From an uncultured Methylibium sp. (GTDB taxonomy: Bacteria; Pseudomonadota; Gammaproteobacteria; Burkholderiales; Burkholderiaceae_C), in NCBI RefSeq assembly GCF_902826655.1, contig NZ_CADEFR010000003.1, positions 105,363 to 169,362 of the forward strand: DNA of 64,000 nt, given 5' to 3'. Numbering within the stretch: the stretch's first letter is position 1; each line of letters begins with the position of its first letter. Under the pieces are notes generated by a model. The model saw nothing but the letters and a program-made list of their open reading frames with translations, did no database searches and was not told where the DNA came from. Both the position numbers and the translations under genes were made by a program. This document shows, in pieces, positions 1 to 64,000 of the stretch.

Positions 1-2
1 AC

Positions 3-587
3 GAGGCCTTCGACGCGCTGGCCGCCGCCTATGTCGAGGCGCATCCCTCGCGCCATCCGTCGATCCGCTGGTACGGGGCCGGGCTGGCCGACTTCATGGC
101 CGCGCGCACCGATCTCTCGCCGCATCCGGCGCTGGCCGACCTGGCGCGCCTCGAGTGGGCCTTGCGCGCCGCGTTCGACGCGCCGGACGCACAGCCGATC
201 GAGGCTGCGGCGCTGGCCGGCCGGCCGGCCGATGCCTGGGCGAGCCTGCGCTTCGCACCGCTGCCGAGCGCCGCGCTGCTGCCGCTCGGCTGGCGCATCG
301 GTCCGCTGGTGCAGGCCCTGCGGGCCGACGATAGCGAGGCCGAACCGCCCGAGCCCGAGCCGGCGGCCCACCACCTGCTGATCTGGCGCCCCCGGCTCGA
401 CACGCGCTGGCGCTCGCTCGAACCGCTGGAGGCTGCGCTGCTGGAGGCACTGTTCGCCGGCGAACGCTTCGAGTCGCTGTGCCTGATCGCCGCCGCCCGG
501 CAGGGCGACGAGCACGCGGCCGCCGTGGTCGTCGGCCTGCTGCAGGGCTGGATCGCCGAAGGCCTGATCGCCTCGTTCGACGCCTGA
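3..587 (+). CDS. HvfC/BufC-type (DUF2063) protein, 5' end cut by window
   Basis: The reading frame is open from base 3 and ends at a TGA at 585-587, so about 194 C-terminal codons are visible and the start lies outside the window. The visible N-terminal part (AAAYVEAHPSRHPSIRWYG, then LADFMAARTDLSPHPALADL) matches the pattern of the DUF2063 domain of HvfC/BufC proteins, which work with DUF692 (BufB/HvfB) enzymes in copper-peptide (bufferin/methanobactin-like) modification. The rest is Ala/Leu-rich helix without recognised catalytic residues. The usual partner genes (bufA, bufB) would be upstream of the window, so the assignment rests on family resemblance only. It ends one base before the stop of the convergent dehydrogenase gene. 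Confidence 0.7.
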   Translation, partial: EAFDALAAAYVEAHPSRHPSIRWYGAGLADFMAARTDLSPHPALADLARLEWALRAAFDAPDAQPIEAAALAGRPADAWASLRFAPLPSAALLPLGWRIGPLVQALRADDSEAEPPEPEPAAHHLLIWRPRLDTRWRSLEPLEAALLEALFAGERFESLCLIAAARQGDEHAAAVVVGLLQGWIAEGLIASFDA

Positions 588-588
588 C

Positions 589-1734
589 TCAGGCGCGGGC
601 CGGCAGCAGGATCCGGCGGTCCACCGTGCGGATGTCGGTGTGGCCGGTGAAGGCCATCGTGATGTCCAGCTCGTGGCGGATCAGCTCCAGCGCCTTGCTC
701 ACGCCGGCCTCGCCCATCGCGCCCAGGCCGTAGAGGAAGGCGCGGCCGATCATCGTGCCCTTTGCGCCCAGCGCCACGGCCTTCAGCACGTCCTGGCCCG
801 AGCGGATGCCGCCGTCCATCCAGACCTCGATGCGCGAGCCGACCGCGTCGGCGATCTCGGGCAGTGCCGCGATCGACGAGGGCGCGCCGTCGAGCTGGCG
901 TCCGCCGTGGTTGGACACCACCAGCGCGTCGGCGCCGCTGTCGGCTGCGAGGCGTGCGTCCTCGACGTCCATCACGCCCTTGAGGATCAGCCGGCCGCCC
1001 CATTGCTTCTTGATCCACTCCACGTCGGACCAGTCCAGCCGCGGATCGAACTGCTCCTTGGTCCACGCCGACAGCGAGCTCATGTCGCTGACCCCCTTGG
1101 CATGCCCGACCAGGTTGCCGAAGCTGTGGCGCCGCGTGCCCAGCATGCCCAGGCACCAGCGCGGCTTGGTCATCAGGTTGAGGATGTTGGCCAGCGTCGG
1201 CTTGGGCGGCGCGGTCATGCCGTTCTTGATGTCCTTGTGGCGCTGACCCAGCACCTGCAGGTCCAGCGTCAGCACCAGGGCCGAGCAGCGGGCCGCCTTG
1301 GCGCGGTCCATCAGGCGCTCCATGAAGTCGCGGTCGCGCATCCAGTAGAGCTGGAACCAGAACGGCGCCTGGGTGTGGGCCGCGATGTCCTCGATCGAGC
1401 AGATGCTCATCGTCGACAGCGTGAAGGGAATGCCGAACTTCTCGGCCGCGCGGGCGCCGAGGATCTCGCCGTCGGCGTGCTGCATGCCGGTCAGGCCGGT
1501 CGGCGCGATCGCCACCGGCATGGCGACCTCCTGGCCGGCCATCGTGGTGCGCAGCGTGCGGCCCTCCATGTTGACGGCGACGCGCTGGCGCAGCTTGAAG
1601 GCACGGAAGTCGGCCTCGTTGGCGCGGTAGGTGCTCTCGGTCCAGGAGCCCGAGTCGGCGTAGTCGTAGAACATGCGCGGGACGCGCCTCTCGGCCAGGA
1701 CGCGCAGGTCCTCGATGCAGGTGATGACGGGCAT
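589..1734 (-). CDS. lldD: FMN-dependent L-lactate/alpha-hydroxyacid dehydrogenase
   Basis: A 381-residue protein of the FMN-dependent alpha-hydroxyacid dehydrogenase family, the usual LldD length. The barrel signatures are present: GLTGMQHADGE near the N-terminus, the FMN-binding lysine in RLILKGVMDVEDA, the active-site histidine and arginine in VVSNHGGRQLDGAPSS, and the phosphate-binding DGGIRSGQDVLKA. These enzymes oxidise L-lactate (or a related 2-hydroxy acid) to the 2-keto acid and pass electrons to the respiratory chain from the inner face of the membrane. The ATG at 1732-1734 (MPVITCIEDLRVLAERRVP) was chosen because the reading frame upstream of it has no family similarity. Exact substrate, lactate versus mandelate or glycolate, cannot be fixed from sequence. 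Confidence 0.85.
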   Translation of the reverse strand: MPVITCIEDLRVLAERRVPRMFYDYADSGSWTESTYRANEADFRAFKLRQRVAVNMEGRTLRTTMAGQEVAMPVAIAPTGLTGMQHADGEILGARAAEKFGIPFTLSTMSICSIEDIAAHTQAPFWFQLYWMRDRDFMERLMDRAKAARCSALVLTLDLQVLGQRHKDIKNGMTAPPKPTLANILNLMTKPRWCLGMLGTRRHSFGNLVGHAKGVSDMSSLSAWTKEQFDPRLDWSDVEWIKKQWGGRLILKGVMDVEDARLAADSGADALVVSNHGGRQLDGAPSSIAALPEIADAVGSRIEVWMDGGIRSGQDVLKAVALGAKGTMIGRAFLYGLGAMGEAGVSKALELIRHELDITMAFTGHTDIRTVDRRILLPARA

Positions 1735-1867
1735 GGGAGCTTCCTTGTCGGGCCGCCATTCTGGGGCAGCCGGCGCGTGGGACACTCTCGGCCTCGCGCC
1801 GGCCCCTGCCCGGGCCGTCGGCGCGGCTGTCCGGTGAAAGCGCCACAAGCGCATGGGAGTTCGAACG

Positions 1868-3019
1868 ATGCCGATCCGTCGTCCCTGCGGGCCCTGGCCC
1901 GTGCTGTGCCTGCTGAGCCTGGCACTCGTTGCCTGCGGCAAGGACCCCGCCGCCCAGCCGGCCGCGACGGCCGCCAAGCCGACCGCGCCGGCCCTGCTGC
2001 TGGCGCCCGAGGACCTGCGCACCGTGAGCATGAGCCCGCAGGCGCTGGGCCCGGTGATCACCGGCTCCATCCAGCCCGAGAAGCGCGCCGACCTGCGTGC
2101 CGAGGTGTCGGCCGTCGTGCTGCAGGTGCTCAAGGAAAACGGCGATACCGTGAAGCAGGGCGACCTGCTGGTGCGTCTGGACGACACCTCGATCCGCGAC
2201 AGCCTGGCGTCGGCCGAGGAAGCGACGCGCGCCGCCGGCCAGGCCCACGACCAGGCCGAGCGCCAGGTGCAGCGGCTCAAGACGCTGCAGGCCCAGGGCA
2301 TGCTGTCGATGCAGGCGCTGGAAGACGCCGAGATCCGCCGCAACAACGCGCAGAGCGAGCTGGTCGCGGCCCGCGCCCGCGGCGTGTCGGCGCGCCAGCA
2401 GCTGCGCCGCACCGAGGTGCGGGCGCCCTTCGCCGGCATGGTCAGCGAGCGCAAGGTCTCGGCCGGCGACACCGCCCAGATCGGCAAGGAGCTGGTCAAG
2501 GTGATCGACCCGTCGAGCATGCGCTTCGAGGGCCTGGTGTCCGCCGACCGCATGCACGAGGTGAAGCTCGGCCAGGCGGTGAGCTTCCGGGTCAGCGGCT
2601 ACCCGCAGGCCCGCTTCACCGGCCAGGTGAAGCGCGTCGACGCCGCAGCCAACGCGACGACGCGGCAGGTCGAGGTGCTGGTTGGTTTCCCCGCCAAGGA
2701 CGGTCCGCAGACCGCCGGCCTGTACGCGGAAGGGCGCATCCAGACCGGCGGCGGCGGTGCGCTGATGCTGCCCGACGCGGCCGTGCAGCGCAGCGCCGAC
2801 GCGGCGCATGTCTGGCGCGTCAAGGACCGCAAGCTGGCCAGGGTGGCGGTGCAGCTGGGCGAGCGCGATGCGCGCCGCGGCGAATACCCGTTGCTGGGCG
2901 GCCTGGCCGATGGCGACCAGATCCTGCGCAACCCGGGCAGCAACCTGGTCGACGGCCAGGCGGTCGAGTTCGCCAGCGCCACCGCGGGCAGCGCCGCGTC
3001 GGCCGCCGGCGGCGGCTGA
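1868..3019 (+). CDS. RND efflux periplasmic adaptor lipoprotein (first system)
   Basis: Membrane fusion protein of a tripartite RND pump. The N-terminus has a lipoprotein signal with lipobox LALVAC, so the mature protein should be anchored by a lipidated cysteine. A biotinyl-lipoyl half-motif (RADLRAEVSAVVLQVLKENGDTVKQG) is followed by a helical hairpin rich in Ala, Gln and Glu, the second lipoyl half (RRTEVRAPFAGMVSERKVSAGD) and beta-barrel/membrane-proximal domains. It lies 21 bases upstream of the RND permease gene, so the two form an operon. No outer-membrane factor gene follows, so the pump probably borrows a TolC-like channel from elsewhere. The ATG at 1868 gives a standard signal peptide; an in-frame ATG at 1853 would add five residues. 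Substrate unknown. Confidence 0.85.
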   Translation: MPIRRPCGPWPVLCLLSLALVACGKDPAAQPAATAAKPTAPALLLAPEDLRTVSMSPQALGPVITGSIQPEKRADLRAEVSAVVLQVLKENGDTVKQGDLLVRLDDTSIRDSLASAEEATRAAGQAHDQAERQVQRLKTLQAQGMLSMQALEDAEIRRNNAQSELVAARARGVSARQQLRRTEVRAPFAGMVSERKVSAGDTAQIGKELVKVIDPSSMRFEGLVSADRMHEVKLGQAVSFRVSGYPQARFTGQVKRVDAAANATTRQVEVLVGFPAKDGPQTAGLYAEGRIQTGGGGALMLPDAAVQRSADAAHVWRVKDRKLARVAVQLGERDARRGEYPLLGGLADGDQILRNPGSNLVDGQAVEFASATAGSAASAAGGG

Positions 3020-3040
3020 CGGCGGCAAGGAGGAGCGGCC

Positions 3041-6000
3041 ATGTTCCTGTCGGACTTCAGCATCAAGCGGCCGATCGCGACCATCGCGATCATCATCGCG
3101 CTGATGGCGCTGGGCCTGCTGGCCCTGAAGAAGCTGCGCGTCAACCAGATCCCCGATGTCGAGCAGCCGATGCTCGCGGTCAGCATCGACTACCCCGGCG
3201 CCTCGCCCGACACCGTCGAGCGCGAGGTCATCAACCGCATCGAGAAGACGCTCAACAGCATCCCCGGCGTCGACAAGATCAACGCGACGGCCAACGAGGG
3301 CAACGCGCGCTTCCTGCTGTTCTTCGTGTTCAGCAAGAACATGATCGAGGCCGCCGAGGAGGTGCGCAATGCCATCGGCACGGTGCGCTACAAGCTGCCG
3401 GTCGAGATGCGCGAGCCGGTGCTGCGGCGCGTCGACCCCGGGGCCCGGCCGATCGTGCAGATCGCGCTGTCCTCGACCTCGCAGAGCCATGCCGAGATCT
3501 CGCGGCTGGCCGAGGACGAGCTGGCCGATCGCTTCCGGGCGATCCCGGGTGTCGCGATCGTCGACGTCAGCGGTGCGCTGAAGCGCGAGCTGAGCGTGCT
3601 GCTGCGCGCCGAGAAGCTGCGCGAGTACAACGTCTCGGTCACCGAGGTCGTCAACGCCTTGCGCGCGCAGAACGCCACCGCGCCGGTCGGCAAGGTGCGC
3701 GGCAGCCTGCAGGACCAGAGCATCCGGCTGGTCGGGCGCATCGAGGTGCCGGCCGACTTCGAGCAGGTCGTGGTGGCGCGGCGCGGCGAGGAGACCGTGC
3801 GCCTCGGCCAGCTGGCGGTGGTGCGCGACGGCTTCGCCGAGCTGACGACCTTCAGCGTGCGCAACGGCCAGCCGAACGTCGGCATCTCGCTGACGCGCTC
3901 GCGCGACGCCAGCACCGTGTCGGTGGCCAAGGAGGTGCGCACGCTGGTGGCCGACATCGCCCGGGGCCTGCCCGAAGGCACGCGCCTCGTCATCACCGAG
4001 GACGGCGGCGAGGACGCCCAGAGCAGCCTCAACAACGTGATCCATGCGCTGGTGTTCGGCGCCGGGCTGACGGTCTTCGTGGTCTACCTGTTCCTCAACT
4101 CCTGGCGCTCGACGCTGATCACGGCGCTGAGCCTGCCGACCTCGGTGATCGCGGCCTTCATCGCGGTGTGGCTGTGCGGCTTCACGCTCAACTTCATGAG
4201 CCTGCTGGGCCTGTCGCTGGCGATCGGCGTGCTGATCGACGACGCCATCGTCGTGCGCGAGAACATCGTGCGCCACATGGAGCGCGGCGAGGACCGCCGC
4301 ACCGCGGCGCTCAACGGCACGGCCGAGATCGGCCTGGCGGTGATGGCCACCACCTTCTCCATCGTCGCGGTGTTCGTGCCGGTGGCCTTCATGCCGGGCG
4401 TGTCGGGCGAGTGGTTCCGGCCCTTCGCGCTGACCGTCGTGGCCTCGGTGATGGTGAGCCTGTTCATCTCGTTCACGCTCGACCCGATGCTGTCGGCCTA
4501 CTGGGGCGATCCGCCGGGCCACCACGAGGCGCCCCGGCGCGGCATCAGCCGCTGGCTGGCGACCTTCAACGACTGGTTCGACCGGCAGGCCGACCGCTAC
4601 GGCCGCGTCATCGCCTGGGCGCTGCATCACCGCACCTGGATGTTCGTGTTCGGCTTCGGCAGCTTCGTGCTGGCCCTGGTGCTGCAGGCGACGGTCGGCG
4701 GCTCCAGCTTCCTGCCGGCCTCGGATGCCGGCGTGCTGGCGATCGAGGTGCGCACGCCGTCCAGCAGCAGTCTCGAGTACGCGCGGCTCAAGATGGAGAG
4801 CGCCGCCGTGCAGGCGCGCAGCGTGCCGGAGACCGTCGCGACCAACAGCTACGTCAACCCGGGCGGCGGGCGCATCTACGTCGACATCGGCAAGAGCACC
4901 GAGCGCAAGCGCTCGGCCGAGCAGATCGCCGTCGACCTGCGGGCGCGGATGCAGCGGCTGGTGGGCGCCGAGTACACGGTCATCGACGACCTGAACAACG
5001 GCGTGCAGAAGCCGGTGCAGATCCGCTTCCACGGCAGCGACTCGCGGCAGCTGCTGGCGCTGACCAGCGAGTTCATGGAGAAGCTGCGCAAGGTGCCTGG
5101 CGCGACCGACGTCGGCCTGTCCGAGCAGGACCCGCAGGACGAGCTGAAGATCGAGCTGGACCGCGGCCTGGCCAACGCACTGGGCATCTCGGCCGGCGAC
5201 GCCGCGCAGGCGCTGCGCGTCGCCTTCGCCGGCGTCGAGGTGGGCGACTGGGTCGACCCCTCCGGCGAGACGCGCGACGTGGCGGTGCGCCTGCATCCCG
5301 ACGACCGGGTGGACGCGGCCAACATCGAGCGGCTGCCGATCGCCGTGGCCGGCAGCGGCCGCATGGTCGTGCCGCTCGAGCAGATCGCCAGCGTCAGCAT
5401 GGGCAAGGCGCCGTCGAAGATCGAGCATGCCGACGGCAAGCGGATGATCGCCGTGTCGGCCAATGCGCAGGGCCGCTCGCCGGGCGAGGTGACGGCCGAC
5501 GCGCTGAAGCTCGCGCGCGCGATGGACTTCCCGCCCGGCTACGGCCTCGAGCTGGCCGGCGCCTCGCGCGACCAGCAGGAGGTGTTCTCGGAGATGGGGA
5601 TCGCACTCGTGATGGGCGTGGCGCTGATGTACCTGGTGCTGGTGGTGCAGTTCGGGTCGTTCACCGCGCCGCTGCCGGTGATGCTGTCGCTGCCGCTCAG
5701 CCTGATCGGCGTGGTGCTTGCGCTGCTGGTGACCAAGGGGACGCTGAACCTGATGAGCTTCATCGGCATCATCATGCTGGTGGGCCTGGTGGCGAAGAAC
5801 GGCATCCTGCTGATCGACGCGACACGCAGCGCCGAGGCGCGCGGCGTCGAGCGCGAGGAGGCGCTGATGGCCGCCGGCCGCCAGCGCCTGCGGCCCATCC
5901 TGATGACGACCTTCGCGCTGATCGCCGGCATGCTGCCGGTGGCCATCGGCGTGGGCGAGGGCGGCGAGTTCTACCGGCCGATGGCGGTCGCCATCATTGG

Positions 6001-6259
6001 CGGCACGCTGACCTCGACGCTGCTGACGCTGCTGGTGATCCCGAGCTTCTACGACAGCATCGAGATCTCGCGCGAGCGTGCCGCGGCCAAGTTCCGCGGC
6101 CGTGCGGCGCGCTGGTCGGCCTTCCCGGCCTTCGTCGTCACGCTGGTCGAGGCGGTGCTGACGCTGCTGATGCTGCGCGCTGTCTGGCGGCTGCTGGTGC
6201 GCGGCGGCGCGGCGCTGCGGCGGCGGTTGACCCGCCGCCAGGGGCCGCAGCCGGCCTGA
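3041..6259 (+). CDS. RND efflux permease (AcrB/HAE1-type)
   Basis: A 1072-residue inner-membrane proton/drug antiporter subunit of the AcrB type. It begins LSDFSIKRPIATIAIIIA, the usual first transmembrane helix. The proton-relay residues are visible: the Asp pair of TM4 in GVLIDDAIVVRENI and the Lys of TM10 in VGLVAKNGILLIDATRS. The two periplasmic porter repeats and twelve transmembrane helices expected of the family fit the length. An extra hydrophobic segment and an arginine-rich tail follow TM12 (from about residue 1020). A GGAGGAG-type ribosome site sits just before the start. Its partner is the adaptor immediately upstream. Substrates cannot be predicted, since the porter domain varies widely between pumps. 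Confidence 0.88.
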   Translation: MFLSDFSIKRPIATIAIIIALMALGLLALKKLRVNQIPDVEQPMLAVSIDYPGASPDTVEREVINRIEKTLNSIPGVDKINATANEGNARFLLFFVFSKNMIEAAEEVRNAIGTVRYKLPVEMREPVLRRVDPGARPIVQIALSSTSQSHAEISRLAEDELADRFRAIPGVAIVDVSGALKRELSVLLRAEKLREYNVSVTEVVNALRAQNATAPVGKVRGSLQDQSIRLVGRIEVPADFEQVVVARRGEETVRLGQLAVVRDGFAELTTFSVRNGQPNVGISLTRSRDASTVSVAKEVRTLVADIARGLPEGTRLVITEDGGEDAQSSLNNVIHALVFGAGLTVFVVYLFLNSWRSTLITALSLPTSVIAAFIAVWLCGFTLNFMSLLGLSLAIGVLIDDAIVVRENIVRHMERGEDRRTAALNGTAEIGLAVMATTFSIVAVFVPVAFMPGVSGEWFRPFALTVVASVMVSLFISFTLDPMLSAYWGDPPGHHEAPRRGISRWLATFNDWFDRQADRYGRVIAWALHHRTWMFVFGFGSFVLALVLQATVGGSSFLPASDAGVLAIEVRTPSSSSLEYARLKMESAAVQARSVPETVATNSYVNPGGGRIYVDIGKSTERKRSAEQIAVDLRARMQRLVGAEYTVIDDLNNGVQKPVQIRFHGSDSRQLLALTSEFMEKLRKVPGATDVGLSEQDPQDELKIELDRGLANALGISAGDAAQALRVAFAGVEVGDWVDPSGETRDVAVRLHPDDRVDAANIERLPIAVAGSGRMVVPLEQIASVSMGKAPSKIEHADGKRMIAVSANAQGRSPGEVTADALKLARAMDFPPGYGLELAGASRDQQEVFSEMGIALVMGVALMYLVLVVQFGSFTAPLPVMLSLPLSLIGVVLALLVTKGTLNLMSFIGIIMLVGLVAKNGILLIDATRSAEARGVEREEALMAAGRQRLRPILMTTFALIAGMLPVAIGVGEGGEFYRPMAVAIIGGTLTSTLLTLLVIPSFYDSIEISRERAAAKFRGRAARWSAFPAFVVTLVEAVLTLLMLRAVWRLLVRGGAALRRRLTRRQGPQPA

Positions 6260-6274
6260 GCGGCGCCGACGCGC

Positions 6275-6850
6275 TCAGCCCAGGCCCAGCGGCGCCGGCA
6301 CCAGGCGCACGATGTGGCTGAACAGCGCCGCGTACTCGGCTGCCGGCGCATGCCCCAGCAGCGGATCGTCGTTGCTCGAGAACGCCGCGTCGAGCAGGGC
6401 CCAGTCGCCGGCCGTCAGCACCTGCTGCGCCAGCGGCAGCACCTCCTGCTCCTCCAGCCGCATGTGGGCGAGATAGAAGTCGACGTAGGCCTGCGCTGCC
6501 TGCTCGAACGCGTCGCGCCGCGGGGTGCCCATCATCTCGAAGGCGATCAGCGCATGCTCCAGTTCGCGCGTCGCGCGCTCGCCCTCGCCGTGCTCGCGGT
6601 CCAGGCGATCCAGGACCCGGTGGCCTTGCGCGCTGCGCGCCCGCAGCAGCGGGAACAGCAGCGTCGACTCCTTGGCGTGGTGCAGGCGCTCGGGAAACTC
6701 GGTGATGTAGAAGAGCATCGCGCGCAGGGCCCGGAAGTCGGGCGCCGTGCCGTCGCGCCGGTGCTGCGCCAGCAGCAGCGACACGGTGCGCAGCATCGCC
6801 GCGAGCGAGGCGTGCTCGTCGCGGATCACCCGCAGGGCAGCATGTTCCAT
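6275..6850 (-). CDS. Hemerythrin HHE-domain protein
   Basis: A 191-residue four-helix hemerythrin-like protein. Typical ligand positions are seen: H12 in VIRDEHASL, the HHAKES pair (FPERLHHAKESTLLFPLL), DREHGEGE, and a late H-x3-E in LAHMRLEEQEVLPLA. Proteins of this family bind a non-haem diiron centre and sense, store or react with oxygen, NO or peroxide in the cytoplasm. It starts 25 bases after the stop of the AurF-like oxygenase gene on the same strand, so the two are very likely co-transcribed from the FNR-type promoter upstream of the oxygenase. Its 3' end is 15 bases from the end of the convergent RND permease gene. Confidence 0.8.
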   Translation of the reverse strand: MEHAALRVIRDEHASLAAMLRTVSLLLAQHRRDGTAPDFRALRAMLFYITEFPERLHHAKESTLLFPLLRARSAQGHRVLDRLDREHGEGERATRELEHALIAFEMMGTPRRDAFEQAAQAYVDFYLAHMRLEEQEVLPLAQQVLTAGDWALLDAAFSSNDDPLLGHAPAAEYAALFSHIVRLVPAPLGLG

Positions 6851-6875
6851 GGGCGAATCCTTCCCTTCCGTCCGC

Positions 6876-7742
6876 TCACAAGGCCGGGCGCTCGGCCAGC
6901 ACGCCGGTGCGCAGCAGGTAGCCGACCAGCTTCTCCGAGGCGCGGACGCGGTGCGCGACGGCGGCCGGGTGGCCGATGGCGGCCTGGCGCACCTCGTAGG
7001 CGTCCGCGATGCCGGCGTCGCGGTAGGCCGCGGGGTTGTAGTACTCGCCCCAGCAGGCGCGCAGGTAGTCGCCGAGCCAGCGCCGGAACGCCGCCAGCGC
7101 GTCGGCGTCCCAGCCCGGCGCGTGGCGCTCGAAGAGCTCGGCCAGGTGCAGCCGCCCGAAGGCGAGGTGACGGGCCTCGTCGATGTGGTGGACCTGGTTG
7201 ATGCGGCGCGTCAGCGCGTCGACGCGCTCGTCCTGCTCGATGACGACGTTGTAGAAGTCGCCCAGCTCCTCGACCACCATCGCCATGCAGAAGAACACGA
7301 CCTCCTCCTCGCCGGGCGCGAGCGGCCGCGGCGCGAGCGCCAGCTTCTTGTCCGGGTAGACCTTGCCGACGTAGCGGTGGCAGTACTCCCCGAACATCAC
7401 CATGTGCTTGTTCTCCTCGTCCAGGAAGTGATGCAGGTAGCCGGTGATCGGGCGGTTGTTGCTGCGCGCGTAGAGGCGATGCGCCAGACCCTGCACCAGC
7501 AGCCGCTCGCCGTGCAGGATCAGGCTGAAGACGTTGGCCATCTCGTGCAGGGCGAGCCGGTGGCGGCCGGCCTCGTCGAGCGCGTCCCAGGCCGGCGTGC
7601 CGTGGAGCGACACCAGCTCCGGCGACATCGCCCATGCCGCGTCATCCAGGCGCTCGGGCCAGTCGATGGCGCGGTAGACGTCGTAGAACTTCCGGCATGA
7701 CGCGCGCGACAGTCGATCGGCGATCTCCGAGGCGGTTTCCAT
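6876..7742 (-). CDS. AurF-like diiron oxygenase
   Basis: A 288-residue helical protein of the AurF (p-aminobenzoate N-oxygenase-like) diiron family. The iron-ligand pattern is complete: E79 in [10 protein letters not shown]110-x2-H113 in DEENKHM, E158/E159 in [10 protein letters not shown], and H185-x3-E189-x2-H192 in [11 protein letters not shown]. Enzymes of this fold activate O2 for N- or C-oxygenation or desaturation in the cytoplasm; the substrate here is unknown. Upstream is a well-formed FNR/Anr box with a matching -10 element, pointing to induction at low oxygen. The neighbouring start of the pufL remnant is only 38 bases away on the opposite strand. The next gene downstream is a hemerythrin, another diiron protein. 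The ATG at 7742 starts just before conserved sequence. Confidence 0.8.
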
Positions 7743-7773
7743 GCGACGGGGGGCTCCAGGCAGGGGGCAAGAG

Positions 7774-7822
7774 ACGTCCGATGCTAGGAAGCGACCCTCG
7801 CGACAGGGCTGATCTGGATCAA
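7774..7822 (-). promoter_or_regulatory. FNR/Anr-type class II promoter of the diiron oxygenase-hemerythrin operon
   Basis: The box CTGAT-CTGG-ATCAA at 7809-7822 differs from the FNR consensus TTGAT-N4-ATCAA at one base. Read on the minus strand, exactly 22 bases after the box lies TAGCAT (7786-7781), a fair -10 hexamer. A start of transcription near 7774 would put the box centre at -41.5, the spacing required for FNR-activated class II promoters. The start codon follows about 30 bases later. The box lies inside the foreign leader of the truncated pufL frame, which shows that this stretch belongs to the oxygenase gene and not to pufL. Confidence 0.65.
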
Positions 7823-8410
7823 GGCACGAGCGCCCGGGGCTCCTGGCAGCTCATCACGGTCTGCGCGATCGGCGCCTTCGGATCCTGGGCGCTGCGCGAG
7901 GTCGAGATCTGTCGAAAGCTCGGCATCGGCTACCACGTGCCCTTCGCGTTCAGCTTCGCGATCCTGGCCTACGTGACGCTGGTCGTGATCCGCCCGGTGC
8001 TGATGGGCGCCTGGGGCCACGGCTTCCCCTACGGGATCATGAGTCACCTGGACTGGGTGTCGAACACCGGCTACCAGTACCTGCACTTCCACTACAACCC
8101 GGCGCACATGCTGGGGGTGAGCTTCTTCTTCGCGACCTGCTTCGCGCTGTCGCTGCACGGCTCGCTGATCCTGTCGTCGACCAACCCGGCCCCGGGTGAG
8201 CCGGTCAAGACGGCCGAGCACGAGAACACCTTCTTCCGCGACGCGATCGGCTACTCGATCGGCACCCTGGGCATCCACCGGCTCGGCCTGTTCCTGGCGC
8301 TGTCGGCGGTGTTCTGGAGCGCGGTGTGCATCGTCATCAGCGGGCCGTTCTGGACGCGCGGCTGGCCCGAGTGGTGGGGCTGGTGGCTGAACCTGCCGAT
8401 CTGGCGCTGA
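7781..8410 (+). pseudogene. pufL: Truncated reaction-centre L subunit gene, first ~80 codons missing
   Basis: From [14 protein letters not shown] (about base 7838) the translation is a clear photosynthetic reaction-centre L subunit. It starts at the equivalent of residue ~82, just before transmembrane helix B, and runs to a normal C-terminus ([19 protein letters not shown]). The bacteriochlorophyll, iron and quinone ligands of helices C-E remain: SHLDW (H153 equivalent), HYNPAH (H168/H173), LHG (H190), HEN (E212) and GIH (H230). The N-terminal arm and helix A are gone. In their place the frame offers about 19 unrelated residues from an ATG at 7781, overlapping the promoter of the divergent oxygenase gene. 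pufB and pufA, normally upstream, are absent. A protein of 209 residues instead of ~275 should not build a working L subunit. Confidence 0.85.
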
Positions 8411-8437
8411 CCCGCACCGAACGACGAGGAGACCAAC

Positions 8438-9412
8438 GTGGCCGAATACCAGAACCTCTTCACACGGGTGCAGGTTGCCGCACCCTCCTATGCCGGCGTG
8501 CCGCTGGCAGCAGGGTCCAAGAAGCGCGACGGCGTGCCCGCGCACATCCACCTGTTCGGCCGCCTCGGCGACGCGCAGATCGGGCCGATCTACCTGGGCT
8601 GGCTGGGGCTGATCTCGATCATCTGCTTCTTCGCGGCCTTCGAGATCATCGGCCTGAACATGCTGGCCTCGGTCAACTGGGACATCGTGCAGTTCGTGCG
8701 GCAGCTGCCCTGGCTGGCGCTCGAGCCGCCGCCACCCGAGTACGGCCTGAAGATGCCACCGCTCAACCAGGGCGGCTGGTGGCTGATGGCGGGCTTCTTC
8801 CTCACCGCGTCGATCCTGCTCTGGTGGGCGCGCATGTACCGCCGGGCCCGCGCGCTGGGCATGGGCACGCACGTGGCGTGGGCCTTCGCCGCGGCGATCT
8901 GGCTGTACCTGGTGCTGGGCTTCTTCCGCCCGATCCTGATGGGCAGCTGGGGCGAGGCGGTGCCGTTCGGCATCTTCCCCCACCTCGACTGGACCGCGGC
9001 CTTCTCGATCCGCTACGGCAACCTGTTCTACAACCCCTTCCACATGCTCAGCATCGCCTTCCTGTACGGGTCGGCGCTGCTGTTCGCGATGCACGGGGCG
9101 ACCATCCTCGCGGTCAGCCGCTTCGGCGGCGAGCGCGAGATCGAGCAGATCACCGACCGCGGCACCGCCAGCGAACGCGCCGCGCTGTTCTGGCGCTGGA
9201 CCATGGGCTTCAACGCGACGATGGAATCGGTCCACCGCTGGGCCTGGTGGTTCGCGGTGCTGTGCCCGCTCACCGGCGGCATCGGCATCCTGCTGACCGG
9301 CACGGTGGTCGACAACTGGTTCCTCTGGGCCGTCAAGCACGGCGTGGCGCCGGGCTATCCGGCGGTGTTTCCGGCGGTCACCGACCCCGCCCTGCTGGGA
9401 GTCAAGCCATGA
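8438..9412 (+). CDS. pufM: Photosynthetic reaction-centre M subunit
   Basis: Complete 324-residue M subunit of the purple-bacterial type II reaction centre, an inner-membrane protein with five helices. It binds half of the special pair, bacteriopheophytin and QA. Pigment and iron ligands are visible: PHLDW (accessory bacteriochlorophyll), NPFHM (special pair), AMHG and SVHRW (non-haem iron histidines), and an iron-ligand Glu in [11 protein letters not shown]. The start is a GTG at 8438 ([13 protein letters not shown]) behind GACGAGGAG. It begins 27 bases after the pufL stop and its own stop overlaps the pufC ATG (ATGA), so the puf order L-M-C is kept. The gene shows no damage, in contrast to its neighbours. 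Confidence 0.95.
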
Positions 9413-10814
9413 GCAAGCGCCTCGACAAGGGCCACGTCATCGTGCGGACGACACCGTGGCTCTTCCTGGCAGCCGCCGCGCTGCTGCTGTCCGGGTGCGA
9501 GCGGCCCCCGGTGGACACGGTGCAGCGCGGCTACCGCGGCACCGGCATGGAGCAGGTCTACAACCCGCGCATCGTCGCGACCCAGGCGGCGCTGAACACG
9601 TCGCCGGCCGCGCTGCCGGCAGCACCCGCGGACGGCCCCAAGGCCAAGGACACCTTCAAGAACGTGCAGGTCCTCGGCGACCAGAGCGTGGCCGAGTTCA
9701 CCCGCACCATGACGGCGATCACGGCCTGGGTCGCACCGAAGCAGGGCTGCGTCTACTGCCACGCCGCCGGCGAGGACCTGTCGTCGGACAAGCTCTACAC
9801 CAAGGTCGTCGCCCGCAAGGTGCTGCAGATGACGCAGCACATCAACGCCGACTGGAAGAACCACACGTCGCCGAGACCGGCGTCACCTGCTACACCTGCC
9901 ACCGTGGTCAACCGGTGCCGGCCGAGGTGTGGTTCACGAGTGCGCCGCAGAAGCAGGCGACGGCCCTGGTCGGCGATCGCGCCGGCCAGAACGTCGCGGC
10001 GGGCTCGGTGGCCTGGGCCTCGCTGCCCGAGGACCCGTTCACGCCCTTCCTGGCCAGCGGCAACGAGATCCGCGTCATCGGAACCACGGCGCTGCCGTCC
10101 GGCAACCGCCAATCGACCAAGCAGGCCGAGTGGACCTACGGACTGATGATGCACATGTCGCAGTCGCTGGGCGTGAACTGCACCTACTGCCACAACAGCC
10201 GTTCGTTCGCGCAGTGGGACGCCAGCACGCCGCAGCGCACCACGGCCTGGTACGGCATCCGCATGGCGCGCGATCTGAACAAGGCCTACATGCAGCCGCT
10301 GACCTCGGTCTTTCCGGCGTCTCGCAACGGGCCGACCGGCGATGTCGCCAAGGTCAACTGCGCGACCTGCCACCAGGGGGCCTACAAGCCGCTCTACGGC
10401 ACCAGCCTGCTGAAGGCGCACCCCGAGCTGAGCGGCGTCAAGGTGGCGGTGACGGCACCGGCCGCTGCCGCAGAACCGGCTGCCGCCCCCGCGTCGGTCG
10501 ACAGCGCGACGGTATTCTTCGCGGTCGGCTCGTCGGCGCTGACGGACGACGGCAGCAAGAGCCTCGCGGCGCTGGCCGAGTCCCTGAAGGCCAACGCGTC
10601 GGCCAAGGCGGTGATCTCCGGCTACCACTCGGCCTCGGGCAGCCTGAGCCAGAACCAGGAGCTCGCGAAGCAGCGCGCCTTCGCCGTGCGCGATGCGCTG
10701 AAGGCGGCCGGCATCGGCGCCGACCGCGTCGTGCTGGAGAAGCCGCAGTCGGCCGAAGCCAACCTGTCGGGCGAGGATCCGAAGGCGCGGCGCGTCGAGG
10801 TGGCGCTGAAGTAG
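9409..10814 (+). pseudogene. pufC: Tetrahaem reaction-centre cytochrome c with OmpA-like tail, frameshifted
   Basis: The gene starts at the ATG overlapping the pufM stop and encodes a lipoprotein signal (LLLSGC) and the first haem site CVYCH. The frame breaks at about 9862-9866, where CACAC carries two extra bases relative to the expected coding frame; removing them restores [14 protein letters not shown]. Without correction the product ends at 10146 (246 residues, one haem site). With it, four haem sites (CVYCH, CYTCH, CTYCH, CATCH) and about 467 residues result. PufC donates electrons to the oxidised special pair from the periplasm. After the fourth haem an Ala-rich linker leads to an OmpA-like domain of ~105 residues ([31 protein letters not shown]). 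Whether the shift is real or a sequencing error cannot be told from here. Confidence 0.85.
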
Positions 10815-10830
10815 CGTCCGAGTGGCGGCC

Positions 10831-10850
10831 GGCCCCGCAGCGGCGGGGCC
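10831..10850 (+). terminator. Possible stem-loop after pufC
   Basis: GGCCCCGC (10831-10838), a four-base loop and GGCGGGGCC-type complement (arm GCGGGGCC, 10843-10850) form a perfect 8-bp GC stem 17 bases after the pufC stop. There is no T-run, so it may only attenuate transcription into bphO, which starts 42 bases later. Confidence 0.4.
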
Positions 10851-10891
10851 GCTGCCTATGATGGGGGCTCCCCAACGCGACGGAGCGCCGT

Positions 10892-11575
10892 GTGAGCGAG
10901 CCCCTGGCCGAGCGCCTGAAGTCCGAGACCCACGAGCTGCACCGCGCCGCCGAGCGCAGCGCCTTCATGAGCGCGCTGCTGAGCGGCCGCCTGGAGCGCG
11001 GCGCGTATGCGCTGATGCTGCGCAGCCTGCACGAGATCTACGCGGCCCTCGAGGCCGGGCTGGACGCGCACCCGGGCCATCCGCAGCTCGCGCGCGTCTG
11101 GTGCCCGGCGCTGGCACGACGCGCGGCGCTGGAGCGCGACCTGTGCGGCCTGGCCGGCAAGGCGTGGGCGACCGAGCTCGACGCGCAGCCGGCGGCGCAG
11201 CAGCATGCCCGCCACCTGCGGCAGCTGGCCCGCGAGACGCCGGCCGCGTTGCTGGGCCACGCCTACGTGCGCTACCTCGGGGACCTGAGCGGCGGCCAGC
11301 TGCTCGCGCCCATCGTCGAGCGCAGCCTGCAGCTGCCGGCTGGCGACGCGACGCGCTTCTACGACTTCGGAGGTGTCTCGCTGGCCGCGCAGCGTGGCCG
11401 GGACTTCCGCGACGGCCTCGCGGCGATCGACGATCGCGGTCGCCTGGCCGACATGCTGGTGGCCGAGGCACGGCTCGCCTTCGGCCTGCATCTGCGCCTG
11501 TTCGACGAGCTCGCGCTCGCCGCCGATCTGGCGCGGCCTCAGCCTTCCGACGCCAGCCCGCGCAGTCGCGCGTAG
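10892..11575 (+). CDS. bphO: Heme oxygenase (biliverdin-forming) for the bacteriophytochrome
   Basis: A 227-residue heme oxygenase. The proximal haem ligand is H17 in ETHELHRAAE, and the distal helix glycine motif is YLGDLSGGQ. The enzyme opens haem to biliverdin IX-alpha, the chromophore of bacteriophytochromes. It lies 77 bases downstream of pufC on the same strand and converges with bphP, whose last 37 bases it overlaps; linkage of bphO to bphP is common. The start is the GTG at 10892, which gives the expected N-terminus (VSEPLAERLKSETHEL). If transcription comes from the puf operon, chromophore supply would depend on that damaged operon's promoter. Confidence 0.87.
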   Translation: MSEPLAERLKSETHELHRAAERSAFMSALLSGRLERGAYALMLRSLHEIYAALEAGLDAHPGHPQLARVWCPALARRAALERDLCGLAGKAWATELDAQPAAQQHARHLRQLARETPAALLGHAYVRYLGDLSGGQLLAPIVERSLQLPAGDATRFYDFGGVSLAAQRGRDFRDGLAAIDDRGRLADMLVAEARLAFGLHLRLFDELALAADLARPQPSDASPRSRA

Positions 11576-13725
11576 AGCGCCGCGGCGCGCTCGGTCGAGG
11601 CCTCCAGTTCCTCGAGCAGCGGCGCCACGCCCGGCAAGGCATTGCCGTCGGCGATGTCCATCGCCGCCAGGCTCGCGTTGGCGAGGATCGCGTTCATCAG
11701 TCCATCGGCCTGCGTCTCGCCGCGGCCGGCCGGCTGGCGCAGGCCGGTGCGCGACAGCGACTGCTCGAGATGCTGGCGCGCGGCAGCCGTGCGGCGGCTT
11801 TCACGCAGATCGTCGAGGATCAGGAAGTAGCCCAGCACCGAGCCGTCGCGCGCCGGAACGACCTCGGCGCGCAGGCCGACCGGCAGCGTGTCGCTGCCGC
11901 GCGCCAGGCTCAGCTCGCCGCGCCAGGGCTGCCGCTCCTGGCTCAGCTGGTCCACGGCCTTGCGCAGCAGCGCGGGCTGCGTGCACAGGGCGGCCAGGTC
12001 GTCGAGCGACGCGCTGCCGCTGCTCACGCCGGTCAGGTCGCGGAAGGCGTCGTTGACGAACAGCAGGTGCTGCGTCGCGTCGGCGATCGCGATCGGCTCC
12101 TTGGAGTGCGCGACGGTGGCGCGGATGCCGGCGAGCTGGTGCTCGGCGATCAGCAGGCGCACCGCGTTGACCTGCACCACGATGTCGATCAGCGCCTCGC
12201 CGAAGGCCCGCGCGAGCGCCTGTTCGCCCGTCGACCAGGGCAGGGCGGTGCCGCGCACGATCTCGGACCAGGCGGCGAAGGACCGCCGCGGCGACAGCTC
12301 CAGCGGGTCGTTGCCGACCACCGGCTTGGACGGATCGCCCGCCCAGGTGACGGTCAGCAACTGCGCCTTGCGGAACCAGACCAGGTAATCGGGCCGTGCC
12401 GCCGACAGCTTGACGGCCAGCACGCCGCTGGCGGTCGGCGTCAGCGAATCGAGCGCCGGGTTCTCTCGCGCCACCGAAGAGCAGCTGAACAGCCCGTCGA
12501 AGGACCGCGTGTCGATCCACTGCAGCAGCGCACGCAGCTCGGGTGTCGACGGCACCTCGCCCGAGGTCAGCAGCTCGCCCTCGTGATACAGCGCGGCGCC
12601 GGTCGCATCGAGCGGCTGCAGCAGCGTGCGCGGATTGCGGAACAGCGCCAGCCGCCAGTCGCCCTCGGTCGAGGTGGCCTCGACCAGGCGCTGCTCGAGG
12701 CGCCGCACCTGGATGGCGACCTGCGCATGGGCGTAGTTCTCGATCGCCGTGATGCGCGTCGAGATCACCTCGGCCAGCATGTCGGCCGCCGCGCGCACCG
12801 CAAAGCGCAGATTGCGCGGGCTGTAGTGGTGGCAGGCGATCAGACCCCAGAGCTTGCCTTCACGCACCAGCGACACCACCAGCGTCGCCGTCACGCCCAT
12901 GTTCTTCAGGTACTGCAGATGCAGCGGCGACATGCTGCGCAGCTGGCACAGCGACATGTCGAGGTCTTCGTCGCTGCCGCGCAGGCGCTGCGGCAGCAGG
13001 GGGGCGGCCTCGTAGTGCACGTCGGCCAGCACGCGCACGCGGTTGCGCAGGTAGAGCTCGCGGGCGCGCTGCGGGATGTCGGAGGCCGGGTAGTGATGAT
13101 CCAGCAGCGACTCCAGGCGCGGATCGCGCGCCTCGGCGATGATCTTGCCGTGGCCGTCGGGGTCGAACTTGTAGACCATCACGCGGTCGTAGCCGACCAG
13201 GTCGCGGAAGCAGCGCACCACCGAGTCGGCCAGCGTGCCGATGGTCGATGCATTGCTGAAGCGTTCGACGGCGGCGCCGAGCTGCTCGACCAGCCGGTCG
13301 TGGGGCAGGTCGACCGTCGGCAGGCTCGATGCCGTCGGCTCGATCTCGACGAGCAGCAGGCCGCGCGGCTCGCGGTGCAGGCAGCCCTCCCGGTCCGTCG
13401 CGCGGCCGTGGACGGCGATGCGACAGCGCAGCGGCGCCGGCTCCGACAGGTCGGCCGACGCGAGCTGGCGGCGTACCTGCGACTCGATGTCGCCGCCGAG
13501 CTCGGCCAGCTTCTGGCCCAGCAGCACCTCGGCCGGCACGCCCGCCAGCGCCTCGAGGTTGGCGCTCAGCTGCACGATGCGCAGCTCGGGCTCGCGCAAG
13601 GCCAGCAGCAGGCCGTGCGGCTGCACCGACCCGGCCAGGTGGATGAGCTCGCGCTCGCAGTTGCTCAGGTCGGCCTGGCCGAAGGGCGGGCTGGTCAGCG
13701 CGCTCACGGCCGGCTCAGGTTGCAT
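11539..13725 (-). CDS. bphP: Bacteriophytochrome, RpBphP1-like (PAS-GAF-PHY-PAS-helical output)
   Basis: A 728-residue red/far-red photoreceptor. Order: PAS with the biliverdin-binding C23 (LSNCERELIHLAGSVQPHG), GAF with PASDIPQRAREL (213-224) and H299/H300 in IACHHYSPRN, PHY with the tongue PRRSF (about 479-483), a second PAS (about 530-650), and a C-terminal helical segment (about 650-728). There is no HATPase domain or kinase H-box, so it should signal by protein contact, as known for BphP1 of Rhodopseudomonas palustris, which antagonises PpsR2. The gene overlaps the end of ppsR by 11 bases and is therefore translationally coupled to it. Biliverdin comes from the adjacent heme oxygenase. 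Confidence 0.9.
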   Translation of the reverse strand: MQPEPAVSALTSPPFGQADLSNCERELIHLAGSVQPHGLLLALREPELRIVQLSANLEALAGVPAEVLLGQKLAELGGDIESQVRRQLASADLSEPAPLRCRIAVHGRATDREGCLHREPRGLLLVEIEPTASSLPTVDLPHDRLVEQLGAAVERFSNASTIGTLADSVVRCFRDLVGYDRVMVYKFDPDGHGKIIAEARDPRLESLLDHHYPASDIPQRARELYLRNRVRVLADVHYEAAPLLPQRLRGSDEDLDMSLCQLRSMSPLHLQYLKNMGVTATLVVSLVREGKLWGLIACHHYSPRNLRFAVRAAADMLAEVISTRITAIENYAHAQVAIQVRRLEQRLVEATSTEGDWRLALFRNPRTLLQPLDATGAALYHEGELLTSGEVPSTPELRALLQWIDTRSFDGLFSCSSVARENPALDSLTPTASGVLAVKLSAARPDYLVWFRKAQLLTVTWAGDPSKPVVGNDPLELSPRRSFAAWSEIVRGTALPWSTGEQALARAFGEALIDIVVQVNAVRLLIAEHQLAGIRATVAHSKEPIAIADATQHLLFVNDAFRDLTGVSSGSASLDDLAALCTQPALLRKAVDQLSQERQPWRGELSLARGSDTLPVGLRAEVVPARDGSVLGYFLILDDLRESRRTAAARQHLEQSLSRTGLRQPAGRGETQADGLMNAILANASLAAMDIADGNALPGVAPLLEELEASTERAAALYARLRGLASEG

Positions 13726-15097
13726 CGCCCGTCCCGGGTCCGCGCCGGCGCTTCAGCGTGCGCGCGGTGATGCCCAGCAAGGCGGCCGCGGCCGCGACGT
13801 CGCCGCCGACGCGCTGCAGCGCCGCGTCGATCAGCTGCCGTTGCGCCCGTGCGTTGGCGTCGCGCAGCAGCGTGCCCAGGTCGGCCGTGCCCAGGCGCGC
13901 CGCGAGCGGCGTCAGCACGACGCTCTCGGGCTGCGGCTCGTCCGTGGCCCGGTCGACGAGCTTGAGCATCAGGCCCACGCACTCCTGGTCGCCTTCGGTC
14001 AGCAGGGCCGCCGACACATCGACGCGGGCGGCCGGCGCGCCGGCCGCCCGCAGCACCAGGCCGGCGCGATGCGCCAGGCCGTGGCGGCGGACCGCGGTCA
14101 GCAGCGATTCGATCTCGGCGGGCGCCAGGCCGGCACGCTCGCCGAGCTGCCGGCCCTTGAGCGCGCCCTCGTCGCCGGCGCGCAGCAAGTCGACGAAGGC
14201 CGGATTGGCGGCGAGGATGCGACCGCTCGAGTCGGTGACCACCACGCCCTCGTGCGCGCCGTCGACCAGCCGCGCCAGCGATCGACCGAGATCGAGCGGG
14301 CTGGCGGCCGCCCCTTCGGCCTGGCGCACGCGCACCAGCAGGTGCATCGCGCCGGCGCCGCGGAAGGGCGTGGCCGCGACGCTGGCACTGCCCACCTTGC
14401 CGGCCAGCCGCACGCGGATCTCGGCGGCGCGGCCGCCGGTACGCGCGGTCGTCAGCAACTCCTCGACCGCGCCGCGCGAGTGATGCTCGAAGCCGGCCAC
14501 CACGTCGTGCCCGGCCAGCTGATCGAGGCTCAGGTCGAACATCCGCGAGGCCGCCTCGTTGGCCTCGAGGATGCGCAGGCTGCCGGCGTCGACGATCATC
14601 ACCGCGTCGGTCGCCACCTGGAACAGCAGCCGGTAGCGCGACTCGGCCTGGCGTGCCGACCAGTAGCCGCGTTCCATCTCGCGCTGCGCATCGACGAAGC
14701 GCTGCTGGATCGCCGCGATCGCACGCAGGTCGCGGCCGGCCGCCAGCACCGGGCCGTGCTCGCCGAGCCGCACCGCGGCGTAGGCGACCGGGATGTGGTC
14801 GCCGCTGGATGACGGGTGGTTGACCTCGCGCCGGCGCGCCAGCCCGGTCGACGTGACATCGGCCAGCAGGCGCTCGATCTTGCCGCGGGTGTCGGCCGTC
14901 ACCGTGTCGACCCAGGGCCGGCCGACCCAGTCCCGCACCGCGGCCGACAGCGGCGCGGCGTGGCCCTGCGCGACGTTGCGGACCACGCCGTCGGCATCGA
15001 TCACCAGCGCGATGTCGCTGTCCAGCGACACGAAGGTCTGCGCCAGCTCGCGCGCCCACGGCGACAGGGCGGCGAGATCGGGGGCGTCATCCGGCAC
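13715..15097 (-). CDS. ppsR: PpsR/CrtJ-type photosynthesis repressor
   Basis: A 460-residue transcription regulator of the PpsR/CrtJ family: an N-terminal PAS-like domain (1-125), a glutamine-rich linker helix (about 128-158), PAS1 (about 160-270), PAS2 (about 275-385) and a Fis-type helix-turn-helix at the end (415-455, DVAAAAALLGITARTLKRRRG). The family represses bacteriochlorophyll, carotenoid and light-harvesting genes at TGT-N12-ACA sites. Only one cysteine is present (C373, in PAS2); none is in the DNA-binding helix, so the two-cysteine redox switch described for some homologues cannot form. Coupling to bphP suggests light control through protein contact. The start is a GTG at 15097; no TGT-N12-ACA site is seen just upstream. 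Confidence 0.9.
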   Translation of the reverse strand: MPDDAPDLAALSPWARELAQTFVSLDSDIALVIDADGVVRNVAQGHAAPLSAAVRDWVGRPWVDTVTADTRGKIERLLADVTSTGLARRREVNHPSSSGDHIPVAYAAVRLGEHGPVLAAGRDLRAIAAIQQRFVDAQREMERGYWSARQAESRYRLLFQVATDAVMIVDAGSLRILEANEAASRMFDLSLDQLAGHDVVAGFEHHSRGAVEELLTTARTGGRAAEIRVRLAGKVGSASVAATPFRGAGAMHLLVRVRQAEGAAASPLDLGRSLARLVDGAHEGVVVTDSSGRILAANPAFVDLLRAGDEGALKGRQLGERAGLAPAEIESLLTAVRRHGLAHRAGLVLRAAGAPAARVDVSAALLTEGDQECVGLMLKLVDRATDEPQPESVVLTPLAARLGTADLGTLLRDANARAQRQLIDAALQRVGGDVAAAAALLGITARTLKRRRGPGTGDAT

Positions 15098-15217
15098 GTG
15101 GCTCGCGTGGCTCCTTCGGGGGGCGTGGCCGAGCCCGGCCGCGCATCCCTGCCAGTTTAGGCGGGGGTCGGGGCCGGGGTGCCTAGGGGATGCGCGGGTC
15201 GGCGGACCGCAGCGTCG

Positions 15218-15235
15218 GCGTCATCAAGCCGTCAT
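15218..15235 (+). promoter_or_regulatory. Candidate PHO box upstream of ppk2
   Basis: GCGTCAT-CAAG-CCGTCAT is a pair of direct heptamers with an 11-base period, close to the PhoB consensus CTGTCAT-N4-CTGTCAY (5 and 6 of 7 matches). It lies 50 bases before the ppk2 start codon, a sensible place for activation of a polyphosphate gene in low phosphate. In high-GC DNA one such match could be chance. Confidence 0.4.
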
Positions 15236-15285
15236 CGGCTCGCCCCGAACATCGAAAACTCCCCAACTCGACCGCATCGGACCTC

Positions 15286-16218
15286 ATGGACCGGCAGCCT
15301 GCCCCGAGCGTCGACCACGACGAACTCGTCCGACGCATCGAGAACGACCTGATCGACGGCTACGACGAGGAGTTCGAGCTGGAGTTCGACGACCGCCAGC
15401 TCGAGGCGCTTGAACCCGGCGCCGGCGGCGACGAGGCGACGCGCCAGGTCGAACGGCGCCGCTACTTCCGTGAGCTCTTCCGCCTGCAGGGCGAACTGGT
15501 CAAGCTGCAGGACTGGGTCGCGGCGACCCGGCAGAAGGTCGTGATCGTGTTCGAGGGCCGCGACTCGGCCGGCAAGGGCGGGGCCATCAAGCGCATCACG
15601 CAGCGGCTCAACCCGCGCGTCTGCCGCGTCGTCGCGCTGCCGGCGCCCAACGACCGCGAACGCACGCAGTGGTACTTCCAGCGCTACGTGCAGCACCTGC
15701 CGGCCGGCGGCGAGATCGTGCTGTTCGACCGCAGCTGGTACAACCGCGCCGGCGTCGAGCGCGTGATGGGCTTCTGCAGCGAAGACGAGGTCGAGGAGTT
15801 CTTCCGCTCGGTGCCGGAGTTCGAGCGCATGCTGGTGCGATCCGGCATCCGGCTGATCAAGTACTGGTTCTCGATCACCGACGAGGAACAGCACCTGCGC
15901 TTCCTCGGCCGCATCCACGACCCGCTCAAGCAGTGGAAGCTGAGCCCGATGGACCTGGAGAGCCGCGTGCGCTGGGAGGCCTACACCAAGGCCAAGGAAG
16001 CGATGCTCGAGCACACCCACATCCCCGAGGCGCCGTGGTGGCTGGTGCACGCGGTGGACAAGAAGCGCGCGCGCCTGAACTGCATCGCGCACCTGCTGTC
16101 GCAGATGCCCTACGAGGCCGTGCCCAAGCCCCTGGTCGAGCTGCCGCCGCGCGTGCGCAACCCCGACTACACGCGCCAGCCGGTGCCGGCCGAGATGGTC
16201 GTGCCCGAGGTCTACTGA
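15286..16218 (+). CDS. ppk2: Polyphosphate kinase 2
   Basis: A 310-residue class I PPK2, a P-loop kinase that transfers phosphate between polyphosphate and nucleoside diphosphates in the cytoplasm. Walker A is FEGRDSAGKGGAIKR and the Walker B/lid region is LFDRSWYNRAGVERVMGFC; the DPLKQWKLSPMDLESRVRWE segment is also typical. The N-terminal extension is acidic. The ATG at 15286 (MDRQPAPSVDHDELVRR) fits the family length; the frame is open further upstream without similarity. It is divergent from ppsR, with a 188-base gap that contains a PHO-box-like repeat. The next gene starts 40 bases downstream and has no obvious functional link. Confidence 0.92.
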   Translation: MDRQPAPSVDHDELVRRIENDLIDGYDEEFELEFDDRQLEALEPGAGGDEATRQVERRRYFRELFRLQGELVKLQDWVAATRQKVVIVFEGRDSAGKGGAIKRITQRLNPRVCRVVALPAPNDRERTQWYFQRYVQHLPAGGEIVLFDRSWYNRAGVERVMGFCSEDEVEEFFRSVPEFERMLVRSGIRLIKYWFSITDEEQHLRFLGRIHDPLKQWKLSPMDLESRVRWEAYTKAKEAMLEHTHIPEAPWWLVHAVDKKRARLNCIAHLLSQMPYEAVPKPLVELPPRVRNPDYTRQPVPAEMVVPEVY

Positions 16219-16258
16219 GAGCTGCGAACTTGCGGCGACCATTGCGGTCGAACCCGGC

Positions 16259-16750
16259 ATGCGACGAGGAATCCCTGGCCGGCTTGCGATCGGACTCCTG
16301 ATGTCGACAGCGATGGCGGGTGCGCCGGCCGGCGAAGATCCCCTGCGTTCTGCCGACTGCGAGCGCGCGCTCGAAGCCCTTCGAGTCGAAGAGGGCCGTG
16401 CCGCGTCCGCGGCGACGTCGGCCCCTGATGCGCGCATGGTGGCGCGACGTCGCGATGCGGCACGGGCTTGTCTCGGAGCCGCGCCGGAGTCGCCGCCACC
16501 GCGGCCGCGCCTGCGTGCGCCGATCAGCGTGGAGTCACCCGCCGCAAGGATCACCGGCGCGCCGCGACCGGTGCCCGCGCCGTCGGCCATCGCGCCGCCG
16601 CCGTCGCCGCTCGTCGTGACCGGCTGCGATGCGACCGGCTGCTGGGCCAGCGACGGCTCGCGATTGCAGCGCCTGGGCCCCGACCTGGTCGGCCCGCGCG
16701 GCACCTGCACGGTGCAGGGCGCGGTGCTCGCCTGCCCGCCGCCGCGCTGA
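16259..16750 (+). CDS. Small exported protein of unknown function
   Basis: A 163-residue reading frame with a probable signal peptide (RRGIPGRLAIGLLMSTAMAG, cleavage after APA) followed by a short helical region with two cysteines, a Pro-rich linker (about 80-115) and a C-terminal segment with four cysteines (TGCDATGCWASDGSRLQRLG, then GTCTVQGAVLACPPPR). The cysteines and export signal suggest a disulfide-bonded periplasmic domain. I do not recognise a family. It follows ppk2 by 40 bases on the same strand and may be co-transcribed. The small CWASDG...L..LG..L fold resembles short beta-barrel domains found in other exported betaproteobacterial proteins, but that is only an impression. Confidence 0.6.
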   Translation: MRRGIPGRLAIGLLMSTAMAGAPAGEDPLRSADCERALEALRVEEGRAASAATSAPDARMVARRRDAARACLGAAPESPPPRPRLRAPISVESPAARITGAPRPVPAPSAIAPPPSPLVVTGCDATGCWASDGSRLQRLGPDLVGPRGTCTVQGAVLACPPPR

Positions 16751-16980
16751 GCGTCGTCGCCCATGTGACAGCGTGCATGAAGCGCTGAAGTTTGCAGCAG
16801 TGAGAGCGATGACGAGGCCGGGCGCGCATCGGCGTGTGCTCTGCACCGCATGTCCACAGCCTTGTCCACAGAATGTGGGGACAGCCTCCGGCAGACGCTG
16901 TCGAAATCGATCCGCGTAACGCTTGTTCAGCCCTCGCCCGTGCCTGTAGAGTCGACTCACAAGCGGTAGCGGGGTGCGGC
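16751..16980. other. Intergenic region with TGTCCACA repeats
   Basis: No gene is seen in these 230 bases. TGTCCACAG occurs at 16851-16859 and 16863-16871 (12-base period), followed by the inverted near-copy TGTGGGGACA at 16874-16883. The second copy, TTGTCCACA, differs from a strict DnaA box at one base. A possible promoter for the next gene is TTGTTC (16923-16928), an 18-base spacer and TAGAGT (16947-16952). Confidence 0.45.
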
Positions 16981-17193
16981 ATGGCGACGAGCAACATCGA
17001 TCCGGTTCAGTCCAGGTTTCGAGCCGTCGAAGAGGCGCGCTACTCCTTCCTCGCCGCGGTCGGCAGCATGAGTCGCGGCGAACGTCCGCCGGATGTCGAC
17101 CAGCTGCTGCGCCTGGCCAATCGCGTGCTCGAGGTGCACGACCGCTGCCTGCAGCAAGTCGACGAATCACCCGCCGACAACGAAGCCGCTTGA
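16981..17193 (+). CDS. Small acidic protein of unknown function
   Basis: A 70-residue protein (MATSNIDPVQSRFRAVEEA start) predicted to be mostly helical, with no signal peptide or membrane segment. A promoter-like pair (TTGTTC, TAGAGT) lies 29 bases before the ATG. A short inverted repeat follows the stop (TGCATC, five bases, GATGCA at 17201-17217). The coding potential is supported by the good third-position GC bias and the promoter, not by recognised homology. No function can be assigned. Confidence 0.5.
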   Translation: MATSNIDPVQSRFRAVEEARYSFLAAVGSMSRGERPPDVDQLLRLANRVLEVHDRCLQQVDESPADNEAA

Positions 17194-17345
17194 CGGCGCG
17201 TGCATCCGACCGATGCATGCGATGCCGGTCTTCGGCACGTCCCGTCGCTTGGCCTTGAGTGGCCCGGGGTCTTGTGCAGCCGGCGGCGCAGGAACTCGCC
17301 GACCTGTCGAGACTCCGACCGCTGGAACTTCCGGGCCGCCGTCCG

Positions 17346-19508
17346 ATGTCGCAAGCCTTCGTCCTTCTTGCTGCGCTCCTGCTCGCGATCGCCGCCGCGC
17401 CGGCCCTTGGCGCGCCGGTGAAGACAGCGCACGTCACCGCCGAGCTGGTGACCGAGCACGCCGCCGTGAAGCCCGGCCAGCCGCTGCAGATCGGCCTGAA
17501 GCTCCAGCACATCCCGCACTGGCACACCTACTGGCGCAACCCGGGTGACTCCGGCCTGCCGACCACGCTGAAGTGGACGCTGCCGGCCGGCAGCAGCACC
17601 ACCGCGATCGACTGGCCCGCGCCGCAGCGCCTGCCCATCGGCCCGCTGGTCAACTACGGTTATGAAGGCGAGGTGCTGCTGCCGCTGAGCTACACGCCGC
17701 CCGCCGATGCGAAACCGGGCGAGACGCTGACGCTGAAGGCGCGCGCCGACTGGCTGGTCTGCAGCGACGTCTGCATTCCCGAGCATGCCGACCTCGAGCT
17801 GCAGCTGCCGGTCGCCGCGGCCGGCACGCCGGCCACGCCCGGCGCCGCACGCGCGCTGTTCGAGCGCCACGTTGTCGAGCGACCGCTCCCCGTGCCGGGC
17901 TGGACCGCCCGGCTGCAGCAGGCCGGCCGCGAGCTGCTGCTCGAGCTGGAGCCGGCCGGCGATGCCGCGGCTTCGGCGGCCCGCCCGCCCTTGCACTTCT
18001 TCCCGCATGCCGAGCAGACCCTCGAGCCGGCCCGCCACGAGGTCCTTCGCACCGCGCGCGGCTACGCGATCCGGCTCGCGCTGCTGGACGGCGCGTCGCT
18101 GCCGTCGCGCTTCGACGGCGTGCTGGTGTCGCAGGGCGGCGCCTATGCGCCGCCGCCCTGGGGCGGCACGCGGCGCGCGGTCGAGGTCGCGGCGACCGTG
18201 CAGCCGGTGGCCGCCATCGCGCTGCCGGCCGGGGCCGTGCTGCTGGCAATGCCCACGACGACCGCGCCGGCCAGCCTGGGCGGCAGCGCCGACCTCGGCC
18301 TGTGGACGGCGCTCGCGCTGGCTTTCTTCGGCGGGGCTCTGCTGAACCTGATGCCCTGCGTGTTTCCGGTGCTGTCGATCAAGCTGCTGGGCCTGGCGCA
18401 GCAGTCTCGCGACCGGTCCTCGCTGCGCGTGCACGCGCTGGCCTATGGCGCGGGCGTGCTGCTGAGCTTCATCGCGCTGGCCGCCGCGCTGCTGGCGCTG
18501 CGTGCGGCCGGCAGCGCGATCGGCTGGGGCTTCCAGCTGCAGGAGCCGGGCGTCGTCTTCGTCCTGGCCCTGGTGTTCTTCGCGCTCGGGCTCAACCTGA
18601 TGGGCGCCTTCGAGGTCGGCAACCTGCTGCCGCAACGCCTGGCCGGTTGGCGCGCCGAGCGGCCTGCGGCCGATGCCTTCGGGTCCGGCGTGCTGGCGGT
18701 GGCGGCGGCCAGTCCCTGCACCGCGCCCTTCATGGGTGCCGCGCTGGGCTATGCGGTGACGCAGTCGCCGCTGCTCGCGCTGGGCGTGTTCGCCGCGCTC
18801 GGCCTGGGCATGGCCTTGCCCTACGCGCTGCTCGTGCTGATGCCGGGCTGGCGCGACCGGCTGCCGCGGCCGGGCGTATGGATGCTGCAGCTCAAGCAGT
18901 TCCTCGCCTTCCCGATGTTCGCCACCGTGGTCTGGCTGGTGTGGGTGCTGGGCCAGCAGGCCGGCGTCGACGGCGCGGCCAAGGCGCTGCTCGCGCTGGT
19001 GGGCCTGGCCTTCCTGGTGTGGCTGGCGGGCCTGCCGCCGGCGCGCGCGCTGGCCGGCAGGGTGCTGGGCGCGTTGGCGCTCGCCGCATTGCTGGCCTGG
19101 ACCTGGCCCGGCGCGTCAACGCCGGCGCTCGCGGCGCAAGCCGACGCGCCGCCCATCACGTCGACCGACGCGGCCTGGCAGGTCTACGACGAGGCGGCGA
19201 TCGCAGGCCATGTCGCGGAGGGCAAGCCGGTCTTCGTCGATTTCACCGCGGCCTGGTGCGTGAGCTGCCAGGTCAACAAGCGCCTGGTCTTGCGCACCGA
19301 CGCGACGATGCGCGCCTTCGCCGACGCCGGCGTCGTGCTGATGCGCGCCGACTGGACGAACCGCGATGCGCGCATCACCGAGGCGCTGGCCCGGCTGGGC
19401 CGCAACGGCGTGCCCGTCTACCTGCTGATCCGCCCCGGCAAGGAGCCGCTGCTGCTGCCGGAGATCCTGACCGGGCGCCTCGTCACCGAGGCGCTCGCGA
19501 CCCTGTGA
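17346..19508 (+). CDS. dsbD: DsbD-family thiol:disulfide interchange protein
   Basis: A 720-residue inner-membrane reductase that carries electrons from cytoplasmic thioredoxin to the periplasm. After a signal peptide (VLLAALLLAIAAAPALG) comes a periplasmic domain with HIPHWHTYWRNPGDSGLPTT and a cysteine pair in LVCSDVCIPEHADLEL. The membrane part holds the two transmembrane cysteines (NLMPCVFPVLS and AASPCTAPFMGAALGY). The C-terminal thioredoxin domain has the active site FTAAWCVSCQVNKRL. The layout is nearer to ScsB-like DsbD proteins than to E. coli DsbD. It is followed 39 bases later by an exported thioredoxin-like protein, a plausible electron acceptor. The ATG at 17346 is chosen because it starts the signal peptide. 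Confidence 0.88.
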   Translation: MSQAFVLLAALLLAIAAAPALGAPVKTAHVTAELVTEHAAVKPGQPLQIGLKLQHIPHWHTYWRNPGDSGLPTTLKWTLPAGSSTTAIDWPAPQRLPIGPLVNYGYEGEVLLPLSYTPPADAKPGETLTLKARADWLVCSDVCIPEHADLELQLPVAAAGTPATPGAARALFERHVVERPLPVPGWTARLQQAGRELLLELEPAGDAAASAARPPLHFFPHAEQTLEPARHEVLRTARGYAIRLALLDGASLPSRFDGVLVSQGGAYAPPPWGGTRRAVEVAATVQPVAAIALPAGAVLLAMPTTTAPASLGGSADLGLWTALALAFFGGALLNLMPCVFPVLSIKLLGLAQQSRDRSSLRVHALAYGAGVLLSFIALAAALLALRAAGSAIGWGFQLQEPGVVFVLALVFFALGLNLMGAFEVGNLLPQRLAGWRAERPAADAFGSGVLAVAAASPCTAPFMGAALGYAVTQSPLLALGVFAALGLGMALPYALLVLMPGWRDRLPRPGVWMLQLKQFLAFPMFATVVWLVWVLGQQAGVDGAAKALLALVGLAFLVWLAGLPPARALAGRVLGALALAALLAWTWPGASTPALAAQADAPPITSTDAAWQVYDEAAIAGHVAEGKPVFVDFTAAWCVSCQVNKRLVLRTDATMRAFADAGVVLMRADWTNRDARITEALARLGRNGVPVYLLIRPGKEPLLLPEILTGRLVTEALATL

Positions 19509-19547
19509 GTCCCTGTTCCCTCGTCAACGTCAATCAAGGAGCCGAAG

Positions 19548-20171
19548 ATGCGACGTGAATTCAACAAGCGCCTGATCGTCCTCGCCGCGCTGGCCGCGGC
19601 CCTGCCGCTGACGGCCGCCGCACAGACCGCAAGCATCGGGCAGGCAGCGCCGGCCTTCGAGGTCAAGGACGCCAGCGGCAAGCTCGTGAAGCTGGCCGAC
19701 TTCAAGGGCAAGCACGTCGTGCTGGAGTGGACCAACCCCGGCTGCCCCTTCGTCGTCAAGCACTACGGCGCGCAGAACATGCAGGCGCTGCAGAAGGACG
19801 CCGCGGCGAAGAACGTCGTGTGGCTGTCGGTCAGTTCCACCGCGCCGGGCCAGACCGACTACCTGGCGCCGGCGGCGCTGACGGCGAAGTACAAGACCTG
19901 GGGCGCCGCGCCCGCCGCGATGCTGATGGACGACAGCGGCAGCATCGGCAAGGCCTACGGTGCCAAGACCACGCCGCACATGTACGTCATCGACCCGGGC
20001 GGCAAGCTCGTCTACGCGGGCGGCATCGACGACAAGCGCTCGGCCGACCCCGGCGACATCCCCGGCGCGAAGAACTTCGTCAAGGCTGCACTGGCCGAGT
20101 CGCTGGCCGGCAAGCCGGTCAGCACGACGACGGCGGCGCCCTACGGCTGCAGCGTCAAGTACGCGAGCTGA
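19548..20171 (+). CDS. Exported thioredoxin-fold (redoxin/AhpC-TSA) protein
   Basis: A 207-residue periplasmic protein with a cleavable signal (RLIVLAALAAALPLTAAAQ). The redoxin fold is evident: IGQAAPAFEVKDASGKLVKL, then the active-site region WTNPGCPFVVKHYG with one cysteine (Cys-Pro-Phe, not CxxC), and TTPHMYVIDPGGKLVYAGGID. A second cysteine stands near the C-terminus (YGCSVKY). One catalytic cysteine suggests peroxiredoxin-like or thiol-relay use rather than a disulfide oxidase. It lies downstream of dsbD and may receive its electrons. A GGAG ribosome site precedes the ATG. Confidence 0.82.
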   Translation: MRREFNKRLIVLAALAAALPLTAAAQTASIGQAAPAFEVKDASGKLVKLADFKGKHVVLEWTNPGCPFVVKHYGAQNMQALQKDAAAKNVVWLSVSSTAPGQTDYLAPAALTAKYKTWGAAPAAMLMDDSGSIGKAYGAKTTPHMYVIDPGGKLVYAGGIDDKRSADPGDIPGAKNFVKAALAESLAGKPVSTTTAAPYGCSVKYAS

Positions 20172-20200
20172 ACGAAGCGAAGAAGGACGCCGCAAAGAAG

Positions 20201-20226
20201 AAGGCCTCGATGAGCATCGAGGCCTT
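20201..20226 (-). terminator. Terminator of tRNA-Ala
   Basis: A perfect 11-bp stem (AAGGCCTCGAT / ATCGAGGCCTT) with loop GAGC. On the minus strand it lies 8 bases after the tRNA 3' end and is followed by CTTCTTTG, a short T-rich run, so it fits termination of the tRNA transcript. It may also stop transcription from the thioredoxin-like gene on the other strand. Confidence 0.75.
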
Positions 20227-20234
20227 CGGTGTCC

Positions 20235-20310
<76 letters not shown>

Positions 20311-20347
20311 ACGACAACGCGCATTGTAGCCGACGCCGACGGCACGC

Positions 20348-21217
20348 TCAGCGCATGCCGTTGCGCCGCGCCAGCTCCAGCCACAGGCCGGCATGGTCGA
20401 CGTCGGGCCAGCCGTGTTCGGCCGTGCTGGCGTAGAGCTGCTCGAAGAGCCGCGTGATCGGCGCGTCGAAGCCGGTCTCGGCACCGGTCGCCAGCGCGTT
20501 GCGCAGGTCCTTCAGCTGCACCGTCACGGCGGCGCGCTTGGCGAAATCGCGCTCGACCATGCGCTGGCCGTGCACCTCGAGGATGCGGCTGTCGGCGAAG
20601 CCTCCCTTGAGCGCCTCGCGCACCCGGGCCGGGTCGGCGCCGCCGCGCTCGGCCAGCAGCAGCGCCTCGGCGACCGCGCCGATGGTGATGCCGACGATCA
20701 TCTGGTTGGCCAGCTTGGCCAGCTGGCCGGCGCCGTGCGGGCCCACGTGGGTCGAGCGACCCATCGGCGCGAAGACCGGCTGCGCGCGGGCGAAGTCCGC
20801 CGCCTCGCCGCCGGCCATGATCGTCAGCGTGCCGGCCTGCGCGCCCAGTGTGCCGCCGGACACCGGCGCGTCGACGTGGCCGATGCCGCGCGTCGCCAGC
20901 GCGGCGGCGTGTTCGCGGGCCTGGGCCGGCTTGATCGAACTCATGTCGACCAGCAACGCGCCGCGCGGCAGCGCATCGGCCACGCCCTGGGCGAACAGCA
21001 GGTCCTGCACGGCGTCGCCATGCTCGAGCATCGTGATCGCGACGTCGGCCTGGCGCACCGCCTCGGTCGCGGCATCGGCGATGCGCGCGCCATCGGCGGC
21101 CAGCGGCTCGGCCTTCGCGCGCGTGCGGTTCCACACCGTCACGTCGAAGCCGGCGCCGCACAGCCGCCGCGCCATCGGCGCGCCCATCAGGCCGGTGCCC
21201 AGCAAGGCGATCTTCAT
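20348..21217 (-). CDS. 3-hydroxyisobutyrate/tartronate-semialdehyde-type dehydrogenase
   Basis: A 289-residue NAD(P)-dependent beta-hydroxyacid dehydrogenase. The Rossmann motif is IALLGTGLMGAPMARRL. The substrate-binding signature is DAPVSGGTLGAQAGTLTIMAGG, and the catalytic lysine lies in GQLAKLANQMIVG. Family members act on 3-hydroxyisobutyrate, tartronate semialdehyde, succinic semialdehyde or similar substrates in the cytoplasm, and these cannot be separated here. It is divergent from the hydrolase at 21301, and the tRNA-Ala gene follows it in reverse order. The ATG at 21217 starts the Rossmann strand. Confidence 0.85.
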   Translation of the reverse strand: MKIALLGTGLMGAPMARRLCGAGFDVTVWNRTRAKAEPLAADGARIADAATEAVRQADVAITMLEHGDAVQDLLFAQGVADALPRGALLVDMSSIKPAQAREHAAALATRGIGHVDAPVSGGTLGAQAGTLTIMAGGEAADFARAQPVFAPMGRSTHVGPHGAGQLAKLANQMIVGITIGAVAEALLLAERGGADPARVREALKGGFADSRILEVHGQRMVERDFAKRAAVTVQLKDLRNALATGAETGFDAPITRLFEQLYASTAEHGWPDVDHAGLWLELARRNGMR

Positions 21218-21300
21218 CGGTGCTCCATGTCGTTGTGGTGGATCGGTGGGGTTCTGGGGCAGTATAGGAAGCGAGTCCACGACGCACCGCCCCCACCCAC

Positions 21301-22167
21301 ATGACCCTGCCGCAGCCCGCCAGCCTCGACCCCGCCTGGCTCGACGTCCAGTACAACAACCGCGCCCGCATCCCCGGGCATCCGCAGCTGTTCGCGCGCT
21401 GGGACGCCGACTCGGCGGCGGCCCGCGCCGCGCTGCCGTGTCGCGTCGACCTGCGCTACGGCGACGGGCCGAACGAGACGCTCGACGTCTTTCCGGCCGC
21501 GCAGCCCGGCGCGCCGGTGCTGGTCTTCATCCACGGCGGCTGGTGGCGGTCGCTCGACAAGGCCGGCCACAGCTTCGTCGCGCCGGCCTTCGTGCGCGGC
21601 GGCGCGACCGTGGTGCTGCCGAACTACGCGCTGTCGCCCAGCGTCACCATCGAGACCATCGTGCTGCAGATGACGCGCGCGCTGGCCTGGACCTGGCGCC
21701 ACGCGGCCGCGCACCACGGCGACCCGCGGCGCATCGTGCTGGTCGGCCACTCGGCAGGCGGTCACCTCGCGACGATGCTGCTGGCCTGCGACTGGCGGCG
21801 CGTCGCGCCCGATCTGCCGGCCGGGCTGGTGAGGTGCGCGCTCAGCATCTCGGGGCTCTACGAGCTGGAGCCGGTGCGGCTGACGCCCTTCCTGAAGGCC
21901 GATCTGCGGCTGACGCCGGCCGCGGTGGCGCACCTCAGCCCGGCGCGCTTTCCAGCGCCGCGCGGGCGCACGCTGCTGGCCGCCGCCGGCGCGCTGGAGA
22001 GTGAGGAGTTCCTGCGCCAGAACCGCCTGATCCAGGCCGCCTGGGGCAAGGCGGTCGTGCCGCGCTGCGAGGAGGTGCCGGGCACGAACCACCTCGACGT
22101 CCTGCACGCGCTGGCCGAGCCGGACGGGGTGCTGCATGCGCGCGCCTGGGAACTTCTGCGCGCCTGA
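21301..22167 (+). CDS. Alpha/beta hydrolase, kynurenine-formamidase/esterase-like
   Basis: A 288-residue alpha/beta hydrolase. The oxyanion-hole motif HGGWWRSLDKAGHSF and the nucleophile elbow GHSAGGH are clear. The catalytic His is probably in PGTNHLDVLHAL and the Asp/Glu lies near LLAAAGALESEEF. The HGGWW form is typical of aryl formamidase-like esterases (BNA7/KFase type). No other tryptophan-degradation gene is nearby, so kynurenine formation is not supported. The start ATG at 21301 lies 84 bases from the divergent dehydrogenase start. Confidence 0.8.
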   Translation: MTLPQPASLDPAWLDVQYNNRARIPGHPQLFARWDADSAAARAALPCRVDLRYGDGPNETLDVFPAAQPGAPVLVFIHGGWWRSLDKAGHSFVAPAFVRGGATVVLPNYALSPSVTIETIVLQMTRALAWTWRHAAAHHGDPRRIVLVGHSAGGHLATMLLACDWRRVAPDLPAGLVRCALSISGLYELEPVRLTPFLKADLRLTPAAVAHLSPARFPAPRGRTLLAAAGALESEEFLRQNRLIQAAWGKAVVPRCEEVPGTNHLDVLHALAEPDGVLHARAWELLRA

Positions 22168-22255
22168 ACCGGAATAAGACGGTCCCGCGGCCCCAGTTCC
22201 CCGCATTGCCGGGAGCCGGCCGGCCGTCCAATCGAGGCAACGATTCCGTGGCCTC

Positions 22256-24019
22256 ATGCCCGCTGCCCCGTCCTCATCGACCAGCGCTCCGCCGCCGACG
22301 TCCGCCTCCGGCGCCGTCGGGCGGCGGCTCGGCCGTTTTCAGCTGCTGAGCCTGCTGGGCAAGAGCAGCCGCACGATGCTGTGGTGCGCGCGCGAGCCGG
22401 CCACCGCCCACGACCTGATCCTGGCGCTGCCGCGCCACCAGCCGACCGATGCCGCGGCCCTGGAGCACTGGCTCCACGACGCCCGCCTCGTCGCGCGCCT
22501 GAATCATCCGCAGCTGCTGCCGGTCACCGAGGTCGGTGTCGAGGAGCGCTGGCCCTACGTCGCCGGTCCGGCCATCGAGGGCATGACGCTCGACGCACGG
22601 CTGGCCGGCGGCGAGCCGCCGACGCCGGCCGACGCGGCACTATGGATGATCGACCTGCTGCAGGGCCTGGCCTTCGTGCACGAGGCCGGCCTCGCGCACG
22701 GCGACATCGGTGCCTACAGCGTGCTGATCGACGCGCAGGGTCGCGCGATGCTGCTGCCGGGCGCGGACGCGGGCAGTGCGCCGCCGGCACGGGCGGCCGG
22801 TGCCAGCGCCGCGCGCGCCGTCGACACCGGTGCGCTGCGCCTGCAGCGCGACGCCGGCGCCCGCGACCTGCAGGCCTGCGGCCTGCTGCTGCACCGCCTG
22901 CTGGCCGGCGCCCCGGCGCTGGACGAGACCGACCCGCCGACGGCGCTGGAGCGCCTGGACCGCGAGATCGTGCGCCTGGGCTGGACCACACCGCAGCCGG
23001 TGCCCGATGCCCTGCGCGCCATCGTCAACCGCGCCACCGAACGCGAGCCGCAGCGCCGCTACCTCGGCGCGCGCAGCCTGCAGCGCGCACTGCAGGGCTG
23101 GCTTGATGCGCAGGCGGCCGGCAGCGAGGGCGCGCTGGCGCTGCTGCTGGATCGCATGCACAGCGTCGGCCACCTGCCGGCGCTGCCGGGATTGCTGTCG
23201 CGCGTGTCCGCGGTGGTGGCGATGGAGCAGCAGCGCATCAGCGACATGGCCGAGGTGCTGATCCAGGATCCGGCGCTGGCCTTCGAGCTGCTGAGGCTGG
23301 TCAACGCCGCGCAGTTCGCGGCCCAGGCCGGCAGCGGCGTCGCCACCGTGCGGCGCGCCGTGCAGCTGATCGGCGTGCAGGGCTTGCGCCGCAGCACGAC
23401 CGGCCTGAAGCCCTGGCCGGGCGCGCTGCAGCAACAGCATGCGCCGGCCCTGGCCGCCGCGCTGCGCGAGGCGCGACTCGCTGCCCACGTGGCGCGCCGG
23501 CTGTGCCCGGCCGACATGGACGGCGAGGAGGCCTTCCTCGTCGGCCTGCTGCAGCATCTGGGCGCGCTGCTGCTGCGCTATCACTTCCCCGACGAGGCCG
23601 AGCAGATCCACCGCCTGGTCCATCCGGGTCCCGAGGTGCCGCGCGGCATGCCCGAGGCGGCCGCGGCCTGCGCCGTGATCGGCGTCGAGCCCGAGGTGCT
23701 GGCGCTGGCCGTCGCGCGCCACTGGGGCCTGCCCGAATCGATGCTGCACGCGATGCGCCGCGTCTCGACCGACGCGCCGGTGCGCACGCCCGACCAGCGC
23801 GGCGACATGATGCGGCTGCTGGCCGGTGCCGCCGTCGAGGCGGTCGACGCGTTGAACTCGCGCGAGGCGCGCAGCGGCGCTGCCGCCGTCGCGATCGGCA
23901 AGGTGACGCAGCGCTACGCGCGCGCCATCGTGCTGGGCCAGAACGAACTGGCCGACGCGCTGCAGTCGGCGCTGCGCGACGTCGACGCGAGCGCGCATCC
24001 CGTGGACCAGGCGGCCTGA
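22256..24019 (+). CDS. Pseudokinase-HDOD fusion protein
   Basis: A 587-residue cytoplasmic protein. Residues about 22-290 follow a Ser/Thr kinase fold, but the catalytic residues are lost. The ATP-binding lysine position reads LILALPR. The catalytic loop is HGDIGAYS (148-155) instead of HRDLKPSN, keeping only the Asp, and DFG is replaced by LPG (about 167-169). Residues about 295-560 are an HDOD domain (MHSVGHLPALPGLLSRVSAV, ARHWGLPESMLHAM). The gene ends two bases before the next gene, which encodes a paralogue with an intact kinase. The pair probably arose by tandem duplication, and the dead copy may regulate or scaffold the live one. HDOD proteins take part in signalling but usually lack known enzyme activity. 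Confidence 0.8.
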   Translation: MPAAPSSSTSAPPPTSASGAVGRRLGRFQLLSLLGKSSRTMLWCAREPATAHDLILALPRHQPTDAAALEHWLHDARLVARLNHPQLLPVTEVGVEERWPYVAGPAIEGMTLDARLAGGEPPTPADAALWMIDLLQGLAFVHEAGLAHGDIGAYSVLIDAQGRAMLLPGADAGSAPPARAAGASAARAVDTGALRLQRDAGARDLQACGLLLHRLLAGAPALDETDPPTALERLDREIVRLGWTTPQPVPDALRAIVNRATEREPQRRYLGARSLQRALQGWLDAQAAGSEGALALLLDRMHSVGHLPALPGLLSRVSAVVAMEQQRISDMAEVLIQDPALAFELLRLVNAAQFAAQAGSGVATVRRAVQLIGVQGLRRSTTGLKPWPGALQQQHAPALAAALREARLAAHVARRLCPADMDGEEAFLVGLLQHLGALLLRYHFPDEAEQIHRLVHPGPEVPRGMPEAAAACAVIGVEPEVLALAVARHWGLPESMLHAMRRVSTDAPVRTPDQRGDMMRLLAGAAVEAVDALNSREARSGAAAVAIGKVTQRYARAIVLGQNELADALQSALRDVDASAHPVDQAA

Positions 24020-24021
24020 AC

Positions 24022-26505
24022 GTGGGTGCGGCTGCCGTCGCCGGCGTCGAGCGCGTCGGCCGCTTCGAGCTCCGTCGCGTGCTGGGCCGTGGTGCGCAGA
24101 GCACCGTCTGGCTGGCGCACGACCCGCGGCTGGCGCGCGACGTCGCGCTGAAGCTGATGAACGTCGAGGCCGGGGCCGATCTCGGCGACTGGCTGGCCGA
24201 GGCGCGCGCCGCCGCCGGCCTGAACCATCCGCACATCGTCCCGGTCTTCGAGGCCGACCTGCACGGCAGCGGCGCGCGGGCCCAGCCCTATCTCGTCTTC
24301 GAGTACGTGGCCGGCGCCTCGCTGGACCGGCACCTGCTGCAGCGCGGCCCCTATGCGCCGCGCGAGGCGGTCGAGTGGATGCTCGGCGTGGTCGATGCGC
24401 TGGCCCAGGCGCATGCCGCCGGCCTGGTGCACCGCGACCTGAAGCCGTCGAACTTTCTCGTCGACGCGGCCGGCCATGCTCGCGTCACCGACTTCGGCAT
24501 CGCGGTGAAGAGCGGCGTCGCCGTCGCGGCCGTCGGCACGCCGCGCTACGCCGCACCCGAGACGCTGAAGCGCGAGCCGCCGACGCCGGCGGTCGATGTC
24601 TTCGCGCTCGGCCTCGTGCTGGCCGAGCTGATGCTGGGCCGCGCGCTGATCACCGAGACCGAGGTGCCGGCGATCCTCAAGCGCATCGCCGACACCGACC
24701 TCGCGCTGCCGGCCCAGACGCCGCAACCCATCGACGACGCGCTGCGTGGCGTGATCCAGCGTGCGCTGGCGCGCGATGCGGCGCAGCGCTTCCGCGACGC
24801 CGGCGAGCTGCGCGACGCGCTGAAGGCCTGGCTCGCACCGGCCGCCGACGATACCGGCGCAGCCGGTTCCCAGAAGGCCGGCACGCTCGACTTCCTGCTG
24901 CGCCGCATGCGCCACAAGACCGACTTCCCGGCGCTGTCGGACTCGGTCGCCAGCATCCAGCGTGTCGCCGCGTCCGAGAACGAGAACCTCGGCACCCTGG
25001 CCGGCGAGATCCTCAAGGACGTGGCGCTGACGCACAAGCTGCTGCGGCTGGTCAACACCGCGCACTACTCGCAGGCCGGCGGCGGCAGCATCAGCACGGT
25101 CTCGCGCGCAGTGCAGCTGATGGGCTTTGCCGGCGTGCGCAACCTCGCGCTGTCGCTGGTGCTGGTCGAGCACATGAACGACAAGCTACACGCGCAGCAG
25201 ATCCGCCAGGAGTTCCTGCGCGCGCTGATGGCCGGCACGCTGGCCGAGGAGCTGTGCCCGGGCTCGATGGCGCAGCACGGCGTGATGGAGGAGGCCTTCC
25301 TCGGTGCGATGTTCCAGAACCTCGGCCGTCTGCTGGCCGAGTTCTACTTCCCCGAGGAAGCCGAGCAGGTGCGCCGGCTCGTGCGCCCCGGCGTCGTGCC
25401 TGCACGCAGCGCGCCGAAGCAGCCGATGCCCGAAGCGGCAGCCTCGGTGTCGGTGCTGGGCCTGAGCTACGAAGAGCTGGGCCTGGGCGTCGCCCGCCAC
25501 TGGGGCCTGCCCGACACGCTGCAGCGCTGCATGCGCACGGCGACCGGCACGCCGCCCTCGCAGCCCCCCGCCGCCGTGCCCGAGCGCCTGCGCTGGCTGG
25601 CCAGCGCCGCCAACGAGATCGCCGACACGCTGCTGCATCACGAACCCGAGGAAGCGACGCGCAAGCTCGCCGAGCTGGCCGAGCGTCATGCGCGTGCCAT
25701 CGGCGTGCCGGCGCGCGAGATGATCGCGGCCGTCGGCCGCTCGCGCGGGCGCCTGACCGAACTGGCCGCGGGCCTGGAGATCCGCCTGCAGCCCGGCGCC
25801 ACCGCCGAGCGGCTGCTGGCGCCCAAGCCGCAGCCGGCTGCCGCATCGGCCGCGCCCGCGAAGCACGGCGCGGCTGCGTCCGACACCCTGTCCGACCTCG
25901 CCATCGGCCCGGGTCGCGTCGAGGACACCCTGGTGCTGGCTGCACCGCAAGGCCGCGACCGCGCCGCCGCCGCCGACCCGGCCAGCGTGCTGGCCGCCGG
26001 CATCCAGGACATCACGAACAGCATGGTCGACGAGGTCAAGCTCGGCGAGGTGCTGCGCATGATCCTGGAGACGATGTACCGCGCGCTCGGCTTCCGGCGC
26101 GTGCTGTTCTGCCTGCGCGACGCGAAGAGCGGCGCGCTGGTCGGCCGCTTCCTGCTGGGCGAGGGCGACGAGGCGCTGAAGGCGGCCTTCCGCGTCGCGC
26201 TCAAGCCGGCGCCGGGCACGACCGCCGATCTGTTTGCGGCCGTGTGCCTGAAGGGCGCCGACACGCTGATCAGCGATGCCACCGCGAACAATCTCCGCGG
26301 CCGCCTGCCGGCCTGGTACCGCGACACGATCGACGCGCCGGCCTTCCTGCTGCTGCCGCTGTCGGTCAAGCAGGCGCCGGTCGGCCTGATCTACGCCGAC
26401 AAGGCCGAAGCCGGCGCGATCGTGCTGAGCGAGAAGGAACTGTCGCTGCTGCGCACCTTGCGCAATCAGGCCGTGATGGCGTTCCGCCAGGCGAGCGGCG
26501 GATGA
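24022..26505 (+). CDS. Ser/Thr protein kinase-HDOD-GAF signalling protein
   Basis: An 827-residue protein with an intact eukaryotic-type kinase domain (about 12-275): glycine loop GRGAQSTV, K44 in VALKLM, HRDLKPSN with D139, DFG at 157-159, and YAAPE. It continues with an HDOD domain (about 290-560; DFPALSDSVASIQRV, VARHWGLPDTLQRCM), an Ala/Pro-rich linker, and a C-terminal GAF-like domain (about 650-825; GFRRVLFCLRDAKSGALVG, LLLPLSVKQAPVGLIYAD). It starts with a GTG two bases after the pseudokinase gene, so both are translated together. The GAF domain may bind a small ligand or nucleotide. Phosphorylation targets are unknown. Downstream lies the 4.5S RNA gene on the other strand. Confidence 0.85.
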   Translation: MGAAAVAGVERVGRFELRRVLGRGAQSTVWLAHDPRLARDVALKLMNVEAGADLGDWLAEARAAAGLNHPHIVPVFEADLHGSGARAQPYLVFEYVAGASLDRHLLQRGPYAPREAVEWMLGVVDALAQAHAAGLVHRDLKPSNFLVDAAGHARVTDFGIAVKSGVAVAAVGTPRYAAPETLKREPPTPAVDVFALGLVLAELMLGRALITETEVPAILKRIADTDLALPAQTPQPIDDALRGVIQRALARDAAQRFRDAGELRDALKAWLAPAADDTGAAGSQKAGTLDFLLRRMRHKTDFPALSDSVASIQRVAASENENLGTLAGEILKDVALTHKLLRLVNTAHYSQAGGGSISTVSRAVQLMGFAGVRNLALSLVLVEHMNDKLHAQQIRQEFLRALMAGTLAEELCPGSMAQHGVMEEAFLGAMFQNLGRLLAEFYFPEEAEQVRRLVRPGVVPARSAPKQPMPEAAASVSVLGLSYEELGLGVARHWGLPDTLQRCMRTATGTPPSQPPAAVPERLRWLASAANEIADTLLHHEPEEATRKLAELAERHARAIGVPAREMIAAVGRSRGRLTELAAGLEIRLQPGATAERLLAPKPQPAAASAAPAKHGAAASDTLSDLAIGPGRVEDTLVLAAPQGRDRAAAADPASVLAAGIQDITNSMVDEVKLGEVLRMILETMYRALGFRRVLFCLRDAKSGALVGRFLLGEGDEALKAAFRVALKPAPGTTADLFAAVCLKGADTLISDATANNLRGRLPAWYRDTIDAPAFLLLPLSVKQAPVGLIYADKAEAGAIVLSEKELSLLRTLRNQAVMAFRQASGG

Positions 26506-26520
26506 CGACAGAGCAAGGGT

Positions 26521-26615
26521 GACGAGCCTGATCCCGTCACTGAGAGCTAACGGTTAGGGCTGCTTCGTTCCCGACCTGACCCGGTTGGCCGCGCCCCCAT
26601 GCGGGGAGGCCCGTC
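26521..26615 (-). ncRNA. ffs: SRP RNA, small bacterial 4.5S type
   Basis: On the minus strand the conserved SRP core is present: the sequence GGGTCAGGTCGGGAACGAAG followed by CAGCCC. The ends pair (GACGGGCCT at the 5' side with AGGCTCGTC at the 3' side, one G-U), giving a hairpin of about 95 nucleotides without an Alu domain. It binds Ffh to deliver nascent membrane proteins. Ends are set from base pairing and may be off by a few bases. Placement next to dnaX-ybaB-recR is usual in betaproteobacteria. Confidence 0.92.
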
Positions 26616-26657
26616 GAGGTGGATTGTAGGTGACGGGTCCTCGGGCCCTTCACCGCT

Positions 26658-27773
26658 TCAACGAAGCTTGAGGTCGTCGTCGGAGAAGCGCACGCCGATC
26701 GGCTCGATCAGCAGTTGCTTCGGCCCCGCCTCGACCGCGCCCGCGACCCAGGCCGCGACGCCCGTGGCCTTCGCGACCTCGACGGTGCGCGCTGCGTCCG
26801 CGGCCTTGACGAAGAGCGCGAAGCCCGCGCCCATGTTCAGCGTCGAGTAGGCCTCGCGCGCGTCGTGGCCGGCGTGCCGGGCGATGAACTCCAGCACCGG
26901 TGGCACCGGCGGCACGGTGTGGATGCGGTAGGTGTGGGTCGCGGGGTGGCGCAGCAGCTTGCGCCAGCCGTGGCCGGTGATGTTGGCGCTGTAGTGCGGC
27001 ACGATGCCGGCCTGCCACAGCCCCTCGGTCACCGGCGAATACAGCGCCGTCGGCGCGAGCAGGGCTTCGCCGTAGCTCAGGCCCGGCGCCACTTCGGTGA
27101 GGTAGCCCTGCGGCAGCCGTTCCACCAGCTTGCGCGCCAGGCTCAGGCCGTTGGCGTGGATACCGCTCGAGGCCAGCAGCACGATCGCGTCGCCCGGTGC
27201 CAGCGCGTCGCCGACCGAGAGCCGGCTCTTCGGGTTGATCAGTCCGGTGCAGGACGCCGCGAGGTCGATGCGCCCGGCCTCGACGATGCCGGCCAGCGCC
27301 GGTGTCTCGCCGCCGCCCCAGGCCACGCCGCAGACGTCGCAGGCGCGTTTCCAACCGGCCACCAGCGCCTGCGCTCGTTGGGCGTCGCCGAACCAGTCGC
27401 TGCCGCCGGCGGCCCAGTAGGCCTGCACCACCAGCGGCGTCGCGCCGACGGTGATCAGGTCGTTGATCGCCATCGCGATGGTGTCCTGCGCGATGCGGTC
27501 GTACCAGCTCCTGCCGGTGAGCGCCTGCATCTCGTCGGCGACCAGCGCCTTGCTGCCCAGGCACTCGACGATGCTGGCCAGGTAGAAAGGGCCAACGTCG
27601 ACGACGTAGGCCGACTCGCCACGCGAGGCCGCGACCTCGCCGAAGCCGTGCGCCGCCAGGTTGATCGCGGTGTCCTTCGCGGCGCGCTGCGCGGCCACCT
27701 TCAGCGGATCGATGAGGTCGTAGTTGACGCCGGCCTGTTCGTAGCTCAGCGGGGTGGGTGCAGCGGTGGTCAT
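26658..27773 (-). CDS. AIR synthase (PurM)-like protein, divergent paralogue
   Basis: A 371-residue protein with the PurM fold: it starts LSYEQAGVNYDLIDPLK, contains AMAINDLITVGATPLVVQAYW and VAWGGGETPALAGIV, and ends with NITGHGWRKLLRHP and STLNMGAGFALFV, all alignable with AIR synthase. The diagnostic ATP/Mg motif of true PurM (TDGVGTK) is replaced by ECLGSKALVADE, and the glycine-rich N-terminal segment is different. It may therefore be an AIR-synthase-related enzyme of unknown reaction, with the housekeeping purM located elsewhere, but a divergent purM cannot be excluded. It is divergent from dnaX with an 84-base gap. Confidence 0.65.
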   Translation of the reverse strand: MTTAAPTPLSYEQAGVNYDLIDPLKVAAQRAAKDTAINLAAHGFGEVAASRGESAYVVDVGPFYLASIVECLGSKALVADEMQALTGRSWYDRIAQDTIAMAINDLITVGATPLVVQAYWAAGGSDWFGDAQRAQALVAGWKRACDVCGVAWGGGETPALAGIVEAGRIDLAASCTGLINPKSRLSVGDALAPGDAIVLLASSGIHANGLSLARKLVERLPQGYLTEVAPGLSYGEALLAPTALYSPVTEGLWQAGIVPHYSANITGHGWRKLLRHPATHTYRIHTVPPVPPVLEFIARHAGHDAREAYSTLNMGAGFALFVKAADAARTVEVAKATGVAAWVAGAVEAGPKQLLIEPIGVRFSDDDLKLR

Positions 27774-27857
27774 GGGCGGGCAGGGGGCGCGAGTGCGCCG
27801 GATTATCCGGCACCGCGCCGCCGCGGGGCCTTGCGCTGCCCCGGTAAACTGATTCGC

Positions 27858-29642
27858 ATGAGCACCCTGGTCCTGGCCCGCAAGTACCGTCCGCGCCACT
27901 TCGGCGAGATGGTCGGCCAGGAGCACGTGGTGCGCGCGCTGGCCAACGCGCTGGGCTCGCAACGCCTGCATCACGCCTACCTCTTCACCGGCACGCGCGG
28001 CGTCGGCAAGACCACGGTCTCGCGCATCCTCGCCAAGAGCCTCAACTGCACCGGGCTCGACGGCCAGGGCGGCATCACCGCCCAGCCCTGCGGCGTCTGC
28101 CCGGCCTGCCGCGACATCGATGCCGGCCGCTTCGTCGACTACACCGAGCTCGACGCGGCCAGCAACCGCGGCGTCGACGAGATCCAGCAGCTGCTGGAGC
28201 AGTCGGCCTACAAACCGGTGGTCGGGCGCTTCAAGGTCTTCATGATCGACGAAGTGCACATGCTGTCGACGACGGCCTTCAACGCGATGCTGAAGACGCT
28301 GGAGGAGCCGCCCGAGTACCTGAAGTTCGTGCTGGCCACGACGGACCCGCAGAAGGTGCCGGTCACCGTGTTGAGCCGCTGCCTGCAGTTCAACCTGCGG
28401 CCGATGCCGCCCGAGGTCGTGCGCACGCACCTGCAGCAGGTGCTGGCCAGCGAGTCCATCGAGGCCGAGCCCGGTGCGCTGCGCCTGCTGGCGCGCGGCG
28501 CGCACGGCTCGATGCGCGACGCGCTCTCGCTCACCGACCAGGCGATCGCCTTCGGCGCCGGTGCGCTGACCGAGGCGGGCGTGCGCCAGATGCTCGGCGC
28601 CGTCGAGCGCAGCCACGTCTATGCGCTGATCGATGCGCTGGCCGCCGGCGACGGTGCGGCCGTGGTCGCCACCGCGGACGCCTTGCGCGCCGAGGGGCTG
28701 TCGGCCGAGGGCGCGCTCGAGGAGATGACCGTGGTGCTGCAGCAGATGGCGCTGCTGCAGGCCGTGCCCGGCGCGCTGGACGCCGACGATCCCGACACCG
28801 CCGCGCTCGAGCAGCGCGCCGGCCTGCTGCCGCCCGACGAGACCCAGCTGCTCTACAGCATCGCGCTGCACGGCCGCGGCGAGCTGGCGCTGGCGCCCGA
28901 TGAGTACGGCGGTCTGGTGATGGTGCTGTTGCGCATGCTGGCCTTCCGGCCGGGCGGGGCGACGCGGTCGGTGCCGCCGCGCGCTGCCGCCGCGCCGTCC
29001 TCGGCGGCGCCGGCGCCGCGACCCGCACCGGCGGTGCCGCTGGCGCGCAATCCGGCCGTGGCCAGCACCGCGGTCGCACCGGCCAGCAAGCCCGCGCCGG
29101 TCCAGGCGACGGCGCCCGCGGCCGGCGTGCCGCCGTGGGAAGAAGAGATCCCGATCGAGGCCGAGGCGCCGGTCGCGCCGGCCGCGCCGCGGTCCGCGCG
29201 CGCGCCTGCGCTTGCACCGGTGGCCGATGCGGCGCCGCTCGTCACCGGCCCGCTCGGCGATCGCTGGCACGCGCTGGTGCAGTCGCTCGTGGCCGCCAAT
29301 GCGGTGGCTGCGCTGGTGCGCGAGCTGGCACTGCAGGCCGAGTGCACCGCCATCGACGGCGGCGAGACGCGCTTCGCCTTGCGCGTCGAGCGCGAGGCCC
29401 TGCGCAACCCCGCGCATGCCGACAAGCTGCAGGCCGCGCTGGCGCAGGTGCTGGGCCACGCGGTCGCGCTCGAGGTCGAGGCCGGCGCGGTCGTCGACAC
29501 GCCGGCGCGCCGCGACGCCGCAGCGCGCGAGGCACGCCAGCGCGCGGCCGAGGCCGAGATCGATGCCGACCCGTTCGTCGTGCAGATGCTGTCGCAGTAC
29601 AAGACGGCGCGCATCGTGCCGGGGTCGGTCAAGCCGACCTGA
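27858..29642 (+). CDS. dnaX: DNA polymerase III subunits gamma/tau
   Basis: A 594-residue clamp-loader ATPase. It begins [20 protein letters not shown] and has Walker [10 protein letters not shown], the zinc-module cysteines (C near NCTGLDG, CGVCPAC), Walker [10 protein letters not shown], sensor [15 protein letters not shown], and an Ala/Pro-rich linker (about 380-450) before the tau-specific C-terminal domain. It loads the beta clamp and couples the replicase to helicase. I saw no poly-A slippery heptamer for making gamma by frameshift. It is followed by ybaB (22 bases) and recR, the standard bacterial order. Confidence 0.95.
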
Positions 29643-29664
29643 CGATCATTTTCTGGAGAACGAG

Positions 29665-29991
29665 ATGCTCAAAGGACAACTGGCCGGCCTGATGAAGCAG
29701 GCGCAGGCGATGCAGGACAACCTGAAGAAGGCGCAGGACGAGCTGGCGCTGATCGAGGTCGAGGGCCAGTCGGGCGCCGGCCTCGTGAAGGTCGTGATGA
29801 CCTGCAAGCACGACGTGAAGCGCATCACCATCGACCCCAGCCTGCTGGCCGACGACAAGGACATGCTCGAGGACCTGGTCGCCGCCGCCGTCAACGACGC
29901 GGTGCGCCGCGCCGCCGCGACCAGCGAGGAGAAGATGGGCAAGCTCACCGCCGGCATGCCGATGCCTCCGGGGATGAAGTTCCCCTTCTGA
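29665..29991 (+). CDS. ybaB: YbaB/EbfC nucleoid-associated protein
   Basis: A 108-residue YbaB/EbfC family DNA-binding protein ([19 protein letters not shown] at the start, [17 protein letters not shown]-type strand in the middle, [11 protein letters not shown] at the end). It forms dimers that bind DNA without strong sequence specificity. It lies between dnaX and recR, with a TCTGGAGAA ribosome site before the ATG, and its stop is 4 bases before the recR start. This dnaX-ybaB-recR operon is conserved. Confidence 0.93.
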
Positions 29992-29995
29992 CCCC

Positions 29996-30580
29996 GTGGC
30001 CTCGTCGCTCGACCAGCTGACCGAGGCGCTGCGGCGCCTGCCGGGTGTCGGCGTCAAGTCGGCGCAGCGCATGGCCTACCACCTGCTGCAGCACGACCGC
30101 GGCGGCGCGCAGCAGCTGGCGCGGGCGCTCGAAGGCGCCGTGGCGACGGTGCGCCACTGCGCGCGCTGCCACACCTTCACCGAGGCCGAGGTCTGCAGCA
30201 CCTGCCTCGATCCGGCGCGCGAGCGACGCCAGCTCTGCGTCGTCGAGACGCCGGCCGACCAGGCCGCGGTCGAGCGCAGCGGCAGCTACCACGGCCTCTA
30301 CTTCGTGCTGATGGGGCGGCTGTCGCCGCTCGACGGCATCGGCGTGCGCGACATCGGCCTGGCCGCGCTGCTGGAGCGCGCGACCGACGGCGAGGTGCAG
30401 GAGCTGATCGTCGCGACCAACTTCACCGCCGAGGGCGAGGCCACGGCGCACGTGATCGCGCAGGCGCTCAAGGGGCGCGGCGTGACCGTCACGCGACTGG
30501 CGCGCGGCGTGCCGGTCGGCAGCGAGCTCGAGTACGTCGACCTCGGCACGATCGCGCACGCGCTCAGCGACCGGCGCTGA
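29996..30580 (+). CDS. recR: Recombination mediator RecR
   Basis: A 194-residue RecR: helix-hairpin-helix [20 protein letters not shown], zinc finger [16 protein letters not shown], Toprim domain ([20 protein letters not shown]) and C-terminal [16 protein letters not shown]. It acts with RecO/RecF to load RecA on gapped DNA. The start is a GTG at 29996 right after ybaB. Length is normal for the family. Confidence 0.94.
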
Positions 30581-30598
30581 GCGCCGGCGCAGAACCGG

Positions 30599-32170
30599 TC
30601 AGCGCCTGCCGGCCTTGGCGCGCTTGCTGCTGGTGGCCTTCTTGGCGGTGCGCGTGCCCTTCTTGGCCGCCGCCTTGGCCGGTACGTAGAGCACCACCGC
30701 CTGGCCGGTGGCGAAGGACGCCCCGGCCGAGACCTTGTTCCAGGTCGCGAGGCTGGCCGCGCTGACGCGGTAGCGCGTCGCGATCGAGGCCACGCTGTCG
30801 CCCTTGCGCGCCTTCACCGTCGTGCGCCGCAGGTTGGGGCCGTCGGACACCAGGTGCATGGCCGCGTTGTCGGCGACGCGCTCCGACACATCCTGGTGGC
30901 GCTGGTGGTTGCGCGGGACCAGCAGCGTCGAGCCGGCCTTGATCAGCATGCGCGGCGGGATGCGGTTGACGTCGCGCAGCGCTTCCTCGCTCATGCCGGC
31001 CTGCTTGGCCGCGTCGCCCGGCTTCATGGTCCTGGGCACGGTCCAGGCGGTCCAGCTGGCCAGCGGCCCCTGGTGCTGGCGCAGCGCGATCAGGAAGTCG
31101 TTCGCGTTGTCGTAGGGCAGCAGCACCTGCGGCGTGCCGGCCGCCAGGATCACCGGCCGGTTGAGCTGCGGGTTCAGGGCCTGGAACTCGCTCATCGTCA
31201 GGCCGGCCAGGCGCGCCACCAGCGCCACGTCGACGTCGCGCTGGATCGGCACGCTGAGGAAGTAGGGGTGGTTCTCGAGCGTCGGCAGCACCAGGCCGAA
31301 GTCCTGCGGCCGCGCGACGATGTTCTTCACGGCCTGCAGCTTGGGCACGTAGTAGCGCGTCTCGAGCGGCATCTTCAGGCTGAGGTAGTCGGTCGGCAGC
31401 CCGGCCTTCTGGTTGCGCGCCATCGCGCGGCCGACGCTGCCCTCGCCCCAGTTGTAGGCGGCCAGCGCCAGGTGCCAGTCGCCGAACTGGGCATGCAGCT
31501 TCTGCAGGTAGTCGAGCGCGGCGCGCGTCGACGCCAGCACGTCGCGGCGCTCGTCGCGGAAGATGTTCTGCGTCAGGTCGTAGTGCTTGCCGGTCGAGGG
31601 GATGAACTGCCACATGCCCGAGGCCTTGGCCGAGGACATCGCCTGGGGGTTGAATGCGCTCTCGATGAAGGGCAGCAGCGCCAGCTCGGTGGGCATGCCG
31701 CGGCGCTCGATCTCGTCGACGATGTGATAGAGGTAGCGGCTGGAGCGCTCGGTCATGCGCTGCACGTAGTCGGGTCGCGTCGCGTACCACTGCTCGCGGT
31801 TGCGCACGAGGTCGGTGTCGAGGTCGGGCATCGCGAAGCCGCGTCGCACCCGCACCCACAGGTCGCGCTGGGCCGTGTCGTCGGCCAGGTTGACGGGCTC
31901 CTCGGGACGCACCGGATCGGTCGGCGTGCCGGCGGCGACGGCGGGCGGCTCGCCGGGTGCGGCCGGCACCGACCCGGACGCGGCGACGGCCGGCGCGGAG
32001 GCGGCGACCGGCGCCGGCACGGAGGCCGCCGCGACCGGCACGCTGGCCGCCGAGGCGGCGGATGCGACCGGGGGCGGCACCGGTGTCGGGGCCGTGGCGC
32101 AGGCCGCCAGCAGCAGCGTCAGGGCCAGGGAAGGTGCAAGACGCTGCAGCAGGGCGGTGGGGCGCTTCAT
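30599..32170 (-). CDS. mltD: Membrane-bound lytic murein transglycosylase D
   Basis: A 523-residue lipoprotein (signal [14 protein letters not shown]) with an Ala/Pro/Val-rich tether (about 25-90), a lysozyme-like SLT domain (catalytic Glu in [18 protein letters not shown], then [17 protein letters not shown] and [16 protein letters not shown]) and at least two LysM peptidoglycan-binding repeats, the last near [17 protein letters not shown], before a Lys-rich tail. It cleaves glycan strands at the outer-membrane inner face. The ATG at 32170 overlaps the gloB stop by four bases; a start at 32188 would add six residues but spoil the signal peptide. gloB-mltD is a known pairing. Confidence 0.92.
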
Positions 32171-32937
32171 CGGAATTCGTTCTTCCACTGTCGCAATGCG
32201 GCGAGCACGCTCACCGCATCGTCGCCGGTCGCGCCGTGGGCCCGCGCCGCGGCGCGGACCTCGGGTTCGGCGACCCGCAGGAAAGGATTGACCTGCCGTT
32301 CGGTGGACACGCTGCTGGGCAGCGTCGGCAGGTCGCGTCGGCGCAGCGATTCGCAGCGCGCGCTGTAGTCGACCAGTTCGGCGTTGCCGGGTTCCACGGC
32401 GCGCGCGAACTTCAGGTTGGACAGCGTGTACTCGTGGGCGCAGCAGACCCGCGTGTCGCCCGGCAGCGCCGCCAGCCGCGACAGCGAGGCATGCATCTGC
32501 GCCGGCGTGCCCTCGAACAGGCGGCCGCAGCCGCCGCTGAACAGCGTGTCGCCGCAGAACAGGATCGGCGCCTGGCCGGCCGGCCGGCCGAAGTAGGCGA
32601 TGTGGCCGGCCGTGTGGCCCGGCACGTCGATGACCTCGAAGCGCGTGCCGAACAGGTCGACCGCGTCACCGCCGCGCAGCGGCACGTTGGGTTCGGGGAT
32701 GGACTCGGTCGCCGGCGCCCACACCGGCCCCTGCAGGCGATCGCGCAGCGCATCGACGCCGCCGACGTGGTCGCCGTGGTGGTGGGTCACTACAATCGCC
32801 GACAGCTTCAGCGACCGCTCGTCGAGAGCACGAACGACCGGTGCTGCGTCCCCCGGATCGACGACGATGGCCGACACGCCATCGTGAAGCATCCAGATGT
32901 AGTTGTCGGTGAAGGCGGGAACAGCAAGCAGGTCCAT
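32167..32937 (-). CDS. gloB: Hydroxyacylglutathione hydrolase (glyoxalase II)
   Basis: A 256-residue metallo-beta-lactamase-fold enzyme. The metal site [10 protein letters not shown] is clear, along with [29 protein letters not shown] and [14 protein letters not shown]. It hydrolyses S-lactoylglutathione to lactate and glutathione, the second step of methylglyoxal removal. It is translationally coupled to mltD (ATGA). Its start codon region (32935-32937) overlaps the proposed ATG of the divergent methyltransferase, so the promoters must lie inside each other's coding starts. Confidence 0.94.
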
Positions 32938-33766
32938 GACGCAAGAGGCTTCGAGTATAGATTTGCCGCGCTGGCTGCAGACACCGCCGGGACGCTACGT
33001 CCTGGACTGGGAGCAGGCGCGCATCGATGCCCACGTGGCCGACGTCTTCGGCTTCCACGCGCTGCAGCTCGGCCTGCCCGAGATCGACGCGCTGCGCGCC
33101 AACCGCATGCCGCACCGCTGGCTCGCGCGCCCGGGCGTCACGCCCGCCGCGGCCCGCGAGGCCGACCACGACGCCCCGCCGGCGCCGATGCCGGCGACAT
33201 CGCTGCTGTGCGACTTCGAGGCGCTGCCGTTCCCGAGCCAGAGCCTGGACCTGGTCGTGCTGCCGCACACGCTGGAGTTCGCGCGCGACGCCCACCACAC
33301 GCTGCGCGAGGTCGAGCGCGTGCTGGTGCCCGAGGGCCGCGTGGTCATCGTCGGCTTCAACCCGGCCAGCCTGTGGGGTTTGCGGCAGTGGGGCGGGCGC
33401 TGGTCGCGCCGGCTGGGCGCCGGCGGCAACGGCGCCAGCCTGTTCCTGCCGCGCGCCGGCGAGTTCATCGCCAACCGCCGGCTGCGCGACTGGCTGCGCC
33501 TGCTCAGCTTCGAGGTCGAGGGCGGTGCCTTCGGCTGCTACCGGCCGGCGCTGCGCTCCCAGCCGTGGCTGGACCGCTGGGGCTGGATGGAGAAAGCCGG
33601 CGACCGCTGGTGGCCGATGTTCGGTGCGGTCTACCTCGTCACGGCCGTCAAGCGCGTGCGCGGCATGCGGCTGATCGGCCTGGCGCGCGGCAAGGCCCCG
33701 AAGTCGCGCGCCGCGCCGGCCGTGGTGAGCCACCGGCACCGCGAACTGAGCGAGGAGCTGGAGTGA
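32936..33766 (+). CDS. SAM-dependent methyltransferase (type 11-like)
   Basis: A 276-residue methyltransferase-like protein. The acidic SAM-binding post-motif is [17 protein letters not shown], followed by [21 protein letters not shown]. The canonical glycine-rich motif I is not obvious ([14 protein letters not shown] occupies the region), so the protein is a degenerate or variant type. It sits between gloB and rnhA, a place where betaproteobacteria often have this gene. The ATG at 32936 overlaps the gloB start codon on the other strand; a TTG at 32963 is an alternative. The stop overlaps the rnhA GTG. Substrate unknown. Confidence 0.8.
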
Positions 33767-34233
33767 GCGCGGCCCGCAGCGTCAGCGACGTGATCGCCCG
33801 CCCGGCCGTGACCATCTACACCGACGGCGCCTGCAAGGGCAACCCGGGGCCTGGCGGCTGGGGCGCCTGGCTGTCGAGCGACGGCCACGAGAAGGAACTC
33901 AGCGGCGGCGAGGCCAGCACCACCAACAACCGCATGGAGCTGACCGCGGTGATCGAGGCCCTGGGCTCGCTCAAGCGCAGCTGCAAGGTCGCGCTGTACA
34001 CCGACAGCGAGTACGTCCGCAAGGGCATCACCGAATGGATCCACGGCTGGAAGCAGCGCGGCTGGAAGACCGCCGACCGCAAGCCGGTCAAGAACGCCGA
34101 CCTGTGGCAGAAGCTCGAGTCCCTGGCCTCGGTGCACCATGTCGACTGGCACTGGGTCAAGGGCCACGCCGGCGACCCGGGCAACGAGCGCGCCGACGCA
34201 CTGGCCAACCAGGGCGTGGCGCGCTTCCTGTGA
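33763..34233 (+). CDS. rnhA: Ribonuclease HI
   Basis: A 156-residue RNase HI with the full set of acidic catalytic residues: Asp in [16 protein letters not shown], Glu in [13 protein letters not shown], Asp in [11 protein letters not shown], and Asp in [10 protein letters not shown], plus the HWVKGHAG loop. It cuts the RNA strand of RNA-DNA hybrids. The GTG start at 33763 overlaps the methyltransferase stop (GTGA), giving eleven residues before the first strand. Confidence 0.95.
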
Positions 34234-34321
34234 GCCGGGCCGCCTTGTGTGAAGCAATGTTTCCCCTCGCCCGGCCGTGCGGTATGCAAAGCCGCTGCCG
34301 CCGCGCCGGGCCGCGGCGGTT

Positions 34322-34339
34322 CAGAATCCTGAGATTCTG
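34322..34339. promoter_or_regulatory. Inverted repeat before the second RND operon
   Basis: CAGAATC-CTGA-GATTCTG is a perfect 7-bp inverted repeat with a 4-base spacer that ends 14 bases before the RND adaptor ATG. This AT-richer element in GC-rich surroundings looks like an operator for a repressor, or a short hairpin over the ribosome site. No regulator gene is adjacent. Confidence 0.4.
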
Positions 34340-34353
34340 CTGACAAGCTCCCG

Positions 34354-35535
34354 ATGAAACGACTGCATCTCAGCGTGGCCGCCGTGGGCCTGATCGCCGC
34401 CTCGCTGCTGGCCTGGTGGTGGCAGCAGCGCGCACCGTCGTCGGCCTCGGGCGCCGGCGTCGCGAACGCGGCCCCCAGCGCCCCCGGCCGAGGCGCCACG
34501 CCGGCCGGGCCGGTGTCGGTCGAGGTGGCCCGCGCCGAGGCGCGCGACCTGACCGACGACACGACGGCCGTCGGCAGCCTGCGCTCGCGCCAGGGCGTGG
34601 TGATCCGCCCCGAGGTCAGCGGCCGCATCGTGCGGCTCGGCTTCGTCGACGGCCAGCGCGTGAAGCGCGGGCAGCTGCTGGTGCAGTTCGACGACTCGCT
34701 GCCGCAGGCCCAGCTGCGCCAGGCGCAGGCCCAGCTGGCGATCGCGCGCACGACGCTGCAGCGCAATGCCGAGCTGGTGGCGCAGAACTTCGTCACGCAG
34801 AGCGTGGTCGACCAGGCGCAGGCCAACGTCGCCGTGGCCGAGGCCCAGGTCGCGCTGGCGCGTGCCACGGTCGACAAGCTGCGCATCCTCGCGCCCTTCG
34901 ACGGCCAGGCCGGCATCCGCCAGGTCAACGTCGGCGACTACCTGAAGGACGGCGCCGACATCGTCGCGCTGGAGGACAGCTCCAGCGTCTACGTCGACTT
35001 CAACCTGCCCGAGCGCTTCGCCACGCGCATCAAGCCGCAGCAGAAGGTCGCGGTCGCGATCGACTCGCTGGCGGGGCAGACCTTCAGCGCCGTCGTCGAG
35101 GCGCTGGAGCCGCAGATCACCGCCGACGGCCGCGCCATCGCCGTGCGGGCCCGCGTGCCCAACGCCAGCGCGCAACTGCGTCCGGGCATGTTCGCGCGCG
35201 TCAAGGTCGTGCTGGGGCAGCGGCCGGGCGCGGTCCTGGTGCCCGAGGAGGCGCTGCTGCCGCAGGCCGGCAAGGAGCTGCTGATCAAGGTCGTCGACGG
35301 CCCCCGGGGCCCGACCTCGCAGCGGCTCGAGGTCCGCACCGGCCTGCGCCGCGACGGCAAGGTCGAGATCCTCGACGGCGTCGCCGCCGGCGACCGCATC
35401 GTCACCGCCGGTCAGCAGCAGCTGGCGCGCGGCGACGCGCTGCCGCTGAAGCTGGTCGAGCTGGGCGCCAAGCCGGCGCAGGCGGCACCGGTCGCGCCGT
35501 CCGGGCCGGCGGCGTCGGCGGCGCGCGCCGGCTGA
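34354..35535 (+). CDS. RND efflux periplasmic adaptor (second system)
   Basis: A 393-residue membrane fusion protein with an N-terminal membrane anchor (LHLSVAAVGLIAASLLAWWW) and no lipobox cysteine. The lipoyl halves are RQGVVIRPEVSGRIVRLGF and VDKLRILAPFDGQAGIRQVN, flanking a helical hairpin. The barrel domain contains VYVDFNLPERFATRIKPQQ and the C-terminal part NASAQLRPGMFARVKVVLGQ. It is the MexC/MdtA-like adaptor that bridges the permease to an outer-membrane channel. The permease gene starts 13 bases downstream. An inverted repeat lies just upstream. No channel gene follows. Confidence 0.88.
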   Translation: MKRLHLSVAAVGLIAASLLAWWWQQRAPSSASGAGVANAAPSAPGRGATPAGPVSVEVARAEARDLTDDTTAVGSLRSRQGVVIRPEVSGRIVRLGFVDGQRVKRGQLLVQFDDSLPQAQLRQAQAQLAIARTTLQRNAELVAQNFVTQSVVDQAQANVAVAEAQVALARATVDKLRILAPFDGQAGIRQVNVGDYLKDGADIVALEDSSSVYVDFNLPERFATRIKPQQKVAVAIDSLAGQTFSAVVEALEPQITADGRAIAVRARVPNASAQLRPGMFARVKVVLGQRPGAVLVPEEALLPQAGKELLIKVVDGPRGPTSQRLEVRTGLRRDGKVEILDGVAAGDRIVTAGQQQLARGDALPLKLVELGAKPAQAAPVAPSGPAASAARAG

Positions 35536-35548
35536 GCGGCAGGTCGCG

Positions 35549-38500
35549 ATGCAGCTCGCCGAGGCCTCGATCCGCCGCCCGGTCTTCGCGACCGTGCTGT
35601 CGCTGCTGCTGGTGCTGATCGGCCTGGTGTCGTTCTCGCGCCTGCAGCTGCGCGAGTACCCGCGCATCGACGAGCCGGTGGTCACCGTGACGACGCGGCT
35701 GACCGGTGCGTCGTCCGAGGTGATCGAGTCGCAGGTCACCAAGCCGCTGGAAGACTCGATCGCCGGCATCGACGGCGTCGACATCGTCACCTCGATCTCG
35801 CGCTCCGAGGAAAGCCAGATCACGGTGCGCTTCAAGCTCGAGAAGGACCCGGACAACGCCGCTGCCGACGTGCGCGACCGCGCCTCGCGCGTGCGCGGCC
35901 GGCTGCCGGACACCGTCGACGAACCCATCATCACCAAGGTCGAGGCCGACGCCTCGCCGACGATCTGGCTGACCTTCAGCAGCGATTCGCAGACCGCATT
36001 GCAGCTGACCGACCTGCTGACGCGCATCATCAAGCCGCGGCTGCAGACCGTCCCGGGCGTGGCCGACGTGCAGATCCGCGGCGACCGCACCTACGCGATG
36101 CGGGTCTGGCTCGACCCCGACAAGCTGGCCGCCTTGCGCCTGACGGTGCAGGACGTCGAGGACGCGATCCGGCGCCAGAACCTCGAGGTGCCGGCCGGGC
36201 GCATCGAGAGCCAGCAGCGCGAGTTCACCGTCACCGCGCGCACCGACCTGGCGACGCCGGCGCAGTTCGCCGACATCGCGATCAAGCAGAGCGCCCAGGG
36301 CTACACGGTGCGGATGCGCGACATCGCGCGCGTCGAGGAGGCGCCTGCCAGCGAGCGCAGCGCGGTGCGATTCAACGGCAAGCCGGCGGTGTCGGCCGGC
36401 GTGGTGCGCAACGCCACCGCCAACCCGCTGGAGCTGGCCCAGGGCGTTCGCGACATGCTGCCGCGGCTGCGCGAAGAGCTGCCGCCCGGCGTGAGCGTGC
36501 AGGTGGCGAACGACAACACGGTGTTCATCGACCGCTCGATCCGGTCGGTCTTCCAGACCATCGTCGAGGCGGTGGTGCTGGTCGCGCTGGTGGTGTTCGT
36601 GTTCCTGCGCACGCTGCGCGCGTCGATCATTCCGCTGGTCACCATCCCCGTCAGCCTGATCGGCGCCTTCGCGCTGATCGCGCTGGCCGGCTTCACCGTC
36701 AACACACTGACGCTGCTGGCGCTGGTGCTGGCGATCGGCTTGGTGGTCGACGACGCGATCGTCGTGCTCGAGAACATCTACCGCCACATCGAAGAGGGCA
36801 TGGAGCCCTTCCAGGCGGCGCTCAAGGGTGTGCGCGAGATCGGTTTCGCGGTGGTGGCGATGACGCTCACGCTCGCAGCGGTGTTCGCCCCCATCGCCTT
36901 CACGCCCGGCCGCACCGGCCGGCTGTTCGCCGAGTTCGCGCTGACGCTGGCCGGCGCGGTGGTCGTCTCCGGCTTCGTTGCGCTGACGCTGAGCCCGATG
37001 ATGTGCAGCCAGCTGCTGCGCCACAACCCCAGGCCCAGCCGCTTCGACCGCCTCGTCGAAGGCGGGCTGCAGCGCCTGACCGACGGCTACACCGGCGTGC
37101 TGCGCTGGACGCTGGCGCATCGCTGGGTCGTGGTGCTGGTGATGGTGGCGTCGGCGGCAGGCGCCGCGCTCCTGTTCAAGGGCATGAAGAGCGAGCTGGC
37201 GCCGATCGAGGACCGCGGCGTGGTCTTCACCAGCGTCAGCGCCCCGGACGGTGCGACGCTGGACTACACCTCGCGCTATCTCGGCGAGATCGAGAAGATC
37301 GCGCTCGCCGACCCCGACCTGGACCGCATCTTCATCATCTCCGGCACGCCGACGGTCGCGCAGGGCATCGCGGTGTTCCGCGGCAAGGACTGGAAGGACC
37401 GCGAGCGCAGCACGCCGACCATCGCGCGCGAGCTGTCGCCCAAGTTCGCCGCGCTGCCCGGCGTGCAGGCCTTCCCGGTGACGCCGCCCTCGCTGGGCGG
37501 GGGATTCCGCGAGCGGCCGGTCAACTTCGTGATCCTCACCTCGGACAGCTACGACAACCTGTTCGGCGTGGCCCAGCAGATGCTGGCCGAGATGGCGAGG
37601 AACCCCGGCATCGTCCAGCCCGACATCGACCTGCGCCTGAACAAGCCCGAGATCTACATCTCGGTCGACCGCGACCGCGCGGCCGATGCCGGCGTCTCGG
37701 TGGACGCCGTCGCGCGCACCATCGAGACGATGCTCGGCGGCCGCAACGTCACGCGCTACAAGCGCGATGCCGAACAGTACGACGTGATCGTGCAGACCCA
37801 GCCCAGCGGCCGCAGCACGCCCGAGGACATCGAGAAGCTCTACGTGCGCGGCCGCGCCGATGCCGCGGGCAACGCGGCGATGATCCCGCTGTCGGCGCTG
37901 GTCAAGGTGCAGACCAGCGTCGCGCCGCGCGAACTGAACCACTTCAACCAGCGCCGCTCGGTGACGATCACCGCCAACCTCGGCCCGGGCTACGCGCTCG
38001 GCGAGGCGCTGCAGTTCATGGACCAGGCCGCCGCGAAGGTGCTGCCGCCCGGCTACTCGACCGAGCTCAACGGCATCTCGCGCGAGTTCCGCACGTCCGG
38101 CGGCGCGCTCGGCCTCGTCTTCGTACTGGCGCTGCTGTTCATCTTCCTGGTGCTGGCGGCGCAGTTCGAGAGCTTCGTCGACCCCTTCGTGATCCTGCTG
38201 GCGGTGCCGCTGTCGATGGTCGGCGCGTTGCTGGCGCTCAAGCTGGCCGGGGGCACGCTCAACGTCTATTCGCAGATCGGCCTGATCACGCTGGTGGGCC
38301 TGATCACCAAGCACGGCATCCTGATCGTCGAGTTCTCCAACCAGCTGCGCCAGCAGGGACTGTCGACGCTCGAGGCGGTCACGCGGTCCGCGAGCCTGCG
38401 GCTGCGACCCATCCTGATGACCACCGGCGCGATGGTGCTGGGCGCGGTGCCGCTGGCGCTGGCCACCGGCGCCGGCGCCGAGAGCCGCCAGCAGATCGGC

Positions 38501-38650
38501 TGGGTCATCGTCGGCGGCATGTCGCTCGGCACGCTGCTGACGATCTTCGTCGTGCCGACCGTCTACACGCTGTTCGCGCGCCAGCACGCGCCGGGGCCGA
38601 ACGACACGCCGGCCCTGGCCGACCAGCCCGCACCCGACGCGGCGGTCTGA
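35549..38650 (+). CDS. RND efflux permease (second system)
   Basis: A 1033-residue AcrB/MexF-like proton antiporter (start LAEASIRRPVFATVLSLLLV). The relay residues are the Asp pair in GLVVDDAIVVLENIYRHIE and the Lys in VGLITKHGILIVEFSNQLR. It resembles the MdtB/AcrD-like group that uses a two-gene adaptor-permease layout. Four residues differ from the first system at the start of each helix and overall identity is low, so the two pumps are not a recent duplication. Substrates unknown; the operon may be controlled by the palindrome before the adaptor gene. Confidence 0.9.
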   Translation: MQLAEASIRRPVFATVLSLLLVLIGLVSFSRLQLREYPRIDEPVVTVTTRLTGASSEVIESQVTKPLEDSIAGIDGVDIVTSISRSEESQITVRFKLEKDPDNAAADVRDRASRVRGRLPDTVDEPIITKVEADASPTIWLTFSSDSQTALQLTDLLTRIIKPRLQTVPGVADVQIRGDRTYAMRVWLDPDKLAALRLTVQDVEDAIRRQNLEVPAGRIESQQREFTVTARTDLATPAQFADIAIKQSAQGYTVRMRDIARVEEAPASERSAVRFNGKPAVSAGVVRNATANPLELAQGVRDMLPRLREELPPGVSVQVANDNTVFIDRSIRSVFQTIVEAVVLVALVVFVFLRTLRASIIPLVTIPVSLIGAFALIALAGFTVNTLTLLALVLAIGLVVDDAIVVLENIYRHIEEGMEPFQAALKGVREIGFAVVAMTLTLAAVFAPIAFTPGRTGRLFAEFALTLAGAVVVSGFVALTLSPMMCSQLLRHNPRPSRFDRLVEGGLQRLTDGYTGVLRWTLAHRWVVVLVMVASAAGAALLFKGMKSELAPIEDRGVVFTSVSAPDGATLDYTSRYLGEIEKIALADPDLDRIFIISGTPTVAQGIAVFRGKDWKDRERSTPTIARELSPKFAALPGVQAFPVTPPSLGGGFRERPVNFVILTSDSYDNLFGVAQQMLAEMARNPGIVQPDIDLRLNKPEIYISVDRDRAADAGVSVDAVARTIETMLGGRNVTRYKRDAEQYDVIVQTQPSGRSTPEDIEKLYVRGRADAAGNAAMIPLSALVKVQTSVAPRELNHFNQRRSVTITANLGPGYALGEALQFMDQAAAKVLPPGYSTELNGISREFRTSGGALGLVFVLALLFIFLVLAAQFESFVDPFVILLAVPLSMVGALLALKLAGGTLNVYSQIGLITLVGLITKHGILIVEFSNQLRQQGLSTLEAVTRSASLRLRPILMTTGAMVLGAVPLALATGAGAESRQQIGWVIVGGMSLGTLLTIFVVPTVYTLFARQHAPGPNDTPALADQPAPDAAV

Positions 38651-38673
38651 GCACCGCCTAGCCCTGGGGGCGC

Positions 38674-39666
38674 TCAGGACGACGCGGCCAGCGTCAGCAA
38701 CTGCACGTGGTCCAGCCGCAGGCGACTCTCGTCGTTGCGGGACGGGCCCTTGACCTGCTCGCCGGGATCGGCGGTGCGACGCAGCAGCGGCGCGGCCAGC
38801 GGTTGCCGGTCGGCGCCCAGCACGCTGGCCACCAGCGGCTGGCTGGCGCGCGAGCCGCGCTTCAGCACCACCGCGGTCTCGCCGTTGACCAGCTGCACGA
38901 AGCTGCCCGGCGGGTAGATGCCGAGCGCGCGCGTCAGCGCCACGCCGATGTCGTCGGCCGTGCCCTGGCTGCCCAGGCAGGCCTCGCGCATCGCCTGCAT
39001 CGGCGGCAGGCCCTTGCGGGCCTTGCGCGGGCTCATGCGTGCCGTGAACACGTCGATGCGCTGCAGCAGCCGCGCCAGCCGCGCCGCCGGGTCGAGCGAA
39101 CCCGGCGATGCCGGCGGCTCGTCGCCGTCCGCGGCCGGCGGCGCGGGCGGCGCGTGGTGCTGGCCGACGACGGCCAGCCACAGCGCGTCGGCGACGCCCA
39201 GCGCCGACAGCATCTCGGTGCTGCGTGCGCTGTGGCGGTCGATCGCCATGCGCTGGTCCAGCGTCGGCGTGCGTTCGCGGTAGACCAGTTCGTCCTGCAG
39301 CGCGGTGATGCTCAGGTTCATCGACAGCGCGGCCAGCGCCAGGCTGCGCTGCTCGGGCTCGGGCCAGCCGAGGTGCATCGCGCACTCGGCGACGACCGCC
39401 GTGCAGACCAGCGCGTGATGGCTGCTGTAGCGCTCCAGCGTACGCGCCGCGCCGTGGATCAGCAGGTAGAACAGGCCGTCGGGCGACTGCAGGCGCAGCG
39501 CGTCGAGGCGTTGCGCCAGCGCTCGAAGCCGATCGACCCACAGCGGGTCGTCGGGGGCATCGGCAAGCAGCAGGATCGCGAAGCGGTGCAGTTCCTGGAC
39601 GGAGGCGACGAGCGCGGCGGCTTCGTCGGTGGCGGACGGGGCGGGGGAGGTTTCCTGGGCCGGCAT
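38674..39666 (-). CDS. HD-domain (HD-GYP-like) protein, degenerate
   Basis: A 330-residue cytoplasmic protein with an HD-type helical core: ERYSSHHALVCTAVVAECAMHLG, then SLALAALSMNLSITALQDEL and LGVADALWLAVVGQHHA. Its C-terminal part has ALGIYPPGSFVQLVNGETAVVLKRG, the strand typically found after the HD-GYP domain. The key HD pair and the GYP motif of active cyclic-di-GMP phosphodiesterases are not visible, so it may be a catalytically inactive signalling protein. The ATG at 39666 gives MPAQETSPAPSA. It is divergent from the lipoprotein gene; the 194-base gap holds a perfect 18-base palindrome. Confidence 0.7.
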   Translation of the reverse strand: MPAQETSPAPSATDEAAALVASVQELHRFAILLLADAPDDPLWVDRLRALAQRLDALRLQSPDGLFYLLIHGAARTLERYSSHHALVCTAVVAECAMHLGWPEPEQRSLALAALSMNLSITALQDELVYRERTPTLDQRMAIDRHSARSTEMLSALGVADALWLAVVGQHHAPPAPPAADGDEPPASPGSLDPAARLARLLQRIDVFTARMSPRKARKGLPPMQAMREACLGSQGTADDIGVALTRALGIYPPGSFVQLVNGETAVVLKRGSRASQPLVASVLGADRQPLAAPLLRRTADPGEQVKGPSRNDESRLRLDHVQLLTLAASS

Positions 39667-39744
39667 GCGCGGGTCGGGGAGGACGGTCGGGAAGCCGGCG
39701 CGAACGAGGCGCCGGGCGGACGCGGCGAGGGTAGCGCATCGGGC

Positions 39745-39762
39745 GGCGCGCTGCAGCGCGCC
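39745..39762. promoter_or_regulatory. Perfect 18-base palindrome in a divergent promoter region
   Basis: GGCGCGCTGCAGCGCGCC lies 78 bases before the HD-domain gene start and 98 bases before the lipoprotein gene start. Its position between two divergent genes suggests a regulator site, but its pure GC alternation could also form by chance in this genome. Confidence 0.3.
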
Positions 39763-39860
39763 AGAGGGCAGATTCGGTTGCGGCGGCCGCCGTTCGCGCT
39801 TAGCGTCGGTTGTCCCGGCGTTACCGCGCCACGTCCCGAGCCCCTGATTCCCTGCCCGCC

Positions 39861-41540
39861 ATGAGCGATCCTCATTCGACCGAAGCCGAGTCCCCTTCTC
39901 CTGCCGACCGCGCTGCCGAGCCCGCTGCCGCACTCGACCCGCGTCGCCGCCGCCTTCTGGGCCTGGCCGCGATGTCGGCCGCGCTCGCCGCCGCCTGCGG
40001 TGGCGGCGGTGGCGGATCCCCGTCGCCCGCGCCGCCCCCGCCTCCGCCGCCGGCCCCGCCACCACCGGTCGTGCCGGTCGACGGGCCGCCGTGGCTGGGC
40101 TTCGCGCGCAATGCCCAGCACAGCGCGCTGAGCGGCATCGCCAGCCTGCCGCTGACGCGGCTGATCTGGAGCGCCGCGGTCGACCTGGCACCGCCGTACA
40201 ACAACGGCGCGCTGCTGGCGCACTACGGTTCGCCGGTCATCACGCGCTACAACACCGTGCTCGTGCCGATCAAGATCAGCGGCGGCACGACGGCCGGCTT
40301 CCGCGTCGAGGCGCGCATCGGCGCCAACGGCCAGATGGTGTGGTCGCTCGACAGCGACTACCGCCTGCCGCCGTACAACTGGGTGCCGGCCTTCAACCTC
40401 GCGCAGGCGCCCGACGGCCCGCTGCTCATCCCCGACTCGGGCGGTCGCCTGCTGCTGCGCGAGGACCCCGACAACGCCAGCGGCGCGCAGCGCCACGCCG
40501 TCTTCTACGGCGAGGCCGCCTACGACGCCGCGCCGGCCACCTTCGACGCGACGGTCTTCATCAACACGCCGCTGACCACCGACAGCCAGGGCAATGTCTT
40601 CTTCGGCTTCGTGGTCACCGGGGCCAACCCGGCCGGGCTGACGGGCGGCGGCATCGCGCGCATCGGCGCCGACGGCGTGGCCACCTGGGTCAGTGCCGCC
40701 ACCGCCGCGGCCGACGCGACCATCACCAAGGCGGCGATGAACAGCGCGCCGGCGCTGTCGGTCGACGAACGCACGCTCTACGTGGTGCTGAACAACGTGC
40801 CGGCGCCGGGCGCGCGCGCGGTCGGCCGGTTGCTGGCGCTGAATGCCGACACGCTGGCCGTGCTGACGCGCCGCGTGCTGCTGGACCCGCTGACCGGCGC
40901 GCCGTCCTGGGTCAGCGACAACGCGACCTCGTCGCCGCTGGTCGGCCCCGACGGCGACGTCTACATCGGCGTGCTCGAGTCCAACCCGCCGGCGCATGGC
41001 TTTCGCGGCTGGCTGCTGCACTTCGACGCGGCGCTGACGACGCTGCGCACGCCGGGCTCCTTCGGCTGGGACAACACGCCGTCGATCGTGCCGCGGGCGA
41101 TGGTTCCGCAGTACGTCGGCCCGTCCAGCTACCTGCTGTGCGCCAAGTACAACAGCTACGGCGGCACCGGACCGGCGGGCGACGGCCGGCACCGCGTCGC
41201 CATCCTCGACCCCAACCAGACCCAGGTCGACGCGCCGTTCTCCGGCGCGACGGTGATGCGCGAGATCATCAGCATCCTCGGCATCACCCCGGACCCGAAC
41301 TGGCCGGGCGGCGTCAAGGAGTGGTGCATCAACACCGCGGTGGTCGACCCGTTCACGAGCTCCGTGCTGATGAACAGCGAGGACGGCATCCTCTACCGCT
41401 GGCACCTGCCGACCAACGCATTCACCGAGAGCCTGCCGCTGAACAACGGCTACGCGCAGTCGTACACGCCCACCGCGATCGGGCCGGACGGGCGCGTCTA
41501 CACGGTCAACAACGCGCGCTTGTTCTCCGTCGGAGTGTGA
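39861..41540 (+). CDS. Lipoprotein with beta-propeller-like repeats
   Basis: A 559-residue exported protein. An N-terminal segment with RRRRLLGLAAMSAALAAAC has features of both a Tat-like twin-Arg and a lipobox (AAAC), followed by a glycine run and a proline-rich tether. The remainder (about 75-559) has repeated short strands with D-G and G-D-V turns (LIPDSGGRLLLRED, SSPLVGPDGDVYIGVLES, AIGPDGRVYTVNNARLF), as in PQQ-like or YncE-type propellers. No enzyme motif was seen. Start at ATG 39861. Neighbours give no clue to its role; it may be a surface-exposed or substrate-binding protein. Confidence 0.7.
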   Translation: MSDPHSTEAESPSPADRAAEPAAALDPRRRRLLGLAAMSAALAAACGGGGGGSPSPAPPPPPPPAPPPPVVPVDGPPWLGFARNAQHSALSGIASLPLTRLIWSAAVDLAPPYNNGALLAHYGSPVITRYNTVLVPIKISGGTTAGFRVEARIGANGQMVWSLDSDYRLPPYNWVPAFNLAQAPDGPLLIPDSGGRLLLREDPDNASGAQRHAVFYGEAAYDAAPATFDATVFINTPLTTDSQGNVFFGFVVTGANPAGLTGGGIARIGADGVATWVSAATAAADATITKAAMNSAPALSVDERTLYVVLNNVPAPGARAVGRLLALNADTLAVLTRRVLLDPLTGAPSWVSDNATSSPLVGPDGDVYIGVLESNPPAHGFRGWLLHFDAALTTLRTPGSFGWDNTPSIVPRAMVPQYVGPSSYLLCAKYNSYGGTGPAGDGRHRVAILDPNQTQVDAPFSGATVMREIISILGITPDPNWPGGVKEWCINTAVVDPFTSSVLMNSEDGILYRWHLPTNAFTESLPLNNGYAQSYTPTAIGPDGRVYTVNNARLFSVGV

Positions 41541-41549
41541 GTTGCCGGG

Positions 41550-41951
41550 TCAGCGGGCCTGCAGGGCCGATCTCTGCAGGCCGGCCCACTGCAGCGCTGC
41601 GAAGCCCAGCACCGCGACGATGTGCAGCGCGACGTAGGCCTCGCCCAGCGTCGTCGGCGTGACCCACTGCGTCGCCAGCAGCAGCACGCAGTCGATCGCC
41701 CACAGCAGGTTGCAGGCGATGACGAAGACGACCGCGCCGCGCGGCACGGCCTCGCGCGTCGCCAGCCACAGCAGTAGCGCGGCGTAGGGCAGCAGGGCCA
41801 GCCCGGCCAGCAGCAGCAGGGCGGACGGCAGGCCAAGCCGCGGCGCCAGCAGGCCGGCCCCGCCGACCATGAGGGCGGCGTTGGCGCCGCTGACCACCGC
41901 ATCGAGCAGCAGGGCGCGGCGCAGCAGCAGGGAAGGGCGGAGAGTGCTCAT
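41550..41951 (-). CDS. Small four-helix membrane protein
   Basis: A 133-residue integral membrane protein with four hydrophobic segments (ALLLDAVVSGANAALMVGGAG, SALLLLAGLALLPYAALLLWL, GAVVFVIACNLLWAIDCVLLL and a last one in YVALHIVAVLGFAALQWAG). The family is widespread and uncharacterised. It lies divergent to an XRE/MmyB-type regulator, whose likely operator is in the 109-base gap, a layout typical of a regulator and its target gene. The ATG at 41951 follows a promoter region; its 3' end is 9 bases from the convergent lipoprotein gene. Confidence 0.7.
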   Translation of the reverse strand: MSTLRPSLLLRRALLLDAVVSGANAALMVGGAGLLAPRLGLPSALLLLAGLALLPYAALLLWLATREAVPRGAVVFVIACNLLWAIDCVLLLATQWVTPTTLGEAYVALHIVAVLGFAALQWAGLQRSALQAR

Positions 41952-42008
41952 GCGGACTCCAGGTGGCTTGCGAATGCCGTGATGGTCCGCATCGGCGTGC
42001 ACGCCGGC

Positions 42009-42027
42009 CATGACCTGGCGGGTCATG
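42009..42027. promoter_or_regulatory. Candidate operator between regulator and membrane protein genes
   Basis: CATGACC-TGGCG-GGTCATG is a perfect 7-bp inverted repeat with a 5-base spacer, 34 bases before the regulator ATG and 58 bases before the membrane protein start. A helix-turn-helix dimer could bind here and control both genes. Confidence 0.5.
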
Positions 42028-42060
42028 CGCGCGGCGAGTCGGCTGCGCTATCGTCGCCCC

Positions 42061-42897
42061 ATGCTCCTCACCTCGCCCACTTCGCACGCCGCGCAGCCGG
42101 TCGGCGCGCTGCTGCGCCAGTGGCGCCAGCGGCGCCGCATGAGCCAGCTCGACCTCGCGACCGAGGCCGAGATCTCGACCCGCCATCTCAGCTGCGTCGA
42201 GACCGGCCGTGCCGAACCCAGCCGCGCGATGCTGCTGCGCCTGGCCGATCAGCTGGAGGTGCCGCTGCGCGAGCGCAACGTGCTGCTCACGGCCGCCGGC
42301 TTCGCGCCGCTGTACCGCGAGCGCCCGCTGGCCGACCCGGCCCTGGCCGGTGCTCGCCAGGCGCTGGACCTGGTGCTGCGCGGCCACGAGCCGTATCCGG
42401 CGCTGCTGGTCGACCGGCACTGGAACCTCGTCGCGCACAACCGCGCCGTGCCGCCGCTGCTGGCCGGCATCGAGCCCGAGTTCCTCGCGCACCCCTGCAA
42501 CGTGCTGCGCCTGAGCCTGCACCCGCGCGGCTTCGGCCCGCGCATCGGCAACCTCGCGCAGTGGCGCAGCCACCTGCTGCTGCGGCTGCGCCAGCAGGTC
42601 ACGGCCTCGGGCGACGCGACCCTGCAGGCGCTGCTGGAGGAACTGCAGGCCATGCCGCTGCCGCCCGGCACGCCGCCGGACGAGCATCCGCTGCCCGACG
42701 GCGGTGTGATCGTGCCGCTGCAGTACGTGACGCCGGCCGGGACACTGAACCTGATCAGCACGACCACGGTCTTCGGCACGCCGGTGGACATCACCTTGTC
42801 CGAGCTGGCGCTCGAGACCTTCTTCCCGGCCGACGAGGCCACGGCCGCGGCCCTGCGGCAGTCGTTCGACGCGGCGCTGGCTCAGCTTCCTGTGTGA
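42061..42897 (+). CDS. XRE-family regulator with MmyB-like ligand domain
   Basis: A 278-residue transcription factor. The N-terminal XRE helix-turn-helix is LLRQWRQRRRMSQLDLATEAEISTRHLSCVETGR. From about residue 100 an MmyB-like ligand-binding PAS-type domain follows (VLRGHEPYPALLVDRHWNLVAHNRAV; NLISTTTVFGTPVDITLSELALETFFPAD). The family often controls a divergent short-chain dehydrogenase or small membrane protein gene; here a membrane protein gene is divergent, with an inverted repeat in between. The start is ATG 42061. The 3' end overlaps the convergent exported-protein gene by 16 bases. Confidence 0.85.
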   Translation: MLLTSPTSHAAQPVGALLRQWRQRRRMSQLDLATEAEISTRHLSCVETGRAEPSRAMLLRLADQLEVPLRERNVLLTAAGFAPLYRERPLADPALAGARQALDLVLRGHEPYPALLVDRHWNLVAHNRAVPPLLAGIEPEFLAHPCNVLRLSLHPRGFGPRIGNLAQWRSHLLLRLRQQVTASGDATLQALLEELQAMPLPPGTPPDEHPLPDGGVIVPLQYVTPAGTLNLISTTTVFGTPVDITLSELALETFFPADEATAAALRQSFDAALAQLPV

Positions 42898-43505
42898 ACC
42901 GCGGTGACCTTGCCGCGTGCATCGATCTCGCAGCGGTAGGTGAAGCGGATCGGGTTCATGCCGGGCGCGCGCTCGACCAGGCCATCGCCCTCGAGCGCGG
43001 TCTGCCGGTTGGGCGCCGGCTTGAGCTTGCGCGTGTCGGACAGGAAACTGATGCGGCCGGCCTGCGGATAGCGGCCGGTGACCGAGGTCGCCGCGGCGGA
43101 CTCGCAGGCCTCGGGCGACAGGCGCGTCAGGTCGGGCTCCCAGGGCTTCTCGACCGCGGCGGTCGCGACGCCGGTTTCGCGGAACACCACGCCGCTGGTG
43201 GTGTTGGCGCTGCCGTCGTAGGCACAGCTGTAGGTGAAGGGCCGCGTGGCACCGGCGCTGCCGCGGTAGCGGCCTTCGCCGCGGAAGGCCGTCTCTTCGG
43301 CCGACTTGGGCAGCGCCACGCGGCGCGAGGCGATGAACTGCACGTCCTGCGCCGCGGCGCGCCCGCGCATGTCGCGGATGGTCTCGGCCACCGCGGCCTC
43401 GCAGGCCTCGGCGGCGGTCTTGCGCTTGTCGTCGGGCGTGGCCTGGGCCAGCGCGGCGGCGCACGGCAGGACCAGAGCCAGGGCAGGGAGCAGGCGCAGC
43501 TTCAT
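42882..43505 (-). CDS. Exported protein of unknown function (two-domain repeat)
   Basis: A 207-residue protein with a cleavable signal (LLPALALVLPCAAALAQ). The mature part contains two similar halves, each with a short FTYxC strand (RPFTYSCAYDGSANTTSG and IRFTYRCEIDARGKVTAV), a charged helix with A-C pairs (EACEAAVAETIRDM, EACESAAATSV) and a V-x-F/I-S strand. The duplication suggests a repeated fold with one disulfide each. I recognise no family name. It is upstream of nothing obvious: its start is 67 bases from the flavoprotein gene stop on the same strand, so readthrough is possible. Confidence 0.65.
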   Translation of the reverse strand: MKLRLLPALALVLPCAAALAQATPDDKRKTAAEACEAAVAETIRDMRGRAAAQDVQFIASRRVALPKSAEETAFRGEGRYRGSAGATRPFTYSCAYDGSANTTSGVVFRETGVATAAVEKPWEPDLTRLSPEACESAAATSVTGRYPQAGRISFLSDTRKLKPAPNRQTALEGDGLVERAPGMNPIRFTYRCEIDARGKVTAVHTGS

Positions 43506-43572
43506 GCCGGCATCTTGAACACATCGCCGGCCGAGGGCAAGCACCGAGACAGGGCGTTGCAAACGGGGCGGC

Positions 43573-45018
43573 TCACTCGCCGGGCGTGCAGCCCTCGCAC
43601 GGCGGCCGCGCGTCGAGCGCCTTGCGCAGTTCGCGCAGCGCGGTGCGCAGGCCCTCCTCGATCACCGGGTGATAGAAGGGCTGGGCCAGCGCGTCGTCGA
43701 CGGTCGCGCCGTGGCCGATGCTCCAGGCCAGCAGGTGGCCCAGGTGCTCGGCCGCGGGGCCGATCATCTCGGCGCCCAGCAGCCGGCGCGTGCCGCAGTC
43801 GGCATAGACGTGCAGCGCGCCGACGTTGCGGCCGATCACGCGGCTGCGGCCCTGGTTCTCGAAGCTGACGTGGCCGGTCGCGAACAGCACGCGCGCGTCG
43901 CTCAGCTCGCGATGGCTGCGGCCGGCCAGCATGATCTGCGGCTCGCTGAACACCACCGCCAGCGGCGTGCGGCGCGGCTGCGGCTGCACGTCGGGCCAGC
44001 GGCCGGCGTTGTCGCCGGCGATGTGGCCCTCGTCGGCGGCCTCGTGCAGCAGCGGCTTGTCGTCGGCCACGTCGCCGGCGATGAAGACGTGGCTGTCGCC
44101 GATGCGGCCGGTGGCCGGGTCGTGGCGCGGCACGCCGTCGTCGTCCAGGGCGTCGGCCGGCAGGCCCAGGTGCTCGAGCCCGATGTCGTCGATGTTGGGC
44201 CGGCGTCCGATGGCGGCGAGCAGGAAGTCGAAGCGCTCGCGCTCCTCGCCCTGCGGCGTGCGCCAGTGCAGGTCGACCGCGTCGCCGTCGCGCTGCAGGT
44301 GGAAGAACGTGGCCTCGCGCTGCAGCGGCAACTGGGTCTCGAAGATGCGCACGGCCTGCGCCGCGAGCACCGGGTCGGTCAGCGGACCGATGCGGCTGCC
44401 GCGGGCCAGCAGGCGCACGCGCACGCCCAGCCGGTGCAGCGCGTTCGCCAGCTCGAGTCCGATCACGCCGGCGCCGACCACCGCGACCGAGCGCGGCAGC
44501 TCGGTCCAGTCGAACACGTCGTCGTTGACGATCAGCCGCTCGCCCAGCGCGGTGCGCCACGCGGCCGGCACCTCGGGCCGCGACCCGGTGGCGATGACGA
44601 AGCGGCCGGCCCGCACGCGCAGCGCGCCGTCCGGTGTGTCGACGTGCAACTCGTTCGGCCCGGTGAAGCGCGCGCGGCCGCGCAGCAGGTGGCCGGGCTC
44701 GAGCGGTTGCATGTCCTCGAGCACGAAGCCGACGAAGCGGTCGCGCTCGCTGCGCACGCGGTCCATGACGCGGGCGCCGTCGACCTGGATGCCCTGCACG
44801 TCGATGCCGAAGCGGTGCGCGTGCCGCGCCGCGTGCGCGGCCTCGGCGGCGGCGATCAGCAGCTTGCTCGGCATGCAGCCCACGCGCGCGCAGGTCGTGC
44901 CCCAGGGGCCGGGGTCGATCATCAGCACCTGCGGCGTGTGCTGGCGCGCCGCGCGCCACGCGCTGAGGCCGGCGGAACCAGCGCCGAGGATCGCGACATC
45001 GACCTGGCGTGTCGGCAT
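43573..45018 (-). CDS. Dihydrolipoamide-dehydrogenase-like flavoprotein with CxxC tail
   Basis: A 481-residue FAD/NAD(P)H disulfide reductase. The FAD motif is VAILGAGSAGLSAWRAA, the redox pair lies in TTCARVGCMPSKLL (C-x4-C), the NAD(P) motif is VAVVGAGVIGLELANAL, a second FAD motif is HVFIAGDVADDKPLLHEA, and the C-terminal catalytic His is in FYHPVIEEGLRTALREL. The length is that of lipoamide dehydrogenase, but after the dimer interface it has an unusual tail ending PPCEGCTPGE, an extra cysteine pair near the C-terminus. It is the last gene of the Moco series (12 bases after moeA). Its substrate could be lipoamide, glutathione or another disulfide. Confidence 0.8.
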   Translation of the reverse strand: MPTRQVDVAILGAGSAGLSAWRAARQHTPQVLMIDPGPWGTTCARVGCMPSKLLIAAAEAAHAARHAHRFGIDVQGIQVDGARVMDRVRSERDRFVGFVLEDMQPLEPGHLLRGRARFTGPNELHVDTPDGALRVRAGRFVIATGSRPEVPAAWRTALGERLIVNDDVFDWTELPRSVAVVGAGVIGLELANALHRLGVRVRLLARGSRIGPLTDPVLAAQAVRIFETQLPLQREATFFHLQRDGDAVDLHWRTPQGEERERFDFLLAAIGRRPNIDDIGLEHLGLPADALDDDGVPRHDPATGRIGDSHVFIAGDVADDKPLLHEAADEGHIAGDNAGRWPDVQPQPRRTPLAVVFSEPQIMLAGRSHRELSDARVLFATGHVSFENQGRSRVIGRNVGALHVYADCGTRRLLGAEMIGPAAEHLGHLLAWSIGHGATVDDALAQPFYHPVIEEGLRTALRELRKALDARPPCEGCTPGE

Positions 45019-45029
45019 GATGGGTCCGG

Positions 45030-46331
45030 CTAGATCAGCCCATCGAACGGCAGCACATCCACATGCCCGCCCACCGGCACCGAGCCCTGCTCGTGGTGCA
45101 GCACCACCAGGCCGTTGGCCACGCTCATGCTGCGCAGGATGCCCGAGCCCTGGGCGCCGGTCAGCGCCAGGTCCCAGTCGCCGTCGGCCGCGCGCTGGAC
45201 GATGCCGCGCTGGTACTCGGTGCGGCCCGGCTTCTTGCGGATCGGCTCCAGCGTGCGCGCGCGCAGCAGCGGCAGCGGGACCGGCGCGGCGCCGGACATG
45301 GCGAGCAGCGCCTCCCGCACGAAGGCATAGAAGGTCACCATCACCGCGACCGGATTGCCGGGCAGGCCGAACAGCACCGCCGACTTCGAGCCCGGGCCGT
45401 CGGCGGCGACGCGCCCGAAGGCCATCGGCCGGCCCGGCCGCATCGCGATGCGCCAGAACGCGACCTCGCCGAGCTGCGCCATCACGCGCTTGGTGTGGTC
45501 GGCCTCGCCGACGCTGACGCCGCCCGAGGTGATGATCGCGTCGGCGTTCTCGCAGGCGCTGCGGAAGGCCGCTTCCAGCGCCGCCGGGTCGTCGCGCACC
45601 ACGCCGAGGTCGAGCACCTCGCAGCCCAGGCGCGTGAGCATCGCGTGGATCGTGTAGCGGTTGCTGTCGTAGACGCAGCCTTCGTCCAGCGGCTCGCCGA
45701 TCGAGCGCAGTTCGTCGCCGGTCGAGAAGAAGGCCACGCGCAGGCGCCGCCACACCGGCAGCTCGGCGCGGCCCAGCGAGGCCGCCATGCCGATGTCGGC
45801 CGGCTTGAGGATGCGGCCCGCCGACAGCGCCGCCTCGCCGCGCGCCAGGTCCTCGCCGGCGAGGCGCCGGTTGTCGCCTGCGGCCACGACCCCCGGCGGC
45901 ACGACGACGAGTCCGTCCTGCTGCTTCGTGAACTCCTGCGGGACGACCGTGTCCAGCCCGGCCGGCATCACCGCGCCGGTCATGATGCGCACGCACTCGC
46001 CGGCGCCCACGCTGCCCGCATAGGCCTGGCCGGCCAGGCCGGTGCCCGCGACGCGCAGGGCGGTCGGCGCATCGGTCTTCAGGTCGGCGGCGCGCAGTGC
46101 GTAGCCGTCCATCGCCGAGTTGTCGTGCGAGGGCACGTCGATGGTCGACACCAGGTCGGCGGCCAGCACGCGGCCGAGCGCGCTGCGGATCGCCAGCTTC
46201 TCGACCGCATTGACCCGCGGTACGAAGCGCCGGATGAAGTCCTGCGCCTGCGCCACCGTCAGCGCGTTCGGGTCGTAGCCGGCGACGCAGGAGGCGATCT
46301 CTTCGATCGAGGGCAGGGCGGGGGTGCTCAT
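45030..46331 (-). CDS. moeA: Molybdopterin molybdenumtransferase MoeA
   Basis: A 433-residue MoeA (domains I-IV). Typical segments are VPSHDNSAMDGYALRAAD, IMTGAVMPAGLDTVVPQE, SAGRILKPADIGMAASLG, FSTGDELRSIGEPLDEG, DAIITSGGVSVGEADHTK and VLFGLPGNPVAVMVTFY. It inserts molybdate into adenylylated molybdopterin in the cytoplasm. It follows the GNAT gene by 16 bases and precedes the flavoprotein gene. moaC, moaD, moaE and moaB/mog are not in this window. Confidence 0.95.
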   Translation of the reverse strand: MSTPALPSIEEIASCVAGYDPNALTVAQAQDFIRRFVPRVNAVEKLAIRSALGRVLAADLVSTIDVPSHDNSAMDGYALRAADLKTDAPTALRVAGTGLAGQAYAGSVGAGECVRIMTGAVMPAGLDTVVPQEFTKQQDGLVVVPPGVVAAGDNRRLAGEDLARGEAALSAGRILKPADIGMAASLGRAELPVWRRLRVAFFSTGDELRSIGEPLDEGCVYDSNRYTIHAMLTRLGCEVLDLGVVRDDPAALEAAFRSACENADAIITSGGVSVGEADHTKRVMAQLGEVAFWRIAMRPGRPMAFGRVAADGPGSKSAVLFGLPGNPVAVMVTFYAFVREALLAMSGAAPVPLPLLRARTLEPIRKKPGRTEYQRGIVQRAADGDWDLALTGAQGSGILRSMSVANGLVVLHHEQGSVPVGGHVDVLPFDGLI

Positions 46332-46347
46332 GGTGCGAATCGGCCGG

Positions 46348-46935
46348 TCACAGGTTCAGCAGCATCTGCGCCTTGTCGACGTAGCGCTCGCCGCGCGCGT
46401 CGGCGATGCGCAGCGCGCGCGGCAGCAGGCCGTAGCGCGTGAAGCCGGCCTGTTCGTACAGCTGCACCACGCGCGCGCTCGACGCGGTGACGCTGAGGAG
46501 GATCGTCTCCAGCCCCTGCGCCCGGCGCGCCTCGGCGATGCAGGCCGCGACCAGCGCGCGGCCGATGCCGTGCCCGGTGTGCGCCGGCAGCACCATCAGG
46601 CCGATCAGCGTGGCGGTGTGGCGCTTGAGCTTGGTCTCGCGCTCCAGCCCGACCGAGCCGATCAGCTGCGGCACCTGCGGCCCGTCGACGAAGGCGCCGA
46701 GCAGGAAGCTGCCGCCCAGCGGCTCGTTCAGGCCCAGGCGGCCCAGGTAGCTCTCGGGCGTGCGCGTGCGCTGCGTCTGGTGGTCCGACGTGAAGGCTTC
46801 GGGATGCAGCCGCAGGGCCTCGTCGCGCAGCGACTTGTAGGCGCCCAGGTCGGCCGGGCCGAGCTTGCGGATCGTCGCGGGCCTCGCAGGGGCCAGCCGG
46901 CGGGCGCGTACAAAGACGGCCGGTGTCTCAGCCAC
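46348..46935 (-). CDS. GNAT-family N-acetyltransferase
   Basis: A 195-residue GNAT protein. The acetyl-CoA binding motif A is visible in [24 protein letters not shown], with [24 protein letters not shown] following. The substrate (small molecule or protein N-terminus/lysine) is unknown. It overlaps the mobA 3' end by 8 bases, so it is translated with mobA and moeA, and may modify a molybdenum enzyme or just share the operon. The ATG at 46935 gives [13 protein letters not shown]; an internal start (residue 35 or later) would cut the first strand. Confidence 0.82.
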
Positions 46936-47539
46936 GACCGAGCTCCAGCTGGCGCAACTCGTTCAGCGTGTTGGCGTTGAAGAACGCAGCCGGCTCCGTG
47001 AAGTCGACCATCGCGCAGCGGTGCTGCGCGGTCCAGCGGTCGATCTTGCGGCCGCCGTCGTGGACGAACTTCACCAGGCTCTCCATCAGCGTGCCGTGCA
47101 TCAGGCAGAACACCGGCTGCGGGCGCGGTGTGCCTTGCGGGTCCTCGCTGTCGGGCGCGCGGACCATCGCGATCTCGGCGTTCCCGGCCTCCAGCGCCTG
47201 CGCGAGCCGCGCCACCAGGTCGTCCGGAAAGTCCGGCGTGTCGCAGGGCACGGTGACGACCCAGGGCGTCTCGGCCCGCTCCAGCCCGACCAGGAAGCCC
47301 GACAGCGGCCCGGCGAAGTCCGCGTCGGCATCGGGCCAGACCGGCACGCCGAAGCTCTCGTAGGCGGCGAGATTGCGGTTGGCGTTGATCATCACCTCGC
47401 CGACCTGCGGCGAGAGCCGCATCAGCGTGTGCAACGCCAGCGGCACGCCGCGGTAGGGCTGCAGGCCCTTGTCGACACCACCCATGCGGCTGCCGCGGCC
47501 GCCGGCGAGGATGACGCCGGTGATCAGCGAGGGGTCCAT
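46928..47539 (-). CDS. mobA: Molybdenum cofactor guanylyltransferase MobA
   Basis: A 203-residue MobA. The nucleotidyl-transferase signature [20 protein letters not shown] is complete, with [37 protein letters not shown] and [13 protein letters not shown]. It attaches GMP to molybdopterin to make bis-MGD cofactors. It starts 3 bases after the moaA stop, so the moaA-mobA pair is coupled. The IorB-type enzyme in this window would need molybdopterin cytosine dinucleotide, normally made by a MocA paralogue, which is not seen here. Confidence 0.93.
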
Positions 47540-47542
47540 CCC

Positions 47543-48670
47543 TTATCCGCCGATGTAGGACATCTCGACTTTTGCCGCAGCCGCCAGCTCGCCGGCGGCA
47601 CTGCCGCGCAGCTCGGAGTAGCGGTCGTCGCGGCCCTGCCAGACCTGGCCGATCGCCGCGGCGATCTGCAGGTCGGTGTAGCCGGCCGGATCGCGGATCA
47701 GCGTGCGCAGGTCGTGGCCGCGGTGACCGAAGAGGCAGAGGTAGAGCTTGCCCTCGGTCGACAGCCGCGCGCGGTTGCAGTCGCCGCAGAAGGCCTGGGT
47801 CACGCTGGAGATCACGCCGACCTCGCCGCGACCATCCTCGTAGCCCCAGCGCTCGGCGGTCTCGCCCGGGGCGCTGGCTTCCAGCGCGCGCAGCGCAAAG
47901 TGCTCGTGGATGCGCGCGACCACCTGGGCCGACGGCAGCACCTCGTCCATGCGCCAGCCGTTGGTGATGCCGACGTCCATGTACTCGATGAATCGCAGCA
48001 CCACCGCGCCGCCGAAGTTGTCGCGGAAGAAGCGCGCCATCGGCACGATCTCCTGGTCGTTGGTGCCGCGCTTGACGACCATGTTGACCTTGATCGGCGC
48101 CAGCCCGACCTTGGCGGCCGCTTCGATGCCTTCCAGCACCTCGGCCACCGGGAAGTCGACGTCGTTCATGCGGCGGAACACCGCGTCGTCCAGCGCGTCC
48201 AGGCTGACGGTGATGCGCTGCAGGCCGGCGTCCTTCAGCGCCTGCGCCTTGCGCGCCAGCAGCGAGGCATTGGTGGTCAGCGTCAGGTCCAGCGGCTCGC
48301 CGTCGGGCGTGCGCAACTGGCTGAGCTGCCCGATCAGGATCTCGAGGTTCTTGCGCAGCAGCGGCTCGCCGCCGGTCAGGCGCAGCTTGCGCACGCCGTG
48401 CAGCGTGAAGACCCGCGCCAGGCGCGTGATCTCCTCGAAGCTCAGCAGCTCGGCATGCGGCAGGAAGCGGTGGTCCTTGTCGAACACCTCCTTGGGCATG
48501 CAGTAGCTGCAGCGGAAGTTGCAGCGGTCGGTGACCGAGATGCGCAGGTCGCGCAGCAGGCGGCCGCGCCGGTCGGTCATCAGGCCATCGGGCGCCGGCG
48601 CGTCGCGCGGCACCGCCGGGCGTGCCGCGGCCTGGCGGTGGTCGATCAGGGGAATGCTGCGCTCGGCCAT
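47543..48670 (-). CDS. moaA: GTP 3',8-cyclase MoaA
   Basis: A 375-residue radical SAM enzyme for the first step of molybdenum cofactor synthesis. The N-terminal [4Fe-4S] motif is [17 protein letters not shown]; the C-terminal cluster is [25 protein letters not shown]. The protein ends in the Gly-Gly tail (SYIGG) needed in MoaA. An N-terminal extension of about 40 residues precedes the usual start and an in-frame ATG at residue 31 ([17 protein letters not shown]) is possible. It opens the coupled series moaA-mobA-GNAT-moeA-flavoprotein. Confidence 0.95.
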
Positions 48671-48713
48671 GCGGCGATTGTGCCGCGCGTGGCGGCCTCG
48701 GCCGCCGGCCGGG

Positions 48714-49436
48714 TCAATGCACCAGCAGGGGCTGCACCGAACCCGGGGGTGGGTTGAGGGTCGTGGGGCCGGCGCCGGCCGGCGCGGCGGTGGAGACGAA
48801 GGCCGGCGCGGCCGGCACCGGGGCAGGCGCGACGCTCGCCGTCTCGGCCGTCGGCAGGCTGGCGCGGCGCGCGCCGTTGTAGCGCTTGCTCCAGTAGGCC
48901 ACGCGCATGTCCTCGACCCGCACCTGGCCGCCGGTGCGCGGCGCGTGGATGAACTTGCCGTCGCCGACGTAGATGCCGACGTGCGAGAACGCAGCCCGCA
49001 GCGTGTTGAAGAACACCAGGTCGCCCGGCTCCAGCTCGTCGCGCTTGACGGCGGCCAGGCCCGGCGCCTTGGCCTGCTCGGCGGAACGACGCGGCAGCAC
49101 CAGGCCGATGCTCGACTCGAAGACGTGGCGCGTGAAGCCGCTGCAGTCGAAGCCGGTCTCGACCGAGTTGCCGCCGCGCCGGTAGTCGACACCGAGGAAG
49201 TTCATCGCCGCGACGACCAGTTCCGAGGCCCAGTTCGAGGCCTGCACCGCGCGCTCGCGCACCTGCTGCGTCAGCGGCAGGTCGGCCCGGGCCGGGTCGA
49301 GCAGGCCGCGCTCGAGCAGGAAGCCCTTGATCGCGTCGCCGCTGCTCGGCTCGGCCCGCGCACTGCCGGCCCCCAGGCACAGCGCCGCGGCCAGGGCCAG
49401 CAGCAGCGGTCGGGCGGTCGAATGGCGGGCGAGCAT
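48714..49436 (-). CDS. Exported NlpC/P60 peptidoglycan hydrolase
   Basis: A 240-residue secreted protein (signal [20 protein letters not shown]). The NlpC/P60 catalytic set is visible: Cys in [14 protein letters not shown], His in [17 protein letters not shown], with a third polar His nearby. It cleaves peptide cross-links of peptidoglycan. A proline/alanine-rich C-terminal tail follows (about 195-240). The gene lies 43 bases upstream of moaA on the same strand, so it could share a transcript although it is functionally unrelated. Start at ATG 49436. Confidence 0.88.
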
Positions 49437-49592
49437 GGCCGCGACCTTAGCGGCCTGCCGCCCGGGGCGTCAAGCGGAAAAGCCTTGCCTTACAAGCACT
49501 TAACTCGCTTTGCTCAAGACCGTGAGGGGCGCACGACACGGCCCGCGACCTACACTGCGGCCTCCGCAGAGAACCCACAGGAGACGGTCGGC

Positions 49593-50588
49593 ATGTTCAA
49601 GGCACTGGTGCTCGACAAGGGCGAGGCAGGCTTCCGCGCGGAGCTGCGCGAAGTCGACGACGGCTTCCTGCCGGTCATCGACGGCGGCGGCGACGTGACC
49701 GTCGCGATCGACTACTCGACGCTCAACTTCAAGGACGGCCTGGCCATCACCAACCGCTCGCCGGTCGTGCGCAGCTGGCCGATGGTGGCCGGCATCGACG
49801 GCGCCGGCACCGTGATCGACAGCCATCACCCGGCCTGGAAGCCCGGTGACCGCGTGGTGCTCAACGGCTTCGGCGTCGGCGAGACGCACAAGGGCTGCCT
49901 CGCCGGCAAGGCGCGCCTCAAGGGCGACTGGCTGGTGCGCCTGCCCGATGCCTTCACGCCCAGGCAGGCGATGGCGATCGGCACCGCGGGCTACACCTCG
50001 ATGCTCTGCGTGCTGGCGCTCGAGCGCTACGGCATCAAGCCGGGCGACGGCGAGATCCTGGTCACCGGCGCTACCGGTGGCGTCGGCTCGGTCGCCATCG
50101 CGCTGCTGGCCAAGCTGGGCCACAAGGTGATCGCCGCCACCGGCAAGGCCAGCGAGGCCGACTACCTGACGAAGCTCGGCGCCGCCGGCATCGTCGACCG
50201 CGCCGAACTGGCCGCCCCCGGCAAGCCGCTGCAGAAGGAACGCTGGGCCGCGGTGGTGGACGCGGTCGGCAGCCACACGCTGGTCAATGCCTGCGCGCAG
50301 ACGCGCTACGGCGGCGCCGTCGCCGCCTGCGGCCTGGCCCAGGGCCTGGACTTCCCCGCCACGGTGATGCCCTTCATCCTGCGCGGCGTCGCGCTGCTGG
50401 GCGTGGACAGCGTGATGGCGCCGATCGCGCGACGCCAGGAAGCCTGGGCTCGCCTCGCGCGCGACCTGGACCCGGCGCTGCTGCAGTCGATGACGACCGA
50501 GATCGGACTCGACGAAGCCATCGTCAAGGCCGAGGAGCTGATGCAAGGCAAGGTGAGGGGGCGGATTGTCGTGCGGACTTCGGGCTGA
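49593..50588 (+). CDS. acuI: Acrylyl-CoA reductase / quinone oxidoreductase (AcuI/YhdH type)
   Basis: A 331-residue zinc-free MDR-family reductase. The NADPH motif is LVTGATGGVGSVAIALLAKLGH, and the family signatures DYSTLNFKDGLAITNRSPVV and PMVAGIDGAGTVI are present. AcuI reduces acryloyl-CoA to propionyl-CoA with NADPH, and the protein is the usual YhdH length. The propionyl-CoA link fits the propionyl-CoA synthetase gene 2.5 kb downstream, though the two genes are not in one operon. A GGAGAC ribosome site precedes the ATG. It is divergent from nlpC. Confidence 0.85.
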   Translation: MFKALVLDKGEAGFRAELREVDDGFLPVIDGGGDVTVAIDYSTLNFKDGLAITNRSPVVRSWPMVAGIDGAGTVIDSHHPAWKPGDRVVLNGFGVGETHKGCLAGKARLKGDWLVRLPDAFTPRQAMAIGTAGYTSMLCVLALERYGIKPGDGEILVTGATGGVGSVAIALLAKLGHKVIAATGKASEADYLTKLGAAGIVDRAELAAPGKPLQKERWAAVVDAVGSHTLVNACAQTRYGGAVAACGLAQGLDFPATVMPFILRGVALLGVDSVMAPIARRQEAWARLARDLDPALLQSMTTEIGLDEAIVKAEELMQGKVRGRIVVRTSG

Positions 50589-50777
50589 TTGCTCTTCGTC
50601 CGTGGAGCGCTCGCGCCGAGCCGGGGCACTGCACTGCGCTCATGTCCCCCGACGCTTGCTGAACGCTTGCGTCTCCTCCTTTACTTCGCTCCGTGCAGTA
50701 CCCCGACTCGGCGCTCGGGCGGCGCCGTCGCTCCTCGCCGCACGCGGTGGTGGAGCTGGCACTCCCGCCAGCCGCGC
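50589..50777. other. Convergent intergenic region with an imperfect inverted repeat
   Basis: No gene is seen. GGGGCACTGCAC (50623-50634) and GTGCAGTACCCC (50693-50704) can pair over 12 bases with one mismatch, enclosing 58 bases. ACGCTTGC occurs twice in the loop (from 50652 and 50663). Base composition is less GC-rich than in the flanking genes. It may serve as a bidirectional terminator between acuI and the HpaB-like gene. Confidence 0.35.
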
Positions 50778-52394
50778 TCAGTCCGACCGCGTCGTCTTCG
50801 GCAGATCCACCATCACCGCCTGCCCCGGCGCGCTGCACCCCTGGTCGCAGCACCTGCCGGGCTGCCGGTTCTTCGTGATCGCCCGCGTCTCGTCATGCAG
50901 GACCCCGCGATCCAGCAAGCGTTCGACCAGCTCCACCTTGCTGCCGACCGGATAGTTGCGCCAGATCTCCTGCTTCATCGCCGCCGGTGAGCCGCCGCCG
51001 TGCAGGCTGATCACCGAGTACCAGCCGCCTTGATACGAAGCAGTCAGGTCCTCGATGAAGCGCGCGACCTCGATGCGCTTGTCGTAGGGCACGGCGGGGT
51101 TGGCGCGCAGCACCTCGGCCAGCGTCGCGGCGGTGGCGGGGTTGTGGTCCTCGTCCGGGCCGGGGAGTGCCACGATCAGGCCGCCCGAGACCTCGTGTGC
51201 CAGGCGGTGCATGTCGTAGATCTGCGTGGCCAGCAGCAGCTTGCCGATGTTGGCGAACACCGGCTCGGGCATGAAGTTGCCGGCATGCGCGTCTTGCGTG
51301 CCGTAGACGCTGGCCGCCACGCCGCAGGCGTAGAAGCCCTCGGTGATCTTGATCAGCTCGACCATGGGCTCGCGCAGGTTGCTCTTCTCGCCGGGGTCGA
51401 AGCCGTTGGCCTCGCACATCAGCGCGCCGGCGCCGATCAGCAGGTCGCCGAAGCCGGCGCGCGCGGCGATGCAGCTGTGGCGGTGGTGGGTGGCGTAGCT
51501 GTAGGTGAGCACGTGGCTGTGCTCCCATTCCCCCGCGTAGAACACGCGCTCCCAGGGCACGAAGACCTTGTCGAAGATCAGCACCGCGGTGGACTGCCCG
51601 TACCTGCGCGAGAACAGGGCGCTGCCGTGTTCCAGCTTCTCGCCGGGCCGGCCGGCGGGGCGCGAGACGATGGTCAGGCCGGCCACGTCGATCGGCACCG
51701 CGCAGCACACCGCGAAATCGGCATCGGCCTCGCCCATGTTGCGGCTGGGCATGAGCAGGATCTCGTGCATGTAGGGCGCGCCCGTGACGATGGCCTTGGT
51801 GCCGCTGATGACGATGCCCTGGGCGTTGCGCTCGACCACGTGCACATAGGTGTCGGGGTTGGCCTGCTGGTGCGGCTTGCGGCTGCGGTCGCCCTTGGCG
51901 TCGGTCATCGCGATGCCGAGCGACAGGTCCTCGTCCTGCACATGGGCCAGGTAGGCGGCGAAGCGGGCGCGGTGCTCGGTGGACCCTTTCGCGTCGTCGA
52001 TGCGCGCCGTCACCTGGGCCAGCGCGTTCAGCGCGTCGTGGGCCAGGTAGCGCTGCGCGCAGCCGGTTTCCTGGCACAGCAGGCGCACCGCTTCCAGCTT
52101 GTTCAGCAGGTCGCCGGCCGACTCGTCGATGTGCAGCATGCGGTTGACCTGCCGGCCGCGGCTGGCCTGGGAGGCCAGCGCCACCGGCGCCAGCTTCGCG
52201 TCGTGCGCGAAGTCGTAGGTGTAGGCCAGGGCGTTGACGCCGGGTTGCAGCGACGGCGCGTCGGCCACCGAGTCGATGCGCTGGCCGTCGACATGGACCG
52301 TCGGCTTGTAGCGGCGCAGCGACTCGCGGTAGTCGGTGCCGGTCATCAGCGTGGCGGGTGGGGCGGCGACGGCGGGTGTGTGGGGGGCGTTCAT
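50778..52394 (-). CDS. HpaB/AbfD-fold protein (4-hydroxyphenylacetate hydroxylase / 4-hydroxybutyryl-CoA dehydratase family)
   Basis: A 538-residue protein with the acyl-CoA-dehydrogenase-like fold of the HpaB family (LMTGTDYRESLRRYKPTVHV at the start, AMTDAKGDRSRKPHQQANPD, VVISGTKAIVTGAPY-type strand, FDKVFVPWERVFYAGEWE, HGGGSPAAMKQEI). Compared from memory with clostridial 4-hydroxybutyryl-CoA dehydratase, only two of the four [4Fe-4S] ligands remain (Cys in ETGC, His in THHRHS); the others read Tyr and Ala, so it is more likely a flavin-dependent oxygenase or an unknown variant. A short Cys-rich tail (RCCDQGCSAPG) is unusual. Neighbours on the opposite strand: isochorismatase-type hydrolase and propionyl-CoA synthetase. 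Confidence 0.7.
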   Translation of the reverse strand: MNAPHTPAVAAPPATLMTGTDYRESLRRYKPTVHVDGQRIDSVADAPSLQPGVNALAYTYDFAHDAKLAPVALASQASRGRQVNRMLHIDESAGDLLNKLEAVRLLCQETGCAQRYLAHDALNALAQVTARIDDAKGSTEHRARFAAYLAHVQDEDLSLGIAMTDAKGDRSRKPHQQANPDTYVHVVERNAQGIVISGTKAIVTGAPYMHEILLMPSRNMGEADADFAVCCAVPIDVAGLTIVSRPAGRPGEKLEHGSALFSRRYGQSTAVLIFDKVFVPWERVFYAGEWEHSHVLTYSYATHHRHSCIAARAGFGDLLIGAGALMCEANGFDPGEKSNLREPMVELIKITEGFYACGVAASVYGTQDAHAGNFMPEPVFANIGKLLLATQIYDMHRLAHEVSGGLIVALPGPDEDHNPATAATLAEVLRANPAVPYDKRIEVARFIEDLTASYQGGWYSVISLHGGGSPAAMKQEIWRNYPVGSKVELVERLLDRGVLHDETRAITKNRQPGRCCDQGCSAPGQAVMVDLPKTTRSD

Positions 52395-52466
52395 GGTTCG
52401 GGTCGTGCGGTGGACTGAGGGCATTTGAGCAGTTCCCGGCTGGCGGCCCAAGGCTACATTTCCCTG

Positions 52467-53045
52467 ATGAACAACTCCCCCGACGCCGCCGCCTCGATGT
52501 CCGCCGCGCGCAGCGTGCTGGTGCTCGTCGACTACCAGCACCGGCTGATGCCGCAGATCCACGGCGGCGCTCAGGCCGTCGCACGCGCGCTGCGCCTGGC
52601 CGACGCGGCGCGCGAGCTGGGCGTGCACATCGTCGGCACCGAGCAGAACCCCGCCGGCCTCGGCCCCAACGACGAGGCGGTGCGTCAGCGCTGCGCAAGC
52701 ACGCTGTCGAAAATGCACTTCGACGCCTGCGAGGACGGGCTGCTGGACCTGCTGGGCGGTGATCCCGTCAACAGCACCGCCGAAGTAGTGGTCGCCGGCT
52801 GCGAGGCGCATGTCTGCCTGCTGCAGACCGCCCTGGGCCTGCTGCGCGCCGGTCGGCGCGTGTGGGTCGTGGCCGATGCCTGCGCGTCGCGGTCGGCCCA
52901 GGACCACGCCCTCGCGATGCAGCGGCTGCAGCGGGCCGGCGCGACCCTCGTCTCGACCGAGATGGTGGTCTTCGAGTGGCTGCGCAGCTGCACCCATCCG
53001 CGATTCAAGCCGGTGCTGGCCCTGGTCAAGGCGCGCATCGAGTGA
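52467..53045 (+). CDS. Isochorismatase-family cysteine hydrolase
   Basis: A 192-residue hydrolase. The catalytic triad is visible: Asp in VLVDYQHRL, Lys in STLSKMHFD, and Cys in VVAGCEAHVCLLQTAL. Family members cleave amides, such as nicotinamide or N-carbamoyl compounds, or enol ethers. The substrate is unknown. The stop overlaps the possible GTG start (53042) of the acyl-CoA ligase gene, so both are in one operon. The gene is divergent from the HpaB-like gene with a 72-base gap, and could act in the same pathway. Confidence 0.82.
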   Translation: MNNSPDAAASMSAARSVLVLVDYQHRLMPQIHGGAQAVARALRLADAARELGVHIVGTEQNPAGLGPNDEAVRQRCASTLSKMHFDACEDGLLDLLGGDPVNSTAEVVVAGCEAHVCLLQTALGLLRAGRRVWVVADACASRSAQDHALAMQRLQRAGATLVSTEMVVFEWLRSCTHPRFKPVLALVKARIE

Positions 53046-53071
53046 ACAAGAACGACACGGAGACGACCCGC

Positions 53072-54964
53072 ATGGACTACGCCGCCTTCTACCGCCGCTC
53101 GGTCGAGCAGCCCGACGCCTTCTGGACCGAGCAGGCGCAGCTGATCGACTGGCACACGCCCTTCACCACCGTCTGCGACGACTCGAATCCGCCGTTCGCG
53201 AACTGGTTCGTCGGCGGCACCACCAACCTCTGCCACAACGCGGTGGACCGCCACGTCGCCACGCGCGGCGACCAGAACGCGCTGATCTGGGTGTCGACCG
53301 AGGTCGACAAGGAAATCATCTACAGCTTCCGCGAGCTGCAGGCCGAAGTGCAGCGCATGGCCGCGATCCTGCTGGAGCAGGGCGTGAAGCGCGGTGACCG
53401 CGTGCTGATCTACATGCCGATGATTCCCGAGGCCGCGTTCGCGATGCTGGCCTGCGCGCGCATCGGCGCCGTGCATTCGGTGGTGTTCGGCGGCTTCGCC
53501 AGCGTCAGTCTCGCCAGCCGTATCGAGGACGCCGAGCCCACGCTGGTGGTCAGCGCCGATGCCGGCAGCCGCGCCGGCAAGGTCGTGCCCTACAAGCCGC
53601 TGCTCGACGAGGCGCTGAAGCTGTCCAAGCACAAGGTCCCCAAGGTGCTGCTGGTCGATCGCGGCCTCGCGGCCATGGAGCGCACGGCCGATCGCGACGT
53701 GGACTACGGGCCGCTGCGCGAGAAGCACCTCGACACCCCCGTGCCGGTCACCTGGCTCGACTCCACCGCCATCAGCTACACGATCTACACCAGCGGCACC
53801 ACCGGCCGGCCCAAGGGCGTGCAGCGCGACACCGGCGGCTACGCCGTGGCGCTGGCCGCCAGCATGAAGCACATCTTCCTGGGCAATGCCGGCGAGACCT
53901 ACTTCAGCACCAGCGACATCGGCTGGGTGGTGGGCCACAGCTACATCGTCTACGGCCCGCTGATCGCCGGCATGGCGACGATCATGTACGAGGGCCTGCC
54001 GATCCGCCCCGACGCCGCCATCTGGTGGAGCCTGGTCGAGAAGTACAAGGTCACGTCGATGTTCAGCGCGCCCACCGCGGTGCGCGTGCTGAAGAAGCAG
54101 GACCCGGCGGCGCTGAAGAAGCACGACCTCAGCTCGCTGCGCGCGCTGTTCCTGGCCGGCGAGCCGCTGGACGAGCCGACCGCGCAGTGGATCGCCGAGG
54201 CCCTGGGCCGCCCGATCATCGACAACTACTGGCAGACCGAGACCGGCTGGCCGCTGCTGACCATCGCCAACGGCGTGCAGACGCAGAAGTCCAAGTTCGG
54301 CAGCCCCGGCATCCCGATGTACGGCTACAAGGTCAAGCTGGTGCACGAGAGCACCGGCGAGGAACTGACCACCGCCAACCAGAAGGGCGTGGTCGTCATC
54401 GAGGGCCCGACGCCGCCCGGCTTCATGCAGACCGTGTGGCGCGACGACGCGCGCTTCGTCAATACGTACTGGAAGAGCATCCCCGGGAAGCTCGTGTACT
54501 CGACCTTCGACTGGGGCATCAAGGACGAGGACGGCTACTACTTCATCCTGGGCCGCACCGACGACGTGATCAACGTCGCCGGCCACCGCCTGGGCACGCG
54601 CGAGATCGAGGAAAGCATCTCCAGCCACCCCAACGTGGCCGAGGTCGCGGTGGTCGGCGTGGCCGACCAACTGAAGGGCCAGGTCGCGATGGCCTTCGCG
54701 ATCGCCAAGGACGCATCGGCGCTCGGCGACGCCGCGGCGCGGATGAAGCTCGAAGGCGAGGTGATGAAGCTCGTCGACAGCCAGCTCGGCGCCGTCGCCC
54801 GGCCGTCGCGCGTGCACTTCGTGACCGCGCTGCCCAAGACGCGCTCCGGCAAGCTGCTGCGCCGCGCCATCCAGGCCGTGGCCGAAGGGCGCGATCCCGG
54901 CGACCTGACGACGATCGAGGATCCGGGTGCGCTGGAGCAGGTGCGGGGGGCGCTGAAGGCCTGA
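53072..54964 (+). CDS. prpE: Propionyl-CoA synthetase-like acyl-CoA ligase
   Basis: A 630-residue AMP-forming acyl-CoA synthetase of PrpE type. Motifs: ISYTIYTSGTTGRPKGVQRD (P-loop-like), VFGGFASVSLASRIEDAEP, DNYWQTETGWPLL, FDWGIKDEDGYYFILGRTDDVINVAG-type hinge, and the catalytic lysine in KTRSGKLLRRAIQ. It makes propionyl-CoA from propionate, ATP and CoA in the cytoplasm; length and N-terminus (MDYAAFYRRSVEQPDAFW) fit PrpE. The ATG at 53072 has a GGAG site 9 bases upstream; a GTG at 53042 would add ten residues. It follows the isochorismatase gene directly. Confidence 0.9.
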   Translation: MDYAAFYRRSVEQPDAFWTEQAQLIDWHTPFTTVCDDSNPPFANWFVGGTTNLCHNAVDRHVATRGDQNALIWVSTEVDKEIIYSFRELQAEVQRMAAILLEQGVKRGDRVLIYMPMIPEAAFAMLACARIGAVHSVVFGGFASVSLASRIEDAEPTLVVSADAGSRAGKVVPYKPLLDEALKLSKHKVPKVLLVDRGLAAMERTADRDVDYGPLREKHLDTPVPVTWLDSTAISYTIYTSGTTGRPKGVQRDTGGYAVALAASMKHIFLGNAGETYFSTSDIGWVVGHSYIVYGPLIAGMATIMYEGLPIRPDAAIWWSLVEKYKVTSMFSAPTAVRVLKKQDPAALKKHDLSSLRALFLAGEPLDEPTAQWIAEALGRPIIDNYWQTETGWPLLTIANGVQTQKSKFGSPGIPMYGYKVKLVHESTGEELTTANQKGVVVIEGPTPPGFMQTVWRDDARFVNTYWKSIPGKLVYSTFDWGIKDEDGYYFILGRTDDVINVAGHRLGTREIEESISSHPNVAEVAVVGVADQLKGQVAMAFAIAKDASALGDAAARMKLEGEVMKLVDSQLGAVARPSRVHFVTALPKTRSGKLLRRAIQAVAEGRDPGDLTTIEDPGALEQVRGALKA

Positions 54965-54994
54965 TCGGCCGACGGCGCCATCGCGCCGCCGTCG

Positions 54995-55369
54995 TCAGCA
55001 GCGCCCCGCCGCCTTGTTCAGCGCATTGCAGGCCGCGGGCGCCGGGGTCGTGGCGCCGCCGCCGGCCGCGGTGCAGATCGCCTCGGAGTGCGGTGTCTGG
55101 CCGAAGGACATCGCGCGCTGGAAGCCGGTGGCCGAGTACATGTAGCACTTGTAGCTCGCGCCGTCCCGGGCCTTCACGCTGTAGTCGATGCGGCCGCCGG
55201 TGCCCTCGACCTGGTTCGAGATCGTGAAGCTGCCCGTCGGTCGGCCGATCGCGGACGAGGTCTTCTGCTCGATGCCGGCCTGGTCGATCGTCGCAGCGCA
55301 GCCGCCGATGCCGGCGAGCGCGGCGAGCACGAGGCTGGAACGGTGGAACGTGGAGGCGATGTTTCTCAT
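54995..55369 (-). CDS. Small lipoprotein of unknown function
   Basis: A 124-residue lipoprotein (signal RSSLVLAALAGIGGC, lipobox GIGGC). The mature part has short strands (GSFTISNQVEGTGGRIDYSV, YKCYMYSATGFQRAM) and four further cysteines, as expected for a disulfide-stabilised periplasmic domain. Function unknown. Its promoter is probably in the 46-base element (55406-55451) that is repeated before the lipoprotein gene at 57948. It ends 30 bases from the acyl-CoA ligase gene (convergent). Confidence 0.6.
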   Translation of the reverse strand: MRNIASTFHRSSLVLAALAGIGGCAATIDQAGIEQKTSSAIGRPTGSFTISNQVEGTGGRIDYSVKARDGASYKCYMYSATGFQRAMSFGQTPHSEAICTAAGGGATTPAPAACNALNKAAGRC

Positions 55370-55405
55370 GTCGTGGACGTCATGCGCAGTGGTGGGATCG
55401 GCTGG

Positions 55406-55451
55406 ATGCTAGGAGCCGGTGCGGCTGCGCTCCATAGCACCATCGGGCAGG
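55406..55451 (-). repeat. Promoter-like element, copy 1
   Basis: On the minus strand it begins CCTGCCCGATGGTGCTAT, has a GGAGC...GGCTCC inverted pair, and ends in a TAGCAT -10-like hexamer; an 18-base spacer separates ATGGAG from TAGCAT. It lies 37 bases before the small lipoprotein start and within the last codons of the hydrolase gene. A second copy stands 2573 bases away at 57979-58024. Confidence 0.55.
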
Positions 55452-56326
55452 TGCGCGGTAATTTGCAGCACCGCCTCGACCACGCGCGCCGGCGCTTCGA
55501 TCTGCGGCCAGTGGCCGACGGCGGCCAGGCTCACGATGTCGGCATCGGGCAGCAGCTCGCGGTAACGCTCGGCCATGTGCCGGCCCGAGTTGGGATCCGC
55601 CGCGCCGTTGATCAGGCGCCGCGGCGGCCCGGCCTCGCGCAGCGTGGCGACCAGGCGATCGCGCTGCGCCAGCCGGTCCACCCAGAAGCGCCCGACCGCA
55701 TGCGCGACGCGGCGGCCGTCGTGGTGTTCCAGCAGCTGCCAGAAGTCGTCGATCAGCCCGGGCGCCGGCGCGTGGCCGGGCCCGAACAGCGAGCGGATCG
55801 CGCGCTCGAAGGCGCGACGCGGCACGCGCGGCCCGATCCAGCGGCCCAGCGGCGACGCCAGCAGGCGCTGGATCGGCCGCGGCCGGTAGGCCTCCGGACA
55901 GAGACCGCCGTTCAGCATGACCAGCGACTCGACGCGGCAGCGCCCCGGCCCTTCGCGCTGCCGCGCCAGCAGCTCCTGCGCGATGCTCACGCCCAGGTCG
56001 TGCGCCAGCACGTGGACGCGCGCGATGCCGTGGTGCGTCAGCAGCGCCTCGATCATGTCGGCGTGATCGGCGATGCCGTAGCGGTGGCCCGCCGGCTTGT
56101 CCGACCAGCCCAGCCCCAGCAGGTCCGGCGCCAGCAGGCGGTGACGTGCGGCCAGCGCGTCCCAGACCGCGAACCAGTCGTAGGAGCCGGTCGGGTAGCC
56201 GTGGATCAGCAGCAGCGGCGGGCCGCTGCCGGCCTCGGCCACGAAGATGCGATGCCCGCGCCACAGGAAGCAGGCGCCGCCGCGGCGCCAGTCGTGCAGG
56301 CGCGCGCTGCCGCCGGCGCCCGCCAT
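55409..56326 (-). CDS. Alpha/beta hydrolase (epoxide hydrolase/dehalogenase-like)
   Basis: A 305-residue alpha/beta hydrolase of the haloalkane dehalogenase/epoxide hydrolase group. After an N-terminal strand (HDWRRGGACFLWRGHRIFVAE) come the oxyanion region LLLIHGYPTGSYDW and the nucleophile elbow VLAHDLGVSIAQ (Asp in HDLG). The catalytic His is likely in VGHWPQIEAPARV. No leaving-group specificity can be inferred. The ATG overlaps the stop of the upstream lipoprotein gene by one base (TGATG), so the two are translationally coupled. Its last codons overlap the repeat element at 55406. Confidence 0.82.
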   Translation of the reverse strand: MAGAGGSARLHDWRRGGACFLWRGHRIFVAEAGSGPPLLLIHGYPTGSYDWFAVWDALAARHRLLAPDLLGLGWSDKPAGHRYGIADHADMIEALLTHHGIARVHVLAHDLGVSIAQELLARQREGPGRCRVESLVMLNGGLCPEAYRPRPIQRLLASPLGRWIGPRVPRRAFERAIRSLFGPGHAPAPGLIDDFWQLLEHHDGRRVAHAVGRFWVDRLAQRDRLVATLREAGPPRRLINGAADPNSGRHMAERYRELLPDADIVSLAAVGHWPQIEAPARVVEAVLQITAHLPDGAMERSRTGS

Positions 56327-57948
56327 CAGCGGCCCGACGCGTAGCGCCGCACGACGATCTCGCTGCCGCTGGCGGGAAACAGCTGCGACCAGGCCAGCAC
56401 GGCGTTGCCGCTCTCGTTCATCGCCAGCGCCGGGCCGAAGGCCAGGTCGGCATAGGCCTCGACGGCGGCGGCCGCCGTCCAGCCGCTGCCCGGCACGAGG
56501 CGCGAGGCGACGAGATCCAGGCTGTCCGGGTCGCCCCAGGCCGCGATGGCGCCGCCGGTGTCGTCGATGCCGAGCGCCGGTGGCGCGGTCCATGCGCGGG
56601 AGCCGGCCGGGCGCAGCGTGGCAGGGCTGCCGAAGCTGCCGTCGGCCGCTGCGGTCGCTGCGCTGAGCGAGGTGTCGAACCCCACCCACGCCACCGCAGC
56701 GGCGCCGGCAGCATTGACGCGCAGCAGCGGCGTGCTGATGGTGCCCTGCGTGTTGGGCACGGCGGGCGCGACGCGCGCTGCGCTCGACGACCAGCCGCCG
56801 CCGGCGTAGCGCTTGAACCAGATCGCGTCGTTCGCCACGCCGCCGCCGATGTCGAGCTGGCCCCAGACGAGCAGCGCGTTGCCGCGTGCGTCGGCCGCGA
56901 GGTCGTGACGGCCGATGGACTGCGCCGTGCCGGCGTCGGCCACCAGCTGCGTCGCCGTGCCCCAGTTGCCGCCGGCGTAGCGGTTGGTCCAGAGGTCGGC
57001 GCTGATGCCGTTGGAGCGCTTCCAGACCGCGACCGCGTCGCCGGCCGGCGTCACCGCGACGATCGGATCGCCGTCGACGCTGCCGGTCACCTCGTTGGTC
57101 TCGATGAGTGCGGCGCTGCCCCAGCCGCCGGCGGCGCTGTAGCGGTTGGCGTAGATGCTGAAGCGCGGCCCCGGGCCGATCTGCGACCAGACGGCCACCG
57201 CGTTGCCGCTCGCGTCGACGCCGACGCTGCTGACGCCGACCATGCCGGCGCCGGTCTCGGCCCGCGCGGCCGTGCCCCAGCCGCTGGACGGGTCGAGCGG
57301 GCGCGCGTGCAGGTCCACCGTTGCACCGGCCTGGATCCACACCAGCATGCCGCGACCGCTGCTGCGGTCCACGGCGAGCCGCAGCTCGGAGACGTTGCCC
57401 GGATTGATCTCCAGGCGCTCCGGCGTGCTCCAGGCGCTGCCGCCCAGCGAGCGGCTGCCCCACAGGTGGTACTGGGCGGTCCCCGGCTCGAGCCGCCGCC
57501 AGACGGCGGTGGCACGACCCGCGGCATCGATGGCGACCACCGGGTCGGCGGCGCCGCTGCCCGCGAGCCGCACCAGATCGCCCCAGCCGCCGGCGGGCGG
57601 CGCGGCCTGGAAGCGCGCGGTGGTGGTGCGCGCTGCGTTCATCGCCAGCGTGCAGGTCGAGGCGGTGCCGGCGCATGCACCGTCCCAGCCGGTGAAGACC
57701 TGGCCGACCGCCGGCGTGGTGGTCAGCGTGACCGAACTGCCGGCGTCGAAGGACGCGCGGCAGGCGCTGCCGCAATCGATGCCGGCCGGCTGCGAGCGCA
57801 CGCTGCCGGACCCGCTGACACCGACCAACAGCTCCACGCGCTGCGGCGTGCCGCCGATCGGGCCCGTGCCGCCCCCGCCGCCGCAGGCCGCCAGCACGGC
57901 CATCGACCCCAGCACCACGAGACCCGCCCACACCCTGCGCTCACGCAT
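56326..57948 (-). CDS. Lipoprotein with an InlB-repeat-like domain and beta-propeller
   Basis: A 540-residue lipoprotein (signal VVLGSMAVLAACGGGGG, lipobox LAAC). Residues about 30-115 look like a divergent InlB B-repeat (VGVSGSGSVRSQPAGIDCGS, TTTPAVGQVFTGWDGACAGT) with cysteines that may pair. The rest (about 115-540) has about six to seven repeats with GNAVAVWSQ, GDAVAVWKRS, GNALLVWGQ and GAAAVAWVG motifs, a propeller-like pattern. It is probably exposed on the cell surface or periplasm; its ligand is unknown. It is coupled to the hydrolase gene downstream and has the second copy of the promoter element 31 bases before its ATG. Confidence 0.72.
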   Translation of the reverse strand: MRERRVWAGLVVLGSMAVLAACGGGGGTGPIGGTPQRVELLVGVSGSGSVRSQPAGIDCGSACRASFDAGSSVTLTTTPAVGQVFTGWDGACAGTASTCTLAMNAARTTTARFQAAPPAGGWGDLVRLAGSGAADPVVAIDAAGRATAVWRRLEPGTAQYHLWGSRSLGGSAWSTPERLEINPGNVSELRLAVDRSSGRGMLVWIQAGATVDLHARPLDPSSGWGTAARAETGAGMVGVSSVGVDASGNAVAVWSQIGPGPRFSIYANRYSAAGGWGSAALIETNEVTGSVDGDPIVAVTPAGDAVAVWKRSNGISADLWTNRYAGGNWGTATQLVADAGTAQSIGRHDLAADARGNALLVWGQLDIGGGVANDAIWFKRYAGGGWSSSAARVAPAVPNTQGTISTPLLRVNAAGAAAVAWVGFDTSLSAATAAADGSFGSPATLRPAGSRAWTAPPALGIDDTGGAIAAWGDPDSLDLVASRLVPGSGWTAAAAVEAYADLAFGPALAMNESGNAVLAWSQLFPASGSEIVVRRYASGR

Positions 57949-57978
57949 CGAATCGCTCCCGGACCCAAGATGCGCGGC

Positions 57979-58024
57979 ATGCTAGGCAGCCGGAGCCGTG
58001 GCTCCAATAGCACCATCGGGCAGG
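57979..58024 (-). repeat. Promoter-like element, copy 2
   Basis: Direct repeat of the element at 55406-55451, identical over CCTGCCCGATGGTGCTAT and similar after it. Here it contains TTGGAG, a 17-base spacer and TAGCAT, a good sigma-70-like promoter, with the perfect inverted pair GGAGCC-AC-GGCTCC between. It stands 31 bases before the large lipoprotein start, in the 85-base gap after the hybrid kinase gene. Confidence 0.6.
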
Positions 58025-58033
58025 CCGTCGCGA

Positions 58034-59806
58034 TCAGTCCGCGGTCGAGAACGATTGGCTCAGGAAGGCGCGCAGCTGCACCGCGCGCACGGGCTTCACC
58101 ATCACCGACAGGCCTTCGGCCTGCGCGCGCCGCATGGCCGCACTGCCGACATCGCCGGTCGCGATGACGGCCGGCAAGTCGCCGCCCAGCCGCGCGCGCA
58201 GCGCGTGCACCGCGTCGATGCCGCTGGCGCCGTCGGCCAGGCGCAGGTCCACGACGGCGGCCTCGGGCCGAAAGCCCGCCTCGATGCAGGCCAGCCCGTC
58301 GGCCAGGCCTTCGGCGCCGCGCGCGTCGCAACCCCAGGACCGCAACAGGCCGAGCAGGGCCAGGCGCGAGTCGGCGTCGTCCTCGATGACGAGGACGCGC
58401 CGCACCGGCAGCAGCGACTCGGCGCCGTCGGCCGGCGGCAGCGCGTCGGTCGCTGCGCCGGCGACGATGGGCAGCACGAAGGAGAAGACGCTGCCGCGGC
58501 CCGGCGCCGACTGCACCGCGACCTCCAGCGACAGCAGTTCGCCGAGCCGCTGCACCGTCGCGAGGCCCAGTCCCAGACCCAGGCGCCGGTCGCGCGCCGG
58601 ATTGCCGACCTGGTAGAACTCCTCGAAGATGCGCGGCAGATGCTCTTCGGCGATACCGATGCCGGTGTCCTCGACGACGACGTGCAGGCGCTCGTCGCGC
58701 ACCGTCGCCGCGACGCGGACCGAGCCCTGCGCGGTGTAGCGGATCGCATTGGCGACCAGGTTCGACAGCACGCGCATCAGCAGCGTGCGGTCGCTGCGCA
58801 CGGCGGCCGCTTCGATCGCCGTCGAGAACTGCAGCCCCTTCGCGCGGGCCGAGGTCTCGTAGATCCGGCAGCACTCGCGGATCAGGTCGGCGGCGGGAAA
58901 CACCGACCACTGCGGCGTCATGTGCCCGCCGTCGAGGCGCGTGATCTCGAGCAGGTCGTCGACCACCTCGGTCATGCCATCGACGCAGTCGCTCAGGTGG
59001 CGGGCGATCTCGGGCGAGGCCGCTGCACCGTCGCGCGCCAGCAGGGTCTGCGACAGCAGGCCCATGGCGTGCAGGGGCTGGCGCAGGTCGTGGTTGGCGG
59101 CGGCGAAGAAGCGCGTGCGCGCCGCGCTGGCCGACTCGGCCGCACGCAGGGCGGCATCGCTGCGGGCGTTCTCGCGCTGCAGCGCCTCGATCAGCTCGGC
59201 GTTGCGGCGGCGCTGCTCGTGGATCTGGAGCAGCGCGCCCGACTGGTTGCGGCCGCTGACCAGCGCATAGACCGTGATCAGGAACACCAGCATCGCCATC
59301 AGCGCGTGGTGCGGGTTGCCGGTCATCAGGTCGCGCAGGATCAGCGGGCCCAGCACCAGCAGGACGTGGGCATACAAGGTCCGGCGAAAGCCCGGCAGGC
59401 GCACCGAGCCGCCCATCGCGATCGCCACCAGCGTGATGTGCAGGATGGCCTCGGCCTCGGCACTGCCCGGCGTGGCCAGCACCACGGGCAGCAGTCCCCA
59501 CTGCGCGGCGTGGACGTAGGTGCTGGCGAGCCAGCCGCGCCGCCAGCCGTGGCTCGTCAGTGCCGCGGGGCGCAGGTGGGTCGCGTAGAGCGCAGCCACC
59601 AGCCGCATCGTGCTGATCGCGCAGAAGGCGACCAGCCAGGCGGTCAGCGGCGACCGCGTCGGCGGCGCGTACTCGACGTAGCAGATCACCGCGCCGAGCG
59701 TGCTGAGCAGCCAGGCCGCCGGCGTGGTGCGGACCAGCCGCTCCAGCTGGTCGACCTCCGGCGCGGCCGCAGGCGCCGGGTTGATCGGGCACTGCGCCGC
59801 CGGCAT
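58034..59806 (-). CDS. Hybrid sensor histidine kinase
   Basis: A 590-residue membrane kinase. About six hydrophobic segments (about 30-185) form the sensor, followed by a short coiled linker, the H-box FFAAANHDLRQPLHAMGLL with H239, N-box VLSNLVANAIRYTAQG, G1 VVEDTGIGIAEEHLPRIFEEFYQVG, G2 LGLGLGLATVQRLGE, and a C-terminal receiver domain (about 475-590) with phospho-acceptor Asp in AVVDLRLADGASG. The ATG directly follows the stop of the response-regulator gene with no base in between, so both proteins are coupled. The signal is unknown. The last gene of the pair ends 85 bases from the lipoprotein start. Confidence 0.9.
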   Translation of the reverse strand: MPAAQCPINPAPAAAPEVDQLERLVRTTPAAWLLSTLGAVICYVEYAPPTRSPLTAWLVAFCAISTMRLVAALYATHLRPAALTSHGWRRGWLASTYVHAAQWGLLPVVLATPGSAEAEAILHITLVAIAMGGSVRLPGFRRTLYAHVLLVLGPLILRDLMTGNPHHALMAMLVFLITVYALVSGRNQSGALLQIHEQRRRNAELIEALQRENARSDAALRAAESASAARTRFFAAANHDLRQPLHAMGLLSQTLLARDGAAASPEIARHLSDCVDGMTEVVDDLLEITRLDGGHMTPQWSVFPAADLIRECCRIYETSARAKGLQFSTAIEAAAVRSDRTLLMRVLSNLVANAIRYTAQGSVRVAATVRDERLHVVVEDTGIGIAEEHLPRIFEEFYQVGNPARDRRLGLGLGLATVQRLGELLSLEVAVQSAPGRGSVFSFVLPIVAGAATDALPPADGAESLLPVRRVLVIEDDADSRLALLGLLRSWGCDARGAEGLADGLACIEAGFRPEAAVVDLRLADGASGIDAVHALRARLGGDLPAVIATGDVGSAAMRRAQAEGLSVMVKPVRAVQLRAFLSQSFSTAD

Positions 59807-60409
59807 CTACAGCAGGCCCAGATCGCGCGCCTGCACCAGCAGGTGCGTGCGGTTGCGCGCGCCGGTCAGGGCCAGCAGCCCGGTGATGTGCAGCTTGACG
59901 GTGCGCTCGGCGATGCCCAGCTCGTCGGCGATCTGCTTGTTCTGCCGGCCTGCGGCGACCAGGGCCAGGACCTCGAGCTGGCGCGCGGTCGGGCCGGTGC
60001 CGCGGGCCGCGACCGGCGCGAGTCCGTGCGACGGGAAACACTCGCCGCCCCGCACGATGGACTGCAGGGCCGCGATCAGCTCGGCCATCGGCATCGACTT
60101 GCCGAAGAAGCCGGCAGCACCCGCGGTGCGCGCCCGCACCGCGAGCGCCGGGTCTTCGTCGCCCGAGATCAGCACGCGCGCCACCAGCGGATGGCGCACA
60201 CCGAAGCGCCGCAGGCCGTCGAGACCGTTGTCGCCGCCCAGGCGGTAGTCGATCAGCACGCAGTCCAGCGCCGGCCAGCGGTCGGCGAGCTCCAGACCCT
60301 GCTCGAGGTTCAGCACGGTTCGCACGTCGACGCCCGGGCTGCCGTGCGCCAGCGCATGGACGAAGCCCAGGCCGAACAGCGGATGGTCGTCGACGAGCAG
60401 CAGGTTCAT
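59807..60409 (-). CDS. LuxR/FixJ-type response regulator
   Basis: A 200-residue two-domain regulator: receiver domain with phospho-acceptor Asp in DCVLIDYRLGGDNGL and the Thr/Lys switch residues (ISGDEDP, FFGKSMPMAEL), then a LuxR helix-turn-helix GPTARQLEVLALVAAGRQNKQIADELGIAERTVK. It is the likely partner of the hybrid kinase encoded right after it. Its target genes are unknown; the promoter element repeated at 55406 and 57979 is an obvious candidate to test. It is divergent from the molybdenum hydroxylase genes across 174 bases. Confidence 0.9.
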   Translation of the reverse strand: MNLLLVDDHPLFGLGFVHALAHGSPGVDVRTVLNLEQGLELADRWPALDCVLIDYRLGGDNGLDGLRRFGVRHPLVARVLISGDEDPALAVRARTAGAAGFFGKSMPMAELIAALQSIVRGGECFPSHGLAPVAARGTGPTARQLEVLALVAAGRQNKQIADELGIAERTVKLHITGLLALTGARNRTHLLVQARDLGLL

Positions 60410-60583
60410 CGGGTGGGCAGGCGGGCGCGGTCGGCGAGGAAGCGGCGATTGTCTTTCGAGAAGTCGTCGTGCAGAGCTGCCCCAAAGGGCAGGTCGGCCC
60501 GAGACGCGCTCGGGCAAGAGACCGCGCCTGCAAGCCTTGCCGTTCAGGTCTAGGATCGTTGTCTTCACTGCAGGGAGCCCACC

Positions 60584-61048
60584 ATGACCAGCCTCACCCT
60601 CAATGGCAAGGTGACCACCGTCGCCGCGCCGGAAGACACGCCCTTGCTCTGGGTCCTGCGCGACCACCTCGGCCTGACCGGCACCAAGTTCGGTTGCGGC
60701 ATGGCGCTGTGCGGTGCCTGCACCGTGCACCTCGACGGCACGCCGGTGCGTGCCTGCCAGACACCGCTGTCGGCCGCCAAGGGCCGCAAGATCACCACCA
60801 TCGAGGCCATCGGCGCCACGCCCGTCGGCAAGGCTGTGCAGGCCGCGTGGATGAAGATCGGCGTCGCGCAGTGCGGCTACTGCCAGTCGGGCCAGATCAT
60901 GACCGCGACGGCGCTGCTGCAGGCCAACCCCAAGCCCAGCGACGCCGAGATCGACGCCGCGATGAGCGGCAACATCTGCCGCTGCGGCACCTACACGCGC
61001 ATCCGCACCGCGATCAAGACCGCCGCCGGTCAGGGAGACGCAGCATGA
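60584..61048 (+). CDS. iorA: (2Fe-2S) small subunit of a molybdenum hydroxylase (IorA type)
   Basis: A 154-residue iron-sulfur subunit with two [2Fe-2S] clusters: the plant-type motif [17 protein letters not shown] with C in RACQTPL, and the alpha-helical motif [11 protein letters not shown] with [11 protein letters not shown]. It passes electrons from the molybdenum subunit to an acceptor. It is coupled to the next gene by an ATGA overlap. A GCAGGGAG ribosome site precedes the ATG. Similarity to isoquinoline 1-oxidoreductase alpha subunit is a family-level call; the substrate may differ. Confidence 0.9.
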
Positions 61049-63354
61049 ACGCGCCGCACGATCTGCCTGTGCAAGCAGCCGGCACCAGCCGCCGCAGTTT
61101 CCTCAAGGGCGTGCCGCTGACCGGCCTGGTGCTGGTGGTCGGGATGCCGGGCCCGGCCGCCGCGGCCGAGCCGCAGAAGTACGGCGGCGACGCGATGCCC
61201 GAGGGCCTGCGCGACAGCCCCAGGATCTTTGTCTCGATCGCGCCGGACGGCACGGTCAGCATCGTCGTCAACCGCGCCGAGATGGGGCAGGGCGTGCGCA
61301 CCAGCCTGCCGAAGATCGTCGCCGACGAACTGGAGGCCGACTGGAAGCGCGTGCGCGTGGTCCAGGCGCCGGGCAACGAGGCGAAGTACGGCAACCAGGA
61401 CACCGACGGCTCGCGCAGCACGCGCCATTGGTTCGACCCGATGCGCCGCTGCGGCGCCAGCGCGCGGACCATGCTGGAACAGGCCGCCGCCGCGCGCTGG
61501 AAGGTGCCGCTGGCCCAGGTGCGCGCGAAGAACCACGAGGTGGTGCACGTGCCCACGGGCCGCAAGCTCGGCTACGGCGCGCTGGCGCTGGCGGCGGGCA
61601 AGCTCGACGTGCCGCCGGCCGCCAGCGTCAAGCTCAAGGACCCCAGCGAGTTCCGCTACATCGGCAAGGAAGACACCTACCTCACCGACGGCCTGGCGAT
61701 CGTGACCGGCAAGACCCAGTACGGGATCGACACCCGCCTGCCCGGCATGCTGTACGCGGTGATCGCGCGCCCGCCGGTGATGGGCGGCAAGGTGAAGAGC
61801 TTCGATGCCGCCGCTGCGTTGAAGGTGCCGGGTGTCGTCAAGGTCTACGCGATGGACGGCGCGCCGCCGCCGTCGGAGTTCCAGCCGATCGGCGGCGTGG
61901 TCGTGGTGGCCAAGGACACCTGGGCCGCGATCAAGGGCCGCAGCCTGCTGAAGATCGACTGGGACGACGGCCCCCACGGCAGCTACGACTCGGCCGCCTT
62001 CCGCGCCCAGCTCGAGGCTGCGGTCCTCAAGCCCGGCGGCAAGGTGGTGCGCAACGACGGCGACGCCTACGCCGCGCTGTCCAGGGCCGCGAAGAAGGTC
62101 GAAGCCAGCTACTACGTGCCGCACCTCGCGCACGCCGCGATGGAGCCGCCGGCCGCGACCGCGCGCATCGTGGGCGGCGCCTGCGAGGTCTGGGCCTGCG
62201 TGCAGTCGCCGCAGGCCGCGCACGACCGCATCGTCAAGCGGCTGAACCTGCCGAAGGACAAGGTCACCGTCCACGTGACGCTGCTGGGCGGCGGCTTCGG
62301 GCGCAAGTCCAAGCCAGACTTCATCGTCGAGGCGGCGCTGGTCTCCAAGGAGATGGGTGGCCGGCCCGTCAAGCTGACCTGGACCCGCGAGGACGACCTG
62401 CACCACGACTACTTCCACACCGTGTGCGCGCAGCGGCTGGAAGCGGGCCTGGACGCCAGCGGCAAGCTCACGGCCTGGCTGCACCGCAGTGCCGAGCCGA
62501 CCATCGTCTCCATTTTCGCGCCCGACCCCAAGACGCTGGCGCCCTTCGAGCTGGGCCTGGGCCTGACCAACCTGCCGCTGGCGATCCCGAACGTGCGCAT
62601 CGAGAACCCCGAGGCGACCGCGCACGCCCGCATCGGCTGGCTGCGCGCCGTCAGCAACATCCAGCACGTCTTCGCGACGCAGTCCTTCATCGCCGAGATC
62701 GCGCAGGCCCAGGGCAAGGACCACCGCGACCTGCTGCTGGAACTGCTGGGCCCAGACCGCAAGCTCGACCCGGTGAAGCTGGGCGACCCGTGGAACCACG
62801 GCGAGTCGCCCGAGCGCTACCCGGTCGACACCGGTCGGTTGCGCCGGGTGGTCGAGCGCGTGACCAAGGAAGCCAACTGGGGCCGCAAGCTGCCCGCCGG
62901 CCAGGGCCTGGGGCTCGCCGCGCACTACAGCTTCGTCAGCTACATCGCGGCGGTGATCGAGGTGAGCGTCGACGCCAAGGGCCAGCTGACGATCCCGCGC
63001 ATCGACGTGGCCGTGGACTGCGGCCCGGTCGTCAACCCGGACCGCGTGCGCTCGCAGATCGAGGGCGCCTGCATCATGGGCATCAGCCAAGCGGTCGTGA
63101 GCGAGATCACCTTCAAGAACGGCCGCGCCGAGCAGGGCAACTTCCACCAGTTCGAGGTGGCGCGCATGAACCTGGCGCCACGCAAGATCGCCGTGCACAT
63201 CCTGCCCTCGGCCCCGGACGTGCCGCTGGGCGGTATCGGCGAGCCCGGCGTGCCGGTGGTCGCGCCGGCGCTGATGAACGCCATCGCCGTGGCCACCGGC
63301 AAGCGGATTCGGCAGTTGCCGCTGCGGGCGCAGCTGGGGACGGCGAGCAGCTAG
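61045..63354 (+). CDS. iorB: Molybdenum hydroxylase large subunit (IorB type), Tat-exported
   Basis: A 769-residue molybdopterin-binding subunit of the xanthine dehydrogenase/aldehyde oxidase family. An N-terminal twin-arginine signal ([19 protein letters not shown]) suggests export of the folded holoenzyme to the periplasm. Family signatures include [57 protein letters not shown] and [19 protein letters not shown], the last with the conserved Glu of the active site. Such enzymes hydroxylate N-heterocycles or oxidise aldehydes and need molybdopterin cytosine dinucleotide. It follows iorA with a 4-base overlap. A short hairpin follows 27 bases after the stop. Confidence 0.9.
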
Positions 63355-63380
63355 CTGCTGGCGGCGTGATGGTCAGGGTC

Positions 63381-63400
63381 CGCACGCCGGGAGGCGTGCG
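63381..63400 (+). terminator. Stem-loop after iorB
   Basis: CGCACGCC (63381-63388), loop GGGA and GGCGTGCG (63393-63400) form a perfect 8-bp stem 26 bases after the iorB stop. The T-run is weak (GGCTTG), so termination efficiency is uncertain. Confidence 0.55.
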
Positions 63401-63715
63401 GGCTTGAGTGCCAGAGCGGCTTGGGGGCTTTGACTGAGTGTCGCCTTGCGACCCATCAGAGACACCCATCCCGCTGTCCCGCTCGTCTACAAGCCGACGT
63501 TCGACAGTGCCACCATCCCGTGCTCAGCTTGCCGGCGTGGCAAGAGCCAAGGGTCAACCGCTCGGTCACAACCGATCCGGCAAGCGGCGAGAGGTGGATA
63601 GATGCGCTGCCTTGTCGCGCGCAGCGCGAAGACTGGGTCTCGGGCGGGAGATCCGTCGACATGGCGAGTCCGATCCAATCCATCCGGACGATCCGATCGG
63701 GTACCGAGGTGCGCT
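63401..63715. other. Non-coding stretch, nothing recognised
   Basis: No convincing gene. Codon-position GC bias, so strong in neighbouring genes, is missing here, and the base composition is more even (GC about 60 percent by eye). It separates the iorAB operon from the convergent gene at the right edge. No repeat, tRNA or hairpin was noticed. Confidence 0.5.
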
Positions 63716-64000
63716 TCAGCGCCTGGGCGACACGGGTGCGAATGCGGACCTCAAGGCGGCGCTCAGGTCGACATCCAGAGACCCAACGCCCTTGATCACG
63801 AAGGTGCCGCCGTTGCGCCATTGCGTGCGGGTATCCATCAGGCGCTCCCCGTCGGTGCGTCGGAGCACGCGAACGTCGATGACAACCTCGGTGCCGCCCT
63901 CGATGAGCATCGGCAGTCCTACCAGCAGCCGCGGCCCCAGCTCGCAGTTCGGATCCTGGAAGGCGACGCCGCCTGTCTCCCGGATGAGGCGGTTGCCGAA
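63716..64000 (-). CDS. Unknown protein, N-terminal part cut by window edge
   Basis: The frame is open from base 64000 to a TGA at 63716-63718, giving 94 C-terminal residues. It contains GGVAFQDPNCELGPRLLVGL, strands such as EVVIDVRVLRRTDG, and an Arg-rich end. The frame continues through the window edge, so the start is outside; an ATG at 63910 is internal. I recognise no family. Alternating hydrophobic residues suggest a beta-strand domain. Confidence 0.55.
   Translation of the reverse strand, partial: FGNRLIRETGGVAFQDPNCELGPRLLVGLPMLIEGGTEVVIDVRVLRRTDGERLMDTRTQWRNGGTFVIKGVGSLDVDLSAALRSAFAPVSPRR

Follow-up and report, generated by a model that had tools for sequence, protein, structure and literature searches.

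In Rhodobacteraceae, the scattered photosynthesis gene clusters (PGCs) have been explained by vertical descent with frequent losses and sporadic transfers (PMC6052148). A partial cluster has been reported in Sphingomonas aerolata PDD-32b-11 (PMC9584328), and in Bradyrhizobium clusters a bacteriophytochrome gene is found with the repressor gene ppsR (PMC10569730). No PGC relic of the kind described below was found in the passages of PMC12654162 and PMC12700997 that were searched. A literature search at the level of titles and the opening lines of abstracts found neither a Methylibium PGC relic nor a pufL gene without its 5' end. In Proteobacteria, arguments over whether scattered phototrophy arose by frequent loss or by repeated gain are usually based on trees.

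The locus analysed here is part of a 64-kb stretch of DNA (the window) from an uncultured Methylibium species. The assembly is 4.22 Mb in 142 contigs (completeness 100, contamination 4.24), and the locus with both of its joins is found inside a single 169-kb contig. Positions 7844 to 15097 of the window are very probably the surviving middle of a PGC, left by deletions or rearrangements in a lineage that has recently become non-phototrophic. The features are as follows; G001 is a congener, probably Methylibium petroleiphilum PM1, and Root1272 is the congener used as the main reference.

589-1737, minus strand: gene of presumed lactate-oxidase/LldD type, named from its sequence; right end of a block collinear with G001 (window -3676 to 1736)
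1853-6259, plus strand: efflux pair, presumably a membrane-fusion protein (1853-3019) and an RND permease (3041-6259, annotated under the plasmid matches)
6275-6850, minus strand: hemerythrin-domain protein (PF01814, E 1.6e-16)
6876-7742, minus strand: AurF-type diiron N-oxygenase, divergent from the pufL remnant
7835-7844: left junction; clear pufL homology from the TGG codon at 7844-7846
7781-8410, plus strand: pufL remnant; ATG at 7781, then 21 unrelated codons and, from Root1272 residue 87 onward, the remainder of PufL
8438-9412, plus strand: pufM, full length
9409-10814, plus strand: pufC, its frame shifted at 9863-9866 by a 2-base tandem insertion that three relatives lack
10892-11575, plus strand: bphO, heme oxygenase (PF01126, E 5.4e-54)
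11539-13725, minus strand: bphP, bacteriophytochrome with PAS, GAF, PHY and PAS domains, kinase domain unmatched
13715-15097, minus strand: ppsR, full length (TIGR02040, 280.6 bits, cut-off 275.4)
15083-15311: right junction; cluster homology stops at 15082, PPK2 homology to congeners from 15312
15190-16218, plus strand: polyphosphate kinase 2 (PPK2), found elsewhere in Root1272 and G001, not beside the cluster site

PufL homology begins abruptly at 7844. The initial annotation estimated that pufL had lost about its first 80 codons; the number is close to 86. The Pfam match (PF00124) to the ORF at 7781-8410 spans profile positions 65 to 260 of 260, and the match to Root1272 PufL (274 aa) starts at the W of GGLWQLIT, residue 87. 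The 21 codons ahead of this W are unrelated to PufL. Solved L chains show homology from query residue 19 (residues 83-272 of 1aig_L are covered, for example). The gene product is not a full-length PufL: it lacks the N-terminal arm and first helix of the L subunit. Such a start is not seen in other species, in which the pufL match begins within 10 residues of the N-terminus at 77 of the 80 pufM-bearing loci and the contig ends inside or before pufL at the other three. Upstream, 38 bases separate the ATG of the remnant from the start of the AurF-type gene at 7742, which is the diiron oxygenase gene on the other strand recognized earlier as the new neighbour. The pufM, bphO, bphP and ppsR genes had been described as intact, and all four are indeed full length. 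The pufC gene had not been mentioned, and it is broken. Compared with Root1272, congener G005 and Variovorax, it carries two extra bases at 9863-9866 where the frame is lost; the first frame stops at 10146, and the second part, which ends in an OmpA-like domain, can be read through to 10814 in a different frame. The PufC translations of Root1272 and Variovorax J22R133 likewise extend over the region of this C-terminal domain (Pfam, 10515-10739 in the window), and G005 PufC stops before it. A reaction-centre cytochrome with an OmpA-like domain could possibly be tied to the cell wall.

Root1272 (NZ_LMDY01000003.1) contains a whole cluster in the order crt-bchXYZ-pufBALMC-bphO-bphP-ppsR-puhE-acsF-puhA-lhaA-bchM...bchN, in which bchZ, bchN, bchP, the light-harvesting (LH) and the reaction-centre genes were named by HMM and the other genes were recognised by inspection or from their position. 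In Variovorax J22R133 the gene order is the same over the 21 kb compared. Window 7844-15082 is collinear with Root1272 93452-86073 (77% DNA identity over a 7.5-kb alignment), and both ends fall inside the Root1272 cluster; the sole other match of the window in that cluster is between the window ppsR and a second ppsR. The middle of the cluster is kept and both sides are absent from the site; in Root1272 coordinates the missing puf/bchZ/crt side measures about 17.7 kb and the missing puh/bch side about 20 kb. The loss of the genes past ppsR is an addition to the initial annotation. Its proposal of a deletion that joined the remnant to a new neighbour is supported, but not its extent: a single removal of pufBA and the 5' end of pufL does not account for the two missing sides, the broken pufC and about 6 kb of intervening DNA before the pufL remnant.

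The rest of the cluster was searched for in the whole assembly. The reaction-centre family is found at the relic site only; three of six Methylibium genomes have any reaction-centre gene (this one and two of the five congeners). Light-harvesting proteins (PF00556) gave no match in the assembly among 27 candidates scored, extending to the entire genome sequence the absence of pufBA noticed in the window; family searches for bchZ and bchN gave none either. The same two congeners have 2 and 4 LH matches, and both bchZ and bchN were matched in them. A functional cluster, with LH1 pufBA and bacteriochlorophyll synthesis genes (judged by the bchZ and bchN families), is not encoded in this assembly. 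At the DNA level, 28.5 kb of the Root1272 cluster was used as query (66000-84000 and 93500-104000); positions 64001-65999 (tspO, 3' part of bchP), 84001-86072 (acsF, puhE) and 104001-107999 (crt genes) were compared with contig 3, which carries the window, and 108000-111127 was covered only at E 1e-60. Apart from matches shorter than 190 bases, the bch/puh half (66000-84000) found only the ppsR of the window itself, at 67% identity. The other half (93500-104000, with the 5' part of pufL, pufA, pufB, bchZ, bchY and part of crt) found only a dispersed 85-base repeat and matches shorter than 250 bases. This 85-base element is GC-rich and strongly folding and is located between bchY and bchZ of Root1272 (L013:11943-12028). 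Fifteen relatives at 77-86% identity are listed in the window's genome, and G001 has one near 3.03 Mb, so the element seems to be an intergenic repeat dispersed in the genus. Two possibilities, a second puf operon and the 5' part of pufL at another place, were considered and rejected, since neither was found in the assembly. Of the two outcomes that the initial annotation had offered, another puf operon or a recent loss of photosynthesis, the first is absent from the assembly and the second is supported. Because LH proteins, a whole L subunit and bacteriochlorophyll synthesis are all lacking, a type II reaction centre cannot be made, and we infer that no photosystem is produced. A collinear piece with abrupt ends and lesions, whose tested missing genes are found nowhere else in the assembly, has the features of a deletion relic.

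The sequence to the left of the relic provides information on its location. A 5.4-kb block ending at window position 1736 is collinear with G001 3,015,010-3,009,750, which is 49 kb from the cluster site in that genome (2,960,557). The Root1272 contig ends in the same LldD-type gene, 43.6 kb from its cluster, and G001 and Root1272 are collinear at both ends of the block-to-cluster interval. When placed in the same orientation, Root1272 and the window have first the LldD-type gene and then pufL to ppsR, on the same strands. Further copies of the LldD-type gene are present in the genus, but the collinear 5.4-kb block points to this copy. Since the block preceding the relic shares order and orientation with relatives in which it is 44-49 kb from the cluster site, the relic is probably in its old neighbourhood, as judged from gene order. 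In Root1272 (C3 154614-155731; L153:10614-11731), matches to the first 97 bases of the LldD-type gene occur both at the start of the gene and immediately ahead of it. The doubling seems to be present in G001 too, and the homology of the window to Root1272 and to G001 breaks off at one and the same point.

About 6 kb of efflux, hemerythrin and AurF DNA separates the pufL remnant from its former left neighbour, and in the five congeners this DNA has only partial matches of 66-77%; the AurF-type oxygenase itself has no match in them. A second AurF-type diiron oxygenase, 67% identical to 6876-7742, is found on contig 10 of the window's genome (G000:C10:37062-37922). A plasmid origin of 1750-7843 was examined and set aside as uninformative: 1015 plasmid records match at 60-90% identity and none covers 80% of the region. 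The pfp/tRNA-Thr edge of the Root1272 cluster is on contig 36 of the window's genome, not at the relic, and no cluster match was detected in the first 16 kb of that contig. One of the lineages must therefore have been rearranged, a result that counts against a simple deletion relic. Contig 36 has two tRNA-Thr(CGT) genes 2.7 kb apart (L171:4480-7230) and Root1272 has one tRNA-Thr at the edge of the cluster region; the pair is possibly an insertion site for mobile DNA. In the sequence examined, no repeats were found at either join beyond chance matches of 13-15 bases, and there is no G+C step at the joins. Two or more breaks, together with some rearrangement, are required to explain this arrangement.

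G001 shows another loss in the genus. It consists of two contigs with a 4.04-Mb chromosome. Around the cluster site its identity to Root1272 is 90-96%, and Root1272 66195-111127 is absent from it (44.9 kb; join at 2960555/2960560). At the edge of the join (2959072-2960591; L172:9072-10591) are tspO (PF03073) and an ORF that matches the BchP profile at positions 64-387 of 388, with its 5' end absent. This bchP ORF has stayed open, with a dN/dS of 0.09 against Root1272. Because part of bchP is kept, G001 has lost a cluster rather than never having had one.

The following course of events would explain the window. An ancestor of this Methylibium species would have carried the entire cluster, about 45 kb long. 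Through deletions or rearrangements with at least two breaks, one inside pufL and one just past ppsR, the pufBA, bch, crt and puh genes would have been removed and the efflux/hemerythrin/AurF genes and PPK2 brought beside the remaining piece. The surviving genes would be dead or dying, and the pufC frameshift would be a further lesion.

Synonymous distances (dS) between the window and Root1272 are 0.35 for pufM, 0.40 for the pufL remnant, 0.43 for bphP, 0.45-0.48 for pufC, 0.53 for ppsR and 0.71 for bphO. The comparison genes pepN, pfp and PPK2 gave 0.34, 0.34 and 0.54, after exclusion of window ORFs evidently in a non-coding frame (dS < dN, or dS of at least 1.8). These values are what inheritance of most of the piece together with the genome would give; the more distant bphO counts against the deletion-relic reading. 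In a pufLM tree, the window genome is not firmly grouped with Root1272 (supports 64 and 71), a point that also counts against this reading and makes the tree too weak to demonstrate such inheritance. At near-invariant positions (columns in which at least 97% of the other sequences agree), no changes were found at 143 positions of PufM and 93 of the PufL remnant (0 of 236 together). The other sequences have on average 1.2 changes in PufM and 1.0 (0.99) in PufL at these columns; the PufL mean is about 0.44 without one row (L106), a wrong match to a contig that starts at pufM and the source of 45 of the listed deviations. The 541 unchanged non-synonymous sites (91 of 93 PufL codons used) limit neutral drift to at most 0.0055 per site (95%), which is about 3% of the branch since the Root1272 split if that branch is half of the pufM synonymous distance. 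In branch models (for pufL and pufM, on 8 of the 11 aligned taxa), the omega of pufM was 0.070, the same as background. The values for bphP, ppsR and the second part of pufC likewise showed no rise, and the fits for bphO ran to a bound. The pufL remnant gave 0.120 versus 0.028 (2dlnL 6.70), as one of 18 foreground tests on six gene pieces, the strongest of which was a lowered omega in Variovorax pufM (8.78). Relaxed selection as a sign of decay was rejected: pairwise counts hinted at a raised pufM dN and the likelihood model gave background omega, and the rise in the pufL remnant was not relied on. The unchanged PufM and PufL and the background omega of pufM fit recency, with no positive sign of decay. 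A very recent loss is far more likely than persisting constraint, because bchZ and bchN are absent. Since no decay is seen, the age of the loss would be a small part of the divergence from Root1272, that is, recent on the scale of species divergence.

The lack of decay in PufL and PufM would also be expected if the real genome had the whole cluster and the contig contained false joins from assembly or binning. The joins are known from one assembly alone, with the contig number and contamination given above. Such an artefact is improbable, as it needs two false joins 7.3 kb apart in one 169-kb contig, neither of them at a repeat in the sequence examined or at a G+C step, an assembly with a completeness score of 100% would have to lack the remainder of the cluster, and the 2-base insertion in pufC is an independent lesion.

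The bphO-bphP-ppsR piece could have survived for another reason, as a working far-red light switch on other genes. The bphP product scores 355 bits with the NCBIfam BphP model, under its cut-off of 1040, and its Pfam domains score over theirs. Full-length bacteriophytochrome and PpsR genes are side by side, as in a BphP-PpsR light-control pair, and with the full-length bphO frame they could still specify a light-sensing repressor system. Branch omega is 0.120 for bphP and 0.089 for ppsR versus backgrounds of 0.091 and 0.114, differences that are not significant. Weighing against the switch, the loss seems too recent for relaxed selection to appear even in pufM, the bphO fit is uninformative, and PpsR-type sites (TGT-N12-ACA) are at chance level in the 64-kb window (3 versus 3.9 expected, no excess). 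Because the loss looks so recent, selection on bphP, bphO or ppsR is unreadable. There is accordingly a small chance that a recently non-phototrophic bacterium keeps a complete far-red switch of heme oxygenase, bacteriophytochrome and PpsR that would now control non-photosynthetic genes; if true, light sensing survives beyond the photosystem it evolved to control. The earlier remark that the light-sensing genes were being kept holds for their full length; so far their keeping is mere survival within the same fragment. One palindromic TGT-N12-ACA site is found at 15013-15030 inside the 5' coding part of ppsR, and the Root1272 equivalent (L037:16690-16707) differs at one base. Going by its position, this site may possibly serve self-regulation.

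It is very unlikely that the 7.3-kb piece alone was acquired from a phototrophic relative by a lineage that never had a full cluster: Variovorax and Rhizobacter sequences fall with Methylibium in the pufLM tree, so that clusters seem to move between genera, and the DNA at 1750-7843 is only partially matched in the five congeners, but the dS to Root1272 is within the range of the three housekeeping genes, the piece follows the left block in the order and orientation seen in the relatives, and reaction-centre genes are present in two of the five congeners with a deletion relic in a third; we infer deletion rather than partial gain.

With the window read as the remains of a lost cluster, the cluster is found in one genus whole in Root1272, reduced by 44.9 kb in G001, where tspO and a cut bchP remain, and as a fresh relic of its middle in the window. 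Because edge genes are cut, the direction of change can be read directly, and the relic shows what the loss of photosynthesis looks like soon after the event. The Root1272 cluster shares genes, order and orientation with the window from pufL to ppsR and differs in that its pufL is full, its pufC is unshifted and the remaining cluster genes are present. G001 resembles the window in that the cluster was lost and an edge gene was cut at its 5' end (bchP in G001, pufL in the window), and differs in that what survives is the other end of the cluster, with flanks that have kept their position. S. aerolata PDD-32b-11 likewise has a partial cluster that includes ppsR, and puf does not occur in the text of PMC9584328; unlike the window, the survivors there are bchI, bchD, bchO, bchF, bchG, ppaA, ppsR and tspO, and the passage on them in that paper does not describe broken genes. 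The losses in Rhodobacteraceae were inferred from trees, and the main text of PMC6052148 contains the terms pseudogene, relic and vestig zero times. The Bradyrhizobium BphP-PpsR pair is encoded within the cluster as described in PMC10569730, as is the pair here, but in the window the genes that the pair would control are gone. Compared with these systems, the Methylibium relic is a clear, recent and instructive example of an already known kind of event.
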